Of a stretch of 64,000 bases of DNA, positions 1-64,000 are shown piece after piece. Origin of the DNA: Limnochorda pilosa (lineage in GTDB: Bacteria > Bacillota > Limnochordia > Limnochordales > Limnochordaceae); NCBI RefSeq assembly GCF_001544015.1, contig NZ_AP014924.1, forward strand, positions 3,534,001-3,598,000, in the 5' to 3' direction. The notes beneath the pieces are model-generated. The model had not been told where the DNA came from. It worked only from the letters and a program-made list of their open reading frames with translations, and did no database searches. The first letter of the stretch is position 1. Each line of letters begins with the position of its first letter. A program made the position numbers and the translations under genes.

Positions 1-255
1 AAGGCCCGGGAGGTGGCCCTCCGCATCCGGCAGTTGCGCGCGCTGGAGACGCATCTGGCCGAACTGCGAGCAGCGGCTCGAGAGCTGCCTGTGCGCCGCC
101 CGGAGGAGGGTCCGTGCATCTGCCGGCTGGTGGAGGGGGTCCCGGGACGGAGCTCCATCCGCCTCCACACCACTGGGGGCGGCTTCATGGAACGTTCAGC
201 TCCCGATGCCGGTCAGGACGCCCAGCGGCCTGGTACTGAGCGCATCCGACGTTGA
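1..255 (+). CDS. MerR-family regulator, C-terminal part (5' end outside window)
   Basis: The reading frame is open from base 1 and ends with TGA at 253-255, so the DNA-binding N-terminus lies before the window. What remains is a Leu/Arg/Glu-rich helix typical of the MerR dimerisation coiled coil, followed by a CICRLVEG segment. Its paired cysteines resemble the metal-binding loop of MerR/CueR-type metalloregulators. It ends 15 bp before merA and is co-directional, so it is most likely the operon's metal-responsive regulator. The last 30 residues after the Cys loop are unusually long and polar. Mercury as the ligand is inferred from the neighbour, and only this tail is visible. Confidence 0.62.
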   Translation, partial: KAREVALRIRQLRALETHLAELRAAARELPVRRPEEGPCICRLVEGVPGRSSIRLHTTGGGFMERSAPDAGQDAQRPGTERIRR

Positions 256-270
256 CAGGAGGACCCCACG

Positions 271-1710
271 ATGTCCGATCGCCACGACGCGTACGACCTG
301 GTCATCCTCGGCTCGGGATCCACCGCCTTCGGAGCGGCGCTGCGGGCGGCCGCTCTGGGCAAGCGGGCGGTGATGACCGAGAACCGCACGCTGGGGGGAA
401 CCTGCGTGAACCGTGGGTGCCTCCCCTCCAAGAACCTGATCGCCGCGACCCGCATCCTCTGGGAAAGCAGCCATCCGCGCTTCCCGGGGCTCTCGCCGGC
501 GGCCATGAACGTGGACTTCCCGGCACTCATCGCCCAGAAGGACGAGGTGGTGGAGCACTACCGCGAGAGGAAGTACGGCTCTGTGGTGGGCGCCGAGGAC
601 CGGGTGGAGGTGGTGGAGAGCCACGCCCGGCTCATCTCTCCCCACGAGGTGCAGGCGGACGGACGCGTCCTCCAGGGGGACCAAATCCTGGTGGCCACGG
701 GCAGCCACCCCGTGGTTCCACCCATCGAGGGCCTCGACCGCGTGCCCTACCTCACCTCCGACCTCCTCACCTCCGGGGAGGTGGAGGAGCTCAAGGAGCA
801 ACCGGCATCGCTGGCCATCATCGGCGGGGGGTACATCGCTCTGGAGCTGGGCCAGCTCTTCCAGCGGCTGGGCACCCAGGTGACCCTCCTGGAGCAGAGC
901 CCCGAGATCCTGCCGGCCGCGGAGCCCGAGGCGGCCCGTGAGCTCCACCGGCTGCTGGAGGAGGAGGGTTTGCGCATCGCCTGCGGCGTGAGGGTGGAGC
1001 GGGTGGAGGGTGACGAGCGCAGAGTGCGAGTGTACGGGCGCACCGGCAAGGAGCAGCGGACCTTCGAGGCCGAGCGCTTGCTGGTGGCCGCAGGCCGCGC
1101 CCCCAACACGCAGGAGATCGGCCTGGACCGGGCCGGGGTGGAGACCGACGGTCAGGGCTTCATCCGGGTGGATCCCTTCCTGCGGACCAACGTGCCCCAC
1201 ATCTGGGCGGCGGGCGACGTCATCGGCCGCCACACCGGCAGCCAGATGGCCACCCCCGTGGGCGCCCACGACGGCGGCATCGTCGCGGAGAATGCCCTGA
1301 ACGGCGCGCAGGTGGAGGTGGATCACGCGGTGATCCCCCGGGCCATCTTCACCGACCCCGAGCTGGCCAGCGTCGGCCTGACCGACCGGGAAGCCGCGGA
1401 GAAGGGCTATGCCTGCTCGTGCAGGGTCGTCCCCATGGAGCTCGTCCCCCGGGCCGGTGCCGTGCGCGACACCCGCGGCCTCATCAAGATGGTGATCGAC
1501 CGGGAGAGCCGCCGGGTGCTCGGCGTCACCATGCTGGGGCGCCACGCCTCGGAGGTGATCCACGAGGCGGCCATGGGCATGCGCTTCGGCGCCCGGGCCG
1601 AGGACTTCCGGGAGATGCTCCACGTCTACCCCACCATGTCGGAGGCGCTGAAGCTGGTGGCCACCAGCTTCGTCAAGGACGTCCGCAAGCTCTCGTGCTG
1701 CGCGGACTAG
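271..1710 (+). CDS. merA: Mercuric reductase-like FAD/NAD(P)H disulfide oxidoreductase
   Basis: The 479-aa flavoprotein has an N-terminal GxGxxA-type FAD fold, the redox-active pair C45/C50 in [13 protein letters not shown], a second GGGYIALE dinucleotide fold near residue 190, and a C-terminal dimerisation domain. It ends in a vicinal cysteine pair, C476-C477 (SCCAD). Terminal paired cysteines that hand Hg(II) to the active site distinguish MerA from dihydrolipoamide dehydrogenase. The N-terminal heavy-metal-associated domain of many MerA proteins is absent. The expected reaction is NADPH-dependent reduction of Hg(II) to Hg(0) in the cytoplasm. An AGGAGG at 257-262 fixes the ATG start. It sits between a MerR-type tail and a metal P-type ATPase. 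Confidence 0.85.
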
Positions 1711-1796
1711 GTGGGGTGCGCCCGGCGCCGCACGTGGCGAGGGACCGGGCCGGGGAGCACGGCGACCCGGGAGTCGAACGGAGGGGAGTGGGACGC

Positions 1797-4034
1797 ATGA
1801 CCGTTGTGATGGGCGCATCGGTTGGGCCCAGGGCCCACGCGGAGAAGCTCCAGGTCAAGATCGGCGGCATGCAGTGCTCCTTCTGCGTGTCGAGCCTCGA
1901 GAAGGCCTTCCGGCGGACGAAGGGCGTCTCCGACGTCAGCGTCAGCCTGGCGCACGAAGAGGCCCTGGTCCAGTACGATCCCGCCAGGGTCACGCCTCAG
2001 CAGCTCAAGGAGACCCTGCTGGCCATGGGATACTCGTGGCGGGACCCGGAGAAGGTCCGCCCCTTCGAAGAGGAAGAGGCCGAGCTAGTGCGGGAGCGGA
2101 ACCGGCTCCTCATGGCCGCCGGGGCGACGGGGGCGGCGCTGGCCTTCATGGTCGCCATGTGGATGGGCTTCATGCAACCCTGGTCCCGCTGGCCCATGCT
2201 GGCCCTGGCCCTGGTCACCCTGTTCGGCCCCGCCTGGCCCATCAAGAAGATGGCGTGGGGCTCCCTCCGGCGCCGCATCCTCAACCAGCACGTCCTGCTG
2301 GAGCTCGCCGCCTTTGCCGGCCTGGCGGGCGGACTCATCGGCTTCTTCACCGCCGGCTTCCCCATCGCCGACTTCTTCGGTGTCTCCGTCTTCGTCACCA
2401 CGTACCACCTGCTCTCCGGCTACACCTCGCTGCTGGTGCGGACCCGCAGCTCCCAGGCCATCAAGAAGCTCATGGCGCTGCAGCCGGCGACCGCCCGGGT
2501 CATCCACGAAGGTCGGGAGGAAGAGGTGCCCATCGACCACGTCCAGGTGGGCGACCGGGTGCGCGTGCGGCCCGGCGAGGCGATCCCCGTGGACGGTGTG
2601 GTCGAGGAGGGCGCCTCGGCCGTCGACCAGAGCCTGGTCACCGGCGAGTCTCTCCCGGTGGAGAAAGCCGAAGGCGCCGAGGTCATCGGCGGCTCCGTCA
2701 ATCAGGCGGGCACCCTGGTGGTGAGGGTCACCCGGGTGGGCGCCGAGAGCTTCCTGCAGAGGGTGGCGCAGCACATCCAGGAGGCGCGAGCCCTGAAGCC
2801 GGGCATCCTCGTCCTGGTGGACCGGGTGCTCCAGTACTTCGTACCTGGCGTTGTCCTCGCCGCGGCCCTGGCCTTCGTCGTCTGGACCCTGGGGGCATGG
2901 CTCGTCGCCGGCGAGCCCAACGTCAGCCGGGCGGTCTTCGCCTCGCTGGCCGTCCTGGTCATGGGGTATCCCTGCGCCCTGGGCATGGCGACGCCGCTGG
3001 CCATGATCCGGGGCGGCGGCATCGCTGCCCGGAAGGGTATTCTGATGCGCTCCGGAGAGGCGTTCCAGGCCTTCAAGGACGTGCGCAAGGTGGTCCTGGA
3101 CAAGACGGGGACCCTCACCGTGGGAAAGCCCGTCGTCACTGAGGTTGCTGCCGTAACCCCAGGCCAGGAGGCGGAGGTGCTGCGTCTGGCGGCGGCGGTG
3201 GAGGCGGCCTCCGAGCACCCGCTGGGGCGCGCCGTCGTCGAGCGGGCTCTGGCGAGCGGCGCGGGTCTTCCCCGAGCCCACGGCTTTCGCGCCCACGTGG
3301 GCCGAGGCGTGGAGGCGTTCGTGGAGGGTCGCAGGGCCCTCGCCGGCACGGCACGGTTTCTGCAGGAGCAGGGGGTGGACACCTCCGCCCTCACCTGGCG
3401 GGCAAGCGGAGCAGAAGAACGCGGGCAGACGGTGGTGCTGGTCGCCTCCGGCGATGCCGCCCTGGGCTTGATCGCCATGGGTGACACCCTGAAGGAGGAC
3501 GCTCGCGAGGCGGTCGGGCGCCTGCGGCAAGAGGGGCTGGAGCCGATGATCATTACCGGCGACAACGGGCGCACCGCCAGGGCGGTGGCGGCCCAGGTGG
3601 GCATCGAGCAGGTGCTGGCCGAGGTTCTGCCCGGCGACAAGGCCGACGAAATCCGGAAGCTCCAGCGGCAGGGCTACCGGGTGGCCATGGTCGGCGACGG
3701 CATCAACGACGCCCCGGCCCTCATGCAGGCCGACGTGGGCATCGCCATCGGGGCGGGCACCGACATCGCCATCGAGTCGGCCGACATCGTACTGGTGGGC
3801 GACCGGCTGAGCGGTGTGGTGGAGGCGTACCGGATCGCCAGGGGCAGCTACACCAAGACGGTCCAGAACGTCTCCCTGGCCTTCGCGTTCAACGGCATCG
3901 GCGTTCCGGCGGCGGTCACGGGCCTCGTGCCTCCCGTCTGGGCCATGGCGGCCATGGCCGCCAGCGTGACCGTCGTCCTTCTCAACTCGTTCGGCGGCCG
4001 GGTGCTGTCGCTGCGCCTGGCCCGGGCGTCGTAA
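1797..4034 (+). CDS. Heavy-metal-translocating P1B-type ATPase with YPC motif
   Basis: The 745-aa transporter has an N-terminal HMA domain (GMQCSFC, C27 and C30), paired helices around residues 105-215, a TGES actuator loop, the phosphorylation site DKTGT at D435 and a [10 protein letters not shown] hinge. The membrane metal motif is Y391-P392-C393 instead of the usual CPC. The last helices carry FN and MAAS in place of the YN and MALSS of Cu(I) pumps, so the transported ion cannot be read off directly. A soft metal (Cu, Ag or Hg) is an inference from the HMA domain and the adjacent merA. The ATG at 1797 is chosen because GGAGGGGAG lies just upstream; the frame is open much further upstream only because of high GC. 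Confidence 0.85.
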
Positions 4035-4110
4035 GATCGTAGCGAGATCGTCGTGGCCGCGCTCATGCTGGCGGGGCGGAATCAGAGGTCCGCAGGGCTG
4101 GTGCCCGTCC

Positions 4111-4920
4111 TCAAGCCCGCTGGACGGCGGCGTCGGCCGCTTCTTCCCGCCGCAGGAGCCTCCAGAGAAGCCAGAGGAGAACGGCCCCGTACATCATGTT
4201 GCCCATGACCCACATGATCCCCGCCCCGAGCGCCTGGTCCGCGAGGGGCGAGAGCCCCCAGACGCGCGGCAGCACCAGGTAGGTCCCATAGAGCGGCCGG
4301 CCCGCAAGCCCGATGAAGAAGCTGATCAGCCAGTTGAAGAGCCAGCTGCCCACAAGGAGTGCGAGGCGAGCCGCAGAGGCCCGCCAGGCGACCGAGGCGG
4401 GGCGCAGGGCGATGGCCCAGAAGGGCAAGCCGACCAGCAGAGGGATGCCGTCCTCCAGGGTCGCGAGCAGCGGGTTCTCCTTGGGAAGGCCGGTGGGAAG
4501 CCCGCACGCCTGGCGGAGCCCGCCCGAGGCGCCCGCACCCAACGGCCAGTGCCAGAGCCAGATCACCAGGTTGTAGAGGGCGAATACGACCCCGGCAGTG
4601 AGAAGCTCACCTCGCCGGGCTCTCCTCCTCTCGCGGGCTCGCCGCGGCCAGCTCTTTCGGGGAACGGACAGAACGAACAGGATGGGAGCGGCCATCTGGA
4701 GGAGCTGGTGGTTCACCACGTGGAGCGTGAAGAGGTAGCGGTCCCCCACGGCGTTCACGGGTGTGACCAGGGCGGCGAAGACGGCAAGGACTCCTGCGGC
4801 GAAGAGGACCACCTGCCCCGGCCGGGGCCGCAGCGGTCCCGCGAACCGCGCGTAGACGTAGACCGCCACGGCGAGCGCAGCCAGGACCGCCGGATCCCAC
4901 GTCCACGTCCAAACTTCCAC
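4111..4920 (-). CDS. ctaG: CtaG/Caa3-type cytochrome oxidase assembly membrane protein
   Basis: The 269-aa membrane protein has about seven hydrophobic segments. Conserved CtaG-family features are HVVNHQLLQMAAP, the WHWP motif and the late DQALGAGIMWV helix. The family helps insert copper into caa3-type cytochrome oxidase. The GTG start at 4920 is preferred over a TTG at 4944 because GGGAGGAGAGG lies at good spacing before it. It is divergent from the SCO gene at 5200, another oxidase copper factor, with about 280 bp between them, and convergent with the P-type ATPase. No oxidase subunit genes are in the window. Confidence 0.8.
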   Translation of the reverse strand: MEVWTWTWDPAVLAALAVAVYVYARFAGPLRPRPGQVVLFAAGVLAVFAALVTPVNAVGDRYLFTLHVVNHQLLQMAAPILFVLSVPRKSWPRRARERRRARRGELLTAGVVFALYNLVIWLWHWPLGAGASGGLRQACGLPTGLPKENPLLATLEDGIPLLVGLPFWAIALRPASVAWRASAARLALLVGSWLFNWLISFFIGLAGRPLYGTYLVLPRVWGLSPLADQALGAGIMWVMGNMMYGAVLLWLLWRLLRREEAADAAVQRA

Positions 4921-5120
4921 GAGGGCTCCTCTCCTCCCAGGCAAGCTCCATTCCCGGTGTCCGCCATCGGATGGATGGGCTTCGTTGGTTCCTCAGAGGG
5001 CGTACCTCTTCCTTCCATGCGAAGACCGATTGCGAGTCTCCGTCGAGCAAGCCAGGAACCGGTCCGAATCGCTCACGCACGCCCGCAAGAGCGTGGCCAT
5101 CCCATGGCACGTTCTACTCA

Positions 5121-5149
5121 TTGACGCGCCTCTTGCGAACGATTAGCGT
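5121..5149 (+). promoter_or_regulatory. Possible sigma-A promoter for the SCO gene
   Basis: TTGACG (5121-5126), a 17-bp spacer and TAGCGT (5144-5149) lie about 50 bp ahead of the SCO start. The -35 box matches 5 of 6 consensus bases and the -10 box only 3 of 6, so this is a weak prediction. Confidence 0.35.
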
Positions 5150-5199
5150 ATGCACGAGGAGAGACATGAAAGCGAGCGAACCCGGGAGGAGGACGAGCC

Positions 5200-5805
5200 G
5201 TGCGTTCCAACCGCTGGCTGCTCGAGCTGGCGGCCGTCCTCGCGGTTGCGGCGGGCGCGGTCGTCTGGGCGTACGCTTCACGGACCCCGGTGAGCTATCA
5301 CGGCCGGGTGATGGACCCCGTCCGCGCGGCGCCGGACTTCGCGCTGACGGACCAGCAGGGGCGTCCCTTCCGCCTGAGTAGCCAGCGGGGTTCCGCCATC
5401 CTGCTCTTCTTCGGGTACACGTCGTGCCCCGACGTCTGCCCCACCACGCTCAGCACCTTCCGGCAGGTGAGGCAGGCGCTGGGGTCGGACGCGGAACAGG
5501 TCCGGTTCGTCTTCGTCACGGTCGATCCCGAGCGGGACACACCCGAGCGGCTGCGGGAGTACCTGGCCTTCTTCGATCCGTCTGTCGTGGGGCTCTGGGG
5601 AGAGCTCGATGCCCTGGAGACCGTACGCGAGGCCTACGGCGTGTACGCGGCCAAGAGTCTTGACCCGCAGGCCCCCGATGGATACTGGATGAATCACACG
5701 GCGACCGCGTTCCTGGTGGACGCCAGCGGCAACCTCCGCCTGAGCTACTCGTTCGGGACGCCGGCAGAGGACATCGCGGCGGACGTGCGACAGGTCCTTC
5801 GCTAG
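5200..5805 (+). CDS. SCO1/SenC/PrrC family copper chaperone
   Basis: The 201-aa protein has one N-terminal membrane anchor (residues 7-26) followed by a thioredoxin-like SCO domain. The copper ligands are present: C76 and C80 in TSCPDVC and H166 in NHTATAFL. SCO proteins deliver copper to the CuA centre of cytochrome c oxidase on the outer face of the membrane. The GTG start is supported by GGGAGGAGG seven bases upstream. Divergent pairing with ctaG supports a joint role in oxidase maturation. Confidence 0.88.
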   Translation: MRSNRWLLELAAVLAVAAGAVVWAYASRTPVSYHGRVMDPVRAAPDFALTDQQGRPFRLSSQRGSAILLFFGYTSCPDVCPTTLSTFRQVRQALGSDAEQVRFVFVTVDPERDTPERLREYLAFFDPSVVGLWGELDALETVREAYGVYAAKSLDPQAPDGYWMNHTATAFLVDASGNLRLSYSFGTPAEDIAADVRQVLR

Positions 5806-5806
5806 C

Positions 5807-5938
5807 AATCGGCTCGCTCGCCTGTTCGGCAACACGCCGGAGTTCTGGGTCGATGCGCAGCGCGCCGTGGACCTCTGGGAGGCATCGCGGGCTCTTGGGA
5901 AGTCACTGGAGCAGATCCATCCGTTGGGCACCCGCTGA
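5807..5938 (+). pseudogene. HigA-type antitoxin C-terminal remnant
   Basis: Directly after the SCO stop, one frame reads 43 codons to a TGA. It includes RLARLFGNTPEFW and a following WEASRALGKSLEQI segment, which is the characteristic C-terminal end of HigA-family antitoxins. The helix-turn-helix part and any start codon are missing, and no HigB toxin is nearby. It is read as a truncated relic from sequence pattern only. Confidence 0.5.
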
Positions 5939-6037
5939 CACGCGTGTTCCACGAACGCCGATGTGGGCGGCCACCAGGCAACGGCGGCCTCCCACGAGCG
6001 CCTGTTCCGGTTACGACGGAGGCTGGATGTGCGTTCA

Positions 6038-6906
6038 TCAAGGTGGGCCGCTCCGGTCGGCCATGTCGCGCCACGCAGCCATCAGCCGGGCCGTCAGCGG
6101 TCCAGGCGCTTCCCACCGCCGGTGTCCGACCACTTCGCCCAGCGGGATCGGACCCCTGACGGCGTTGGTCAGAAAGGCCTCGTCCGCCTCGCCCGCCACT
6201 GCGAGAGGGAACACTCCCTGGTGTACCCTGACGCCTGCGTTCTCCGCCCACTCGATCACCCAGCGACGGCCCACGCCGGGGAGGCAGCCCGTGGCCTCGA
6301 CCGCCGGCGTGTGGAGAGCACCTTCCGTGACCCAGAAGATGTTGGTGGCGGTGCCCTCCACCACCGCGCCGGCCGGGGTGCAAAAGAGCACTTCGTCGGC
6401 ATCGCGTCCTTCTGCTTCACGCAGGGCGACGATCCGCGCCAGGGCCGAAGTGTGCTTGATTCGGCTGAGAATGGGATGGGGCACCGTCGGGACGTCGGAG
6501 ACGACGGCCCGCCAGGGGGCCTCCGGCGCGCTGCTCGGCGGAAGGAGCGCGGCAACGCAGAAGGGGTCGGGCACCTCCGGCGGCCGGTACCCGCGGGGGC
6601 CTTCGCCCCGGGTGCAGGTCACCCGGATCACGCCCTCGCGCAGGCCCCCGTGGGAGATCAGGGCCTCGAGGACGCCCCCGAGCGCGGGCGGTGGAGGATA
6701 CCCCAGGAGACGGCATCCTTCGGCCAGCCGCTCTTCGTGAAAGGGCAGGAGCGGCGCCAGACCGTGCCGGACCAGGATCGTTTCGAAGAGCCCGTCGCCG
6801 AGGAGGAGACCCCTGTCGAAGGGGGACGCAGCTGCCTCTTCCGCCGGGACCAACCACCCCGGGTCGCAGGGTATCGCATCCACCAGACGGGCGCCCACGA
6901 CCCGGT

Positions 6907-6922
<16 letters not shown>
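6038..6922 (-). CDS. pabC: Aminodeoxychorismate lyase / class IV aminotransferase
   Basis: The 294-aa fold-type IV PLP enzyme carries the GLLLGDGLFET motif, the Schiff-base lysine K156 in SRIKHTSALAR, and the EGTATNIFW phosphate-binding segment. PabC makes 4-aminobenzoate and pyruvate from aminodeoxychorismate for folate synthesis. A branched-chain or D-amino-acid aminotransferase would look similar, but its ATG lies inside the end of pabB (16-bp overlap), so pabC is preferred. GGAGG precedes the ATG, which suggests translational coupling. Confidence 0.82.
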
Positions 6923-8508
<1,586 letters not shown>

Positions 8509-8884
8509 CTCTATGTTTGGTCCTCAGGCAGAAGGACTGGTTAGGTCGGAGACGACTGGCGTGACGCGTAGCCGACTGTGGTGCCCTGCTTGGGTTACGT
8601 GGTGGGTTGTGCTGCCCTGGGCGTCACTCCTCAAACCTCTCGGTCGTCTCGGAAAGGATTTGAACTACTCTGCATCGAAGGCTTATCCGCGCAGCCAGCT
8701 CGGGCTTGTACAGGGGGAGCTGCACCAGCATTACCGAGACAACAGATAACACGCCACGCGAACTGGGCGACTTTGGTGCAGTAAGCGAATCCAGGCGCTC
8801 CACTCACGGACTTAGGCACACGTACTACCGATCACACTTGCGGTCTACAGGCCTTATCGGGAACTAAATAAACCGCGGTTAGGT
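8509..8884. other. Gene-free junction between pabB and the cassette block
   Basis: No convincing gene is seen in either strand of this stretch. Base composition falls toward the right. At its end lie a palindrome AACCGCGGTT (8871-8880) and a GTTAGGT heptamer (8878-8884) that fits the GTTRRRY core of integron recombination sites and could be the first cassette boundary. No attI-like repeats or integrase reading frame could be recognised. Confidence 0.4.
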
Positions 8885-9589
8885 GGCCAATACGGAGGGT
8901 TCACCGTGCGACGACATCAAGTGGAGGCCTGGGCCCTAGATATTATCGATAGCGTGACAAGTCACAAGGTCGTTGAAGATTCTCGTGTGGAGCTGAAAGC
9001 GGGATTCATCGACCCGGCAAGAGCTGCGCGTCGGCTAGCAGCGCACGCTAACGCAGCCCGCGCGGAGCCCATCCTTTGGCTAATTGGACTTGATGAACAG
9101 CTTGGTGTGTCTAGCATGGATCCTACGGATCTGGCTGCTTGGTGGACTCAAGTTCGAAGCCACTTCGCGGGGGCCGTACCAATCTTGGCCGACTACGTCA
9201 TTTCGACAGATGACGGCCCCGTATGCGCGTTGTTGTTCGAGACCGGGACTTCTCCATACGTTGTCAAGAACCCTGCGTTTGGCTCCCCTGGTGGAGGCCC
9301 AGTCGAACGCGAAGTCCCGTGGAGGGAAGGGACGGAGGTCAGAAGCGCAACGCGCGAAGATCTGATTCGGATTCTGGTTCCGCTTCTCCCGTTGCCTGAC
9401 GTCGAGCTGCTAAGTGCTACTGTCAGCGTTAGTCAAGAACCCGGCCGAAGTGCCGGATTCGGAGACACACCCAAACCCGTTCAAAGGGAGCCTCACCTGC
9501 AATGGTATGTTCACTTGGCTCTCTATGTAACTCCACGTGAAACGAGCACTGTAGTCTTTCCTGTCCATCGGTGGTCATGTCCCCTAGCT

Positions 9590-10992
9590 GCTGTAAAATG
9601 TGAGGACCTGGTCCTCACGCAGCGTGCGTCGTTTTCTCAACGGATTCCTCGCTCTTTCGCCCAGGCCCCGGATCGGGATCCAGGCCGAGCTCTCGGCGAA
9701 GAGCTGCGATCTGCTTGCGCTCGAGCTCGGTGATCCGCACCCGCTGCCAGCGCTTCGTGGCCCTCTGCAGCGTTGCGAAGACCAGCTTGAGGGCGCTGTG
9801 CTCGGTCCAGAACCGGGGGAGCACCTTCGTGCGTCGTCGCTCCTCCTCGAAGCTCCGCTCGATCAGGTTCGTCGTTCGCACGTACTTCCGGTGCGCCAGG
9901 GGGACCTTGAGGTGGTTGAGGCTCGCCTCCAGATCGTCGGTGAAGCTCCGCACCGCCGAAGGATAGTCCCGCTCGAACCGCTCCACGAAGCGGCGGGCCG
10001 CTTCCTTGCCGTCGGCAGGCGTGGGAGCCTCCCGTACCGCAGCCAGGTAGGCCTTCACCTCGGCACGCATCTCCTCCGGGACCTTGTCGAGGACGTTGCG
10101 AGCTTTGTGCGCCCAGCAGCGCACCCGGAGGCTCTTGGGCCACATGGCTTCCACGGCCTGGATGAGCCCGGGCGCCCCGTCGGTCGTCACTGTGAGTGGC
10201 GTGCCGAGCCCCCGGCCCACCATGTCTCGGAGGAACTCGAGCCAGTTCTCGTAGCTCTCCTTGTTGCCCAACGCCAGGTGGAGCAACACCCGCCGGCCCT
10301 CCACGGTGATCCCCCAGGCGCAGAGGATGCCTTCCCGGGTGGTCCCCGTTCGCCTGAGCGGCTCGAAGACCGCGTCCAGGAAGAGGTAGACCACATCGAG
10401 CTCCGCCAAGCTGCGACTTCGGAAGGTCTCGTACTCCTCCCAGAGCGCCTCGGTGATCCTGCTCACCTCCGTCCGGGTGAGCAGGCGTCCGCCGTCCTCA
10501 CCGGTGAAGGCCTCCTCGATGTCTCGGGTGGAGAGCCCCCGGGCGTACATCTCGGCCGTCAGCCGCTCCAGCTCGTCGGTTCGCCCTGCCAGCATCCCCA
10601 GCAGCTGCGAGACAAAGGGCTCCTGCGTCTCTCTCACCTGCGGCACGGCCACCGGAATCTCACCCTCCGCCGTCGCGAAGCCCTTGGTGCGATACCCGTT
10701 CCGGTGCCCCCGGAGCGGCTCCCCGGCAGCTCGGCGCTGGTAGTGCTCTCGCCCGAGAAACCGGCCGACCTCCTCTTCCAGCGCCTCCTGGATCAGCCTC
10801 CTCATGCCGAGCCGAGCGATCTCGCCCAGGAGCGAACCGCCGTCCCCTTCGGGCAACCCGTGCTCCAGAAGCTCCTGGATCTGCTGGCCAAGCTGACGAG
10901 ACGGTGGTATCCTCTTCATAGGGACTTGGGTCTCCTTTCCTGGCTTGCTACCGCTGCTACCAGGATAACCCAGGTCCCTCACTTTTTACAGC
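9590..10992 (-). mobile_element. IS256-family insertion sequence, 1403 bp
   Basis: The ends are imperfect inverted repeats of about 22-23 bp beginning GCTGTAAAA: the left end at 9590-9611 matches the right end at 10970-10992 apart from one substitution and one extra base. A single transposase gene fills the element on the minus strand. I could not find a perfect 8-9 bp target duplication, so the exact edges are uncertain by a few bases. Removing 1403 bp restores the disrupted host gene's frame. Confidence 0.85.
9615..10919 (-). CDS. IS256-family (mutator-type) DDE transposase
   Basis: The 434-aa transposase has catalytic residues D182 (YLFLDAVFE), D247 (VTTDGAPGL) and E354 (TTNLIERSFEE), plus the RCWAHKARNVLDKVP segment typical of the family. 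Length is normal for IS256 transposases (about 400-430 aa) and no frameshift is seen, so the element may still be active. The ATG at 10919 is preferred over an upstream in-frame start because AAAGGAG precedes it. Expression would run antisense to the broken host gene. Confidence 0.92.
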   Translation of the reverse strand: MKRIPPSRQLGQQIQELLEHGLPEGDGGSLLGEIARLGMRRLIQEALEEEVGRFLGREHYQRRAAGEPLRGHRNGYRTKGFATAEGEIPVAVPQVRETQEPFVSQLLGMLAGRTDELERLTAEMYARGLSTRDIEEAFTGEDGGRLLTRTEVSRITEALWEEYETFRSRSLAELDVVYLFLDAVFEPLRRTGTTREGILCAWGITVEGRRVLLHLALGNKESYENWLEFLRDMVGRGLGTPLTVTTDGAPGLIQAVEAMWPKSLRVRCWAHKARNVLDKVPEEMRAEVKAYLAAVREAPTPADGKEAARRFVERFERDYPSAVRSFTDDLEASLNHLKVPLAHRKYVRTTNLIERSFEEERRRTKVLPRFWTEHSALKLVFATLQRATKRWQRVRITELERKQIAALRRELGLDPDPGPGRKSEESVEKTTHAA

Positions 10993-11405
10993 ACGCTGGA
11001 GACGTCACCCCATCGGTCACGAGTAGCCTTGAGGCTTGAGGACAGTGAGTGTAACGACCGGGCGGTCGAGTTCCGATATGTTATGCCGTACCAACACTAC
11101 GGGCGCGGATCTAGGCCCGATTCTGTTTCGATAGAGACTACCAGTTCGGAAGCTGTCGTTCGTCTTCCGGGTAAGCTTTATGTTCAAGGTACGTTCTATG
11201 AGGACATACGCGAACTGCCCGATCAGGAGAAACTAACACTCATATATTCGGTGAAGCCAAGCGGGGCTGAGTACGAAATCCGTAAGAGCATTGTTCTACG
11301 CCCCGCAGAAACGCAGGGGAAAGACCGGCGTTGGACGCTCGGTACCGAGGACGATGAGGCGTAGGATTGCAGCGGGGAGTGCAACGTGGCTACGGAGCGG
11401 TTTCC

Positions 11406-11498
11406 ACCTAACAACCGTATGCAGCGGACGCCGTGGGTGCCGGGTCCATCTACCTGGAAGCCGCGTGGCGGCGCCGCTGATACGGCAGGACGCTAGAC
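11406..11498 (+). other. attC-like integron recombination site A
   Basis: The outer box ACCTAAC (11406-11412) fits RYYYAAC and GCTAGAC (11492-11498) is one base from GTTRRRY. The inner arms pair: CCGTATgCAGCGGaCGCCG on the left matches the complement of CGGCGCCGCTGATACGG on the right, leaving two unpaired bases (lower case). Extrahelical bases on one arm are a hallmark of attC. It follows the stop of cassette 1 by 41 bp. Confidence 0.72.
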
Positions 11499-11552
11499 CG
11501 AAATCGCCGGGACCCAAGCATAGAGGTTCACGGAAGAGAGGAGGCCAGGAAG

Positions 11553-11846
11553 ATGGCCAAGACCAAACAGGAGATCATCGACGACATCACGGCGCACTTC
11601 AAAGGTCAGGCTTACAGAAACTGCTACGTGGGCATAACCGCGGGCGTTGATACCCGTCTTTTCGGTGACCACAACGTTTCGAGAGATAACGGACATTGGA
11701 TTCACAGGACTGCCTCCTCCCACACTGTTGCGCGGGATGTTGAAAAGCACTTTCTCGATGCTGGAATGGACGGCGGCGGAGGTGGAGGTAGCGATGATTC
11801 CCGGATAGTGTACGCCTACAAGAAGACATCGAGCACGCGGCCGTAA
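11553..11846 (+). CDS. Small GIY-YIG-like cassette protein, function unknown
   Basis: The 97-aa soluble protein starts with a Lys/Glu/Ile-rich helix. It then has a CYVGIT...RLFGDH segment that resembles the YVGxT and R...H pattern of GIY-YIG nuclease folds. A glycine run and a VYAYKKTSSTRP tail complete it. The lone domain is shorter than most active GIY-YIG enzymes, and catalytic competence cannot be judged by eye. GAGGAGG upstream supports the ATG. It occupies its own cassette between attC sites A and B. Small homologues with this layout are generally annotated as hypothetical. Confidence 0.65.
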   Translation: MAKTKQEIIDDITAHFKGQAYRNCYVGITAGVDTRLFGDHNVSRDNGHWIHRTASSHTVARDVEKHFLDAGMDGGGGGGSDDSRIVYAYKKTSSTRP

Positions 11847-11920
11847 TCGACTCCCATGAACCTGACTCCATAGCTGTGGTCAGATGATCAGGGCATCTCG
11901 TCAACCAAGCGGTGTATTCG

Positions 11921-12014
11921 GTCTAACAAGCGGCTGCAGCGGATGCCGTAGGAAGCTGGGGTACACCACCTGACGGTCAGGTGGCGGCGCTGCTGAGCCG
12001 CAAGGACGCTAGAC
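11921..12014 (+). other. attC-like integron recombination site B
   Basis: GTCTAAC (11921-11927) is a perfect RYYYAAC box and GCTAGAC (12008-12014) is its complement with one mismatch. The inner arms GCGGCTgCAGC and GCTGAGCCGC pair with a single extrahelical G. It separates the 97-aa gene from the TIR-like gene. Confidence 0.75.
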
Positions 12015-12036
12015 ATTGCCGGAAAGGGTGATTGTC

Positions 12037-13155
12037 ATGAGTGACTTCGTCGATGAACTCGAAGAGATTGTTCAGGATCTGCATCGATACATACAGCGCG
12101 CTAGCCGACCTGACGTGAGTGAACCCCTTTCCGCGCTCGAAGAAGCTGCCCACGAGGTTGGAAAGGCATGGAGCGGATCGTGGATTGGATACCAGTCGAG
12201 AATCTACTACAAGGATCTTACTCCACCGCCGCCGGGCAATCACTTTAGCAGCGAATGGGGCTTCATCAGTGCAAGAATGGGGACTCGAGGCGACTGGGAA
12301 GAGTGGAATCCGGACAAAGTGAAAGAGCGAATCCACAACCGGGCAGGCAACCCCGACCTAGTGCCCATTGAAGCAATTGCCGCTCATGGGAGGGAACTAG
12401 CCGAAGACAGCAGGGATAAGATCATCTCGATTCTCGAAGTGCGTAACAGTCATCGCCAAGATCCCTTTTTGAGTCGGCTTCTTGAGGATGCACGAAACGC
12501 ACACGTAGTAACCACAGGAGAGTTGATTGACCACCTGAAGCCTGGGCAATATATGAGTAGGGATACCCTCGCTATGACGCAAGGACTAGTGACACCTCCT
12601 CACATTGAAGTTGTAGTGCGGGTGGCCGCGTTACGGAGCTCGGCTGAGATTTGCAGCAAGCTGCTTAAGATAGCGCAAAGAGCCGTCTCCCATCTGGAAC
12701 GACTAGCACGCCAGGACGTGCGTGAACAACGTGTCGGCACGAACGTCTTTATCGGTCATGGTCGATCAGCCATTTGGCGAGATCTCAAGGACTTCATCCA
12801 GGATCGTCTTCATTTACCGTGGGACGAGTTCAATCGGATACCGGTTGCTGGTATCACCAACATCGCCAGGCTCTCGGAGATGCTGGATGCTGCGGCATTC
12901 GCGTTTATCCTGATGACGGCCGAGGACGAGCAGTCAGACGGGACGGTGCGGGCGAGGATGAACGTAATTCATGAAGCGGGTCTCTTTCAAGGTCAGCTTG
13001 GGTTTACGAAGGCGATTATCCTGCTAGAAGAGGGTTGCGAGGAGTTTTCCAATATCCACGGGTTGGGACAGATTCGGTTCCCGAGCGGTAATATCAGTGC
13101 AACGTTTGAAGAGATCCGTCAAGTGTTAGAGCGCGAGGGTATTCTGGAGTCGTGA
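12037..13155 (+). CDS. TIR-like nucleotide-binding domain protein (putative defence effector)
   Basis: The 372-aa protein has an N-terminal region of unknown family and a C-terminal domain from about residue 238. That domain includes NVFIGHGRSAIWRDL, FILMTAEDE and RARMNVIHEAGLFQGQLGF, matching the TIR-like CAP12/PCTIR family of predicted nucleotide-binding proteins. Relatives act as NAD-cleaving effectors in anti-phage systems; that role is inferred here. The ATG at 12037 is chosen over a TTG at 12016 because AAGGG lies before it. It is the only gene of cassette 3, beginning 28 bp after attC B. Codon use is less GC-biased than in flanking chromosomal genes. Confidence 0.75.
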   Translation: MSDFVDELEEIVQDLHRYIQRASRPDVSEPLSALEEAAHEVGKAWSGSWIGYQSRIYYKDLTPPPPGNHFSSEWGFISARMGTRGDWEEWNPDKVKERIHNRAGNPDLVPIEAIAAHGRELAEDSRDKIISILEVRNSHRQDPFLSRLLEDARNAHVVTTGELIDHLKPGQYMSRDTLAMTQGLVTPPHIEVVVRVAALRSSAEICSKLLKIAQRAVSHLERLARQDVREQRVGTNVFIGHGRSAIWRDLKDFIQDRLHLPWDEFNRIPVAGITNIARLSEMLDAAAFAFILMTAEDEQSDGTVRARMNVIHEAGLFQGQLGFTKAIILLEEGCEEFSNIHGLGQIRFPSGNISATFEEIRQVLEREGILES

Positions 13156-13193
13156 TATCCAGTAGGCATGCATGTCTACCTAAGATGGACGAG

Positions 13194-13271
13194 GCCGGCC
13201 CTCAGTTCACGGCGAACGTAGGTTTCGTTCCCTCGGTGGGAACGCAGAGCTACAGCGTGAAAGGGGCCGGC
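13194..13271 (+). other. Structured leader ahead of the IS110 transposase
   Basis: GCCGGCCC (13194-13201) pairs perfectly with GGGCCGGC (13264-13271). Inside it CGTTCCC (13226-13232) pairs with GGGAACG (13238-13244) around a TCGGT loop. The outer stem covers the transposase ribosome-binding region. Known IS110 elements encode a structured bridge RNA in a non-coding end; whether this is part of one is not shown. Confidence 0.45.
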
Positions 13272-13273
13272 AG

Positions 13274-14395
13274 ATGAATCATACCACGAAGTTCGTCGGG
13301 TTGGACGTGTCGAAGGAGAGCATCGCTGTGGCAGTGGCGGACGGGACTCAGGCACCGCCCCGTTACCTGGGCGGGATACCGAACACGCCGGAGGCCGTGC
13401 GAAAGCTCATCAAGTGGCTGAGCAAGCCGGAGGAGCTCCTGGCGTGCTACGAAGCGGGTCCGACAGGCTATGGGCTGTACCGTCAGCTGAGCCAGCTGGG
13501 TGTACCGTGCGTGGTCGTGGCGCCGTCGCTGACGCCTGTTCGTCCTGGAGACCACGTGAAGACGGATCGCCGCGATGCGCTTCGCCTGGCGCAGTTGCTC
13601 CGGGCGGGTGAGCTGACACCGGTCTGGGTTCCCGGAAAAGAGGACGAGGCGCTGAGGGATCTGGTGCGAGCAAGAGAGAGTGCGAAGCGGGACCTGCGGC
13701 GAGCCCGTCAGGAGATCAGCAGCTTTCTCCTGCGACACGGCATCGAGGCTCCGAAAGGGACCAGGCGCTGGTCGAAGACGTTTCTACGCTGGCTGGATAC
13801 CGTGAGCTTCGCGCAAAGGGCGACCCAGGTGGCGTTTCAAGAGTACCTGCGGGCGGCGCATGAGGCGGCCGGCCGGGTGGAGCGCCTGGAGGCGGAGATC
13901 CACGCGGTGGCCACCGAAAGCGACCGTGCTCCCGTGATCCAGGCATTGCAAGCCCTGAAGGGTGTTCGGGAGATCACGGCGGTGACGGTGGTGGCGGAGG
14001 TCGGGGAGTTCTCCTGGTTCGGCAGCCCAGCCCAGCTGATGGCATACAGCGGCACGGTCCCCCGTGAGTCGTCAAGCGGGGCGCGGGTCCATCGAACCGG
14101 CATCACCAAGACGGGTAACGCGCACCTGCGCTTCGTCCTGGGAGAAGCGGCGTGGGCTTATCGATACAAGCCGGCCGTGAAGGCTCCCTTGCGGGCCCGC
14201 CAGCGGGGACTCGATCCTGAGACCACGGCCATCGCCTTGAAGGCACAGGAACGCTTGCACCGGAAGTACTGGCGACTCATCAGTCGAGGCAAGCCGAGCG
14301 GCGTTGCAGCCACAGCGGTGGCTCGAGAACTCCTCGGTTTCATGTGGGCGATCGCCTGCCCTGTTGAGGCTCAGAGGCAGAAAGTGGCTGCCTAA
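13274..14395 (+). CDS. IS110-family DEDD transposase
   Basis: The 373-aa protein has an N-terminal RuvC-like DEDD domain starting FVGLDVSKESIAVAV, with D93 and D96-type acidic residues around KTDRRDALRL. Its C-terminal part is the Transposase_20 domain with LKGVREITAV, MAYSGTVPRESSSG and ITKTGNAHLRF. Length is typical of the family and no disruption is visible. The ATG follows GGGGCCGG. Some IS1111-group members of this family specifically target integron attC sites, which matches its position next to attC site C. Confidence 0.9.
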   Translation: MNHTTKFVGLDVSKESIAVAVADGTQAPPRYLGGIPNTPEAVRKLIKWLSKPEELLACYEAGPTGYGLYRQLSQLGVPCVVVAPSLTPVRPGDHVKTDRRDALRLAQLLRAGELTPVWVPGKEDEALRDLVRARESAKRDLRRARQEISSFLLRHGIEAPKGTRRWSKTFLRWLDTVSFAQRATQVAFQEYLRAAHEAAGRVERLEAEIHAVATESDRAPVIQALQALKGVREITAVTVVAEVGEFSWFGSPAQLMAYSGTVPRESSSGARVHRTGITKTGNAHLRFVLGEAAWAYRYKPAVKAPLRARQRGLDPETTAIALKAQERLHRKYWRLISRGKPSGVAATAVARELLGFMWAIACPVEAQRQKVAA

Positions 14396-14686
14396 GCCTG
14401 AGGGACTCTGAAGCACGACGGTGTAGCGCAGCGGGCTTTGATCTTTGAGATGTGGATCCGGCCACACCAGCGAGCCGAGAGAACCGGGAACCGATGGGAG
14501 AATCCTCGACGCTTGTTATGCACACAGCCCTCCGGCTGCACGTGCGACCCTAGTTCGAGGCGGCTCCCGACGGAGGCATGAAAATGCGGTACCCAACCCG
14601 CGTCTATCAGAGTGCCAACCGTCGACGTTGCCCCGGCCGGGCTCACCTGTGGCGGATCTCAACTAGGGGCTTGACGGCCTCGTTCA
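14396..14686 (+). other. Non-coding right flank of the IS110 element
   Basis: About 290 bp with no credible gene separate the transposase stop from attC site C. IS1111-group elements carry their bridge RNA downstream of the transposase, so this is where one would be sought. I could not fold it reliably by eye. The left part up to the attC edge is assigned to the element by position only. Confidence 0.35.
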
Positions 14687-14778
14687 TATCAACAAGCGTA
14701 TTCAGCGGATGTCGACGAGAAACTGAGCGGCGCAGTGGAGGTAGGTACCGGTACCGCTGATGCGCGAAGACGTTAGGC
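14687..14778 (+). other. attC-like integron recombination site C (left box damaged)
   Basis: GTTAGGC (14772-14778) is a perfect GTTRRRY core. The inner arms GCGTATtCAGCGG and CCGCTGATGCGC pair with one extrahelical T. The left outer box reads TATCAAC rather than GCCTAAC, consistent with an IS110 insertion into it. The DUF262 gene begins 37 bp later. Confidence 0.65.
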
Positions 14779-14814
14779 CGCCAAGCTCAAGCAATCTGAA
14801 TGGGGGCGATAGAT

Positions 14815-16161
14815 ATGAGCGACCCAGAGATCCAAGCCGCCATTGACCTCGACCTTCTCTCGGAGAACGACGATCTAGAGGCTGTTGACGAGGGTGACTT
14901 GAATGCGTCGTTTAGCGGCAAGGTGGTTCTCGACAAGGCGGACCGCAGCTTGTCAGAGTTGCATCGCTGGTACAACAGTGGTCGCATCATCCTCGATCCT
15001 GAATGGCAGCGGAACTACGTCTGGGACCGCGGACGGGCTTCGAAGCTCATCGAGTCGTTCCTCCTAGACATCCCAGTTCCGGTTATCTACTTGGCGAAGA
15101 ACGAAGAGAACAAGTACGAGGTCATTGACGGGCTCCAGAGACTGACCGCAGTGTTCGAGTTCTTCGCCAACAAGTACAAGCTGCAACGTCTGGACATGCG
15201 ATCTGATATCATCGGCAAGACTTTTCGGGACCTGCCGGAGCGGGACCAGCGCAAACTTGAAGACGCTATTCTCCGATCATTCGAGTTGTCGAGTGATCAG
15301 GGGGACATGCATTTCATCGTCTTCGAGCGCCTCAACACTGGTGGTGTCAAGCTGAACGACATGGAGATCCGCAATTGCCTCTATCGCGGATCCGTTAACT
15401 CGCTGATCAAGGAGCTCGCCAACCATTCGGATCTCCGCCGCTGTCTCAACCAAAAGGGGGTGGAGAAGCGGATGCAGGATCGCGCTCTCGTCCTTCGCTT
15501 CCTTGCCTTCTATGAACGGACGCATCATAAGTGCCAGCATGGCCTGAAGAGGTTTCTCAACGAATTTCTTGATACGTATAGAAACGCTTCCGACGAGAAG
15601 ATCGAGGAATACCGGAGTATATTCGATAAGTGCATGAAGGCCTGTGTAACCGTGTTTGGTGATACCGCCTTCCGCTTGAAGAATGAGATGACGAAGACCG
15701 GTTCAACTAGTGCAGGTGAATGGGCGAGTCGACCCAATGCCGCCATCTTCCAGGTGGTTGCTACCTCGTTTGCAAACTACGATCTTGGGAGAATCACGCG
15801 AGGTGCTGATGCGATCTACGAAGAATACCTTGACTTGATACTCACGGACGACAAGTGGGTGGATCGCGTGCGGCGGGCGACAGGAGAGACGACAAGACTC
15901 AAATACGCGTTTGACACGTGGCAACAGCGACTCGAGAGTGTGCTCGCCACGGTAGAGCCGAACGACGGTAGACGAGCATTTACAAGGCAACTCAAGAAGG
16001 AACTCTTCGATGCGGACCCGACGTGCAAACTGTGCGGTCAGAGAATCGCCCTTGTGGATGATGCGGTTTTGGACCACGACACGCAATACTGGCGCGGGGG
16101 CAAGACGGTCCCGGAGAACGCACAACTCGTTCATCGCCTGTGTAACTTGAAGAAGGGCTGA
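14815..16161 (+). CDS. DUF262 and HNH endonuclease protein (GmrSD-like)
   Basis: The 448-aa protein has an N-terminal DUF262 domain with DPEWQRNYVWD, SFLLDIPVPVIYL and the IDGLQRLTA nucleotide-binding motif. It ends in a zinc-finger-like HNH nuclease: CKLCG, LDHDTQYWRGG and NAQLVHRLCN. This layout resembles GmrSD-type modification-dependent restriction enzymes and related anti-phage proteins, though a single short fusion like this is not a confirmed type IV enzyme. The ATG at 14815 is preferred to 14800 because GGGGGCG lies before it. It fills cassette 4, flanked by attC sites C and D, with low-GC codon use. Confidence 0.78.
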   Translation: MSDPEIQAAIDLDLLSENDDLEAVDEGDLNASFSGKVVLDKADRSLSELHRWYNSGRIILDPEWQRNYVWDRGRASKLIESFLLDIPVPVIYLAKNEENKYEVIDGLQRLTAVFEFFANKYKLQRLDMRSDIIGKTFRDLPERDQRKLEDAILRSFELSSDQGDMHFIVFERLNTGGVKLNDMEIRNCLYRGSVNSLIKELANHSDLRRCLNQKGVEKRMQDRALVLRFLAFYERTHHKCQHGLKRFLNEFLDTYRNASDEKIEEYRSIFDKCMKACVTVFGDTAFRLKNEMTKTGSTSAGEWASRPNAAIFQVVATSFANYDLGRITRGADAIYEEYLDLILTDDKWVDRVRRATGETTRLKYAFDTWQQRLESVLATVEPNDGRRAFTRQLKKELFDADPTCKLCGQRIALVDDAVLDHDTQYWRGGKTVPENAQLVHRLCNLKKG

Positions 16162-16190
16162 AACCAGTACGCGGCATGGGCAAGGCGGTG

Positions 16191-16258
16191 GCCTACCGGA
16201 CTGACAAGATTGCGGATCGCGCCTTCAGTGCCCGCAGTTTAGCGGTAGGCCGTTAGGC
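16191..16258 (+). other. attC-like recombination site D (divergent)
   Basis: GTTAGGC (16252-16258) is a perfect core and GCCTACC (16191-16197) is one base from its complement. GGCCTACCG (16190-16198) also pairs fully with CGGTAGGCC (16243-16251), and TGCGG pairs with CCGCA inside. It lacks the GGCTGCAGCGG arm of the other sites, so it is a divergent or rearranged member. Confidence 0.5.
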
Positions 16259-16304
16259 CGCCAGAGCACTTCACTGAATCAATGACCAGGAGAGACGATA
16301 GCGT

Positions 16305-17465
16305 GTGAACAATTTCGGCGAGAAGGTCAGCTTTATCTGGTCGGTCGCGGACCTCCTGCGCGGCCCGTACCGGCCCAACCAGTATAAGGACGTCATGCTC
16401 CCCATGACGGTCCTGCGACGTCTGGACTGCGTGCTGGAGCCGACCAAGGACAAAGTTCTCGAAGCAAGCGAGAAGTGGAGTGGGAAGGGCGAAGGGGTGC
16501 TGCACGGCAAGCTCACCCGAGCGTCGGGCGCTTCCTTCTTCAACACGAGCCGCTACACCTTCGAGAAGCTCAAGGGTGACCCCGATCACATTGCGGCGAA
16601 CCTCACGGACTACATCAAGGGCTTCTCCAGCCAAGCCCGGGAGATCATCGAGCACTTCGGCTTCGAGGAACACATCGCCAAGCTCGACAAGGTGGACCGC
16701 CTCTTCCTGCTGGTCTCGAAGTTCTGCGAGATCGACCTGCATCCCGACAGCGTCTCGAACATCGAGATGGGCTACATCTTTGAGGAGCTGATCCGGCGGT
16801 TCAACGAGGCATCGAACGAGGAGGCCGGTGACCATTTCACACCCCGCGAGGTCATCCGCCTCATGGTCAACCTGCTCTTCCTTCCCGACAGCGAGGTCCT
16901 CACCACGAAGGGGATCGTGAAGACGCTCTACGACCCTGCCTCCGGAACCGGCGGAATGCTGTCGGTTGCGGAGGAGTACGTCCGGGAGCTCAATCCCGAT
17001 GCGCGCCTGGAGGTCTTCGGCCAGGACTACAACTCCCAGGCCTACGCCATCTGTGGGTCCGATATGATGATCAAGGGCCACGACATCCACAACATCCGCT
17101 TCGGCGACAGTTTCACCGCTGACCACTTCGCCGCCAAGAAGTTCGACTACATGCTCGCCAATCCGCCCTTCGGCGTGAAGTGGGAGGCACAGGCGGACTA
17201 CATCAAGCGCGAGCACGAGGAACAGGGCTTCGGCGGCCGCTTCGGCGCGGGGCTCCCACGTATCAACGATGGGTCGCTGCTGTTTCTTCAGCACATGATC
17301 AGCAAGATGAAGGACCCCGCCGAGGGTGGCACGCGCCTGGCCATCGTCTTCAACGGATCGCCGCTGTTCACGGGGTCGGCCGGATCGGGAGAGAGCGAGA
17401 TCCGTCGCTGGATCATCGAGAACGACTGGCTCGAAGGGATCGTCGCGCTGGGCTACGAGTTCTAG
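16305..17465 (+). CDS. hsdM: Type I restriction-modification DNA methyltransferase subunit, C-terminally truncated
   Basis: The 386-aa protein has the N-terminal HsdM helical domain (FIWSVADLLRG, LPMTVLRRLDCVLE), then the N6-adenine methyltransferase domain with DPASGTGGM for SAM binding and the catalytic NPPFG. It stops at LEGIVALGYEF, where full-length relatives continue with an LFYNTGI region and more than 100 further residues. No HsdS or HsdR gene follows; the next feature is attC site E 13 bp after the stop. It therefore looks like a cassette that captured only part of a type I operon. GTG start with AGGAG upstream. Whether the truncated enzyme works is doubtful. Confidence 0.82.
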   Translation: MNNFGEKVSFIWSVADLLRGPYRPNQYKDVMLPMTVLRRLDCVLEPTKDKVLEASEKWSGKGEGVLHGKLTRASGASFFNTSRYTFEKLKGDPDHIAANLTDYIKGFSSQAREIIEHFGFEEHIAKLDKVDRLFLLVSKFCEIDLHPDSVSNIEMGYIFEELIRRFNEASNEEAGDHFTPREVIRLMVNLLFLPDSEVLTTKGIVKTLYDPASGTGGMLSVAEEYVRELNPDARLEVFGQDYNSQAYAICGSDMMIKGHDIHNIRFGDSFTADHFAAKKFDYMLANPPFGVKWEAQADYIKREHEEQGFGGRFGAGLPRINDGSLLFLQHMISKMKDPAEGGTRLAIVFNGSPLFTGSAGSGESEIRRWIIENDWLEGIVALGYEF

Positions 17466-17477
17466 CCGGACTTCGGC

Positions 17478-17570
17478 AGCTAACAGGCGGCTGCAGCGGA
17501 CCCCGATACTAACCCGCGTGCCTCGATCGGAGACTTGGCTCGGCGCTGTTGAGCCGTACAGTCGTTAGCC
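17478..17570 (+). other. attC-like integron recombination site E
   Basis: AGCTAAC (17478-17484) and GTTAGCC (17564-17570) are near-complementary outer boxes. GCGGCTgCAgC and GTTGAGCCG form the inner arms with an extrahelical G. It closes the hsdM cassette. Confidence 0.7.
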
Positions 17571-17581
17571 GGACTCGGAAC

Positions 17582-17677
17582 TCAGCTCTGGGTCTGCCAG
17601 TAGCCCGGGCGACGTTTCAGATGGGCAGCCGCCACGATGACGATCACGTTCGGTTGCAAGCGGAGCGTCCGCGTCAT
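17582..17677 (-). pseudogene. RelE/ParE-type toxin with internal deletion
   Basis: An ATG overlapping the antitoxin stop (ATGA) opens a 31-codon frame: a start-like MTRTLRL joined to VIVAAAHLKRRPGYW, the typical C-terminal end of RelE/ParE toxins. Around 60 central residues are missing relative to a normal toxin of about 95-100 aa. The gene order antitoxin then toxin and the 4-bp overlap are normal for these modules. Confidence 0.55.
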
Positions 17678-17911
17678 CGATCGAGGATTTCTCTCTCGAT
17701 CCGGCGCTTGACGTCTCCCCAGGGTTCAAGCTGAGTGGTCCCGGCCTCAAGCGCGGCGACTCGCCGCTGGATCTCCGCCGCCCAGGCAGCCTCGGCGTCC
17801 GGATCCGGGGGGGCCGTCCAGGCTTGCCAGGAGTTCAGCGGCGATCTCAGCCTGGGCCTTCGCGTCGAGCCGAAGTGCATCGGCCAGCACTGCGTCAGTG
17901 GGCTTCATCAT
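17674..17911 (-). pseudogene. Addiction-module antitoxin (TIGR02574-like) with frameshift
   Basis: Two frames together give a complete antitoxin of about 78 aa. The first reads KPTDAVLADALRLDAKAQ to ELLASLDGPP; the second continues DPDAEAAWAAEIQRR to KRRIEREILDR. The switch occurs in a run of seven C on the coding strand, where six would keep frame. GGAGG lies just before the tandem ATGs at 17911 and 17908. It runs opposite to the other cassette genes and its promoter would lie within attC F. A sequencing error in the homopolymer is possible. Confidence 0.6.
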
Positions 17912-17937
17912 GCCTCCATGATACGCCGCGCATCGCC

Positions 17938-18007
17938 GCCCAACAAGCGGCTGCAGCGGACACCGATGGAGGAGCCGATCAGCGCGACCGGTGAGCCGAC
18001 GGGGCAA
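17938..18007 (+). other. attC-like site F, right half degraded
   Basis: GCCCAAC (17938-17944) is a perfect RYYYAAC box, followed by the same AAGCGGCTGCAGCGGA arm as sites B and E. A matching CCGGTGAGCCG arm occurs at 17989-17999. No GTTRRRY core follows at the expected spacing, so this appears to be the decayed right end of the array. Confidence 0.55.
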
Positions 18008-18185
18008 GCCATAGAGGCTTGGCACCATTGGGTCACCATGGGCCAAAAGTTCTAGCTGGGCTGGAGCGAGAGCCTGACCTAGAGCGTGCAGCAAGACGGG
18101 ATCCGGTGCCCAGCACTGGACCCCGTCTCGCCACGGAGCTGACCCCGCGTCGGGTCGACCCGCGTTTCGGGCAAGGTCAGGGCCC

Positions 18186-18647
18186 CTACCGCCCCGTGGA
18201 GCCCGCCCGGGCCCCGGCACCGGCCGACCGCCCCTGGAGCACCGCTTCAGGCAACGGATAGAGCCAGGCCACCACCACACCGTAGGCCCAGTGCCGCATC
18301 ATGCCCACCACGGGCATGGCCAGGCCGGCATTGAGACCCATGATGCCCATGTCCAGCAGGGGCATCATGAAGAGGCCCACGCCGAACACGGTCTGCACGG
18401 TCATGAAGAGCAGCGCCCTCGCCCACCTGGACCCCCAGAGGGACGGGGCGATGCCCGCGAAGATCGCCGCGATGAGGACGCCGTTGATGTAGTGGGCCAG
18501 GACACCCATGCCGAGACCTCCACCAAGCTTCATGCCGAGGAGCTGGGGAATGTCCCACCAGCCCCGCCCCAGGATCAGCCCGACCAAGTCGAAGGCCACG
18601 GTGCCGGCGAGCCCGGCGAGCCCCGCCCGCACGAAGTCGATTCGCAC
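18186..18647 (-). CDS. Small integral membrane protein, unknown family
   Basis: The 153-aa protein has four predicted hydrophobic segments (about residues 8-26, 45-67, 75-98 and 105-130), with glycine-rich GGGLGMGVLAHY and a Met-rich MMPLLDMGIMG stretch. I do not recognise a named family with confidence. The GTG at 18647 is preferred over 18656 because AGGAGG sits eight bases before it, whereas the earlier GTG overlaps that site. It lies immediately right of the cassette array and upstream of nothing obviously linked. Confidence 0.6.
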   Translation of the reverse strand: MRIDFVRAGLAGLAGTVAFDLVGLILGRGWWDIPQLLGMKLGGGLGMGVLAHYINGVLIAAIFAGIAPSLWGSRWARALLFMTVQTVFGVGLFMMPLLDMGIMGLNAGLAMPVVGMMRHWAYGVVVAWLYPLPEAVLQGRSAGAGARAGSTGR

Positions 18648-18904
18648 CGCCGCCACCTCCTATCTCGTGAGATTGGGACCTTACGCCGTCCACGGTACCG
18701 CTCGGGCGGTGCACCGTTCTGTAAGCCCGCCTACGTACCACGAGAATGGTGGCGTAGGGTGGCACGGCGCCGAGGCCGGGTCTCGGGATCCGTAAGCCAT
18801 GAAGGTGCCTGTCGCGAAGCAGCGAGGGCGGGTCGGTCGCGCGACCGGGCCCGCCCCCCTCTGGATGCGCCGTGACGCGGCGCACCGGATGGACGTCGTC
18901 AACC

Positions 18905-19153
18905 TCAACCTTGTACCAGGAGTTCCTCCGCGCGCTGGCGGTTGGCGCCGAAGCCCCGCAGCACCTCGCCGTCGATGACCAGCGTCGCCGTCACCCGGCT
19001 GCCGAGATCGTCCACCAGGCGCCTGCGCGCCTTTTCGTCCGCGCGGATGTCGTACTCGGTGAACGCGACGCCACGAGCCTTCAGGAACTGCTCGGCGGCA
19101 AAGCAGTCGCCGCATCCCGGCTGCATGTAGAGCTCCACACGACGTGCGGCCAT
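18905..19153 (-). CDS. Glutaredoxin-like protein
   Basis: The 82-aa protein begins RRVELYMQPGCGDC, a beta strand followed by a CxxC redox site (CGDC). It continues with FLKARGVAFTEYDIRADE and a GEVLRGFG segment typical of glutaredoxin/NrdH-like folds. The usual cis-proline motif is replaced by TATLVIDGE. The ATG at 19153 has GGAGG eight bases upstream; an upstream in-frame ATG is less well placed. It likely handles thiol-disulfide exchange; the partner is unknown. The neighbouring metal-efflux operon is co-directional but separated by 115 bp. Confidence 0.75.
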   Translation of the reverse strand: MAARRVELYMQPGCGDCFAAEQFLKARGVAFTEYDIRADEKARRRLVDDLGSRVTATLVIDGEVLRGFGANRQRAEELLVQG

Positions 19154-19268
19154 GGTCTCCACCTCCGTTCGTGACCGGCTGCCTCCATGGTAGGCGCGTG
19201 CGGGGTTGAGAACCGTAAGCGAGCCTACGTTGCGTCTTCCGAAAGCGAAGGAGGCGCAGGCTGCACCC

Positions 19269-21164
19269 TCAGGCCCGCGCCGCCCGCAGCCCGTTGGCCA
19301 CCGCCAGGAGCTCGCTCACCTCATGAGCCACGACGGCCGCCGCGATGCCCAGCGCGCCCAGCACGGCCGAGGGTACCAGGACCACCAGGATGAGGATGGA
19401 GAAGGCCAGGTTCTGAAGCGAGATGCGCCGGGCGCGACGGGCCACCTCCAGGGCGGTGACCACGCCCCGCGGGTCGTCGCCCATCAGCGCCACGTCCGCC
19501 GCCTCCACGGCCGCGTCGGACCCGGCCAGCCCCATGGCGATCCCGACCGTCGCCGCGGCCACGGCCGGTGCGTCGTTGACGCCGTCCCCCGCCATGGCCA
19601 CCGGGCCCAAGCGGGCTTCCAGATCCCGCAGAGCGGCCACCTTCTCTTCGGGGCGGAGGCCTGCGTGCACCTCATCGACGCCAAGTGCCCGCCCGAGGGC
19701 CAGCGCGGTGGCGGCCTGATCGCCGGTGAGCATGACCACCCGCAGGCCCAGGGCGTGCAGGCGATCCACCGCCTCCCGGGCCTCGGACCGCGGTTCGTCC
19801 CGGAAGGCGACGGCCCCAATCACGTCGGAATCCTGTGTCACCAGGACCACGGTCTTCCCCTCCGCCTGCAACTCGTGAACGGCGGCCGAGAGACGCGGTG
19901 GTCCCTGCAACCCCTCGGATTCCAGAAGAGCGGCGCTTCCCACCCGGACCACGGCACCGTCCAGCCGCGCCCGGGCGCCGGCACCCACCAGGGCTTCGAA
20001 GGCCTGGGCAGCCGGGATGGGGACGCCTTCCGCCTCGGCCCGCTCCACCACGGCCCGGGCCAGGGGGTGTTCGCTCCACCGCTCCACCGCCGCGGCCAGG
20101 CCCAGGAGCTCCGTCGCCGTCACCCCGTCCGCAGGCACCAGGTCCGTCACCTGGGGCCGGCCGCGGGTGAGGGTCCCCGTCTTGTCGAAGGCGACCACCC
20201 GAACCCGGGTGAGCTGCTCCAGGTGGATGCCTCCCTTGACGAGGACCCCCCGGCGCCCCGCCCGGGTGATGGCAGCGGCGGTGGCCACGGGCGTCGACAT
20301 GACCAGCGCGCAGGGAGCTGCGGCCACCAGCAGCACCACGGCCCGGTAGGCCCAGGTGGCGAAGGGTGCACCGAAGAGGGGCGGCACGATAAGGAGGAGG
20401 ATGGCGGTCGCCAGAACCCCGGGGCTGTAGCGCCGCCCGAAGCGGTCGATCCAGCGCTGGGCTCGGGACTTGACCTCCTGGGCCTCCTCCACCAGGTGGA
20501 TCATGCGGGAGAGGGTGTTGTCCGCGAATCCCACGGTGACACGGGCGGTGAGGGCCCCCGTGGTGTTGACGGTGCCGGCGAAGAGCCTGTCGCCGGGCCC
20601 CTTGTCGACCGGCACCGACTCGCCCGTCACCGCGGCCTCCACCAGGCTCGACCGGCCGTCCACGACGACGGCGTCGGTGGGCACCCGCTCGCCGGGGCGG
20701 ACGACGATCTCGTCGCCAGGCACCAGGGCGGCGGCCGGCACCTCTTCCTCCCGGCCGTCCTGCAGGCGGGACGCGGTGGGCGGGGCGAGGTCCAGCAGGG
20801 AGCGGATGGCGTGCCGGGTTCGGGCGTAGGTGAACTCCTCCAGCGCTTCGGCCGCCGCGTAGATGACGACCAGGAGCGCCCCTTCCAGCCACTGGCCCAG
20901 GAGAATGGCCCCCAGGGTGGCCGCGGCCATCAGGGCATCGATGCCCGCCTCGCGCTCCTCCCGGAGCTCCTCCCACCCCTCGCGGGCCCAGAAGCGGGCG
21001 CCGACCAGTACGGCAACCAGGTAGGCCACCGACGCCAGCCACGCCGGGGCGCCCGATCGCTCCAGCCCCCAGGCCACCGCCACGATCAGGGCTGCGACGG
21101 CCGCGTTCCTCATGGGCGGGAACTGGTGCCAGGCGCCCTCGAAGCCCGCCTCCTCAGCGTGCAT
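19269..21164 (-). CDS. Heavy-metal P1B-type ATPase without metal-binding domain (APC type)
   Basis: The 631-aa transporter lacks an N-terminal HMA domain. It has TGES, a membrane motif A-P-C in AAPCALVMSTPVA, FDKTGTLTRG, the SEHPLA nucleotide-binding motif, GDGVNDAPAV and a final helix with HEVSELLAVANGLR. The missing first cysteine and the HE motif place it closer to P1B-4 or ZosA/PfeT-type pumps (Co, Fe, Zn, Cd) than to Cu(I) pumps. Its ATG overlaps the end of the ArsR gene by 11 bp, so the two are co-translated. GGAGGTGG precedes the ATG. Confidence 0.85.
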   Translation of the reverse strand: MHAEEAGFEGAWHQFPPMRNAAVAALIVAVAWGLERSGAPAWLASVAYLVAVLVGARFWAREGWEELREEREAGIDALMAAATLGAILLGQWLEGALLVVIYAAAEALEEFTYARTRHAIRSLLDLAPPTASRLQDGREEEVPAAALVPGDEIVVRPGERVPTDAVVVDGRSSLVEAAVTGESVPVDKGPGDRLFAGTVNTTGALTARVTVGFADNTLSRMIHLVEEAQEVKSRAQRWIDRFGRRYSPGVLATAILLLIVPPLFGAPFATWAYRAVVLLVAAAPCALVMSTPVATAAAITRAGRRGVLVKGGIHLEQLTRVRVVAFDKTGTLTRGRPQVTDLVPADGVTATELLGLAAAVERWSEHPLARAVVERAEAEGVPIPAAQAFEALVGAGARARLDGAVVRVGSAALLESEGLQGPPRLSAAVHELQAEGKTVVLVTQDSDVIGAVAFRDEPRSEAREAVDRLHALGLRVVMLTGDQAATALALGRALGVDEVHAGLRPEEKVAALRDLEARLGPVAMAGDGVNDAPAVAAATVGIAMGLAGSDAAVEAADVALMGDDPRGVVTALEVARRARRISLQNLAFSILILVVLVPSAVLGALGIAAAVVAHEVSELLAVANGLRAARA

Positions 21165-21603
21165 CCTGGACCACCTCCTGCAGCAGCTGCGCGAGGCGGG
21201 TGTCCACGAGACGGTAGTAGGCCATGCGCCCCTCCTTGCGGTAGGCCACGGCGCCCGCCCGCCGGAGCAGGCGGAGCTGGTGGCTCACCGCGCTCACCGA
21301 GAGCCCGGTCACCGCTGCCACGTCGCAGACGCAGAGCTCCTCCCGGGCCAGGGCATGGAGGATACGCACCCGGCTGGGATCGGCCAGGAGGGCGAAGAGG
21401 TCGGCCACCCGCTGTGCTTCGTTCGGGTCGGGGAGGTCGCTGAGGGCCCGGGCGATCGCTTCAGGATGGAAGCCCTCGACCTCGCACAGGTCGTGGGCCG
21501 GTTTGGGCGGCGTCTCGGTGGACGGTGGGGCCTGCTTGGCGTGGGCGAGCCGAGCATCCTCTGACGTATCGGTAAAGGTTCGACTCGTTCCAGCTCTGGC
21601 CAC
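21154..21603 (-). CDS. ArsR/SmtB-family metal-sensing repressor
   Basis: The 149-aa winged-helix protein carries ELCVCDVA in the recognition-helix region, the alpha3 cysteine pair of CadC/ArsR-type sensors. An extra N-terminal Cys (HDLCEVEGFH) parallels the alpha3N site of CadC. It then has SVSAVSHQLRLLRRAGAV and a YYRL wing. The CadC-like ligand set suggests Cd/Pb/Zn sensing. The GTG at 21603 is preferred because GGGAGGTGG precedes it. It heads an operon with the APC-type ATPase and has its own promoter with a palindromic operator. Confidence 0.85.
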   Translation of the reverse strand: MARAGTSRTFTDTSEDARLAHAKQAPPSTETPPKPAHDLCEVEGFHPEAIARALSDLPDPNEAQRVADLFALLADPSRVRILHALAREELCVCDVAAVTGLSVSAVSHQLRLLRRAGAVAYRKEGRMAYYRLVDTRLAQLLQEVVQDAR

Positions 21604-21622
21604 GGGGACCACCTCCCTGTGC

Positions 21623-21650
21623 ACTATAGCTCATTTGAGCAAGCAATCAA
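21623..21650 (-). promoter_or_regulatory. Promoter and palindromic operator of the arsR-ATPase operon
   Basis: On the minus strand TTGATT (21650-21645), 16 bp and TATAGT (21628-21623) form a good sigma-A promoter. The spacer contains a perfect palindrome GCTCATTTGAGC (21629-21640), similar in base composition to CadC/SmtB operators. Repressor binding there would block RNA polymerase, so autoregulation is likely. Confidence 0.65.
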
Positions 21651-21871
21651 CTATAGGCTCTGGCATTCGCTGTTCGCCGCGGCGAGCCGACGCCCACCGA
21701 CGGATCGCCAGGGACGGTTCGCGGCCCTGCGGTACGTGCCCCAGAGCATCGATCCACTCCAGGCCCGTGAGCTACCCGCGAACGCGCAGGAAACGACAGC
21801 CGTTCGCGAGAACCCTCGAGGTACTACCGCCGGCGCAATCCACAGGGCGTTCCCGTTGCACAGGAGGGGCC

Positions 21872-22675
21872 ATGAGCGACCTCAAAGATTCCGTCCGCCA
21901 GCAGTTCGGCACGCACGCGGAGGCCTACGTCCGCAGCCAGGATCATGCACGGGGCGAGAGCCTGGAGCGCCTCGTGGAGCTGACGCGGCCCCAGCCGGAT
22001 TGGACCGTTCTCGACGTCGCCACCGGCGGGGGTCACACCGCGCTCGCCTTCGCCCCGCGGGTGGCCCGGGTGGTCGCGTCGGACCTCACCCCCGCCATGC
22101 TCGACGCCGCCGAGCGCCACGCCGCCGGGCGCGGGGCGGCCAACGTGGAGTTCGTCGTCGCCGACGCCGAGGGCCTCCCCTTCCCCGACGCCGCCTTCGA
22201 CCTCCTCACCTGCCGGGTGGCACCCCATCACTTCCCCGACGTCCGCCGCTTCGTGCGGGAAGCCGCCCGAGTGGTCCGGCCGGGGGGACTGGTGGCCGTG
22301 GTCGACAACGTGGTGCCCGCCGACCCCGAGGTGGCCGCGTACGTCAACGCCTTCGAGAAGGTCCACGACCCCTCGCACCACTGGGCGTACAGCCTGGAGG
22401 AGTGGATCTCCTTCTTCGAGGACGCAGGACTGGTCGTAGGGGAGACGGAGACCTTCCGGAAGCGCCGGGACCTGGAGGAGTGGGCCGGGCGCTCGGGGTG
22501 CACGCCCGAGACCCTCGCCGAGCTGAAGCGTCTCCTGCTGGAAGCGCCCCCCGCCGCCCGCGCGTGCTTGGAGCCCGACGACCGGCAGGGGCGCCTCGGC
22601 TTCCACCTCACCGAGGGGCTGCTCATCGGGCGCAAGCCGCACGCGGCGTCTTCTGGTCGTGCTACCTCATCGTGA
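21872..22675 (+). CDS. Class I SAM-dependent methyltransferase
   Basis: The 267-aa enzyme has the SAM-binding motif I VLDVATGGGHTALAF, an acidic SDLTPAML loop, ADAEGLPFPDAAFD and VVRPGGLVAVVDN, as in UbiE/COQ5-like Methyltransf_11 proteins. The substrate is not evident. The ATG has AGGAGGGG just upstream. It is divergent from the arsR operon and its 3' end overlaps the convergent MFS gene by 9 bp. Menaquinone methylation or small-molecule modification are both possible. Confidence 0.8.
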   Translation: MSDLKDSVRQQFGTHAEAYVRSQDHARGESLERLVELTRPQPDWTVLDVATGGGHTALAFAPRVARVVASDLTPAMLDAAERHAAGRGAANVEFVVADAEGLPFPDAAFDLLTCRVAPHHFPDVRRFVREAARVVRPGGLVAVVDNVVPADPEVAAYVNAFEKVHDPSHHWAYSLEEWISFFEDAGLVVGETETFRKRRDLEEWAGRSGCTPETLAELKRLLLEAPPAARACLEPDDRQGRLGFHLTEGLLIGRKPHAASSGRATSS

Positions 22676-24004
22676 CGGCCGGCCGGCACCAGGAGGTCCG
22701 GCCGGCTGCCTGAAGGCCTCGCGGGCTTCCGCGGCCCGGGTCGGAAGAGTCTCCCGCATGGCGCCCCAGGCGACAAGGCCCGAGGCGAGGGTCAGCAGCC
22801 CCGCCACGTGGACCGCCCACGCCAACCCGAGCGCCCCCGCCACCAGCCCCGAGGTGAGGGCGCCCACCGCGTACCCCAAGTCCCTCCAGAACCGGTAGAC
22901 GCCCAGCGAGGTGGTGCGCCAGGAAGGGTGGGCCGAATCCCCTACGGCCGCCAGCAGCGACGGGTAGACCATGGCGGTGCCGATCCCCAGGAGCACGGAT
23001 CCCATGAGGCCGGCTGTGAATGGGCGTGCCAGGCCGAGCCCGATCACCGCGTGGCCGGCGGCCTGCGTGATCATCCCCGCCACGATCAGCGGCTTGCGCC
23101 CGTACCGATCGGAGAGGGGGCCGGTGACCACCTGGCCGATCCCCCACGTGAGCGGGTACACGGCCTTGATGAGGCCGATCCCCTCCAGGCCCACGCCGTG
23201 GGCGGCGAAGAGGAGCGGGAAGACCCCCCAGGACATGCCGTCGTTGAGGTTGTTGACCAACCCCGCCTGCGAGACGGCGAAGAGGGTGCGGTTCCTCCAG
23301 GTGGTCTGCGCCACGACCCACCCCGTGCTCGGCCGGGCGACCTGCTCGGCCCCGGGATGGAGCGAGGCCTCCAGGGCGGCGTGCGCGCCTGTGTCCCGCA
23401 CCGCGAAGAGCGAGAGGGTGAAGCCGAGCACCGCGTACGCGACGCCGATGAGGAAGGGATCCGGCCGTAGCCCCCGCGCAGCGGCGACGTAACCGGTGAG
23501 GAGGGCGGTGAGCCCCACGGCCCCGTAACCGGCGAATTCGTTGAGACCCACCGCCAGCCCCCGGCGGGCCGAGCCCACCAGGTCGATCTTCATGGCCACC
23601 GTCATGGACCACGCGAGCCCCTGGCTCAGGCCCAGCAGCACGTTCGCCCCCACGATCCACCCCCAGGTGGGTCCCCAGGCGAGCAGGAAGGGCACGGGCA
23701 GCCCCAGCGCCCATCCGGCGACCAGCACGGCCTTCCGGGTGAACCGGTCCGCCAGCACCCCCGACGCCAGGTTGGTGAAGGCCTTCACCACACCGAACGC
23801 CATGATGAAGGCAAAGACGACCACTTCTGAGGCGAGGCGGAACTCCTCGGCGCCGACCAGGGGGACCACCGTGCGTTCCAGTCCTACCATACCGCCCACG
23901 AAGGCGTTCACCAGCACCAGGAGGGCAAACGAGCCTAAGTTCTCGCGCAGGCCCAGGCGGACGGTGGCCGGGTCAGGCCGACTCTCCACGCCCAGCTTCC
24001 TCAC
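22667..24004 (-). CDS. Major facilitator superfamily transporter
   Basis: The 445-aa protein has about 12 transmembrane segments and the MFS loop motif in both halves: GVLADRFTRK near residue 85 and GPLSDRYGRKP near residue 300. It resembles drug/H+ antiporter-type MFS proteins, but the substrate is unknown. Start GTG at 24004 with GGGGAAGGG just before it. The 3' end overlaps the convergent methyltransferase by 9 bp. The next gene upstream ends 46 bp away and may be co-transcribed. Confidence 0.82.
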   Translation of the reverse strand: MRKLGVESRPDPATVRLGLRENLGSFALLVLVNAFVGGMVGLERTVVPLVGAEEFRLASEVVVFAFIMAFGVVKAFTNLASGVLADRFTRKAVLVAGWALGLPVPFLLAWGPTWGWIVGANVLLGLSQGLAWSMTVAMKIDLVGSARRGLAVGLNEFAGYGAVGLTALLTGYVAAARGLRPDPFLIGVAYAVLGFTLSLFAVRDTGAHAALEASLHPGAEQVARPSTGWVVAQTTWRNRTLFAVSQAGLVNNLNDGMSWGVFPLLFAAHGVGLEGIGLIKAVYPLTWGIGQVVTGPLSDRYGRKPLIVAGMITQAAGHAVIGLGLARPFTAGLMGSVLLGIGTAMVYPSLLAAVGDSAHPSWRTTSLGVYRFWRDLGYAVGALTSGLVAGALGLAWAVHVAGLLTLASGLVAWGAMRETLPTRAAEAREAFRQPAGPPGAGRPSR

Positions 24005-24050
24005 CCCTTCCCCGCAGTTCCCGAGGCGAGCTGGCGGCCTCAGCGCCCTC

Positions 24051-24731
24051 CTACCCGACCGCGCAGCGGTTGGCGCCCGCCTCGAGCTCGGTGGCGTCGC
24101 CTTCGAAGGAGCGGTCCGCCGCGTTCCACTCGACGATTGTCCGATAGTTGGGCGGAGTTTCGGGGATTCGCTGGAGGATGGCCGCTACGAAGGCATCCTC
24201 CGGTTGGCCCAGGAGGGGGCTGCGGGCGCGCACCTCGGCCAGAGACACCGCCAGGGGGCGGCCGTCGAATGCGACCGGCTCCCCCGTGTGACCCGGAAGG
24301 ACCAGGGTCTCCGGCGGCAGCTCGAGGAACCGCTCGAGGGACCGGTACAGCATGCGGGCGTGCGTCTCGATCCGTGCTGGATCCGGCTCTTCCAGATCAG
24401 GCCTTCCCACGCTGGACAGGAAGAGCGTGTCGCCGGTAAAGAGCGTACGCCCGTCCAGGAGGACGCAAGTGCCGCCGCGGCCGCAGACGGTGACCACGGG
24501 CCTGTCTGTAGGAAGGTCCACCGTGTCGAGAACCTTCCCGTCGCCCGCGTTCAGGGCGTCGTACGCATCGACGTGCACGCTCCCCGGTATCGTCCATTCC
24601 CGGTCCGCGGAGCGCCGGATGTCCAGCACCGTCACGGGCTCGCCCCGTTCGAGCATCGCCCTGAGATCCTCCGCGCGTATCCCTTCCCCGTGCGCCACGG
24701 CCTCCCACCCCTTCGAGCGTGTTGCAGTCAT
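24051..24731 (-). CDS. Rhodanese-metallo-beta-lactamase fusion with large internal deletion
   Basis: The N-terminal part (residues 10-85) is a rhodanese domain with VTVLDIRR, GSVHVDAYDAL and VVTVCGRGGT. It then passes directly into LLDGRTLFTGDTLFLSSVGRPDL, the middle of a metallo-beta-lactamase-fold hydrolase, and ends PPNYRTIVEWN. The HxHxDH metal-binding half that should lie between is missing, an in-frame loss of roughly 150-170 residues. The 226-aa product is therefore probably inactive as a hydrolase. The family normally handles persulfides or thioesters. ATG start at 24731 with a weak Shine-Dalgarno sequence. Confidence 0.65.
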   Translation of the reverse strand: MTATRSKGWEAVAHGEGIRAEDLRAMLERGEPVTVLDIRRSADREWTIPGSVHVDAYDALNAGDGKVLDTVDLPTDRPVVTVCGRGGTCVLLDGRTLFTGDTLFLSSVGRPDLEEPDPARIETHARMLYRSLERFLELPPETLVLPGHTGEPVAFDGRPLAVSLAEVRARSPLLGQPEDAFVAAILQRIPETPPNYRTIVEWNAADRSFEGDATELEAGANRCAVG

Positions 24732-24736
24732 CCTGG

Positions 24737-24960
24737 CTATCGACCCGGCGCGCCGTTCGGCCCTTCCCATGGATCCGGGCCGACGCGGGCAGCCCCGGCA
24801 GCGGCCGTGAGCCAGTCCGGATAGCCCTCCCGCAGGCGCCGCGCCTTTCGGCCGTGAGCCCTGAGGATTTCCACGGCCTCGTCGGCAAAGAGGCAGTAGG
24901 GCCCCCGGCAGTAGGCGACGACCTCCTGCCAACCACCACGGAGGATGTGACCAGCCGGCC
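24737..24960 (-). pseudogene. Rhodanese C-terminal fragment
   Basis: Between proS and the rhodanese-MBL gene one minus-strand frame reads VVAYCRGPYCLFADEAVEIL and LREGYPDW before a TAG at 24739-24737. This is the active-site (CRGPYC) and C-terminal end of a rhodanese like those fused to ArsR domains. No start codon or N-terminal half is present. The next gene starts 5 bp after its stop, so both may derive from one decayed sulfur-transfer locus. Confidence 0.55.
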
Positions 24961-24961
24961 G

Positions 24962-26410
24962 TCAGTACGCCCGCGCGAACCAGACCGTGTGCCGTGCCTC
25001 CCGCCCGCAGACGAGGCAGCGTTCCATCCGCTCGGGCGGGTCGAAGGGGATGTTGCGGGCGGTGGCCTTGGTCTCTTCCTTCACGCGCCGCTCGCAGGCG
25101 TCGTCGCCGCACCAGCCCGCCAGCACGAAGCCGCCCTTCTCTTCCAGGACCCTGCCCAGGTCCGCGAGGGTGGCCGCGCGGTGGCTGTGGGCCTCCCGGA
25201 AGGCCAGCGCCTTCTGGAACATGCTGGCCTGGATCTCGTCGAGGAGCGTCTGGACCCGCTCGACCAGCCCATCCTGGGGCAGCGCCTGCTTTTCGCCCGT
25301 GTCGCGGCGGACGGCCACCACCACGCCCTGGGCCAGGTCGCGGGGTCCCAGCTCGAGGCGGAGCGGCACGCCCCGCATCTCGTACTCGCTGAACTTCCAC
25401 CCGGGCGAGAACTCGTCCCGGTCGTCCATCCGGGCCCGGAGTCCGGCTGCCCGCAGAGCCTGGAGCAATTCCCGCGACCGCCCGACGACCTCCTCGCGGA
25501 CCTTCGCCGGTCCGATGGGGATCAGGATGACCTGGGTGGGCGCCACCCGTGGCGGCAGCGCAAGACCCCGGTCGTCGCCATGCACCATGATGATGCACCC
25601 GATCAGCCGGGTGGAAGCTCCCCACGACGTGGTGTGGACGTACTTCAACTGGTTGTCCCGGTCCAGGAACTGGATGCCGAAGCCTTCGGCGAACTTGGTG
25701 CCCAGGTAGTGGGAGGTGCCGGCCTGCACCGCCTTGCCGTCTTTCATCATGGCTTCGATGGAGTAGGTGTCCACCGCCCCCGCGAAGCGCTCCGAAGGGG
25801 TCTTCTGGCCCTTGACGACCGGAATGGCCAGGTCGGCCTCCACGAAATCGCGGTAGATCTCGAGCATCCGCATGGTTTCCTCCCGCGCCTCCTCCTCAGT
25901 GGCGTGGGCGGTGTGGCCCTCTTGCCAGAGGAACTCGGTGGTGCGCAGGAAGGGGAGCGTCCGCTTCTCCCAGCGGAAGACGTTGGCCCACTGGTTGATG
26001 AGGACCGGCAGGTCGCGGTACGACTGGATCCACTTGGCGTACATGTGGCCGATGATGGTCTCGGAGGTGGGCCGGAGCGCCAGGCGCTCCTCCAGCTTCT
26101 CACTCCCGACCTCGGTCACCAGGGGAAGCTCCGGGGCGAAGCCCTCCACGTGTTCCTTTTCGCGCTGGAAGAAGCTCTCGGGGATGAGCGTGGGGAAGTA
26201 GGCGTTCCGGTGCCCCGTCTCCTTGAAGCGCCGGTCGAGGCCGGCCTGGCACGCCTCCCAGAGCTCGTAACCGTCGGGCTTGAAGACGATGCAGCCGCGC
26301 ACCGGCGAGTAGTCCATCAGGTCGGCCTTGCGGATGACGCTCACATACCAGGCCGAGAAGTCCTCCGACTGGGGCACGATCTCCTTGACCAGCGCCTGCC
26401 CTTCCGCCAC
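24962..26410 (-). CDS. proS: Prolyl-tRNA synthetase, archaeal/eukaryotic type
   Basis: The 482-aa class II aminoacyl-tRNA synthetase has LRPTSETIIGHMYAKWI, the motif 2 region NVFRWEKRTLPFLRTTEF and WQEGHTAHAT. Its C-terminal zinc-type tail includes CLVCGREARHTVWFARAY. It charges tRNA-Pro. Length and the Cys-rich end fit ProS type 3 (without the editing insertion of the bacterial type). GTG at 26410 is chosen because GGAGGAGG lies about ten bases upstream, removing 35 poorly conserved residues of the longer frame. No T-box could be recognised upstream. Confidence 0.92.
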   Translation of the reverse strand: MAEGQALVKEIVPQSEDFSAWYVSVIRKADLMDYSPVRGCIVFKPDGYELWEACQAGLDRRFKETGHRNAYFPTLIPESFFQREKEHVEGFAPELPLVTEVGSEKLEERLALRPTSETIIGHMYAKWIQSYRDLPVLINQWANVFRWEKRTLPFLRTTEFLWQEGHTAHATEEEAREETMRMLEIYRDFVEADLAIPVVKGQKTPSERFAGAVDTYSIEAMMKDGKAVQAGTSHYLGTKFAEGFGIQFLDRDNQLKYVHTTSWGASTRLIGCIIMVHGDDRGLALPPRVAPTQVILIPIGPAKVREEVVGRSRELLQALRAAGLRARMDDRDEFSPGWKFSEYEMRGVPLRLELGPRDLAQGVVVAVRRDTGEKQALPQDGLVERVQTLLDEIQASMFQKALAFREAHSHRAATLADLGRVLEEKGGFVLAGWCGDDACERRVKEETKATARNIPFDPPERMERCLVCGREARHTVWFARAY

Positions 26411-26612
26411 GCCCCTGCGCCTCCTCCGGGCCCCGCACCGGGCGGGCCTCGTCCACGGCCGCACACCGGCTGGCACAACGGTCGAATGCATGTGCCACCA
26501 GGGTAGCAAAGGCACCAGGGGCTGTCAACGGAGGGACAGCGGCCTGAAGGGGCACAACGATCATTCCTTGCAGCCATCGAAGAAGGCCGCCAGGAGTCCA
26601 CCCTGCGCTCAC

Positions 26613-26800
26613 TCAAGGTACCGCCACCTCGAGGTCAACCACCTCCCCCTCAGGAGGTTCCTTGGGTTCAGGATGCAGGCTCTCTTTCCGAGCCGCCTCG
26701 ACGTACCTACGACTGCTTCGCGGGTTCGCTCCAACGCCTCTTCGCGCGTGGCCCCATATGTGGAAAGCCAGTTGAGGGGAGGCACGTACGTGACCCGCGC
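26613..26800 (-). pseudogene. HicB-type antitoxin remnant, frameshifted and N-terminally truncated
   Basis: Starting 2 bp after the thioredoxin stop, one frame reads VTYVPPLNWLSTYGATREEA and LERTREAVVG, the HicB antitoxin signature. After a single-base loss near 26704 another frame continues YVEAARKESL to EGEVVDLEVAVP and stops at 26613. The first strand of the fold and any start codon are absent, as is a HicA toxin. Confidence 0.55.
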
Positions 26801-26801
26801 G

Positions 26802-27266
26802 TCATCGCGCCTCTTTCAGCCAGCCTTCGATCTCGTCGCGGGGCACAACGCCGTATCGGGCATCCACCAGGCGCCCGCCCGGCGCCAAGACCGCGACGAA
26901 GGGGTGGCCCCGGAGGTCGAAGTCCCTGGCGACCTGGTAGCTGTCGAGAGGTCGCCCGGGATCGACGTCGACGTAGGTGTAGCGAAGGGTGTCGCCATAC
27001 GTCTCGCGCACGGCGGCCATCACGGGCCGCATCTGAAGACAGGCCTGTCAGTACATGAGGGTGCCGTCCGGCATCGGATGCGGTTTCGTCGTGTAGACGA
27101 AGACCAGGCCAGGACGGCTGTCGGTGTAGGCCTGAAGGCGCGTGCCGGCCTCGGTTCCACCCCCGTTCCCCGCACGTAGGTACGCGGTGACGGCTGCGCC
27201 CACGAGAAGGACGAGGAGCGCGGCTCCGCCCGCCCAGAACGACCTCGATCGTCCACGTCCCGGCAT
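26802..27266 (-). CDS. Membrane-anchored thioredoxin-like protein, probable selenoprotein (UGA at active site)
   Basis: The frame from ATG 27266 has a membrane anchor (about residues 9-28) and a thioredoxin fold, with an in-frame TGA at 27050-27048 as codon 73. Beyond it the same frame continues as QACLQMRPVM, then VDVD, a GHPFVAVL cis-proline loop and a terminal helix, ending at a true TGA (26804-26802). The UGA sits exactly where the first Cys of CxxC is expected, giving U73-Q-A-C76. A hairpin meeting bacterial SECIS rules follows. Product 154 aa. The alternative is a nonsense mutation. AGGGGG supports the ATG. Redox partner unknown; the anchor places the domain outside the membrane. Confidence 0.68.
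27013..27050 (-). promoter_or_regulatory. SECIS-like hairpin downstream of the in-frame UGA
   Basis: In the mRNA, UGA (27050-27048) is followed after 23 nt by a six-base loop CGUGAU closed by a perfect six-pair stem, GCGGCC (27030-27025) with GGCCGC (27018-27013). The second loop base is G. Published bacterial SECIS criteria (upper stem 4-16 bp, loop 3-14 nt with G in the first two positions, 16-37 nt from UGA to loop) are all met. Confidence 0.55.
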
Positions 27267-27651
27267 GACGCTCTTCCCCCTCAGCGCGTCTTCACACGAC
27301 CCTTTGCTGATCCCGTCCACCCTACCCCGTTCGTCTGGGCGCGTCCAGACCCTGCGCTCCCGGCGGGGCACGTCGCTGAGACTCCTCTCAGGATCCGGCG
27401 GATACGATCCGTGCGGGCTTGACGCAGCGGTTGTTCTCGAAGCTGCCCGCCGGGTCTTCGCGACGCAGGGCTTCAAGCGGGCCAGTCTGGATGACGTGGC
27501 CCGGAAAGTGGGCATCGGCCGGGGTACCATCTACCGTCGCTTCCCCACCAAGGAGGCGCTGCTGGAGGCTGTGGTCCGCCTGGGCGAGCGGGAGGTCATC
27601 GCGCGGCATCAGGGTGAACCCCTAGCCAGCTGGTCCAGCTTGAGGGCGTAG
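27265..27651 (+). pseudogene. Truncated TetR-family regulator
   Basis: The C-terminal 75 codons read VLEAARRVFATQGF, ASLDDVARKVGIGRGT and IYRRFPTKEALLEAV, a clear TetR helix-turn-helix domain. The frame then runs straight into the end of the convergent DUF4058 gene and stops, so the ligand-binding domain (over 100 residues) is lost. No well-placed start codon precedes the domain; the ATG at 27265 overlaps the divergent thioredoxin start. It is probably non-functional. Confidence 0.55.
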
Positions 27652-28331
27652 TCGCCGCGTACCCAGACGTCCGCCAGGATCGCCTGAAGGTCCAGAGGCA
27701 GGTCCGCGTCCGGCGACCGCAGCGGGAACCGGATGACGGGCAGGGGGTCGGGCAGGGGGATCGGATAAAGCTCGCCCCGGCCCGGGGCGGTCCCGCGCGC
27801 CACCAGGACGAAGCGGTCACCTGGCGGCCACGGGCTCACCAGGGGCATGCGTTCGCCGTTCACCAGCAGGTCCATCTCCACCAGGTTGACCCGGGCAGCG
27901 AGGAGGTCCTCCCGCTTCCGAAGGTACGCGGCACGCCCCTCGTGGTTCGGGCGCTTGTTGTTGGGCGAGAGGAGCTCAACGACCGTCACCAGCTCGCCCG
28001 AGGCGGTTTGGACCCGGAGGTACCGCTCGCGCACCTCTTCCGGGAACGGGAGCAGGGCCGGGATCGGCTCAGCGGTGGGGACCGAGGTCGCATGAGCCTG
28101 GCCTGCCGAGGCAGGGGGGTGCGGGCGCGTCACGCTCGCGTCGGGCCGGTACGCCACAGAGGGTGCTTCCTCCCAGGCCACGTAGACGCGTTCCTCGACC
28201 AGCGTGAGATACCTGGGTCGGAGAAGAGGCGTCAGGTGGTCCGCCAGCGCGACCAGGAAACGGGCGTGGAAGTCCGGCCAGAGGCCTGAAGTCTCCAGGC
28301 GTGGGTCGAGTCGGACGCCAGGGGCGCCCAC
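27609..28331 (-). CDS. DUF4058 family protein
   Basis: The 240-aa soluble protein matches DUF4058 in TLVEERVYVAW, the VELLSPNNKRP motif, a GRAAYLRKREDLLAARVNLV segment, and the IPLPDPLPVIRFPLR and PLDLQAIL end. The function of the family is unknown; it is common in cyanobacteria and other environmental bacteria. The GTG at 28331 is chosen because GGAGG lies eight bases upstream, giving an N-terminus close to the family's. It is shorter than many members (about 250-270 aa). Its 3' end overlaps the TetR fragment. Confidence 0.75.
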   Translation of the reverse strand: MGAPGVRLDPRLETSGLWPDFHARFLVALADHLTPLLRPRYLTLVEERVYVAWEEAPSVAYRPDASVTRPHPPASAGQAHATSVPTAEPIPALLPFPEEVRERYLRVQTASGELVTVVELLSPNNKRPNHEGRAAYLRKREDLLAARVNLVEMDLLVNGERMPLVSPWPPGDRFVLVARGTAPGRGELYPIPLPDPLPVIRFPLRSPDADLPLDLQAILADVWVRGDYALKLDQLARGSP

Positions 28332-28405
28332 GTGGGCCACCTCCTTGCCGCCATGCTAGCCCAACGATGCTCCGGTGGCAAGGCGCCCCGCCGGCGAATC
28401 GGCCG

Positions 28406-29740
28406 CTACGATGTCCGTTTCTCGCCCGCCCGGTACGCCTCGTCCAGCAGCTCCACGGGGTGGCGCACCTGGAGCTCCAGGCCGGCGCGGCGGGCGCCCT
28501 GCTCAAGCTGCATCATGCACCCGGGGTTCCCGGTGGCCACGATTCGGGCGCCGGAGCCCGCCACGTGCGCCACCTTGCGCTGCTGGAGGCGCCTCGACAT
28601 CGCGGGCTCGGTGAGGTTGTAGATGCCGGCGCTGCCGCAGCAGACCTCGCCCTCGGGCAGGTCCACCAGCTCGATCCCCGGGATGGAGGCCAGGACCCGC
28701 CGGGGCTGCTCCCGCACCCCCTGTCCGTGAGCCAGGTGGCACGCGTCGTGGTACGCCACCCGGGCCTGGATACGCCCTTCGGGAGCCTCCAGGGGAAGCT
28801 CGGCCAGGAGCTCGGAGACGTCCTTGACCTTGGCGGCGAAGGCAGCGGCCCGCCCCGCATACGCAGGGTCGTCGGCCAGGAGCTCTCCGTACTCCTTCAG
28901 GGTGGAGCCGCACCCGGCCGCGTTCGCGACCACCACGTCCACGCCCGCCGCCTCGAAGGCGTCCAGGTTGCGACGAGCGAAGGCCTTCGCCTTCTCCCGG
29001 GCGCCCGTGTGCTGGTGGAGGGCGCCGCAGCACCCTTGGGCACGGGGCACGGCCACCGTGCACCCGTTCCGCTGGAGCACCCGCACCGTCGCCTCGTTGA
29101 CGGGCCCGTAGACCACGGACTGGACGCACCCCGCCAGGAGCCCCACCCGCAGCCGCTCGGTGCCCTGGGCCGGGTTCTCCTCGGGGAGCCGGCGCCAGCG
29201 AAAGGCCGGCGGAAGCCGTGGGACGAAGCCGGCCAGGTCTCTCAGGAAGGCCGGAAGCAGGCGCGCCACCTGCGGGACCAGACGCTCAACGGCCCTGAGG
29301 AGTCGGAGCGGCATGAAGGCCCACTCCAGGCGGGACCGGTAGGGGAAGAGCCGATCGCGCATCCAGGCGAGGAGACGCCGGGTGCGAGCGGGGCGCAGGC
29401 CCTTCCCTTCCAGCTCCACCCGGGCCTGCTCCAGGAGGTGGTGGTAGTTCACCCCCGAGGGGCAGGCGGTCTCGCACGCCCGGCACTCCAGGCAGAGGTC
29501 GATGTGGCCCACGGCCTCGGGGGTCCACTCCAGCCGGCCCTCGACCACGGCCCGCATCAGGTGGATCCGGCCTCGGGGCGAGTCGGCCTCCGAACCCAGC
29601 TCCAGGTAGGTGGGGCAGGCCGAGGAGCAGAGCCCGCAGTGGACGCAGGTGAGGAAGGCCGGATCCAGGGCGCCCGGGAGGGCCGGCCCCTTTCGGTCCC
29701 GCACCGCCGTCTGCTCGGCGGTGGAAAGGATGCTCGCCAC
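28406..29740 (-). CDS. glcF: Glycolate oxidase iron-sulfur subunit
   Basis: The 444-aa subunit has two N-terminal 4Fe-4S motifs (CVHCGLCSSACP and CLECRACETACP) and two CCG domains (QGCCGALHQHTG and GEVCCGSAGIYNL) typical of GlcF. It passes electrons from the flavin subunits to the quinone pool. The GTG has GAGGAGGGG seven bases upstream and lies 12 bp after glcE. With RuBisCO in the same window, oxidation of glycolate from photorespiratory phosphoglycolate is a plausible role. Lactate oxidation is an alternative for this family. Confidence 0.88.
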   Translation of the reverse strand: MASILSTAEQTAVRDRKGPALPGALDPAFLTCVHCGLCSSACPTYLELGSEADSPRGRIHLMRAVVEGRLEWTPEAVGHIDLCLECRACETACPSGVNYHHLLEQARVELEGKGLRPARTRRLLAWMRDRLFPYRSRLEWAFMPLRLLRAVERLVPQVARLLPAFLRDLAGFVPRLPPAFRWRRLPEENPAQGTERLRVGLLAGCVQSVVYGPVNEATVRVLQRNGCTVAVPRAQGCCGALHQHTGAREKAKAFARRNLDAFEAAGVDVVVANAAGCGSTLKEYGELLADDPAYAGRAAAFAAKVKDVSELLAELPLEAPEGRIQARVAYHDACHLAHGQGVREQPRRVLASIPGIELVDLPEGEVCCGSAGIYNLTEPAMSRRLQQRKVAHVAGSGARIVATGNPGCMMQLEQGARRAGLELQVRHPVELLDEAYRAGEKRTS

Positions 29741-29752
29741 GATGACCCCTCC

Positions 29753-31195
29753 TCAGAGACCCCCCACGAACCGTCCCGGATTGAGGATCCGGCGGGGATC
29801 GAGCTTCTCTTTGAGCGCGCGCATCAGGGGAAGGGTGGCGGGGGGTGGGTCCCAGATCGGCAGGGCCTGCCGCACCGGAGGCGGGCCGTGGCGAAGCACC
29901 ATGCTGCCGCCTAGCCGGGCCGCCTCCTCCAGGAGCGCCCGCCCTGCCGCCTCCAGGGCGGGGGGCGGGCCGGCCACGTGCAGGGCCACCCCCCCGTTCC
30001 CCGCGTGGGTGTAGGCCGCGAACCGGGCGTTTTCCCTCTCCGTGACGTCACGGGCGAACGCGAGGAACCCGGCCACCTGGTCGCTCATGAGGGAGGCGTA
30101 AAACACGGCTCTCCCGTCGCCCGTGGCCCCGGCGAGCGGAAGCCGGTGCCCTGCGAGCAACGCCTCGTGCACGGCCTCCCACGGCGGGTCGGTGGGCCGG
30201 AAGAGCACCTCCCGAAGGTCGCGCGGAAGAGCGGCAGGCCCCCGCCCTCCAGCCGCGCCCTCGAGAGGCTCCATCTCCGCCGTGCGCAAGGGCTCGAGCA
30301 GCCGCCGGACCTCCTGGTGCTGCCACGCGGTCCGTCCCTCGGTCCCTTCGAAGCCCGCCAGGAGCCACGGCAGGTTGATCCGGGGGTCGTCCGCCGCAAG
30401 GCCCAGCGCCTCTACCACGAGCCGCGCCGGGCCGCCGTCGTCCTTGGATGCTGAAGGCTCCGTTTCCAAATGGAGTTTCCGGCCGTCGCGCCCGCCGATC
30501 CAGAAGGCCTCCAGGAACGCCGGCTCCACCGGCGAGTCCATGATACGGGCCACAGCGGCCTCCAACGCCCGAGGACCCGGCAGCGGCACCGCGGCCACCC
30601 GCCGGGACGGGGCCACCGGCCGGGTCTTGAAGGTGACCTCGGTGATCACGCCCAGGGTTCCCAGGCTGCCCACATAGACCTTGCTCAGCTCGTACCCGCT
30701 CACGTTCTTGACCACCCGGCCTCCCGCCCGGGTGATGGTGCCGTCGGGGCGCACCACCTGGACGCCCAGCACCCAGTCGCGCAGGCGCCCGTAGGCGAAG
30801 CGCCGGGGACCCGAGAGCCCCACCGCCGTCATCCCGCCCACGGTGGCCTCAGGCAAAACCGGGGGATCGAAAGGCAGCTCGTGACCCGCCTGCCCCAGCC
30901 GCGCCGCCAGGTCGCCCCAGCGCACCCCCGCCTGGACCGTAACCGTCATGTCTTCGGGACGGTGTTCCACCACCCGGTCCAGGCGGGTCAGATCCACCAC
31001 CCGGGCCGGCGCGGGGAGGATGGCGTGGCCCAGCACCATCTGGGTTCCGCCGCCCCACGGCCGTACCGATGCCCCTGCCTCCCACGCGCCCCGCAGCGCC
31101 TCCGACACCTCTTCCACGGATCGGGGGTGCAGCACGCAACCCGGCTCGCCCTCGCCCAGGCCGGGGAGCGTAAAGGTTGCCGTCGCTTCCGCCAT
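29753..31195 (-). CDS. glcE: Glycolate oxidase FAD-binding subunit
   Basis: The 480-aa FAD-linked oxidase of the PCMH type carries VRPWGGGTQMVLG, VGGMTAVGLSGPRRFAYG and a VVKNVSGYELSKVYVGSLG FAD-contacting stretch, and it ends ILNPGRF. It is longer than typical GlcE (about 350 aa) through an expanded C-terminal half. The ATG at 31195 has GGAGG seven bases upstream. It is the second gene of the glcD-glcE-glcF operon, all minus strand and tightly spaced. Confidence 0.83.
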   Translation of the reverse strand: MAEATATFTLPGLGEGEPGCVLHPRSVEEVSEALRGAWEAGASVRPWGGGTQMVLGHAILPAPARVVDLTRLDRVVEHRPEDMTVTVQAGVRWGDLAARLGQAGHELPFDPPVLPEATVGGMTAVGLSGPRRFAYGRLRDWVLGVQVVRPDGTITRAGGRVVKNVSGYELSKVYVGSLGTLGVITEVTFKTRPVAPSRRVAAVPLPGPRALEAAVARIMDSPVEPAFLEAFWIGGRDGRKLHLETEPSASKDDGGPARLVVEALGLAADDPRINLPWLLAGFEGTEGRTAWQHQEVRRLLEPLRTAEMEPLEGAAGGRGPAALPRDLREVLFRPTDPPWEAVHEALLAGHRLPLAGATGDGRAVFYASLMSDQVAGFLAFARDVTERENARFAAYTHAGNGGVALHVAGPPPALEAAGRALLEEAARLGGSMVLRHGPPPVRQALPIWDPPPATLPLMRALKEKLDPRRILNPGRFVGGL

Positions 31196-31275
31196 GGGTG
31201 TGCCTCCTGTCCGTACAGGACCAGCCCCGCCGCCGTCCCGCTTCCCCAACGCGCCTCACTCGCCCGCGCCCTGCT

Positions 31276-32703
31276 TCAGGCCGGCGCCGCCGCCCGGGGC
31301 CGGCGCACCTCGACGCACGAGCGGGCCGAGGGGAAGATCTTCCCCGGATTGCAGCGGCTGTCCGGGTTGAAGACGTCGTGGACGTCGAGCATCACCTGCA
31401 GGTCGTCCTCGCTGAAGAGCCGTCCCAGGTGGCTCTTCTTCTCGATGCCGACCCCGTGCTCGCCGGTGAGCGCGCCCCCGAGCTCGATGCACGCCTCGAG
31501 CAGCTCGTCGCTTGCGGCCAGGACCCGCTCCACCTGCTCCGGGTCCCGCTCGTCGTAGAGGAGCAGCGGGTGGATGTTCCCGTCGCCCGCGTGGAAGACG
31601 TTCGCGATGCGGATCCCGTGACGCCGGCCCACTTCTTCCGCCCTGGCCATGATCTCGGGCAGGCGGCTGCGGGGCACCACCCCGTCCTGGGTGACGTAGC
31701 TGGGGCTGAGGCGCCCGACGGCCCCGAAGGCCTTCTTGCGGCTGGCCCAGAGCTTCGCCCGCTCACGGGCATCCCGAGCGGTTCGAACCTCCCGCGCGCC
31801 GTGCTCCCGGAAGACCGCCTCCACCCGCTCGCCTTCCTCGGGAAGGCCTTCGGCGGGGCCGTCCAGCTCCACGATCAGCACCGCCCCCGCATCCAGGGGG
31901 AAGCCGAAGCGGAAGGCGGCCTCCACGGCCTGGATCACCAGGTGGTCCATCATCTCCAGGGCGGCCGGGATGATTCCCCGGGAAATGATCCCCGAGACGC
32001 AGCGGGTCGCGTCCTCGACGCTCTCGAAGACGGCCAGGTACGTCTTCCACGCCTGGGGGTTCCGGGTGAGACGGACCGTCGCCTCGGTGACGATCCCGAG
32101 GGTGCCCTCGCTCCCCGTGATCAGCCCCACCAGGTCGTAGCCGGGCGGATCCTCCTGAGGCCCACCCAGCTCCACCACCTCACCCGAGGGAAGGACCACC
32201 TTCAGACCCAGCACGTGGTTGACGGTGACGCCGTACTTGAGCGTATGGGGCCCGCCCGAGTTCTCGGCCACGTTGCCGCCGATGGTGCAGGCGCCCTGGC
32301 TGGAGGGGTCCGGCGCGTAGTGATACCCTTGCTGCTCCACGGCCTGGCTCAGGTGCAGGTTCACCACCCCCGCCTGCACCACCGCCCGCCGGTTGCGCAG
32401 GTCCACCCGCAGGATGCGGCGCATGCGGGCCAGGGAGATCTGGACCACGCCCGGCTCCGAGAAGGTGCCCCCCGACAGGCTGGTCCCGGCACCCCGGGGC
32501 ACGAAGGGGACGCCGCGGTCCTTGAGGAGCCGCACGATGGAGGCCACCTCCTCGGTGGTCTCGGGCAGCACCACCAGCTCGGGCTGGTTGCGGTAAAGGG
32601 TGAGGCCGTCGCATTCGTAGACCAGGAGCTCCTCGGGGCTTGCGAGCACCCGTTCGGTTCCCAGCAGTGCCCGCATGCGCTTGACAAGCTCAGAATCGAT
32701 CAT
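31276..32703 (-). CDS. glcD: Glycolate oxidase FAD-linked catalytic subunit
   Basis: The 475-aa subunit has the PCMH FAD domain (FVPRGAGTSLSGGT, CTIGGNVAENSGGP, GLITGSEGTLGIVTE) and the FAD-oxidase C-domain with VFHAGDGNIHPLL and GEHGVGIEKK. It oxidises glycolate (or D-lactate) to glyoxylate (pyruvate). The ATG at 32703 follows GGGGGTGGAGG. It is first in the operon; the divergent asnB gene starts 237 bp away, so promoters for both must lie between. No clear promoter boxes were picked out. Confidence 0.88.
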   Translation of the reverse strand: MIDSELVKRMRALLGTERVLASPEELLVYECDGLTLYRNQPELVVLPETTEEVASIVRLLKDRGVPFVPRGAGTSLSGGTFSEPGVVQISLARMRRILRVDLRNRRAVVQAGVVNLHLSQAVEQQGYHYAPDPSSQGACTIGGNVAENSGGPHTLKYGVTVNHVLGLKVVLPSGEVVELGGPQEDPPGYDLVGLITGSEGTLGIVTEATVRLTRNPQAWKTYLAVFESVEDATRCVSGIISRGIIPAALEMMDHLVIQAVEAAFRFGFPLDAGAVLIVELDGPAEGLPEEGERVEAVFREHGAREVRTARDARERAKLWASRKKAFGAVGRLSPSYVTQDGVVPRSRLPEIMARAEEVGRRHGIRIANVFHAGDGNIHPLLLYDERDPEQVERVLAASDELLEACIELGGALTGEHGVGIEKKSHLGRLFSEDDLQVMLDVHDVFNPDSRCNPGKIFPSARSCVEVRRPRAAAPA

Positions 32704-32940
32704 GCCTCCACCCCCTCGGCTACCCCACCAGGCACCGGCGAGACCGGCGATGCCCCGCGGTCCGGCCTTGCTCCACATCCTTCACGGTATTGGAGAGCAT
32801 TTCGCCATCGATACGGGTGATGCCTTTCGGAACCTTCCTGTTTCGGCCCCCCCCGGCCCGCGGTTCGGGGAGGGGAGTCACACCCGGGTCCCGGGCGGCG
32901 TACCGTGCCAGCGGAGTCCTGGGGAAGGCGGTGGCGAGAC

Positions 32941-34782
32941 GTGTGCGGGATTGCCGGCTGGGTCCAGTGGGATGCGGACCTCACCCGGGAGGCGGCCACC
33001 CTCGAGGCCATGTGCGAGCCCCTGAGCTGCCGGGGACCTGACGACAAGGGCGCCTGGCTCTCGCCCCACGCGGCCGTGGGCCATCGCCGGCTGGTGGTGG
33101 TGGATCCGGCCGGGGGCGCCCAGCCCATGACCCTCCGGCGGGAGGGGCAGACCCTGGTGCTCACCTACAACGGCGAGCTGTACAACACCGCTGAGCTGCG
33201 GGCCGAGCTGGAAGCCCGGGGCCACGCCTTCCGGGGCCATTCGGACACAGAGGTGCTCCTGGCGGCCTACGCCGAGTGGGGCCCCGACTGCCTCCCCCGG
33301 CTGAACGGCATCTTCGCCTTCGGCGTCTGGGACGAGGCCCGCCAGCACCTTTTCCTGGCCAGGGACCGCCTGGGGGTCAAGCCCCTTTTCTTCGCCGAGC
33401 GTCCGGGCCTCTTCCTCTTCGCTTCGGAGCTGAAGGCGCTCCTGGCCCACCCGGTCGTGGAACCGGTGGTGGACCGGGAAGGTCTGGCGGAGGTGCTGGT
33501 GATGGGGCCAGCACGGACCCCCGGCCACGGGGTCTTCCGCGGGGTGGCCGAGCTGAAGCCGGGTTGCTGGCTCGCCCTCGACCAGGACGGCCTCCGGACC
33601 GGTACCTACTGGCGCCTGGAGAGCCGGCCCCACCCCCACGACCTGGAGACCACCGCCCGGCGGGTGCACGACCTGCTGGAAGACACGGTGCAACGCCAGC
33701 TCGTCTCCGACGTTCCCGTCTGCACCCTGCTCTCGGGGGGTCTGGACTCCAGTGCCCTCACCGCCTTCGCCGCAGCGGCGTACCGCCGGGAGGGGCGGGC
33801 CCTGCGCACCTTCTCCGTCGACTACGTGGGGAACGACCGCCACTTCCACCCGGACGACTTCCAGCCCACGCCCGACGCGCCCTGGGTGCGCCGGGTCTCC
33901 GGGTTCCTGGGAACGGATCACCGGGAGGTGCTGATCGACACGGCTCGCCTGGTGGACGCCCTCACGGCCGCCGTCCGGGCCCGCGACCTCCCCGGCATGG
34001 CCGACGTGGACGCCTCCCTGTACCTCTTCTCGCGGGAGATCAAGCGGGAGGCGACCGTCGCCCTCTCGGGCGAGTGCGCCGACGAGGTCTTCGGGGGCTA
34101 TCCCTGGTTTCGCCGGGAGGAAGACATCCGTTCGGACACCTTCCCATGGGCCCGCCGGCTCGAGACCCGCCTGCGCCTCCTGGCGCCAGAGGTGGTGGCC
34201 GAGCTGAAACCCCAGGCGTACCTGGAGCGCCGGTACCGGGAGGCCCTGACGGAGGTTCCCCGCCTGCCCGGAGAGGAGCCCGGTGAGGCCCGCATGCGGG
34301 AGATCATGTACCTGACCCTCACGCGCTGGATGCCCGTGCTGCTGGACCGCAAGGACCGCATGAGCATGGCGGTGGGCCTGGAGGTTCGGGTCCCCTACTG
34401 CGACCACCGGCTGGTGGAGTACGTCTGGAACATCCCCTGGTCCATGAAGAGGGCCGGAGGCGTGGAGAAGGGGATCCTGCGGCGGGCCTTGCGCGGGGTG
34501 CTGCCCCCGGACGTCCTCGAGCGGCGCAAGAGCCCCTACCCCAAGACCCACAACCCCGACTACCTGGAGGCCGTTCGGGGCTGGCTCCTGGACGTCCTGG
34601 CCGACCCGGGCGCCCCCATCCTGGCCCTGATCGACCGGAAGGCCGTCACCGGCCTGGCCCGGGACGACACCCCCGACCTGGACGTCCCCTTCTTCGGCCA
34701 GCTCATGCGCCTGCCCCAGCTCTTCGCCTACCTGGTACAGGTGGATTCGTGGATGCGGGAGTACCGGGTCACCCTGGCGTGA
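32941..34782 (+). CDS. asnB: Asparagine synthetase, glutamine-hydrolysing
   Basis: The 613-aa enzyme begins GTG-TGC, placing the catalytic cysteine at residue 2 (CGIAGW) as class II glutamine amidotransferases need after Met removal; this fixes the start 12 codons into the longer frame. The amidotransferase domain shows CRGPDDKG and YNGELYN. The synthetase domain has the ATP-binding SGGLDSSALT, SGECADEVFGGYPWF and the LDRKDRMSMAVGLEVRVP stretch. It makes asparagine from aspartate, glutamine and ATP. Related AsnB-like enzymes act in secondary metabolism, but the isolated gene suggests a housekeeping role. Confidence 0.88.
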   Translation: MCGIAGWVQWDADLTREAATLEAMCEPLSCRGPDDKGAWLSPHAAVGHRRLVVVDPAGGAQPMTLRREGQTLVLTYNGELYNTAELRAELEARGHAFRGHSDTEVLLAAYAEWGPDCLPRLNGIFAFGVWDEARQHLFLARDRLGVKPLFFAERPGLFLFASELKALLAHPVVEPVVDREGLAEVLVMGPARTPGHGVFRGVAELKPGCWLALDQDGLRTGTYWRLESRPHPHDLETTARRVHDLLEDTVQRQLVSDVPVCTLLSGGLDSSALTAFAAAAYRREGRALRTFSVDYVGNDRHFHPDDFQPTPDAPWVRRVSGFLGTDHREVLIDTARLVDALTAAVRARDLPGMADVDASLYLFSREIKREATVALSGECADEVFGGYPWFRREEDIRSDTFPWARRLETRLRLLAPEVVAELKPQAYLERRYREALTEVPRLPGEEPGEARMREIMYLTLTRWMPVLLDRKDRMSMAVGLEVRVPYCDHRLVEYVWNIPWSMKRAGGVEKGILRRALRGVLPPDVLERRKSPYPKTHNPDYLEAVRGWLLDVLADPGAPILALIDRKAVTGLARDDTPDLDVPFFGQLMRLPQLFAYLVQVDSWMREYRVTLA

Positions 34783-34819
34783 TGCCCCGCGTGACGGGTC
34801 GAGCGCAGCCCCATGAGCC

Positions 34820-35929
34820 CTATGGGCGGCTTGCGGGGCCCTCCGGCGACGCAGGACCCTCCGGCATCCCGTTGGGCGTCACGGGGCCGACGATCCTCTG
34901 CTCCAGGTGGACGAAGAGATCCAGCTCCGCGGCCTGAGCGCGACCGTTCCACACCCGGACGACAGGTCGCGCGGGAGCCTTCTCGTTCAACCGGACCACC
35001 AGGGCCGTCTCACCCGTGTTCAGCTGGACGAGCGTCCCTACAGGGTAGGGTGCGACCCGTGCCAAGAAAGTGCGGACCACGTCGGCATCGAACGCCTGGC
35101 CCGCTCCCTCGTGAACGAAGGCCACGGCCTCGTGAGCGGGCCACGCGGGCCGGTACGGGCGCTGGCTGGTGAGTGCGTCGAAGACGTCGGCGACGGCCGT
35201 CAGGCGGGCGAAGCGGTGGATCTCCTCGCCGCTCAGGCGCCGGGGATAGCCCGAACCGTCCCACCGCTCATGGTGCTGGTAGGCCACGTGGGCGGCCCGG
35301 ATGTCCAGATCCCGGTGCTGCCGCAGGATCTCGAAGCCGTGGGTGGTGTGCTGCTCCATGGTTTGCCGCTCTTCCGGCGTCAGGGCCCCCTGTTTGCGGA
35401 GCACGGCCTGAGGTACCTGCACCTTCCCGACGTCGTGGAGCATGGCGCCCATCCCGAGCACCTTGAGCTCCCGCTGATCGAGGCCGCTGTGGATGCCGAG
35501 CAGTACCGAGGTGGCGCAGACACGCACCGAGTGATGAAACAGGTACTCCTGCTCGTCCCGGATGGCCCGGATGGCACCCAGCTGGAGCACCACGGAACCG
35601 TTGGCCAGGACCTCGTCCAGCACCTGGTTGACCGCGGCCGCCACAGGCCGCAGGTCCACCGCGTAGCCCCGCTTCAGACGGTTCACGTACGTTCGTACCG
35701 CGAGGGATGCCTGCCGGCGGGTCTCCTCCGACAGGAGATCGGGGATCTCCTCCCCATCGGGCTCATCCGGCTCGCGTACGTAGACGGCCTCGAACCCGAG
35801 TTCGGCCAGGCGGCGAAGCAGACGCTCGCTCAGGGAGATACCGTCCCTGAGGAGCGTCCGTTCGTCGAGGTAAAGGCTTCGACCGAGAACAGCCCCCGGT
35901 CGGACGGCCCCCAGCGGCACGAGCTGCAC
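34820..35929 (-). CDS. HD-GYP domain phosphodiesterase (c-di-GMP type)
   Basis: The 369-aa protein has an N-terminal DUF3391-like stretch (VPLGAVRPGAVLGRSL), then an HD-GYP domain: HSVRVC, MLHDVGKVQVP, HTTHGFEIL, HHERWDGSGYP and VADVFDALTSQRPYRP. The signature HD, HH and GYP residues are all present, so hydrolysis of cyclic di-GMP is expected. A 60-residue C-terminal extension of unknown role follows. The GTG at 35929 is preferred to 35959 because GGAAGGGG precedes it and the family N-terminus starts there. It is convergent with asnB. Confidence 0.85.
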   Translation of the reverse strand: MQLVPLGAVRPGAVLGRSLYLDERTLLRDGISLSERLLRRLAELGFEAVYVREPDEPDGEEIPDLLSEETRRQASLAVRTYVNRLKRGYAVDLRPVAAAVNQVLDEVLANGSVVLQLGAIRAIRDEQEYLFHHSVRVCATSVLLGIHSGLDQRELKVLGMGAMLHDVGKVQVPQAVLRKQGALTPEERQTMEQHTTHGFEILRQHRDLDIRAAHVAYQHHERWDGSGYPRRLSGEEIHRFARLTAVADVFDALTSQRPYRPAWPAHEAVAFVHEGAGQAFDADVVRTFLARVAPYPVGTLVQLNTGETALVVRLNEKAPARPVVRVWNGRAQAAELDLFVHLEQRIVGPVTPNGMPEGPASPEGPASRP

Positions 35930-36046
35930 GCGCGGTCCCCTTCCCCCAGGCGTCCACACTCTCCCCTTCGGACGAAGGGGCTGGAAGCTTGAGGAAGGAC
36001 CCCGGGCGGAGCGGCTGATGCCTGCGTCCGGGCGACACGAAGCCGT

Positions 36047-38866
36047 TCAGGACGGCTGCCGCCTACGCAGCACCGCCTTCACCCCTTCCACCACCACCCA
36101 GGGCGCCACCGAGGCCGCAGCGATCACCGCCGCCTCCCGGCTCGACAGCCCGGTGACGTCGAAGAAGGGTGCCAGGAAGGGCAGCACGAGGACGGCGCAC
36201 TGGAGCAGCCCTGAGGTGGCCACGGCCAGGAGGAGCGGGCGATTGGAGAACCAGCCGATGCGGAAGAGGCTGCCGAAGGCCGAGCGGACGTTGAAGCTGT
36301 GGGCCAGCTGCGCAAAGGCCAGGGTGGCGAAGGCCAGCGTCTGGGCCCGGGCCAGGTCCCCCATCTGGCGCGCCCAGGCGAAGACGCCCAGGGTGAGGAG
36401 ACCGATGAGGGCGCCCTGCCAGATCGTCAGGCCGCCGATGCCCCCGCCGAAGACGCTCTCGCGCGGGTTTCGGGGCGACCGGTCCATCACGCCCGGCTCC
36501 GGCGGCTCCACCCCCAGGGCCAGGGCGGGCAGCCCATCGGTGACCAGGTTCACCCAGAGGATCTGGATGGGCGTGAGCGGGGAGCCCATGCCCAGGGCGA
36601 TGCCGAAGAAGATGGCGACGATCTCGCCGACGTTGCACGAGAGCAGGTAGTGGATGCTCTTGCGGATGTTGGCGTAGATCACCCGGCCCTCGCGCACAGC
36701 CGAGACGATGGTGGCGTAGTTGTCGTCGGCCAGCACCATGTCGGCCGCTTCCCGGGCCACGTCGGTGCCCGTGATCCCCATGGCGCACCCGATGTCGGCA
36801 CCCTTCAGCGCCGGGGCGTCGTTCACCCCGTCGCCCGTGACCGCCACCACCTCGCCGTTGGCCTTGAGGGCCCGCACGATGCGCAGCTTGTGCTCGGGGC
36901 TCACCCGCGCGAAGAGGGAGACCCGCCGGACCGTCTCCCGCAGCGCCTCGTCATCGAGGCGATCCAGCTCCCGCCCCGACAGGGCGCCCGGGTCGCCAGG
37001 GCCGGCGAGTGAGAGACTCCTGGCGATGGCCTCGGCCGTGGTGGCGTGGTCGCCGGTCACCATCAGGGTCCGGATACCGGCTCGCCGGGCCTCCTGGACG
37101 CTCGCGGCCGCTTCGGCCCGGGGCGGGTCGATCATGCCCACCAAGCCCAGGAGGATCAGGTCTCGCTCCGCCGTCTCGGCCTCCAGAGGCTCAGGTACCG
37201 CGTCCCAGCTGCGGCAGGCTACCGCCAGCACCCGGAGGGCACCCCGGGCCATGCGGTCGTTGGCCTCCAGGATCCGGGCGCGTTCGGTCTCGTCCAGGAG
37301 GTCGGTCCCCTCCCCTCGCAGGATCCTGCTGCAGCGCTCCAGCACCAGATCCGGGGCGCCCTTGGTGAAGGCCAGAACCGGCCCGCGGCCAGCGAGGTCT
37401 CGGCGATCCCCCAGGACCACGCGGGCCTGGTCGCCCACCAGGTGGAAGGTGGTCATCCGCTTCCGATCTGAGTCGAAGGGGAGCTCCGCTTGCCGGGGCA
37501 AGGCCTGTTCGAGCTCTGTCAGTTCCAGCCCCAGGCGCCGGGCGGCCTCGAGCAGCGCCGTCTCGGTGGGATCCCCCACCGGGCGCCACACGCCGTCTTC
37601 CTCCTCCACCCTGGCGTCGTTGGCCAGGGCGGCCCCGGCCAGAAGCCAGGCCAGGTCAGCGGCAAGACCGTCTGCAGGGGGACCGGCCAGCAGGAGCGTG
37701 GCGGTGCCCGCTCCTCCACCCTCCCCGGTCGCCGCCTCCGGACCGTCCCCCGTACCATCAGTGGAGACGCCGTACTCGGCCACGGGCGTCACCAGGTGGG
37801 TGACGGTCATCCGGTTGAGGGTGAGGGTCCCCGTCTTGTCCGACGCGATGACCGTGGCCGTCCCCAGGGTCTCCACCGCCGGCAGCCTCCGCACGATGGC
37901 CCGTCGCTCTGCCATCCGCTGGACCCCGAGCGCCAGGACGATGGTGACGATGGCCGGCAGGCCTTCGGGGATGGCGGCCACGGCCAGGCTCACTGCAGTG
38001 AGGAGCATCTGGATGATGGGCTGGCCCCGCAGCAGGCCGACGATGAAGACCACCGCCACCAGCACCCCGGCGGCCAGGCCTAGAGTGCGCCCCACCTCCG
38101 CCATGCGCCGCTGGAGAGGCGTGGCCTCGGCAGGCTCGGATGCGAGCAGGCCTGCGATGCGTCCCAGGGCGGTGCGCATCCCGGTGGCGTAGACCACGGC
38201 CCGGGCCCGGCCATAGGCTACGGTGGTCCCGCTGAAGAGGAGGTTGCCGAGATCGCCCAGGCCGTGCACCCCGGTCGCGTCCAGGGGTGCGGGGCCTTTC
38301 TCGACGGGTTCCGATTCGCCCGTGAGGGCCGACTCGTCCACCCGGAGGGCGGCCGCCTCCAGGATGCGGGCATCGGCGGGAACGTGGTCGCCGGCCTCCA
38401 CCTGGATCACGTCTCCCGGCACCAGCTCCTGGGCCGCCACCTCCCGCAGGTGGCCCTCGCGGACTACCCGGGCACCGGGAGCCCCCATCCGCTTCAGGGC
38501 CGCCAGCGAGGCCTCCGCCCGGCACTCCTGCGAGGCGCCCAGGAAGGCGTTGAGCACCACGATCAGCAGGATGACCGCCACGTCCGCCCACTCCCCCAAC
38601 ACCGCGGAGAGGACGGCAGCCCCCAGGAGGATCAGCACCAGGATCTCCGTCACCTGGTCCCAGAGCATCCGGGCGAAGCTGCGGCCAGGCGGCTCCTCCA
38701 GGCGATTGGGGCCGTGTGCGGCGAGCCGGCGGGCCGCCTCCTCCTGGGAGAGGCCCCGGTCGGGAGCCACCCCGAGTTCCTGGGCGACGACCAGGCTGTC
38801 GGTCGTCGCCCAGCGCAGATCGTCGCTTGGGGCTCCTTGAGGCCGTTGGCTCATGGCACCCGTCAT
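36047..38866 (-). CDS. Cation-transporting P-type ATPase, calcium-pump (P2A) type
   Basis: The 939-aa pump has an N-terminal cation-ATPase domain (RRLAAHGPNRLEEPPG), TGESEPVEKG, the membrane motif AVAAIPEGLPAIVTI typical of Ca-ATPases, SDKTGTLTLNRMTVTHL, VTGDGVNDAPALKGADIG, and NLVTDGLPALALGVEPPE in the last helices. Length and motifs fit bacterial SERCA-like or PacL/YloB-type calcium pumps. The ATG follows GGGAGGG. It stands alone, with about 296 bp of gene-free sequence separating it from metQ. Confidence 0.88.
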   Translation of the reverse strand: MTGAMSQRPQGAPSDDLRWATTDSLVVAQELGVAPDRGLSQEEAARRLAAHGPNRLEEPPGRSFARMLWDQVTEILVLILLGAAVLSAVLGEWADVAVILLIVVLNAFLGASQECRAEASLAALKRMGAPGARVVREGHLREVAAQELVPGDVIQVEAGDHVPADARILEAAALRVDESALTGESEPVEKGPAPLDATGVHGLGDLGNLLFSGTTVAYGRARAVVYATGMRTALGRIAGLLASEPAEATPLQRRMAEVGRTLGLAAGVLVAVVFIVGLLRGQPIIQMLLTAVSLAVAAIPEGLPAIVTIVLALGVQRMAERRAIVRRLPAVETLGTATVIASDKTGTLTLNRMTVTHLVTPVAEYGVSTDGTGDGPEAATGEGGGAGTATLLLAGPPADGLAADLAWLLAGAALANDARVEEEDGVWRPVGDPTETALLEAARRLGLELTELEQALPRQAELPFDSDRKRMTTFHLVGDQARVVLGDRRDLAGRGPVLAFTKGAPDLVLERCSRILRGEGTDLLDETERARILEANDRMARGALRVLAVACRSWDAVPEPLEAETAERDLILLGLVGMIDPPRAEAAASVQEARRAGIRTLMVTGDHATTAEAIARSLSLAGPGDPGALSGRELDRLDDEALRETVRRVSLFARVSPEHKLRIVRALKANGEVVAVTGDGVNDAPALKGADIGCAMGITGTDVAREAADMVLADDNYATIVSAVREGRVIYANIRKSIHYLLSCNVGEIVAIFFGIALGMGSPLTPIQILWVNLVTDGLPALALGVEPPEPGVMDRSPRNPRESVFGGGIGGLTIWQGALIGLLTLGVFAWARQMGDLARAQTLAFATLAFAQLAHSFNVRSAFGSLFRIGWFSNRPLLLAVATSGLLQCAVLVLPFLAPFFDVTGLSSREAAVIAAASVAPWVVVEGVKAVLRRRQPS

Positions 38867-39162
38867 GGAGGACCCTCCCTGGCATCAAGGCAGGCCTTGG
38901 GCAATGGGCCTGCCTACCCCGGCTATCATACCACGGAGGTGACGGCGCGCTTTTCTGTACGGAAGCCTGCGAAGGCTCTGGGGCGTGGCCGAGCTCCGCC
39001 GGCCTGATGCGGAAGCCGGCCGCACCCGCCAGACTTTGTCGAAGCCGCTGCCAGGCTCGCGTAGCGGATGGACCCCGGCCGCGCGTTCCCCTGGGCCGGG
39101 GCCCACCTCTGACACCGAGCCTTCCGCCTTTCCGAGACCTGATCCTCCGCCGCTCCGGCTCC

Positions 39163-40002
39163 TCAGAAAGCAGGAACCACAGCCCCGCCGTACTTCTCCA
39201 GGAGGAACGAGCGGACCGCGTCGCTGGTGAGGGCTCGGGCGAGAGCCTGCAACGCCTGAGCGTCCTTCTCCTGAGTGCGCACCGCCAGCACGTTCACGTA
39301 GGGGGAGTCGGAGCCTTCGATCACCAGGGCGTCCCGGGTGGGGTTGAGCCCCGCCTCCAGCGCGTAGTTGGTGTTGATCACCGCCGCCTCCACGTCGAAG
39401 AGGACGCGGGGGAGCTGGGCTGCTTCGAGCTCCTGGAAACGCAACCGGTGGGGGTTCTCCACCACGTCCAGCGGCGTCGCGGTGATGCCGGCCGCCGGGT
39501 CCAGCTTGATGAGGCCTGCGGACTGGAGGAGCAGCAGGGCCCGGCCGCCGTTGGTGGGATCGTTGGGAATCCCGATGCGGGCTCCGCCGGGCAGATCCTC
39601 GATGGAGGAGACCTTCCGCGAGTAGAGGCCCATGGGCTCGATGTGGACCGCTGCGATGTAGGTCAGGTCGAGCCCATGGTCTTTCGAGAACTGCTCCAGG
39701 TAGGGAATGTGCTGGAAGTAGTTGGCGTCCAGGTCTCCCGCGTCCAGGGCCAGGTTCGGCTGGACGTAGTCGGTGAACTCCACGATCCTCAGATCGATAC
39801 CCTCCGCCGCCAGCACTGGCTTCACCTGCTCCAGGACCTCGGCATGGGGCACGGGGGTGGCACCTACCCGCAGCACCTGCTGCTGGGCCTGCACTCCGGA
39901 GAGCAGGACGCCCGCTCCCACCAGCAGCGCGACCAGAGCGCCCAGGATCCGGGCTGCCGGCGCCACCCAGGTCGGCCTTCTGTCGGTCTGTTCCATGTCC
40001 AC
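39163..40002 (-). CDS. metQ: Methionine ABC transporter substrate-binding protein
   Basis: The 279-aa NlpA-family protein has the conserved LRVGATPVPHAEVLEQVKP, VEFTDYVQPNLAL and DANYFQHIPYLE segments of MetQ. The N-terminal signal segment (residues 18-38) ends GVLLSGVQA without the lipobox cysteine that most Gram-positive MetQ proteins use for lipid anchoring. It may be secreted or held by an uncleaved helix. Start GTG at 40002 has GAGGAGG five bases upstream; an ATG two codons later is an alternative. It is last in the metN-metI-metQ operon under a SAM-I riboswitch. Confidence 0.88.
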   Translation of the reverse strand: MDMEQTDRRPTWVAPAARILGALVALLVGAGVLLSGVQAQQQVLRVGATPVPHAEVLEQVKPVLAAEGIDLRIVEFTDYVQPNLALDAGDLDANYFQHIPYLEQFSKDHGLDLTYIAAVHIEPMGLYSRKVSSIEDLPGGARIGIPNDPTNGGRALLLLQSAGLIKLDPAAGITATPLDVVENPHRLRFQELEAAQLPRVLFDVEAAVINTNYALEAGLNPTRDALVIEGSDSPYVNVLAVRTQEKDAQALQALARALTSDAVRSFLLEKYGGAVVPAF

Positions 40003-40098
40003 GGTTGCCTCCTCATGCTTCGATCTGTCTGCGTCGCATGGAGCGTCCGATGCACCGGTTCACCCGAGTGTGGGCGACTCCAGGACCTCCTTTTCCGG

Positions 40099-40758
40099 CT
40101 ACCGCCGGTCGAGCCGTCGGGCCCAGCGGTTCCCCAGGAGCTGGATGCCCTGCACCAGCACCACCAGCACCAGAACCGTCACCAGCATGACGTCTGTACG
40201 GAAGCGCTGGTACCCATAGCGGATGGCCAGGTCGCCCAACCCCCCGCCACCCACCGCGCCCGCCATGGCCGAGTACCCTACCAGCGTGATCGCGGTGATG
40301 GTGGCGCCCAGGATCAGCGACGGCACCGCCTCAGGCAGGTACACCTTGCGAATCACCTGCCAGGGGCTGGCTCCCATGGCCACCACGGCCTCCACCACAC
40401 CCGGGTCCACCTCCTTCAGCGAGCTTTCCACCAAGCGGGCCACGTAGGGTATGGCCGCCACCGTGAGCGGCACCATGGCGGCCGCGGTTCCGATGGACGT
40501 GCCCACCACCCAGCGCGTGAATGGGATGATGGCCACCATCAGGATGATGAAGGGGATCGAACGGCCCACGTTCACCAGCGCGCCCACCGCCTGGTTGAGG
40601 CGGGGCGAGGCGAGGATCCGCCCGGGCTCGGTCACCACCAGCAGGATCCCCAGGGGCAGGCCGCCGAGCTCCGCGAGGAGGGTGGCCAGCCCCACCATCA
40701 CCAGGGTCTCCTGCAACGCCTCCCAAGTGAGGCGTAGCACCACCGGCGAGAGGATCAC
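40099..40758 (-). CDS. metI: Methionine ABC transporter permease
   Basis: The 219-aa permease has five predicted helices and the EAA loop VEAVVAMGASPWQVIRKVYLPE, with NVGRSIPFIILMVAIIPFTR typical of MetI. Its GTG overlaps the metN stop by 4 bp (GTGA), indicating coupled translation. It imports methionine with MetN and MetQ. Confidence 0.9.
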   Translation of the reverse strand: MILSPVVLRLTWEALQETLVMVGLATLLAELGGLPLGILLVVTEPGRILASPRLNQAVGALVNVGRSIPFIILMVAIIPFTRWVVGTSIGTAAAMVPLTVAAIPYVARLVESSLKEVDPGVVEAVVAMGASPWQVIRKVYLPEAVPSLILGATITAITLVGYSAMAGAVGGGGLGDLAIRYGYQRFRTDVMLVTVLVLVVLVQGIQLLGNRWARRLDRR

Positions 40759-41789
40759 CGTCCCCCGACCTCCTTCTGCAGCTCGCCCACGGCCACACCC
40801 GCTTCCCGCAGGTAGGCGATGGCCCCTTCCAGCTCGGACTCGCCGCCGGTCAACTCCACCAGGAGCACGCCGAAGGGCGCTCCCGCCAGACGGTCGATCT
40901 GGCCGCCCAGGATGTTCGCGGTCACCGGAAAGCGCCGCACCAGATGGGTGATGACCGGCTGCCGGGCCACCTCGCCCACGAACCGCAGCTCCAGCAGCCG
41001 AGCCTGCTCCCCGGGGACCGGTGCAGGCCGCTCCGGCAGGTGCACGCTCCCCTCGGCGAAGCCCAGCAGGCGCCTGGCCGCAGCCGACGCGGGCTCCACC
41101 AGCATCCGGGCGGCGGGCCCCTCTTCCACCACCCTGCCGGACTCCACCACCGCCACCCGGTCGCAGATGGCCCGCACCACCGCCATTTCATGGGTGATGA
41201 TCAGGATGGTCAGACCCATCTCGTCACGCACCCGCCGGAGGAGGTCCAGCACGGAGGCGGTCGTCTCGGGGTCCAGCGCCGAGGTGGGCTCGTCGCAGAG
41301 GAGCAGGTCGGGGCGGTTGGCCAGGGCTCGGGCGATGCCCACCCGCTGCTTCTGCCCCCCCGAGAGCTGGGACGGGTAGCTATCCGCCCGCCCCGCCAGG
41401 CCCACCCATTCCAGGAGCTCCGCCACCCGCTCCTGGATCTCGCGCCTCGGCCTTCCGGTCACCTCCAGCGGCAGGGCCACGTTGCCCGCCACGGTTCGTG
41501 AGCGAAGCAGGTTGAAGTGCTGGAAGACCATCCCGATGCGCTGGCGGACGCGCCGGAGCTCCGCGCCCTCCAGCGTCGCCAGGTCCACCCCGTCCACCTC
41601 GATGCGCCCTGCGTCAGGCCGCTCCAGGCGGTTGATGCACCGCACCAGGGTGCTCTTCCCGGCGCCGCTCACCCCGATGACGCCGTAGATCTCCCCGGCG
41701 TGCACCTCCAGGTCGAGGCCACGCAGGGCCTCGATGCGGCCCGCCTCGGTGACGAACCCCTTGTGGACGCCCTGCAGGCGAACGGTCAC
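40755..41789 (-). CDS. metN: Methionine ABC transporter ATP-binding protein with NIL domain
   Basis: The 344-aa ATPase has Walker A GVSGAGKST, the signature LSGGQKQRVGIARALA, Walker B LLLCDEPTSALDP and a switch histidine in ITHEMAVV. The C-terminal NIL domain (from LLELRFVG) is the methionine-sensing part of MetN. The GTG at 41789 is chosen as the conserved beginning (VTVRLQGVHKGF); the longer frame upstream is GC-driven and overlaps the riboswitch. Shine-Dalgarno is weak. It is the first gene after the SAM-I terminator. Confidence 0.88.
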   Translation of the reverse strand: MTVRLQGVHKGFVTEAGRIEALRGLDLEVHAGEIYGVIGVSGAGKSTLVRCINRLERPDAGRIEVDGVDLATLEGAELRRVRQRIGMVFQHFNLLRSRTVAGNVALPLEVTGRPRREIQERVAELLEWVGLAGRADSYPSQLSGGQKQRVGIARALANRPDLLLCDEPTSALDPETTASVLDLLRRVRDEMGLTILIITHEMAVVRAICDRVAVVESGRVVEEGPAARMLVEPASAAARRLLGFAEGSVHLPERPAPVPGEQARLLELRFVGEVARQPVITHLVRRFPVTANILGGQIDRLAGAPFGVLLVELTGGESELEGAIAYLREAGVAVGELQKEVGGR

Positions 41790-41983
41790 CCGTCCGGCGC
41801 GGTCCGAGCCTGGAAGGGGTGCTGGTGAGGCCGCACGGGCGAGCCTGGATCGATCGATGGATGCGAGGGCCAGTGGCGTTCCCTCCCCATGGGTCGTTCG
41901 CGGCGCCCCCCGCCAGAGCCACCCTACTCCCCGGGGACCGGCCGGCGCCGGCGGGGCCACCGCACCCGCTCCTCCGGGTGCGG

Positions 41984-42016
41984 AAAAGAAAAAGCCCCTT
42001 CCCGAGTGAAGAGGCC
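41984..42016 (-). terminator. Rho-independent terminator of the SAM-I riboswitch
   Basis: On the minus strand GGCCTCTTC (42016-42008) pairs with GAAGGGGCT (42001-41993) around ACTCGG, followed by TTTTTCTTTT. It lies 11 nt after the aptamer, as expected for a transcription-attenuating S-box. A second perfect hairpin (CCGCACCCG/CGGGTGCGG) lies just downstream without a T-run. Confidence 0.7.
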
Positions 42017-42027
42017 GCTCCATCGAC

Positions 42028-42129
42028 TCTCATCTCTCCGGGGTCTCCGGCAGGAGTTGGCACCTCACACCCCACGGGTGTCGGTTGCCGGGCTTCATCG
42101 GGCCTGTCCCTCCGCCTCTCTGGATGAAA
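42028..42129 (-). promoter_or_regulatory. SAM-I (S-box) riboswitch aptamer
   Basis: The minus-strand RNA contains the S-box core: AGAGAGGCGGAGGGACAGG, then GATGAAGCCCGGCAACC. The P1 helix joins TTTCATC (42129-42123) with GATGAGA (42034-42028). Length (102 nt) and order of elements fit the family. SAM binding would favour the following terminator and shut off metNIQ. Confidence 0.92.
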
Positions 42130-42178
42130 GCACCTATGCGATTGTCGACGAAGGCGGCACCGGCCGCCACTTGCTGCC

Positions 42179-42207
42179 AGTGTAGCCAGCCGCACCCCCG
42201 CCGTCAA
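42179..42207 (-). promoter_or_regulatory. Promoter of the metNIQ riboswitch transcript
   Basis: TTGACG (42207-42202), 17 bp and TACACT (42184-42179) lie about 50 nt upstream of the aptamer on the minus strand. The boxes match 5 of 6 and 4 of 6 consensus bases. Confidence 0.5.
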
Positions 42208-42375
42208 CAGCTCCAGAAAGAGGCAGAGAACTCAGATCCTGCTGCGGACTCGCGGCCGTCCCGCCTCGCACCGCGTAGGCACCGTTGACCCGCCCGGCCG
42301 GATCGGTCGTACACCTGGGCGGAGGTTTTCGCGCCGGCCCGTTCCCTGGAGCGGGCCGCGTTCGGAGGTGACGGC

Positions 42376-43650
42376 GTGCGCTCGTTCCGGCGCGTGGTGG
42401 TGACGGGGGTGGGAGCGGTCACCCCCGTGGGAAACGACGCGGAGACCACGTGGCGCTCCCTCCTGGAGGGGCGTTCGGGCATCGGGCCGATCCGGAGCTT
42501 TGACGCCCGCGGTCTGCCCGTGCGCATCGCGGGCGAGGTGAAGGACTTCGACCCCGAAGCGGTCATGGAACGGAAGGTCGCCCGGCGCACCGCCCGCTTC
42601 GCCCAGCTCGCGGTGGCTGCCGGGCGGGAGGCGCTGGAACGGTCCGGTCTCATCCTCACCGCCGAGACTGCGACCGGAACCGGGGTCATCCTGGGAACGG
42701 CCGGCGGGCTCTTCGCCAGCGGCTACCAGGAGCGGCTCCTCCAGGAACGGGGGGCCCACCGGGTGGACCCGCTCTTCGTGGCCCGGGCCGCGGCCCACAT
42801 GGCGGCCGCCCGGGTCGGGCGCGTCCTGGGCCTGCGGGGCCCCAACACCACCGTGAACAGTGCCTGCGCCAGCGGCCTGGACGCCATCGGCCAGGCGTTC
42901 AACTGGATCCGGACGGGCCAGGCCGACGTGGTGCTGGCCGGGGGGTCTGAGTCGGTGATGCACCCGGTGGGCGTGGCCAGCATGGCCATCACCGGAGCCC
43001 TTTCCCAGCGCAACCACGAGCCCGAGCGGGCGTCGCGCCCCTTCGATCGGGAGCGGGACGGCTTCGTCCTGGCCGAGGGCGCCGGCCTACTGGTGCTCGA
43101 GAGCGAGGAGCATGCCCTCCGGCGGGGCGCGCCCATGCTGGCCGAGGTGTTGGGGACCGGGTGGTCCTTCGATGCCGCGGACGACACCGCCCCCGACGCC
43201 TCGGGCCAGGCGTTGGCCATGCGTCGGGCCTTGGACGATGCCGGCCTGGCGCCCGAGGCCATCCAGTGGGTGAAGGCCCATGGCACCTCCACCCCGCTCA
43301 ACGATCGCACCGAGACGGCGGCGCTCAAGCAGGTCTTCGGCGGGCACGCACGGAAGCTTGCCATCAGTTCCGTCAAGTCCATGATCGGCCATACCGCCTC
43401 CGCTTCGGGGGGCGTGGAGGCGGTGGCGGCGGTGATGGCCCTGCGCGACCAGACGGCCCCGCCCACCATCAACTACGAGAACCCCGACCCGGAGTGCGAT
43501 TTGGACTACGTTCCCAACGTCGCGCGCCCCATGGCTATCGAGGCTCTGCTGGCCAACGCCTTCGGCCTGGGAGGGCAGAACGCGAGCCTCGTGCTGGCCC
43601 GTTACGCGACGGGCGGCCCTCAGGCGGATGGCCGCCGGCCGCCCGAGTGA
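42376..43650 (+). CDS. fabF: 3-oxoacyl-[acyl-carrier-protein] synthase II
   Basis: The 424-aa thiolase-fold condensing enzyme has catalytic residues C164 (NSACASG), H302 (KAHGTSTPLND) and H339 (SMIGHTASASGG), in the order of FabF/KAS II. It elongates acyl-ACP in fatty acid synthesis. The GTG has GGAGGTGAC six to seven bases upstream. It is not in a fab cluster; the next gene is a hot-dog thioesterase 41 bp downstream, which suggests a two-gene acyl-chain operon. A polyketide-type role is possible but nothing else supports it. Confidence 0.87.
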   Translation: MRSFRRVVVTGVGAVTPVGNDAETTWRSLLEGRSGIGPIRSFDARGLPVRIAGEVKDFDPEAVMERKVARRTARFAQLAVAAGREALERSGLILTAETATGTGVILGTAGGLFASGYQERLLQERGAHRVDPLFVARAAAHMAAARVGRVLGLRGPNTTVNSACASGLDAIGQAFNWIRTGQADVVLAGGSESVMHPVGVASMAITGALSQRNHEPERASRPFDRERDGFVLAEGAGLLVLESEEHALRRGAPMLAEVLGTGWSFDAADDTAPDASGQALAMRRALDDAGLAPEAIQWVKAHGTSTPLNDRTETAALKQVFGGHARKLAISSVKSMIGHTASASGGVEAVAAVMALRDQTAPPTINYENPDPECDLDYVPNVARPMAIEALLANAFGLGGQNASLVLARYATGGPQADGRRPPE

Positions 43651-43691
43651 CGCTGGGACCAACACGGCGACGCCCCGGAGGAGGAACGCGA

Positions 43692-44141
43692 ATGCCCGGC
43701 CAGGAAGCAGAGAGGCCGCCGGGAGATGCGGCTCGCGCCATGTGCTTCGTCTGCGGGCCGGCCAACCCCTACGGCCTCCACGTCGAGTTCGTCCAGAAGG
43801 ACGGGGCCAGCGAGGCCACCTTCACACCGCCGGCCCACCTCCAGGGCTGGCCTGGCGTGTTGCACGGCGGGATCGTGATCACGCTCCTGGACGAGGCGCT
43901 GGCCTACGCTGCCTGGCATGCGGGTCTCCAGGGGATGACCGCCCGCCTGGAGGTCCGCCTCCGCCGGCCCGCCCCGCTCGAAACGCCGCTGGTGGTCCGG
44001 GGGTGGCTTGAACACCGCTCCGCCCGCGCCGCCCGGGCCCGGGCCGAACTCCTGCAGGGCGACACGGTGCTGGCCGAGGCCTCCGGCGTGGTCTACCGGG
44101 CCCGAATCAGCCAGGACGGGAGGGCGACGCTGGCCGACTAG
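43692..44141 (+). CDS. Hot-dog fold thioesterase (PaaI/4HBT-like)
   Basis: The 149-aa protein has an N-terminal CFVCGPANPYGLHV, then the hot-dog core with WPGVLHGGIVITLLDEALAYAAW, matching the HGG...DE pattern of PaaI-type acyl-CoA thioesterases. Substrate unknown. The ATG follows GGAGGAGG. It is downstream of fabF on the same strand, and its 3' end overlaps the convergent histidine kinase gene by 35 bp. Confidence 0.8.
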   Translation: MPGQEAERPPGDAARAMCFVCGPANPYGLHVEFVQKDGASEATFTPPAHLQGWPGVLHGGIVITLLDEALAYAAWHAGLQGMTARLEVRLRRPAPLETPLVVRGWLEHRSARAARARAELLQGDTVLAEASGVVYRARISQDGRATLAD

Positions 44142-45648
44142 ACCGATCCTGCCCGCCCTCCGCGTCAGGGACCGCCATGGTCGCCACCTGGCGGCCAGGT
44201 CCTGCGGGTGAGCCGGCCCCAGCTTCGCCCCGTCTCAAGGGCAACCGCACCGTAAAGCGGCTGCCGGCGCCCGCACGGCTATCCACCTCGATCCGGCCGC
44301 CGTGGCTCTCCACGATCCAGCGGGCGATGGCCAGGCCCAGCCCGGCGCTCTCGCTGGAGCGGGTGCGGGCCCGATCGGCCCGGTAGAAGCGGTCGAAGAT
44401 GTGGGGCAGGTCGCCGGGGGCGATGCCGATACCCGTGTCGGCCACCTCCAACACCGCCTCGTCCCCATCGCGCGTCACCCCGAGCTCCACCCGGCCACCG
44501 GCGGGCGTGTAGCAAAAGGCGTTGTCCAGGAGAATCACCAGGAGCTGCTTGATGAGGTCCGGGTCCGCCTCGAGGTGCACGGGCTCGAAGGGGCCCAGGC
44601 GGAAGCGATGGCCTTCCGCCCGCAGGCGGAAACTGCGGGCGACCTCCAGGACCACTTGGTCCACGTCCACGGGGCGAAGGCGGGCTACCTGGCCCGCGTC
44701 GGCCCGGGCCAGGGCGAGCATGCCGGAGACCAGGCGGATCATCCGTTCGGTCTCCGACCGGAGGTCGGCCAGCACCGCCGACCGCTCGCCTGGTTCCAGC
44801 CGATCCCACTGATCGAGGAGGGCGAGGTTCCCCTTGAGGGTGGTGAGGGGTGCCCGCAGCTCGTGGGAGGCATTGGCCACGAACTGCTTCTGGCTCTCAT
44901 ACGATTGCTGCAGGCTCTCGAGCATCTCGTTCAGGGTGGCGATCAGCTCCCCGACCTCGTCGGAGCGCACGGCAGGCGCGGCGAGACGGCGGGTGAAGCT
45001 GCGCGAGAGGGCGATGGCCCGGGCCGCTCCGGTGGCCTCGGCGATGGGGCGCAAAGGGGCCGAAGCCAGGCGCCAGCCCACCCAGGTACCCAGGCCCAAG
45101 ATCAGAACGGTTCCCGTCCCCAGGTAGAGAAGGAGGCGCGAGAGGGTGAATCCGACCGCTTCGGCCCGGGCGTCCATGAGGAGCACCGGCGGGTCGGGCA
45201 GGCCCCAGCGGGCACCCAGGGCGTCCAGCCGCTGCGCGTACAGCCGCCAGGATGCCCCGCCCTCCCGGTGGCTGGCCAGGCCCTGGAAGTCGGCCCGCGT
45301 CAGACGCAGGGCGTGTTCCCGGATCGCCGCTGGGATCGTGGACCCCACCGGGCTGTGGGCCAGCAGCTGCCCGTCCCCTCGGAGGATCGCCACGCGGCTC
45401 CCCGGCGCCCGGAAGAACTCCAGCAGCGCCCCCAAAGCCTGGGCGTCCGTGGGGCCGGGCAGGGGCTGAGCGTGGACGGTGCCGCGTCCCAGGAGGAGCG
45501 CGGCCTGCCGGGCCTGCTGCCGCAGATCCGCATCGACCATGCTGTAGAGGTGGTCCGACATCAACCCGTAGATCAGGAGGTCGAAGAGCACCAGGCTGGC
45601 GGCCAGCAGCACGCCGTACCAAAGGGTCAGGCGGATGCGGATGGACAC
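44107..45648 (-). CDS. Sensor histidine kinase
   Basis: The 513-aa kinase has a first membrane helix (residues 9-29), an extracytoplasmic sensor region to about 168, a second helix (170-192), a HAMP linker, HisKA with phospho-acceptor H262 (ASHELRAPLTTLKG), and HATPase_c with DNAFCYTPAGG, VADTGIGIAPGD and SAGLGLAIARWI. The signal is unknown. The GTG starts 4 bp after the response-regulator stop, so the pair is co-translated. Confidence 0.88.
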   Translation of the reverse strand: MSIRIRLTLWYGVLLAASLVLFDLLIYGLMSDHLYSMVDADLRQQARQAALLLGRGTVHAQPLPGPTDAQALGALLEFFRAPGSRVAILRGDGQLLAHSPVGSTIPAAIREHALRLTRADFQGLASHREGGASWRLYAQRLDALGARWGLPDPPVLLMDARAEAVGFTLSRLLLYLGTGTVLILGLGTWVGWRLASAPLRPIAEATGAARAIALSRSFTRRLAAPAVRSDEVGELIATLNEMLESLQQSYESQKQFVANASHELRAPLTTLKGNLALLDQWDRLEPGERSAVLADLRSETERMIRLVSGMLALARADAGQVARLRPVDVDQVVLEVARSFRLRAEGHRFRLGPFEPVHLEADPDLIKQLLVILLDNAFCYTPAGGRVELGVTRDGDEAVLEVADTGIGIAPGDLPHIFDRFYRADRARTRSSESAGLGLAIARWIVESHGGRIEVDSRAGAGSRFTVRLPLRRGEAGAGSPAGPGRQVATMAVPDAEGGQDRSSRPASPSRPG

Positions 45649-45652
45649 GGCC

Positions 45653-46321
45653 TCACTCCCTCAGCACGTAGCCCGCGCCCCGCACGGTGTGGATGAGGCG
45701 CGGCTCGCCGCCCTCCTCGAGCTTGCGGCGCAGGTAGCCCACGTACACCTCCAGGACGTTGGACTCGCCGCGGAAGTCGTAGCCCCAGACCTCCTCGAGG
45801 ATTCGCTCACGCGGGAGCACCTGCCGCGGGTGGCGCATGAAGAGGTGGAGGAGCTCGTACTCGGTGGTCGTCAGCTCGATGGACCGCTGGCCGCGACGGG
45901 CCTCACGGGTGGCGACGTCCAGCACCAGGTCGCCGAAGCGCAGCTGCTCGGCCGGCGCCTGGCTGCGACGAAGGAGCGCCCGCATCCGGGCCACCAGCTC
46001 CTCGGTGGCGAAGGGTTTCACCAGGTAGTCGTCGGCACCCGCCGTGAGCCCGCGCACCCGGTCTTCCACCGCATCCTTGGCCGTCAGCATGAGGATGGGC
46101 GCCTGCCCCAGCTCCCTCACCCGCCGACAGACCTCGAGGCCATCCACCCCGGGCAGCATCCAGTCCAGCACCACCAGGTCCACCGGCTCGTCCTGGAGCA
46201 TGCGCAGGGCGGCCGGGCCGTCGAACGCCTGGAGCACCTCGAACCCTTCCAGCACCAGGACCCGCCGCAGCATAGCCTGAAGCCTCGGATCGTCGTCCAC
46301 CACCAGGATGCGTTGGCCCAC
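45653..46321 (-). CDS. OmpR/PhoB-family response regulator
   Basis: The 222-aa regulator has a REC domain (ILVVDDD, phospho-acceptor D53 in [11 protein letters not shown] in VKPF) and a C-terminal winged helix ([30 protein letters not shown]). It partners the histidine kinase immediately downstream. Start GTG at 46321 with GGGGA upstream. It is divergent from the 2-oxoacid oxidoreductase genes; a regulatory link to them is possible but not shown. Confidence 0.9.
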
Positions 46322-46444
46322 GGCTATCCGTCCCCAATCCGGCCGCCTCGGGGCGGTCCGGGGTTCTCCTCTTCAGGGGCATTGTACTGGAGCCTGTCCC
46401 CTCTGTCCAAGACGCCAAATGCCTCCTCGCTGTCGCGAATGGTT

Positions 46445-46450
46445 TATAAT
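46445..46450 (+). promoter_or_regulatory. Consensus -10 box ahead of korA
   Basis: TATAAT at 46445-46450 is a perfect -10 hexamer 124 bp before the korA start. No good -35 box lies 16-18 bp upstream, so an activator-dependent promoter is possible. Confidence 0.4.
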
Positions 46451-46573
46451 GTAGCGCAGGAGATCCCGAGCCAGCCCCGAATGGTTATCGGTACTCCGCG
46501 TCATACAGTGTACAGAGTTCATCGCTGCAGCATCCGCCGGGGCCACCCGGGACGGCTGCTGGGAGGATCAGCC

Positions 46574-48520
46574 TTGAGCACAGACAGGACCGACATCGCC
46601 TGGCGGATCGGCGGCCCCCAGGGGAAGGGTGTGGACACGGCCGCAGGCATCTTCGGCCGTGCCTGCGCGGCGGGGGGCTTCCACGTCTTTGGCCGGCGCG
46701 AGTACTACTCGAACATCATGGGACGCCACAGCTATTTTGACGTGCGGGTGACGGGCCGCCCCGTGGGGGTCCACCGCGACCGGGTCGACCTGCTGGTCAC
46801 CTTCGACACCGAAACCCTGGTGCGCCACGCGGTCTCGGTGGCACCCGGCGGCGTTCTCCTCCACGACGCGTCGGCCGCGGACGTGGCCATCGACGCCATG
46901 GGCTTTCTGGACGATCCGCTCCAGGAAGAGCTGGCGGCCTACCTTGCCGAGCGCGACCTGCCCCCCACCACGGCCGGGCTCCTCGAGGACGCGCGCCGCC
47001 GGGGGGTCACCGTCCTGCCCGTCTCCTACGGCGACCTGACCGAGGCGTTGACCCATGAGCTCGGCGCCTCCCGGGCCTCCGCCGATCGGATGCTGAACAC
47101 GGTGGCCGTGGCCCTTTCCGCAGCTCTGATCAAGTACGACCCCGATCGGGTCAAGCGAGGCGTCGCCCTCACCTTCGGCGACCGGAGCAAGCTGGTGGAG
47201 ATGAACCGTCAGGCGGTGGACCTGGCCTATGCCCACGCCCGCCGGAGTTGGGACCTGGATGCCGTTCCCTTGCGCCTCGGCGTTCGGCCCGAGCGGCCGC
47301 GGCGGCTCTTCGTGACGGGCACCCAGGCCGTGGCCATGGGGAAGATCGCCGGGGGTCTCGCGTTCCAGACCTACTACCCCATCAGCCCGGCCACCGACGA
47401 GAGTGTCTACCTGGAGGCCCACGCCACCTTCCCCACCACGGACGGAGGCCAGGGCTCGGTGCTCGTCTGGCAGACCGAGGACGAGCTCGCCGCCGTGACG
47501 GCCGCGACGGGTGCCGCGCTCACGGGGGCCCGAAGTGCCACGGCCACCTCCGGCCCGGGCTTCTCCCTGATGACCGAGGGCATCGGCTGGGCGGGGATCA
47601 ACGAGGTGCCCCTGGTGGTCACCGTGTACCAGCGGGGCGGGCCTGCCACGGGGCTCCCCACCCGTACCGAGCAGGGGGACCTCCAGTTCGCGGTGCACGG
47701 GGGGCACGGCGACTTCCCCAGGATCGTGCTGGCTTCGGGCGACGTCACCGAGGCGTTCCAGGACGCGGCCCAGGCCTTCAGCTACGCCGAGCGCTACCAG
47801 ACGGTGGTCATCCACCTGATGGACAAGGCGCTGGCCAGCACCACCCTGACGACTGAGCCTTTCGACACGAGCAGGCTGGCCATCGACCGGGGCCTCGTCG
47901 CCAACCCTGCTTCCGACGGGAGCAACGGGACCGTGAGCTTCCCCCGCTTCCGCCCGTCGGAGACGGGCCTCTCGCCCCGGCCCTACCTGGGCCAGCCGGG
48001 CGGCATGCACTGGCTCACGGGTGCCGAGCACACCGAGCTGGGCCGCGTCACCGAGGACCCCATCACCCGGGAGCAGCAGGTGGAAAAACGGCTCCGGAAG
48101 CTGCAGCTGGCCGCTCGCGAGATCCCGGCGGAGGAGAAGCTCCGTCTCTACGGGGACGCCAGCGCACCGCTCACGCTCGTGAGCTGGGGGTCCAACAAGG
48201 CGGCGATCCTCGAGGTCCTGGAGCGCCTGGCCGAGGAGGGCGTGACCGCCCGCCACATCCAGCTTCGGCTCCTCTGGCCCTTCCCGTCGGCGGAGCTGGA
48301 GCCGCTGCTGGCCACCGCCCGGCCCCTGGTCGCCGTCGAGACCAACGCGACCGGGCAGATGGCCCGCCTCCTGAGAGAGCAGACCGGCCGCGCGCCGGAC
48401 CACCTGGTGCTCAAGTACAGCGGCCGTCCCATCTCGGTGGAACAGCTCCTCGATGCCCTCCACCAGATTCTGTCGGGCGCGGCCGGCCCGCGCCTGGTGA
48501 TCCGCAACCCCTACGAGTGA
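46574..48520 (+). CDS. korA: 2-oxoacid:ferredoxin oxidoreductase, fused gamma-alpha subunit
   Basis: The 648-aa protein has an N-terminal gamma domain (IGGPQGKGVDTAAGIF, with NIMGRHSYFDVRV) fused to the alpha (pyrimidine-binding) domain that begins FVTGTQAVAMGKIAGG and includes YYPISPATDES and GPGFSLMTEGIGWAG. Such fusions are typical of 2-oxoglutarate or broad 2-oxoacid:ferredoxin oxidoreductases. The TTG at 46574 follows GGGAGGATC. It works with the beta subunit encoded 51 bp downstream. Substrate choice (2-oxoglutarate or pyruvate) is not certain from sequence. Confidence 0.85.
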   Translation: MSTDRTDIAWRIGGPQGKGVDTAAGIFGRACAAGGFHVFGRREYYSNIMGRHSYFDVRVTGRPVGVHRDRVDLLVTFDTETLVRHAVSVAPGGVLLHDASAADVAIDAMGFLDDPLQEELAAYLAERDLPPTTAGLLEDARRRGVTVLPVSYGDLTEALTHELGASRASADRMLNTVAVALSAALIKYDPDRVKRGVALTFGDRSKLVEMNRQAVDLAYAHARRSWDLDAVPLRLGVRPERPRRLFVTGTQAVAMGKIAGGLAFQTYYPISPATDESVYLEAHATFPTTDGGQGSVLVWQTEDELAAVTAATGAALTGARSATATSGPGFSLMTEGIGWAGINEVPLVVTVYQRGGPATGLPTRTEQGDLQFAVHGGHGDFPRIVLASGDVTEAFQDAAQAFSYAERYQTVVIHLMDKALASTTLTTEPFDTSRLAIDRGLVANPASDGSNGTVSFPRFRPSETGLSPRPYLGQPGGMHWLTGAEHTELGRVTEDPITREQQVEKRLRKLQLAAREIPAEEKLRLYGDASAPLTLVSWGSNKAAILEVLERLAEEGVTARHIQLRLLWPFPSAELEPLLATARPLVAVETNATGQMARLLREQTGRAPDHLVLKYSGRPISVEQLLDALHQILSGAAGPRLVIRNPYE

Positions 48521-48571
48521 GGGACGGCCACCGCCTCCCGACCGAAGGTCTCCCAGAAAGGTGGCGCCTGT

Positions 48572-49534
48572 ATGGCGATGGCAACGGTAACGGTGAAGGA
48601 CTTCCAGGTGGGCTTCCCCAACGACTGGTGCCCGGGGTGCGGCGACTTCGGGATCCTCAACTCCCTCCACCAGGCCCTGGCCGGCTTGGGCCTGAAGCCG
48701 CACGAAGTCGCCGTCTTCGGGGGCATCGGCTGCTCGGGGAAGACCCAGTACTACGTGAACGCCTACGACGTCCACACGCTGCACGGGCGGGTGCTCCCCT
48801 ACGCCACCGGCGCGAAGCTGGCCAACCCCGAGCTGACGGTGGTGGCCGTGGGCGGCGACGGCGACGGTATGGCCATCGGCGCCGGCCACTTCGTGAACGC
48901 AGGGCGGAGCAACCTGGACCTCACCTACATCCTGCACAACAACGAGGTCTACGGGCTCACCAAGGGGCAGGCCTCCCCCACGCTGCCCATGGGCTCCCAG
49001 ACCAAGAGCCTGCCCGAACCCACCATCCAGGGGAGCGTGAACCCGCTCATGCTGGCCCTGGCCTCGGGCTACACCTGGATCGGCCGGGGCTACGCCTTCG
49101 ACGTCCGGGGCCTGGTGGAGCTGATCCAGCGGGCCATCCGCCACAAGGGGCTCTCGTTCCTGGAGGTGCTCCAGCCCTGCCCCACCTACAACAACCTCCA
49201 CACCAAGGCCTGGTTCGCGGGCAAGGACCAGGGCGGCGTACCGAGGGTCGCTCCCCTGGACCCTTCCTACGACCCGGTGATCGAGCCCGACGCTGGCGAG
49301 GGGGCGGTTCGGGCCCGCCTGGGCGCCTTCGTGGTCGAGGCCACTCGGGGCGGCGAGCCGATCCGCACCGGGGTCTTCCTGGAGAACCTGTCCGTTCCGG
49401 ACCTGGGCGAGCGCCTGGCACAGCGCCTGCCGGCGTATCGCCACGCGCCGCCCGCCCACCGGGTGGTGGCCGACGCGAAGGGGCGTTCCAACGCGGACCT
49501 CACCCCTCTCTTCGCCGAGGTGGCGGTCTCCTAG
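48572..49534 (+). CDS. korB: 2-oxoacid:ferredoxin oxidoreductase beta subunit
   Basis: The 320-aa TPP-binding subunit has WCPGCGDFGILNSL, GIGCSGKT, the TPP/Mg motif GGDGDGMAIG with NNEVYGLTKGQASPT, and VLQPCPTYNN. Three conserved cysteines fit the [4Fe-4S] cluster of two-subunit KorAB enzymes. It decarboxylates a 2-oxoacid to acyl-CoA with ferredoxin reduction, or the reverse in reductive carbon fixation. ATG preceded by AAAGGTGG. Confidence 0.87.
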   Translation: MAMATVTVKDFQVGFPNDWCPGCGDFGILNSLHQALAGLGLKPHEVAVFGGIGCSGKTQYYVNAYDVHTLHGRVLPYATGAKLANPELTVVAVGGDGDGMAIGAGHFVNAGRSNLDLTYILHNNEVYGLTKGQASPTLPMGSQTKSLPEPTIQGSVNPLMLALASGYTWIGRGYAFDVRGLVELIQRAIRHKGLSFLEVLQPCPTYNNLHTKAWFAGKDQGGVPRVAPLDPSYDPVIEPDAGEGAVRARLGAFVVEATRGGEPIRTGVFLENLSVPDLGERLAQRLPAYRHAPPAHRVVADAKGRSNADLTPLFAEVAVS

Positions 49535-49553
49535 GTCCCCTGGAGCTGGCCGC

Positions 49554-52522
49554 TCACGGCCGCCCGGCAGGGCGCGGCACCGCCTCGGGGAGCATCTGGT
49601 ACGCCTCGCGGGACGGTTTCAGGGGCCGCATCAACCAGTAGGGGCGTCGCGTCCCGTCGGGCCCGGGGCCGGGACGGGTCAGCTTCAGCCAGCGCTGAAA
49701 GGCCGCCCGCGAGCGGGCCGTATCCACCGCCACCTCGCCGTACCGGTCCGACGCGGCCGCCCGGGTGACCCGTACCCGGACGTGCCAGCAGTGGGCGCCG
49801 GAGATGGGGTCGGGCTGGACCGGAAAGATCAGGTTCTGGTGGACCCCCGCCTCCCGCCACCAGATCCGGCGCGAGTCCGGGTCCGCGCTGTCGAAGGGCG
49901 TCGCCCCATGCACCTGATCCATCCGCCAGCGGCTCCCCTCCCGATCAAGACGAACCAACGCCGAGTTCCACCGGTCGCTGCCGCTCTCCTCGTTCAGGCG
50001 CCAGCGGCCCAGGTGGTGGGAGCAGGCGACCACCCCCGGTCGAATCGCCTCCGTCACCCAGACTCGATCGACCAGGTGGCCGATCTCCGTCTCCACCCGT
50101 ACCAGGTCGCCCGTTTGCACACCGATCCGGGCGGCATCCCGCGGGTGGATCCAGACAGGGTTGTGATGGGCCGTCTCGTAGAGCCACTTGGCGCCGTTCG
50201 TACGGGTGTGGATCAGGGTGGGCAGGCGGAAGGTGGGCAGGAGGATCATCTCCGACGCCTCCCACCGGATCCGGGCGTGGTGCACCTGGCTGGTGATCTC
50301 GGGCATCCGCTGCCGCCCCGCTTCGTCCAGGGGGTAGACGGGCAGCGCGTACTCCGGCCAGCCCCACTCCTTCAGGGTGGTCGAGTAGAACTCCAGGAGC
50401 CCCGAGGGGGTCGGAAAGCCCATCACCGCTTGGCCTTCCACCATCACCCCCACCCGGGTGCGCCCTGCCTCGTCCAGGAAGGGCCCGGGATAGGGCCGGA
50501 AGTTCTCCTTGGGCGGTGGGTCCTCCACGTAGACGCCGCCGTCCTCACTCACCCGCGCACCTTCCAGGACCTCGGGCGGGACGGGCCGTGCGTGCTCCTC
50601 GTAGACCTCCGCGTCCAGCTGGAAGGCGCCGTGGCGACGCATGTACTCCAGGGGCTCGAGCCCCTCCCGGCGGGCGGCCTCGGGCAGGCCCGGAACGCTG
50701 TTCTCGAAGATCCACCGGTAGTACTCGTCGATGCGGATCTTCTCCCCCAGCCGGTAAGGCGACTCGTGGTGCCGGCGGATCCCCAGGGAGCCGTCGGGAT
50801 CGATCCGCCACGAGAGCTCGATCCAGAACTCGTTCTCCTCCCACACCTCGCCCGGATTGGCCTCCCGGGTGTCCGCCGGCACCCGGCCCAGGCGCTCCAT
50901 GGCCACCCGCCGAACCGGCTGCCGGAAGCCGATCCAGCGGGCCGCGTGGGTCTCGTAGCTGTGCAGGTCGTGGCGCTCGGGCGCGAGACCCATGGGGAGC
51001 ACGTAGTCCGCGTACTGGGCCGTTTCGCTCCAGGTGGGGGTCAGCGCCACGTGGAGCCCGATCCGGTCCGAGGTCAGCATTTCGATCCACGAGAACCCGT
51101 CGGGGTTGGTCCACACCGGGTTGTAGACCCTGGTGAAGTAGACGTCGATCCGCTGGTCCTGGCGCTCCAGCAGGTGCGGCAGCAGGAAGCTCACCTCGAA
51201 GTGGGCCAGAGGGTACTCGCGGGGCCACGCCACCTCGTTCCACACCGACGGCGGGTACGGGTGGCTCGGGGGCCTGGGGACGAACTTGGCGGACGCGTTG
51301 GGCAGGCACCCTCCCCGGGTTCCCACCGAGCCCGTGAGCACGTGCAGGAAGAAGAGGTTCCGGGCCACCATCCAGCCGCCCAGGTGGCCGGCCGAGGCCC
51401 CGCGCCAGACGTGGCTCGCGAAGGCGGTTCCAGCCCGGCCGATCTCCCGGGCCACCGCCCGGAGCACGCCAGGCTCCACCCCGCATTCGCCGGCCGCCCA
51501 CTCGGGTGTATACGGGCGGTAGAGCTCCCGCAGGAGCCAGAGGAACCCCTCGAAGCCCTCGGCGGGCGGCGCCTGGGGAAGGCGTCCTTCCTCCACCAGG
51601 CGTTCGAGGTACGCCTCGTCGGCCATGAGCTGGCGCCAGTTCACCCAGCGCCGGACGAACCCGGTGTTCACCAGCCCTTCGTCGACCAGGACGTGGGCCA
51701 GGGCCAGCAGCATCCCCGCCTCGGTGCCGGGCCAGGGGCTGAGCCAGTAGTCCGCCGCGGCGGCGGTGTTGGAGAGCCGCGGGTCCACCACGGCCATCCT
51801 GGTTCCGGCTTCCTTGGCCTCCATGATCCGCTGCGCGTGGGGGTTGAAGTAGTGCCCCGCCTCCAGGTGGGAGGAGAGGAGCAGGATGAACCGGGCATGG
51901 GCGTGGTCTGGGGCCGGGCGGTCGATGCCCATCCATGCGGCGTAGCCCACCCGGGCCCCCGACGAGCAGATGTTCGTGTGGGAGTTGTGCCCGTCGACGC
52001 CCCAAGTCTGGAGGACCCGCTCGGTGAAGAGGTCCTCGCCCGGCCGCCCCACGTGGTACATCACCGCATCCTTCCGGCCGGCTTGGAGGGCGGCCCGAAC
52101 CCGGGCCGCGATGTCGTCCAGCGCCTCGTCCCACTCCACCCGCTCCCACCGGCCTTCCCCCGGGCCCCCACCCGCCGCAGCGGGTGAAGGATCCGGTCGG
52201 GGTTGGTCACCTGGGAGACGGTGGCCGGACCCTTGGCGCAGTTCCGCCCGCGGCTGGCCGGATGAAGCGGCTGGCCCTCCAGCTTGCGGATCTCCAGGTT
52301 CTCGGTGTCCACGTACGCCAGGAGCCCGCAGGCCGCCTCGCAGTTGAAGCAGACGGTGGGCACGAGGGTGTACTCGCGCTCCACCTTGCGGGGCCAGGCC
52401 CGGGCGTCGAGCTCCCGCCAGCGCTCCCACCGCTTCGCCGGGGGATGGGTCTGCAGGCCGCCGAAACCCGCGAACGCCTCACCCGAACGGGCCGTCCTCT
52501 CCTCCGCTCCCGCCCTTCTCAT
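49554..52522 (-). CDS. Molybdopterin-dependent oxidoreductase catalytic subunit, with one frameshift
   Basis: The N-terminal part from ATG 52522 carries the [4Fe-4S] motif CFNCEAACG and CAKG. After RRVGARG the frame breaks in a G5 run on the coding strand near 52160; one extra G would join it to GEGRWERVEWDEALDD, and the next frame runs to 49554. Corrected length is about 988 aa. Further motifs are GRPGEDLFTERV, HVWRGASAGHLGG and a late molybdopterin-binding domain. No Tat signal is seen, so it should act in the cytoplasm, as in SoeABC-type sulfite dehydrogenase. Polysulfide or thiosulfate reductase are alternatives. GGGAGGGG supports the start. It is last in the sulfur operon. Confidence 0.72.
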
Positions 52523-52612
52523 GATCCACACCCCTCCCGAACGAGGCCGGCACCCTCACAGGCGATCCCGCCGGCCGCCGGGGGTGCCCGCTTTCACGGC
52601 TCGTCTAACCTC

Positions 52613-53260
52613 CTACCTTGACCGCCCCGATGCCTGCTGGGCCGGCTGGACCAACGGGTACCCGGCCTCGGTCCAGGCGCCGATCCCGCCGAGCACCAGC
52701 GTCACGTCCTGGAACCCCTCCCGGAGTAGGAGGCTCGCGGCCAACCCCGAGCGCACCTGGTCGTTGCACAGGACCAGCCACCGGGCGGTGGGGTCCAGCT
52801 CGCCCAGCTGCCCCCAAACCTCACCGTGGGGGATGTTCTGGGCCCCCTCCACGTGGCCCCACTGGAACTCGAACCCCTCCCGGACGTCCAGCATCCGGGC
52901 GCCGCCCTCTTCCATCTCCCGGCGGGCGCCCGCCGCGTCCGTGGTGGCCAGCCGCCCCAGCGAGGTCTCGCCGCTCCATGCGGCGACACCGCCCGCCAGG
53001 TGTCCTTCCACGCGGAAGCCCGCCTGGGTCAGGAGCCGCTCCGCGATGGGTCCCAAGGCCGGTGGGTCCATCACCAGCACGTACCGGCGCTCCCGGGGCA
53101 GGGCCAGGGCGGCCCGCTCGCCCAGATCGTGCCGCCCGAACTGGAGGCAGAGGCTCCCGGGAAGGTGGCCCTCGGCGAACTGGTGGGGAGGCCGCAGGTC
53201 GAGGGGTACGGCCCCGTCGTTCGCCAGGGTCCGGAAGGCGTCCAGGCTCAGCGCGCCCAT
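52613..53260 (-). CDS. Tandem rhodanese sulfurtransferase
   Basis: The 215-aa protein has two rhodanese repeats. The first (residues 1-105) lacks the catalytic cysteine (VLVMDPPA where C is expected). The second (112-205) has RMLDVREGFEFQWGHVEGA and the active-site LVLCNDQVRSG. It probably moves sulfane sulfur. The ATG lies 4 bp after the metallo-beta-lactamase gene, and it precedes the molybdoenzyme gene by 90 bp. Rhodanese, TusA and DsrE2 are a known sulfur-transfer set in sulfur oxidisers. Confidence 0.8.
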   Translation of the reverse strand: MGALSLDAFRTLANDGAVPLDLRPPHQFAEGHLPGSLCLQFGRHDLGERAALALPRERRYVLVMDPPALGPIAERLLTQAGFRVEGHLAGGVAAWSGETSLGRLATTDAAGARREMEEGGARMLDVREGFEFQWGHVEGAQNIPHGEVWGQLGELDPTARWLVLCNDQVRSGLAASLLLREGFQDVTLVLGGIGAWTEAGYPLVQPAQQASGRSR

Positions 53261-53264
53261 GGCC

Positions 53265-54041
53265 TCACCCCGCCTCCAGACCCAGGTTCCGGCGCTTGAT
53301 GTTCTGGTAGTTGTGGGGCAGCGGCTTCAGCGTCGAGACCACGAACTCGGCGAAACGCTCCGCGTCCGGTTGCTGGAGGGCCAGGTTGAACCGGCGCTCG
53401 TACGCCAGGGTCGACGCCGCCTTGCCGCTCATGTTGACGCCCCCGCAGGCGGAGCCGCCGAAGTGGCCCGGGTAGACCTCCACGTGGTCGGGCAGGGCGA
53501 GGAGCCGCTGGGTGAGGCTTTCATAGAGGTGTTCGGCCCGCTCGCGGGCGTCCCAGACGTCCAGGCTTCGATCGCCCACGAGCAAATCGGGCCGGGCCAC
53601 GTCGCCCACGAAGAGGGTGTCGCCCGTCAGGACGAACCAGGGCTCGTCGGAACGGGCCGTGTCCGTCACCAGCAGGCAGACGTGCTCCGGAGTGTGTCCT
53701 GGGGTGTAGAGCGCCTTCACCTGGACCGCCCCCACCTGGAGGACCTGGCCGTCGGCGAGGGGCGTGAAGTCGAAGCGCACCAGCCCCCGGGCGTGCTCAC
53801 CCAGGTAGTAGGCCGCACCCGTCGCTTCAGCCAGCTCCCGGCCCAAGGAGACATGGTCCGCATGCACATGGGTGTCGATCACGTGGCGGATCGTCACGCC
53901 CCGATCGGCCGCCTCCATCAGGTACTCGTCCATTCCCACGCCGGCCACGGGATCGACCACAACTGCCTCCTTGGCCTTGGGGCAGCCGAGGAAGTACGAA
54001 GCGCACCCGCTGGGGCCGTAATGGATCTGCCGGAAGATCAT
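53265..54041 (-). CDS. Metallo-beta-lactamase-fold hydrolase, persulfide dioxygenase-like
   Basis: The 258-aa protein has THVHADHVSLG (metal-binding HxHxDH), YTPGHTPEH, LTGDTLFVGDVARPD and YPGHFGGSACGG, the layout of ETHE1/persulfide dioxygenase and related MBL proteins, ending PHNYQNIKRRNLGLE. In this sulfur operon, oxidation of a glutathione- or thiol-bound persulfide to sulfite is the likely role. The ATG at 54041 has GGGAGG upstream; the open frame before it is only GC-driven. It is intact, unlike the deleted relative at 24051-24731. Confidence 0.8.
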   Translation of the reverse strand: MIFRQIHYGPSGCASYFLGCPKAKEAVVVDPVAGVGMDEYLMEAADRGVTIRHVIDTHVHADHVSLGRELAEATGAAYYLGEHARGLVRFDFTPLADGQVLQVGAVQVKALYTPGHTPEHVCLLVTDTARSDEPWFVLTGDTLFVGDVARPDLLVGDRSLDVWDARERAEHLYESLTQRLLALPDHVEVYPGHFGGSACGGVNMSGKAASTLAYERRFNLALQQPDAERFAEFVVSTLKPLPHNYQNIKRRNLGLEAG

Positions 54042-54133
54042 CGTTGTCCCTCCCGTCCGGTGTTGCCTTGCGTTGCCTTGCAGAAGGGGATCGACCCTCC
54101 GTCCTCGCGGGCCGTCCCCTTGGTCCGGCGCGC

Positions 54134-55711
54134 CTAGCTCAGCGGCACCGACTGGCCCGCCTGGACGTACGCGTGCTCGTGGGCCAGGGCTCCCATCAGG
54201 GCCAGCGCCGCGGCCGCTCCTCCCCAACCGATCGCGGCAGCTCCGGCACCGGCGGCCGCGAGGAGGATCCCTCCCCAGAAGAGCCCGGAGAACGCACCGC
54301 GGATCAGGTGGTCCGCGGCCTGGCGCCCGTCCGCCGTCGGATGGCCCACGGCCACCTCCGACAGGGCCAGCGTGGCATGCAGGATCGCCGCGGCCACCAG
54401 GAGGTTCCGCAGCACTGTGGTGCCCGCACCTCCCGCCGCAAGCGCGACGTCCAGGATCAGGACCCCAGCGGCGCCCGCCAGGACCGCCTGCACCAGCAGG
54501 TGAAGCGGTAGGATGGGGCTCTGCCAGAGGTCCCTGGCCCGCGCCTGGGCGAAGAGGAAGGCGGTGTAGACGGCGGTCGCGGCTGCGAGGAGCACCCCGG
54601 GCGCTCGCAAGCCCTGAGCCATTCCTTCCCAGCCCGCGAGGCGCCCCGTCACGTCCGCCGCCAGGAGCGCGCCGTAAAGGGTGATCAGGAAGGCGCCCCG
54701 GGCCAGCCACGAGCGCCACTGGGGCCGCACCAGGATCCGCCAGAAGCGGGCAGGCTGCTCCAGGTCTGCGACCAGGAGCAGCCCCGTGGCCCCCAGGAAG
54801 AGAAGCGCCAGCAGGCTGGAGGCCAGCTCGACCGCCGGACTTAGCCTCAGGCCCGCCCACGCCATCGCCGCGGAGACCAGGTAGGCCCCGGCCGCCAGGG
54901 ACTTGGTCCAGGTATAGGCGGACACCCTCCAGTCCCAGGGCGGGCCGTGGGGGACATCGTACTGCACGATGGCCGCCGCCGAGCTCCTCCCGGGGCCTCC
55001 ATCGTGCCGTCCGGGGCCCGCGCCGTGACGGAGGTGGCCGTTCACCCCAGGCCCGCCCCGCAAGGGCGCTGGCCCCGGGCGCGCCACGGGGGCCGGATAG
55101 CGTTCGCGCTGCTCCGCGGCGGCGTGGAGCACGGGCACTTGGGCCAGGGCCGGCACTCGGGTGAAGAGGCTGCTGTCGACGTAGAAGAGCTTGGGCTGCG
55201 TCGCCTTTTCGGGCTTGCGCACCTCGGCCTTCCCGGTGGCCACCCACCGGGAGACCTCGCTGGTGGGGTCCGAAAGGTCGCCCACGATGATGGCCCGCTC
55301 GGGGCAGACGGCCACGCAGGCAGGCTCCAGGCCCTGGTCGATCCGGTGGGCGCAGAAGTTGCACTTCTCGGCGCTGTGGCTCACCGGATCGATGTAGAGG
55401 GCGTCGTACGGACAGGCCGCCATGCACGCCTTGCAGCCGATGCAGACCTCCCGGTCGAAGTCCACGATGCCGTCGAGGCGGCGATGGAGAGCCTCCACGG
55501 GGCAGATGGCGACGCAGGGTGCATCCTCGCACTGGTTGCACCGGGTTACCTGGAAGTGGCGCTCCACGTTCGGGTAGAGCCCCACCTCCACCTGCTTCAC
55601 GTAGGTCCGGGTTACCCCTATGGGTACCTGGTGCTCTGCCTTGCAGGCAATGGTGCAGGCATGACAGCCGATGCACCGGCTCTGGTCGATGACCTTCCCC
55701 CAGAGCGCCAT
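54134..55711 (-). CDS. Fused NrfC-type ferredoxin and NrfD-type membrane subunit
   Basis: The 525-aa protein joins two usually separate subunits. Residues 1-180 hold four [4Fe-4S] motifs (CIGCHACTIAC, CNQCEDAPC, CIGCKACMAAC, CNFCAHRI). After a proline/glycine-rich linker (about 205-250) residues 260-520 form an NrfD/PsrC-like membrane domain with eight hydrophobic segments, including LEQPARFWRILVRP and a final HEHAYVQAGQ. It should carry electrons between the molybdoenzyme and the quinone pool. The ATG is 3 bp after tusA with AAGGGGAG upstream. Confidence 0.83.
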   Translation of the reverse strand: MALWGKVIDQSRCIGCHACTIACKAEHQVPIGVTRTYVKQVEVGLYPNVERHFQVTRCNQCEDAPCVAICPVEALHRRLDGIVDFDREVCIGCKACMAACPYDALYIDPVSHSAEKCNFCAHRIDQGLEPACVAVCPERAIIVGDLSDPTSEVSRWVATGKAEVRKPEKATQPKLFYVDSSLFTRVPALAQVPVLHAAAEQRERYPAPVARPGPAPLRGGPGVNGHLRHGAGPGRHDGGPGRSSAAAIVQYDVPHGPPWDWRVSAYTWTKSLAAGAYLVSAAMAWAGLRLSPAVELASSLLALLFLGATGLLLVADLEQPARFWRILVRPQWRSWLARGAFLITLYGALLAADVTGRLAGWEGMAQGLRAPGVLLAAATAVYTAFLFAQARARDLWQSPILPLHLLVQAVLAGAAGVLILDVALAAGGAGTTVLRNLLVAAAILHATLALSEVAVGHPTADGRQAADHLIRGAFSGLFWGGILLAAAGAGAAAIGWGGAAAALALMGALAHEHAYVQAGQSVPLS

Positions 55712-55714
55712 GGC

Positions 55715-55969
55715 TCAGCTCCCCTTGCGGACGTAGTAGCGGAAGACCCCGTCCTGCTCCTCCCAGTGGAGCAGTTGATGCTCCTGGCTCTCGCACCAGG
55801 CGGGGATGTCCGTGACGGATCCCCGGTCGGTGGCGAGGATCTCGAGCACATCTCCCGCGTCCAGATCCTGCATGGCCTGCCGGGCGCGAACCACCGGCAT
55901 GGGACACAGGAGCCCCCGTGCGTCCAGGCTGGAGTCCACCCGGTCGGGCCGGGCGGTTTGCGGCTGCAC
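55715..55969 (-). CDS. tusA: TusA-type sulfur carrier protein
   Basis: The 84-aa protein contains LDARGLLCPMPVVRARQAM, with the sulfur-carrying cysteine in the CPMP motif, and TDRGSVTDIPAWCESQEH, the second conserved TusA segment. It passes persulfide sulfur between partners such as rhodanese and DsrE2. The GTG at 55969 has GGGAGG eight bases upstream; a GTG three codons earlier overlaps that site. It lies between dsrE2 and the NrfCD fusion. Confidence 0.87.
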   Translation of the reverse strand: MQPQTARPDRVDSSLDARGLLCPMPVVRARQAMQDLDAGDVLEILATDRGSVTDIPAWCESQEHQLLHWEEQDGVFRYYVRKGS

Positions 55970-56044
55970 GTCTCTCACCTCCCTCGGCTCGGCGAACGGA
56001 CCAGCGGCACCCGTCTCACCGGTGGTACCGGGTTCTGGGGCCGC

Positions 56045-56677
56045 CTAGACGAAAAGGGTCACGTGGGCCCGCGACGCCTCGTGGAGGAACCCCGCCGCCC
56101 CGGCCACCTCGACCCCGTCGATGAGCGCCTCCCGCGGGATGCTCAGGGCGTCCATGGTCATCTGGCAGGCGATGAGCCGCACCCCGCTCTCGATGCAAAC
56201 CTGCCGGAGCTCGCCCACGCTGGCGACGCCCTTGCTCCGGAACATGCCGCTCATCATCCGGGTGGCGACGGCCCGCATCCCCGGAAGCGCTGCGATCGCA
56301 TTGGGTACGGGCATGGGCATGGCCGGGTTGCCGATGGGATCCACCTGGACCTTGAGGTCCTTCTTCAGGAGGTTGAGGCCGTAGAAGGTAAAGAAAATGG
56401 CGGTGTCCATGCCCATGGCCGCTGCGGCCGACCCGAGGATGAAGGGCGGGTACGCCCAGTCCATGGTTCCCTTGGAGGCGATGATCCGGCAGGTCCGCGC
56501 CGCCGGGTCCTGCCTGAAGGCTTTCTGGACCTCGGCCGCGACCAGGTGTGGCAGGTGCTTCTGCAGGTATGCCTCCAACGCTGCCTCCAGGCTCTGACCG
56601 TCGACCGATCCCGGCGGGCCGGCGGGTACTGCGGCCGGCCGCGCCCACGTCTCGTCGTTCGGTTTCGGACGCGCCAT
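56045..56677 (-). CDS. dsrE2: DsrE2-like sulfurtransferase
   Basis: The 210-aa protein matches the DsrE2 family: IIASKGTMDWAYPPFILG, AMGMDTAIFFTFYGLNLL, NPAMPMP, MMSGMFRSKGVAS, and a conserved cysteine in LIACQMTMD. An N-terminal 40-residue extension precedes the domain. DsrE2 proteins act with TusA and rhodanese in cytoplasmic sulfur transfer during sulfur oxidation. The ATG at 56677 follows AGGGGGG. It heads the operon running to 49554, and a palindrome-rich region lies just upstream. Confidence 0.82.
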   Translation of the reverse strand: MARPKPNDETWARPAAVPAGPPGSVDGQSLEAALEAYLQKHLPHLVAAEVQKAFRQDPAARTCRIIASKGTMDWAYPPFILGSAAAAMGMDTAIFFTFYGLNLLKKDLKVQVDPIGNPAMPMPVPNAIAALPGMRAVATRMMSGMFRSKGVASVGELRQVCIESGVRLIACQMTMDALSIPREALIDGVEVAGAAGFLHEASRAHVTLFV

Positions 56678-56745
56678 CGTCGATCGTCCCCCCTTCGAGC
56701 CAGGGCGCATCGGCAAGCGCCGGGCGCCGGTGCCAGATGATTCCC

Positions 56746-56775
56746 TTACCGGTAATAGTATTGAGTTTACCGTAG
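56746..56775. promoter_or_regulatory. Putative regulator-binding sites upstream of the sulfur operon
   Basis: A perfect palindrome TTACCGGTAA (56746-56755) is followed 11 bp later by TTACCGTAG (56767-56775), the reverse complement of CTACGGTAA found upstream of the regulator locus at 57901. They lie 70-100 bp before dsrE2. A LuxR/NarL-type protein encoded next door is the obvious candidate to bind; this is inference. Confidence 0.4.
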
Positions 56776-56875
56776 CAGCTGTGACTTCCTCGCCGCATCT
56801 GTCCCGACGTGGACGGACGCGCGTCCCCGCCGGCCAGGACATCTGTCCCTCCGTCAGCCCGTCGCTGCGCCCCCT

Positions 56876-57508
56876 TCAAAGCAGCCTCCGCGCCCGCGCG
56901 GCGGCGACGGCCTCGAGACGGCTCCGGGCGCCGAGTTTGGCGAAGAGCGCGCTCAGGGCGTTGCGGACGGTCTTCTCGCTCAGGAAGAAGGCGCGCGCGA
57001 GCTCGGGCGTTCCCGCCCCGCGTTCGAGGAGCACCAGGAAGGCGGCCTCGCGCTCGGTCAGGTCGGTCTCGTGGCCCCCCTGCCTCGGCGGCCAGTTCGC
57101 CGACGGATGGATGTACGTCCCACCCCCCGCCACGACCTGGAGCGCCAGCACGAGCTCCTCGGGCGTGGCGGCGCGCGGCAGGTACCCGCGAATCCCTTGC
57201 GAGAGGGCGTGGACGAGGTGGGCGCGCCCCTGCTGCCGGGTCAAGGCGGCCACAGGAACCCCCGCGGCGACCAAGTGCTGCGCGACATGCAGTCCCTGGC
57301 CTCCCCCCATGTCGAGGGCCACCAGCGCCACGTCCACCTCCACCGGCCCTGCGAGCGGGCCCTCAGCCTCGCCCGCCCGGGCCGCCGCAACCCGGATCCC
57401 TTCCCGCTCTGAGAGGAGTCGCAGCAGGGCAGCCCGGCAGACGGTCTCCGGCTCCACCAGGAGCACCCGCACATCCCGGCCGGCCGCCTCCCTCTCCCTG
57501 TCCTCCAC
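56876..57508 (-). CDS. LuxR/NarL-family regulator with degenerate receiver domain
   Basis: From the GTG at 57508 (after GGAGGGAGAGG) the 210-aa protein has a receiver-like domain with an aspartate in VALVALDMGG, but E replaces the usual DD pair (VEPET) and no lysine follows GYLP. It therefore may not be phosphorylated normally. The C-terminal HTH reads LTEREAAFLVLLERG, LSEKTVRNALSALFAKLG, typical of LuxR/NarL. It is 198 bp from dsrE2 on the same strand and may control the sulfur operon. The frame is open a further 135 codons upstream, but that region contains a remnant in another frame. Confidence 0.72.
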   Translation of the reverse strand: MEDREREAAGRDVRVLLVEPETVCRAALLRLLSEREGIRVAAARAGEAEGPLAGPVEVDVALVALDMGGGQGLHVAQHLVAAGVPVAALTRQQGRAHLVHALSQGIRGYLPRAATPEELVLALQVVAGGGTYIHPSANWPPRQGGHETDLTEREAAFLVLLERGAGTPELARAFFLSEKTVRNALSALFAKLGARSRLEAVAAARARRLL

Positions 57509-57723
57509 GTCCTCTCCCTCCTTCCATGGCAGACCGGCGACGCCGAACGCAACCGCCGCGCCCAACGGCAGGCGGAAGCAGGACGCGTGCGCCTGCCCCG
57601 CCCGCTCGACCAGCCTCCGGCAGATCCGCCACGGGCCTGCCGACCGGGCCACCTCTGCCACGGGCGCCTCCGTCTGCGCGACCGCGGCTCCGTCGCCGGG
57701 CGCGCCCTCCTCGGCCGGAAGCG

Positions 57724-57879
57724 GGGCACCAGCACGAATCCGCCCCCCGCGCCGGCCAGCGTCCCGATCACACCAAGGGAGCAACCGACGGCCGCCCGTA
57801 CGGCCGCCACCCACGAGACCGGCGGACACTCCTCCCTGGAGAGAGCCGGGTCGACGGGATCCTCGAGCGAGGCGCCCAT
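57724..57879 (-). pseudogene. TauE/SafE-type sulfite exporter N-terminal remnant
   Basis: From ATG 57879 one frame reads about 52 residues including AAVRAAVGCSLGVIGTLAG and AGGGFVLVP, the first helix and Gly-rich signature of TauE/SafE anion exporters. It then loses similarity (Arg/Pro-rich nonsense). The remaining six to seven helices are missing. A sulfite exporter would fit the neighbouring sulfur operon, so this may be a deleted member of it. Evidence is pattern-based. Confidence 0.42.
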
Positions 57880-57900
57880 CGAGGTACCTTACTGGGTATC

Positions 57901-57917
57901 CTACGGTAATCATTACT
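57901..57917. promoter_or_regulatory. CTACGGTAA motif upstream of the regulator/TauE locus
   Basis: CTACGGTAA (57901-57909) is identical to the reverse complement of 56767-56775 upstream of dsrE2. It overlaps a palindrome GTAATCATTAC (57906-57916). Confidence 0.38.
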
Positions 57918-58040
57918 TCTATCGCGCTAATCTGTCAACCTCCCCGAACGGATTCGTGTCTCCGTCCTGCGCGCCGCACCTGCCCCCGGCCCCGTCGGTT
58001 GCCACGGGTGTGTGACTCAGATCCGCCTTGTCGCGCACCG

Positions 58041-58069
58041 TTGCCACTTTGCACGTTCTGCGGTAAGAT
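58041..58069 (+). promoter_or_regulatory. Promoter of the lytS-like gene
   Basis: TTGCCA (58041-58046), a 17-bp spacer and TAAGAT (58064-58069) lie 26 bp before the GTG start. The boxes match 5 of 6 and 4 of 6 consensus bases, and the leader would be about 20 nt. Confidence 0.55.
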
Positions 58070-58094
58070 CATTCGTAAAACCCTAACGCAGGGG

Positions 58095-59249
58095 GTGAGA
58101 CCCGCGGATCCTCTCCTCGACCGGCTCCTTCCCCGCCTTCGGTGGAGCCCGTGGGGCTTGCCCCTCCTTCAGCAGGTGGACGCCCTGCAGCTCGTCCTCG
58201 AGGCCCTCCCGCTCCTGCGGGGTGGGCTCACCGCGAAAAGCGCGCGCCGCACCACGGAGCTCCTCCAGCGCCGCCTTCAGCTGGATGCGGCCGCGGTCGT
58301 GGACACCGAGGTGGTGCTGGCCTTCCAGGGCATCGGTTCGGACCACCACCTTCCCGGGACGCCCATCGCGACCAGCCTTACCCGGCGGGCCCTGACCGAG
58401 GGCAGGGTGCTGGCCGCGGCCGGGCCTGAGGCCATCGGCTGCGCCCGCCCCGACTGCCCGCTGGGGGCCGCCATGGTGCTGCCCCTACAGGTGCGGGGCC
58501 AGGTGGTGGGTGCGCTGAAGCTCTACCGAAGGCGACGACGGCACCTGGGCCGCGCCCGGGCCCGGGCGGCCGAGGCGGTGGCCCGTCTCTTCAGCGTCTA
58601 CCTGGAGCTGGCCGAGCTGGACGTCCAGGCAGCCCGGGTGACCCAGGCGGAGCTTGAGGCGCTGCGAGCCCAGATCTCCCCCCACTTCCTCTTCAACACC
58701 CTGAACACCATCGCCGCCTTGACCTACGCCGATGCCGCCAGAGCCCACGACCTCATCGTCCGCTTCGCCGAGTTCTTCCGCGACACGCTGAACCACCGGG
58801 GCGAGTTCGCCACGCTGGAGGACGAGTTGGCCTACGTGAACGCCTACCTGGAGTTCGAGCGGGCCCGGCTGGGGGACCGCCTCCGGGTGGACGTGGACGT
58901 GGCTCCCGAGTGCCGTCGGGCCCTGCTTCCCGTGCTGGTGGTGCAGCCGCTGGTGGAGAACGCCATCAACCACGGGATCGAGCCGCGACCGGGGCCCGGA
59001 TCGGTGCGCATCGCCGCCCGCGCCGAAGCCGAGGGGTACCGCATCGTCGTCTCCGACACGGGGATCGGGATCCCGCCCGAGCGCCTGGGGCGGGTGCTGG
59101 AACGAGGTTACGGAACGGGGCTGGGCATGGGGCTGGCCAACGTGGACCAGAGGTTGAAGAGCCTCTTCGGCCTGTCAAGCGGGCTCCGCATCCAGAGCGC
59201 CGTGGGCGAGGGAACCGACGTCAGCTTCTGGGTTCCCGCCCGTCGTTGA
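58095..59249 (+). CDS. LytS/YpdA-type sensor histidine kinase
   Basis: The 384-aa cytoplasmic kinase has an N-terminal GAF-like domain (residues 45-160, with GCARPDCPLGAAMVLPL), a His_kinase domain with the phospho-acceptor segment QISPHFLFNTLNTIAAL, and HATPase_c with VVQPLVENAINHGIE, SDTGIGIP and GMGLANVDQRL. No membrane helices are seen, so the signal is probably internal. The GTG at 58095 is the only start in the open frame near the promoter; the Shine-Dalgarno match is poor. It is followed by its LytTR-type partner 29 bp downstream. Confidence 0.86.
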   Translation: MRPADPLLDRLLPRLRWSPWGLPLLQQVDALQLVLEALPLLRGGLTAKSARRTTELLQRRLQLDAAAVVDTEVVLAFQGIGSDHHLPGTPIATSLTRRALTEGRVLAAAGPEAIGCARPDCPLGAAMVLPLQVRGQVVGALKLYRRRRRHLGRARARAAEAVARLFSVYLELAELDVQAARVTQAELEALRAQISPHFLFNTLNTIAALTYADAARAHDLIVRFAEFFRDTLNHRGEFATLEDELAYVNAYLEFERARLGDRLRVDVDVAPECRRALLPVLVVQPLVENAINHGIEPRPGPGSVRIAARAEAEGYRIVVSDTGIGIPPERLGRVLERGYGTGLGMGLANVDQRLKSLFGLSSGLRIQSAVGEGTDVSFWVPARR

Positions 59250-59278
59250 CCTCAGATCCTTGGGATGGAGGCTGAGCC

Positions 59279-60004
59279 ATGGGAATGCGTGTCCTGATCG
59301 TGGACGACGAGGACCTGAGCCGCATGGAGCTGGCCCAGCTCCTGAGGCGGGTGACGGACGTGGACCGCCTGGACGAGGCCTCCGCGGCGGCGGACGCCCT
59401 CGCTCGCATCCAGGAGAACCGCTACGACCTGGTCTTTCTCGACATCCGCATGCCCGGGTTGAACGGGCTCGACGCCATGGGGCTGGTGAACCGCCTTCCG
59501 AACGCGCCCCCGGTGGTCTTCGTGACGGCGTATGACGAGCACGCTTTGGCGGCCTTCGAGGTGGCGGCCAGGGACTACCTGCTCAAGCCCGTCTCAGAGG
59601 CCCGCCTTCGCCTCGCGGTCGAGCGGATCCGGTCGCAAAAGCCGGTGGTCACCCGCTCGCAGAACCCGGCCCGAGCCCGCCTGGCCATCGAGCAGGGCGA
59701 CCACACCAAGCTGATCCGCATCGCCGACATCCGCTACGTGCACGTGCAGGGGCACACGGTCTACGTGCGCACCTTCGACGCCGAATACTCCAGCCGGGCC
59801 TCGCTCACCGAGTTGGCGGAGCGCCTGGGCCCTCACAGCTTCGTTCGGGTCCACCGCTCGTACCTGGTGAACCCGGAGCACGTCATCGAGGTCCATCCGT
59901 TCTTCGCAGGCACCTACATCCTCCGCGTGGACGACAAGACCAAGAGCCAGGTGCCCGTCAGCCGGGCCTATGCTCGCCAGGTCCTCGAGCTCTTCCGGCT
60001 GTGA
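59279..60004 (+). CDS. LytTR-family response regulator
   Basis: The 241-aa regulator has a REC domain (VLIVDDED, phospho-acceptor D55 in LVFLDIRMPG, K in LLKPV) and a C-terminal LytTR DNA-binding domain (IRYVHVQGHTVYVRT, FVRVHRSYLVNPEHV). It is the partner of the upstream LytS-like kinase. ATG preceded by GGAGG. Targets are unknown; the next gene, 157 bp downstream, carries the 63-nt repeated leader element. Confidence 0.9.
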   Translation: MGMRVLIVDDEDLSRMELAQLLRRVTDVDRLDEASAAADALARIQENRYDLVFLDIRMPGLNGLDAMGLVNRLPNAPPVVFVTAYDEHALAAFEVAARDYLLKPVSEARLRLAVERIRSQKPVVTRSQNPARARLAIEQGDHTKLIRIADIRYVHVQGHTVYVRTFDAEYSSRASLTELAERLGPHSFVRVHRSYLVNPEHVIEVHPFFAGTYILRVDDKTKSQVPVSRAYARQVLELFRL

Positions 60005-60034
60005 CCCCCCGCTCGCAGCACGGGGCGGAATCGC

Positions 60035-60097
60035 GACGGCTTGAGCCAGAACCCTGCACGGCGCTCCCTGGGTGCGCGAAAGTGGGCAGAAGCACAG
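60035..60097 (+). repeat. 63-nt leader element, copy 1 (before the NuoF-like gene)
   Basis: It aligns without gaps to 62542-62604, with 46 of 63 positions identical. The last 25 nt (TGCGCGAAAGTGGGCA then AGCACAG region) match at 24 of 25. The conserved 3' part can form a hairpin TGC-GC, loop GAAAGUGG, GC, bulge ANAA, GCA. It ends 64 nt before the ATG. I recognise no known riboswitch class. Confidence 0.6.
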
Positions 60098-60161
60098 GGG
60101 TAATGGGGGCCGGCGGACAGCATCGGCCACCCTCTCCCCGACCCACGGAGGTCGTGCGGGC

Positions 60162-61487
60162 ATGGCCATCCATTCGTCGTCTGCTGAGCCCGGCCCCTTC
60201 CCCCTTCAGAGGGAGCGGCTGCTGCTGGTCGACCCTGAGCCTGACCGGAGCCCTCTGCAATACCCCGCCCTGCGCGTGGCGCGGCAGTGGACCCCCGACC
60301 GCGTCGTGGCCGAGATCGAGGCGGCCGGGCTGCGGGGCCGCGGGGGCGCCGCCTTTCCCACCGCGACCAAGTGGCGGGCTGCAGCCGAGGGCGCCCCTCC
60401 CCGCTACGTGGTGGTGAACGGCGGCGAGGACGAGCCCGGTAGCCGGAAAGACCGCTTCCTCATGGAGAACCATCCCCACCGCGTCATCGAGGGTGCCCTG
60501 ATCGCCGCCCGCGCCGTTGGGGCCTCGAAGGTCTTCTTCTACGTCAACCGGACCTTCACGGCCTCCCTTCGACCGCTCTGGGGGGCGTTGGAGGACGCGG
60601 GAGCCGCCGGGCTGCTCGGCGACGTGGAGGCTGCGGTGGTGGAGGCTCCGCCCGAGTACGTGGCCGGCGAGGAGACCGCGGCCCTGGAGGTGATCGAAGG
60701 CCGGCCGGCCCGGCCGCGCCGGAAGCCGCCCTACCCCGTCCAGGCAGGGCTGTGGGGCAGGCCCACCGTCGTCAACAACGTGGAGACCCTGGCCCAGGCC
60801 GCCGCCATCGTCCATCAGGGGGCCGAGCGGGTCCGCCGGCTGGGAACGGCAGCGAGCCCGGGCACCCTCTTGCTCAGCGTGGGCGGCGGCGTGAACCGCC
60901 CAGGCGTCTTCGAGGTCCCCTTCGGGACCCCCCTGCGGGCCGTGGTGGAGGATCTGGCCGGCGGCGTCTGGGGAGGCCGGTCCGTGAAGGCCATCCTTCC
61001 CGGAGGGCCGTCGGCCGGCTATCTTCCCGGCACGGCCCTGGACACCCCCATCGACTACGACGCTCTCGCCCAGGCCGGCTCGTGGGTGGGCTGCGGGGCC
61101 ATCCGGGTCGTCCCGCGAGGGATGTGCATGGTGGAGGAGCTCCTCCGGCTCGCACCCTTCTTCGCCGAAGAATCGTGCGGCCAATGCGGAACGTGCCTGC
61201 AAGGGACCCGCCGCATCCTGGAGTTGCTCGAGAACCTGCGCCTGGGAATCCGGGGCGAGCACGCCCTCGACCTGCTCCGCCGCCTGGGGACCCGCCTCCC
61301 GGGAACGGGCCTCTGCGGCCTCGTGGGTGCGGGGGCGGCTCCGGTGGCCAGTGCGATCCGTTGGTTTCCCGACGACTTCCTCCACCATGCACGCTACGGG
61401 GTCTGCCCCCAGTTGGGTCCCGTGCCGGGCGGCCGCGGCGCCGGTGCCTCACCCCCGTTCCGTGCCCGCCGGCCCTCAGGTCCGTGA
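60162..61487 (+). CDS. NuoF/HoxF-like NADH-binding flavoprotein
   Basis: The 441-aa protein has the NuoF signature segments GLRGRGGAAFPTATKW (NADH), NGGEDEPGSRKDR (FMN) and the [4Fe-4S] motif ESCGQCGTCLQGTRR. Complex I NuoF, hydrogenase HoxF/HydB and formate dehydrogenase FdhB share this fold. It lacks the NuoE-type and ferredoxin extensions of some relatives, and no partner subunit is adjacent, so its electron acceptor is unknown. ATG with GGAGG upstream. It is co-directional with glpX and rbcL and shares a leader element with rbcL, suggesting co-regulation with carbon fixation. Confidence 0.8.
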   Translation: MAIHSSSAEPGPFPLQRERLLLVDPEPDRSPLQYPALRVARQWTPDRVVAEIEAAGLRGRGGAAFPTATKWRAAAEGAPPRYVVVNGGEDEPGSRKDRFLMENHPHRVIEGALIAARAVGASKVFFYVNRTFTASLRPLWGALEDAGAAGLLGDVEAAVVEAPPEYVAGEETAALEVIEGRPARPRRKPPYPVQAGLWGRPTVVNNVETLAQAAAIVHQGAERVRRLGTAASPGTLLLSVGGGVNRPGVFEVPFGTPLRAVVEDLAGGVWGGRSVKAILPGGPSAGYLPGTALDTPIDYDALAQAGSWVGCGAIRVVPRGMCMVEELLRLAPFFAEESCGQCGTCLQGTRRILELLENLRLGIRGEHALDLLRRLGTRLPGTGLCGLVGAGAAPVASAIRWFPDDFLHHARYGVCPQLGPVPGGRGAGASPPFRARRPSGP

Positions 61488-61514
61488 GACTGCGTGAAGG
61501 AGGTTCATCCGATC

Positions 61515-62543
61515 GTGCAGCAGCTTGATCGCAACCTGGCCCTGGAGCTCTCCCGCGTCACCGAAGCGGCCGCGCTGGCCGCGGGACGATGGATGGGGCG
61601 GGGCGACAAGGAGGCCGTGGATCGGGCGGCCGTGGAGGCCATGCGGTTCGCCCTCCAGTCGGTGGACATGGACGGCGTGGTGGTCATCGGCGAGGGCGAG
61701 AAGGACCGAGCGCCCATGCTCTACATCGGGGAACGCGTTGGAAACGGCCAGCCTCCTGCGGTGGACGTGGCCGTGGATCCCATCGACGGGACGGGCATCA
61801 CCGCCAGCGGCCTCAACGGGGCCATCTCGGTGATCGCCCTGGCCGAGCAGAGCACCCTCTTCGTCACCCCCCTGGCCTACATGGAGAAGCTGGTCGTGGG
61901 CCCGCGGGCCCGGGGCATGGTCCGCCTCGACGCGCCCCCGGCGGAGAACCTGGAGGCCGTGGCGGTCGCGCTGGACCGCGAGGTTCGGGACCTGACCGTG
62001 GTGGTCCTCAACCGCCCTCGCAACGACCACCTCATCCGGCACGTTCGGGAAGCGGGCGCCCGGATCCGCCTCATCGGTGACGGCGACATCGCCGCCAGCA
62101 TCCAGGTGGCGCTGGGCGACCAGGGCGTGGACGTGCTGATGGGCATCGGCGGGGCCCCGGAGGGGGTCATCACCGCGTGCGTCCTGGCGTGCCTGGGTGG
62201 GGACATGCAGGCCCGCCTCTGGGCCAAGACCGACGAAGATCGAGCCCTCGCCCACGCCGAGGCCATCGACCTCGACCGGATCCTCACCCTGGAAGACCTG
62301 TGCCGCGGCCGCGACGTCTTCGTTGCCGCCACCGGCGTCACCGACGGCGATCTTCTGACGGGGGTCCGCTACTTCAGGGACGGCGCCGTCACCCAGTCGT
62401 TGGTGATGCGGTCCATGTCGGGCACCGTGCGGTGGATCGACGCCCGGCACGACCTCTCGCGGCTCCGCCAGCTCGCGGGAGGCCGCTACGATGGCGTGGC
62501 GCACCCCGTGCCCCCACCCTCACAACGCGCGGCGCATTCATGA
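61515..62543 (+). CDS. glpX: Fructose-1,6-bisphosphatase class II
   Basis: The 342-aa enzyme has VTEAAALAAGRWMGRGDKE, VVIGEGEKDRAPML, the metal-site AVDPIDGTG, and GIGGAPEGVITACV, all typical of GlpX. It converts fructose-1,6-bisphosphate to fructose-6-phosphate; in autotrophs many GlpX enzymes also act on sedoheptulose-1,7-bisphosphate in the Calvin cycle. The GTG at 61515 is preferred because AAGGAGG lies ten bases before it, whereas the earlier GTG (61494) precedes that site. It directly precedes rbcL. Confidence 0.9.
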   Translation: MQQLDRNLALELSRVTEAAALAAGRWMGRGDKEAVDRAAVEAMRFALQSVDMDGVVVIGEGEKDRAPMLYIGERVGNGQPPAVDVAVDPIDGTGITASGLNGAISVIALAEQSTLFVTPLAYMEKLVVGPRARGMVRLDAPPAENLEAVAVALDREVRDLTVVVLNRPRNDHLIRHVREAGARIRLIGDGDIAASIQVALGDQGVDVLMGIGGAPEGVITACVLACLGGDMQARLWAKTDEDRALAHAEAIDLDRILTLEDLCRGRDVFVAATGVTDGDLLTGVRYFRDGAVTQSLVMRSMSGTVRWIDARHDLSRLRQLAGGRYDGVAHPVPPPSQRAAHS

Positions 62544-62604
62544 CGGTCTGAGACAGAATGCTCTACATGCCCTCAGGGCTGCGCGAAAGTGGGCAAAAGC
62601 ACAG
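62542..62604 (+). repeat. 63-nt leader element, copy 2 (before rbcL)
   Basis: Second copy of the element at 60035-60097. It starts at the glpX stop codon and ends four bases before the rbcL Shine-Dalgarno sequence, so the conserved hairpin is next to the ribosome-binding site. The 5' part has YTGAGNCAG, which can form a small hairpin in both copies. Confidence 0.6.
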
Positions 62605-62621
62605 ATCAGGAGGTGATCGAC

Positions 62622-64000
62622 CTGTCCCTCGCCAATGGCACCACCGGCAACCTGTTCGATGCCGGCGTCCGAGAGTACAGCGACGCCTCGCGGCACTACT
62701 ACGACCCCAACTACCAGCCCACGGAGACCGACGTGCTCTGCGCGTTTCGGGTCACCGCCCAGCCGGGGGTCCCGTGGCCCGAGGCCGCCGCCGCGGTCGC
62801 GGCGGAGTCGTCGTCGGGCACGTGGACCTCGGTCTGGACCGACCACCTGGTGGACCTGTCCCGCTACTCGGCCCGGTGTTATCACATCGACCCGGTTCCC
62901 GGCCGGGAGGACCAGTTCATCGCGTACGTCGCCTACCCCATGGACCTCTTTGAGGAAGGGTCCATCGCCAACGTGATGTCGTCGATCGTCGGGAACGTCT
63001 TCGGCTTCAAGGCCATCCGGGCCCTGCGGCTCGAGGACATCCGAATCCCCGTGGCCTACCTGAAGACCTTCCAGGGCCCGCCCCACGGCATCCAGGTGGA
63101 GCGCGACCGGCTCAACAAGTACGGCCGTCCCCTCCTGGGGGCCACCATCAAGCCGAAGCTGGGGCTCTCGGCCAAGAACTACGGCCGCGCCGTCTATGAG
63201 GCCCTGCGGGGCGGCCTCGACTTCACCAAGGACGACGAGAACGTCAACTCCCAGCCCTTCATGCGCTGGCGGGACCGGTACCTCTTCGTGATGGAGGCGG
63301 TGAAGAAGGCCGAGGACGAGACGGGCGAGCGGAAGGGCCACTACTTGAACGTGACCGCCCCCACCTTCGAGCAGCTCATGGAGCGGGCCGAATTCGCCAG
63401 GGACCTGGGTTCCCGCATCATCATGGTTGATTTCCTCACCGCAGGCTTCACCGCGCACACCTCCCTCTCGCACTGGTGCCGGCGGAACGGCGTCCTCCTC
63501 CACTGCCACCGGGCGATGCACGCGGTGATCGACCGGCAGAAGGACCACGGCATCCACTGGCGGGTGCTGGCCAAGTGGCTCCGGATGGCCGGCGGCGACC
63601 ACCTGCACAACGGCACCGTGGTGGGCAAGCTCGAGGGCGATCGGGCCTCCACCATGGCGGTGAACGACTTGCTCCGGCTGGACTTCGTCCCCGCCGACCC
63701 GGCCCGCGGCATCTACTTCGACCAACCCTGGGCCTCGCTGCCGGCGGTCTTCCCCGTGGCGTCGGGCGGAATCCACGTCTGGCACGTGCCGGAGCTGCTC
63801 TCCATCTTCGGCGACGACGCCGTCCTCCAGTTCGGCGGCGGCACCCTGGGCCACCCCTGGGGGAACGCGGCGGGCGCCACGGCCAACCGGGTCGCCCTGG
63901 AGGCTGCGGTCATGGCCCGCAACGAGGGGCACGACCTGGTGCGCGAGAGCCGGCGGATCCTGGAGGAGGCCGCCCGGCACAGCCCCGAGCTCCGGGTGGC
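62622..64000 (+). CDS. rbcL: RuBisCO large subunit, form I (3' end outside window)
   Basis: About 460 codons are present, open to the window edge. Active-site elements are intact: [16 protein letters not shown], the carbamylated lysine in [30 protein letters not shown], loop 6 [17 protein letters not shown] and [13 protein letters not shown]. The GHPWGN and [16 protein letters not shown] features are closer to green-type form I than red-type. The extended Shine-Dalgarno AGGAGGTGATC (62608-62618) best serves a CTG at 62622; a GTG at 62613 overlaps it and is the alternative. It fixes CO2 onto ribulose-1,5-bisphosphate. Small subunit and activase genes, if any, lie beyond the window. Confidence 0.93.

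Follow-up and report, generated by a model that had tools for sequence, protein, structure and literature searches.

A gene in a 64,000-nucleotide stretch of the Limnochorda pilosa genome (the window, meaning the whole stretch of DNA analysed here) very probably encodes a selenoprotein. Three features argue for this: a frame split by TGA, the full selenocysteine (Sec) machinery of the genome, and a conserved, co-varying hairpin of the SECIS type. A literature search found nothing linking Limnochorda with selenocysteine.

An in-frame TGA in a thioredoxin-like gene

The gene, thioredoxin-like with a predicted membrane anchor, occupies positions 26802..27266 of the window on the minus strand; an earlier note on this DNA had given the coordinates correctly and left the strand unstated. 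It starts with an ATG at 27266 and ends with a TGA stop at 26804-26802, and translation with TGA as U gives 154 codons plus stop, with the product MPGRGRSRSFWAGGAALLVLLVGAAVTAYLRAGNGGGTEAGTRLQAYTDSRPGLVFVYTTKPHPMPDGTLMY-U-QACLQMRPVMAAVRETYGDTLRYTYVDVDPGRPLDSYQVARDFDLRGHPFVAVLAPGGRLVDARYGVVPRDEIEGWLKEAR, in which U is codon 73. As had been claimed from the letters alone, this TGA (27048..27050, minus strand) is the sole internal stop and falls at the CxxC position (U-Q-A-C), where it aligns with the catalytic Cys of homologues and would be read as Sec73. The frame is otherwise intact, and GC content by codon position is coding-like both before the TGA (0.68/0.60/0.78) and after it (0.77/0.46/0.84). 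Gene prediction that takes no account of Sec would yield a stub of 72 residues and/or a fragment lacking its N-terminal part.

For the upstream half, a membrane anchor and a good ribosome binding site had been proposed. The anchor stands, predicted at about residues 10-31 (27174..27239, minus strand) from a plain hydrophobic stretch, and a low-confidence model has a helix at residues 10-34. As a ribosome binding site, the purine-rich GAGGGGGAAGAG before the start codon (27267..27290, minus strand; GAGGGGGAAGAGCGTC-ATG) is no better than moderate. Besides the anchor, the first half contains a strand with F56/Y58, which are conserved among the nearest relatives.

Judged by sequence matches, the window protein is a member of the thioredoxin superfamily. 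The TrxC model (PRK10996, E 1.1e-5) and PF00085 (E 8e-4) match residues 72-153, TIGR01068 also matches (E 1.3e-4), and the best solved relatives are thioredoxins. The homology starts with the TGA codon and extends as far as residue ~153, in line with the earlier claim that it continues past the stop. The UxxC motif is followed by the second half of the fold with its cis-proline, and P122 is invariant in the alignments. The matches are distant: the TrxA/TrxC equivalog cut-offs are missed (TIGR01068, 22/96.8 bits; NF008229, 25.2/125 bits), no NCBIfam model touching the protein reaches its cut-off, and the SaoT (NF040730) and HUIPC (NF047660) models give no match at E<=1. A single-sequence AlphaFold2 model had a pLDDT of 46.5, too poor for fold comparison or fold search.

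The genome encodes the Sec machinery

All four of selA, selB, selC and selD are present in the genome, which is assembled as one contig of 3,817,036 bases and is 99.95% complete. The earlier note had named absence of the whole machinery as a refutation of its reading, and the complete set excludes this. SelA is encoded once (3692069-3693409, minus strand), beside a selB that scores above the curated cut-off (3690905 onward, minus strand). A second selB, selB2, also above the cut-off, lies at about 373498-375463 (plus strand). There are two tRNA-Sec genes with anticodon UCA (3500497-3500588, minus strand, and 373376-373470, plus strand) and two selD genes (selD at 3420759, plus strand; selD2 at 368797-369723, minus strand), each of which has its own in-frame TGA in the active site (G-U-A-S-K). 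A genome of the same genus (86% complete) had neither a selB above the cut-off nor a gene of the window type.

By established bacterial Sec biology, SelD would make selenophosphate and SelA would convert Ser-tRNA-Sec to Sec-tRNA-Sec. SelB bound to the hairpin would then bring Sec-tRNA-Sec to the UGA, giving the full 154-residue protein when the cell is selenium-replete; without selenium, translation would yield a useless 72-residue stub.

Relatives carry TGA or Cys at the same codon

The window protein served as the query against 398 genomes of the phylum, and its best relative as the query of a second round. At the codon in question, 13 related genes of other genomes have TGA and five others have TGC/TGT, giving UGA kept in 13 homologues and aligned with Cys in 5; the earlier note had suggested looking for such Cys homologues. 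Four of the TGA relatives form the nearest group (L082, L083, L090 and L091), at only about 26-34% identity to the window protein, and the other nine belong to a wider circle of anchored thioredoxins (L024, L026, L027, L031, L042, L043, L088, L092 and L103), as do the Cys versions (L023, L025, L032, L036 and L085). In the nearest group, the gene of genome G048 reads VFIYTDPTPEKV-U-MPCEEMKPVM, that of G081 reads VIFVYSDPTPHHPDG-U-GRCEEQKPVM and has a lipoprotein-like N-terminus, and L091 of G213 reads LIFLYVDENSDKPGK-U-TSKKMLPVV, that is, UxxK. L090 of G352 contains a further stop in frame, a TAA, and is perhaps a pseudogene. UxxK in place of UxxC in L091 and L090 is of the selenophosphate synthetase motif type and is unusual in a thioredoxin-like protein.

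At the level of the class (73 genomes), the gene group was found in its own genome only, and the orders to which G081 and G048 belong yielded no more close members when searched. Scans of genome contigs for named relatives gave no match; the alignment of ten diverse members is too divergent for a contig scan.

A SECIS-type hairpin is conserved with the TGA

The published bSECIS rules call for a loop of 3-9 nt with G in its first two positions, a stem of 4-16 bp, a spacing of 16-37 nt from the UGA and an MFE <= -7.5 kcal/mol (PMC13188914). The window gene has such a hairpin at 27013..27030 (minus strand), GCGGCC-CGTGAT-GGCCGC, with a 6-bp stem, a 6-nt loop whose G is at position 2, and an energy of -12.0 kcal/mol. 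The distance from the TGA to the start of the loop is 23 nt, and the earlier claim of a rule-abiding hairpin at this distance is thus borne out. By itself the hairpin is not significant (P about 0.08-0.14): an equal or better one is found at 8% of TGA triplets within the 69% GC window, and random synonymous recoding equals it with P=0.14.

The evidential weight rests on conservation of the hairpin across the family, and here the case is strong. In all 14 TGA genes a hairpin lies in register at one distance, near the published bacterial SECIS model, and the combined synonymous-recoding P is 5e-9, a value overstated by the relatedness of the members. In the five Cys genes the hairpin is poor or missing. 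Among the 13 genes tabulated, anchored at the loop, stem pairs 1-4 are formed in every one, with G-C, A-U, U-A and U-G at pair 4 and C-G, G-C and U-G at pair 5. When the 3' arms were dealt among the members, as many pairs arose in 0.015% of shuffles (P 1.5e-4), or in 0.8% when distinct rows alone were used (P 0.008). The hairpins of L082 and L083 are weaker than the published limit, with 4-bp stems and a local energy of -4.8 kcal/mol over 30 nt. Rfam SECIS_1 had no match in the genome, nor in any of 14 control genomes, and is hence uninformative.

These observations bear on three other readings of the TGA, which we considered and rejected. The gene could be a pseudogene, a CxxC thioredoxin whose first Cys codon, TGC/TGT, was mutated to the nonsense codon TGA; indeed it is short and divergent, seems to form a transcription unit by itself and adjoins a truncated-looking TetR gene. 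However, 13 other genomes have TGA at this codon, the host decodes Sec, and past the TGA the frame remains intact and coding-like. Together with a hairpin that is both conserved and co-varying, this makes decay of this kind very improbable. A sequencing or assembly error at an ordinary Cys codon is conceivable with only a single assembly to hand, but the genome is one almost complete contig, and the error would have had to hit exactly the codon that relatives also have as TGA, ahead of a co-varying SECIS hairpin. We give such an error hardly any credence.

Readthrough of UGA by Trp-tRNA is known among bacteria generally, and this precedent is what could be said for a TGA read as Trp or by leaky termination. 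Against it, the TGA stands where the fold has its catalytic Cys and some homologues do carry Cys, the genome contains two tRNA-Sec genes, and the hairpin lies at SelB distance; we regard this reading as exceedingly unlikely. Decoding as Sec is the reading we retain.

A second Sec cluster in the host

A second Sec cluster lies at about 368.7-377 kb of the host's own genome (L045, L049 and L050). Here selB2, 40% identical over its full length to selB1 (the copy beside selA), is directly behind the second tRNA-Sec, between two genes for UGSC-family selenoproteins (QCD-U-GSCTSWLV), and an UshA-like gene and selD2 are nearby. The UshA-like gene (L049, 372379-373339, plus strand), a relative of UshA-like (seleno)proteins, is just before the second tRNA-Sec; it matches NF041198 with E 2e-39, below the cut-off, and its product ends EKCGC-stop, the Cys form. 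Close to the cluster, at 362.7-367.2 kb, a second glcF/glcE/glcD-like set was recognised by eye; the window has glycolate oxidase genes of this glcF/glcE/glcD-like kind at 28406-32778 (minus strand).

Among the matches listed, this is the only one of the 73 class genomes with two selB above the cut-off. Two tRNA-Sec genes have been described in eight bacterial genomes (PMC5330540), and multiple tRNA-Sec are thus known; our literature search did not find a report of two SelB systems. A host with a second, divergent selB and its own tRNA-Sec is probably more surprising than the window gene, and there are possibly two SECIS-SelB systems in this one cell. Such a host, in which selB and tRNA-Sec genes each occur twice, would be a natural test of SECIS-SelB orthogonality within one cell, which is also of interest for engineering Sec insertion.

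Possible function and gene neighbourhood

The neighbours of the two nearest relatives suggest a role in the redox work of sulfur-amino-acid (cysteine/methionine) metabolism. The gene of G048 is downstream of cysK, LarE, two cystathionine lyase/synthase-type genes, a ThiF/MoeB-type gene and a CymR-like regulator, and that of G081 follows two cystathionine lyase/synthase-type genes, with cysK about 5 kb off; this link offers a testable function. In the wider circle, a DsbD_TM protein is encoded directly downstream of the TGA gene L027 (genome G132), and a DsbD/CcdA-type membrane carrier is likely the reductant in the wider family.

The window gene itself has as neighbours an MFS transporter, ProRS, a truncated TetR gene and DUF4058, and neither cysK/met genes nor a DsbD gene lie beside it. 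Since these neighbours differ, we can only infer the substrate and donor of this copy. All that the TetR frame (27142-27651, plus strand) contains of TetR is the DNA-binding domain (PF00440), positioned towards the end of the frame, which overlaps the DUF4058 gene; the TetR gene accordingly looks truncated. Elsewhere in the window, at about 24051-24820 (minus strand), a sequence that begins like a rhodanese passes without a break into what reads, by eye, as a metallo-beta-lactamase-like second half (..VCGRGGTC-VLLDGRTLFTGDTLF..), as if an internal piece had been lost. The Rfam scan of the window had one match, a SAM riboswitch (RF00162, 87.9 bits) at 42027-42130 (minus strand).

We propose that the N-terminal helix would tether the thioredoxin-fold domain outside the cytoplasmic membrane, where the protein would act as an extracytoplasmic thiol/disulfide reductase. 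Sec73 would act as the nucleophile on a disulfide, or on sulfur oxidised in another way, and would then be resolved by Cys76. The protein could instead be a selenoprotein with another main job outside the membrane, for example reduction of peroxide or of sulfane sulfur (persulfide/polysulfide). Sulfur-assimilation genes do adjoin the nearest relatives, and UxxK in two relatives means that their branch can do without the second Cys. The window protein, however, retains UxxC together with a thioredoxin fold by sequence match, and a DsbD-type carrier is encoded alongside one member of the wider family; such a job is possible, although we consider disulfide reduction the better account.

A broader hypothesis joins these strands. 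The window protein and its nearest relatives (in G048, G081, G213 and G352) might be an as yet unnamed envelope thioredoxin-like family, so far Sec-only and with one UxxK branch, that serves sulfur-amino-acid metabolism, and that in this host relies for its decoding on one of two separate Sec-insertion systems (two selB with 40% identity; two tRNA-Sec) which divide the selenoprotein mRNAs by SECIS type. Taken jointly, these proposals are speculative and we think them doubtful as a whole.

Comparison with known selenoproteins

The earlier note had called the protein a probable new selenoprotein. The assignment as a selenoprotein is upheld, whereas "new" has to be tempered: thioredoxin-like UxxC selenoproteins are already established, in the thioredoxin (PF00085), thiol:disulfide interchange (PF13098), SaoT and HUIPC groups (PMC13188914), and seven Trx selenoproteins were already given in PMC1794560. 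The subgroup itself has no NCBIfam model. From its sequence, the window protein is best filed as a divergent addition to a known kind of selenoprotein with an ordinary decoding mechanism, by which the prokaryotic selenoproteome would gain a divergent, probably uncatalogued group.

With the UxxC thioredoxin selenoproteins of the PF00085 class, which PMC13188914 lists as experimentally verified, the window protein shares the thioredoxin fold expected from its sequence matches, a very probable Sec at the first active-site position and a bSECIS just past the UGA. It differs from them in scoring only 22-25 bits against model cut-offs of 97-125, in its added membrane anchor, in the long and variable segment PHPMPDGTLMY that precedes the active site, and in having HP at the cis-proline site, where I/T-P is usual. 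The UxxC thiol:disulfide interchange selenoproteins of the PF13098 class are, like the window protein by its predicted location, extracytoplasmic thioredoxin-like oxidoreductases, but the match of the window protein to this class is weak (E 0.04, under the gathering score). SaoT and HUIPC are likewise small UxxC thioredoxin-like selenoproteins, and the HUIPC model matches the relative L082 far under its cut-off (16.7/105 bits). The anchored UxxC/CxxC thioredoxins (L024, L027, L031, L088 and others) share their layout with the window protein, having in common with it the N-terminal anchor, the U/CxxC motif, the codon and the position of the SECIS. Whole-protein identity to these is only about 18-24%, and the DsbD_TM gene that follows L027 has no counterpart behind the window gene.
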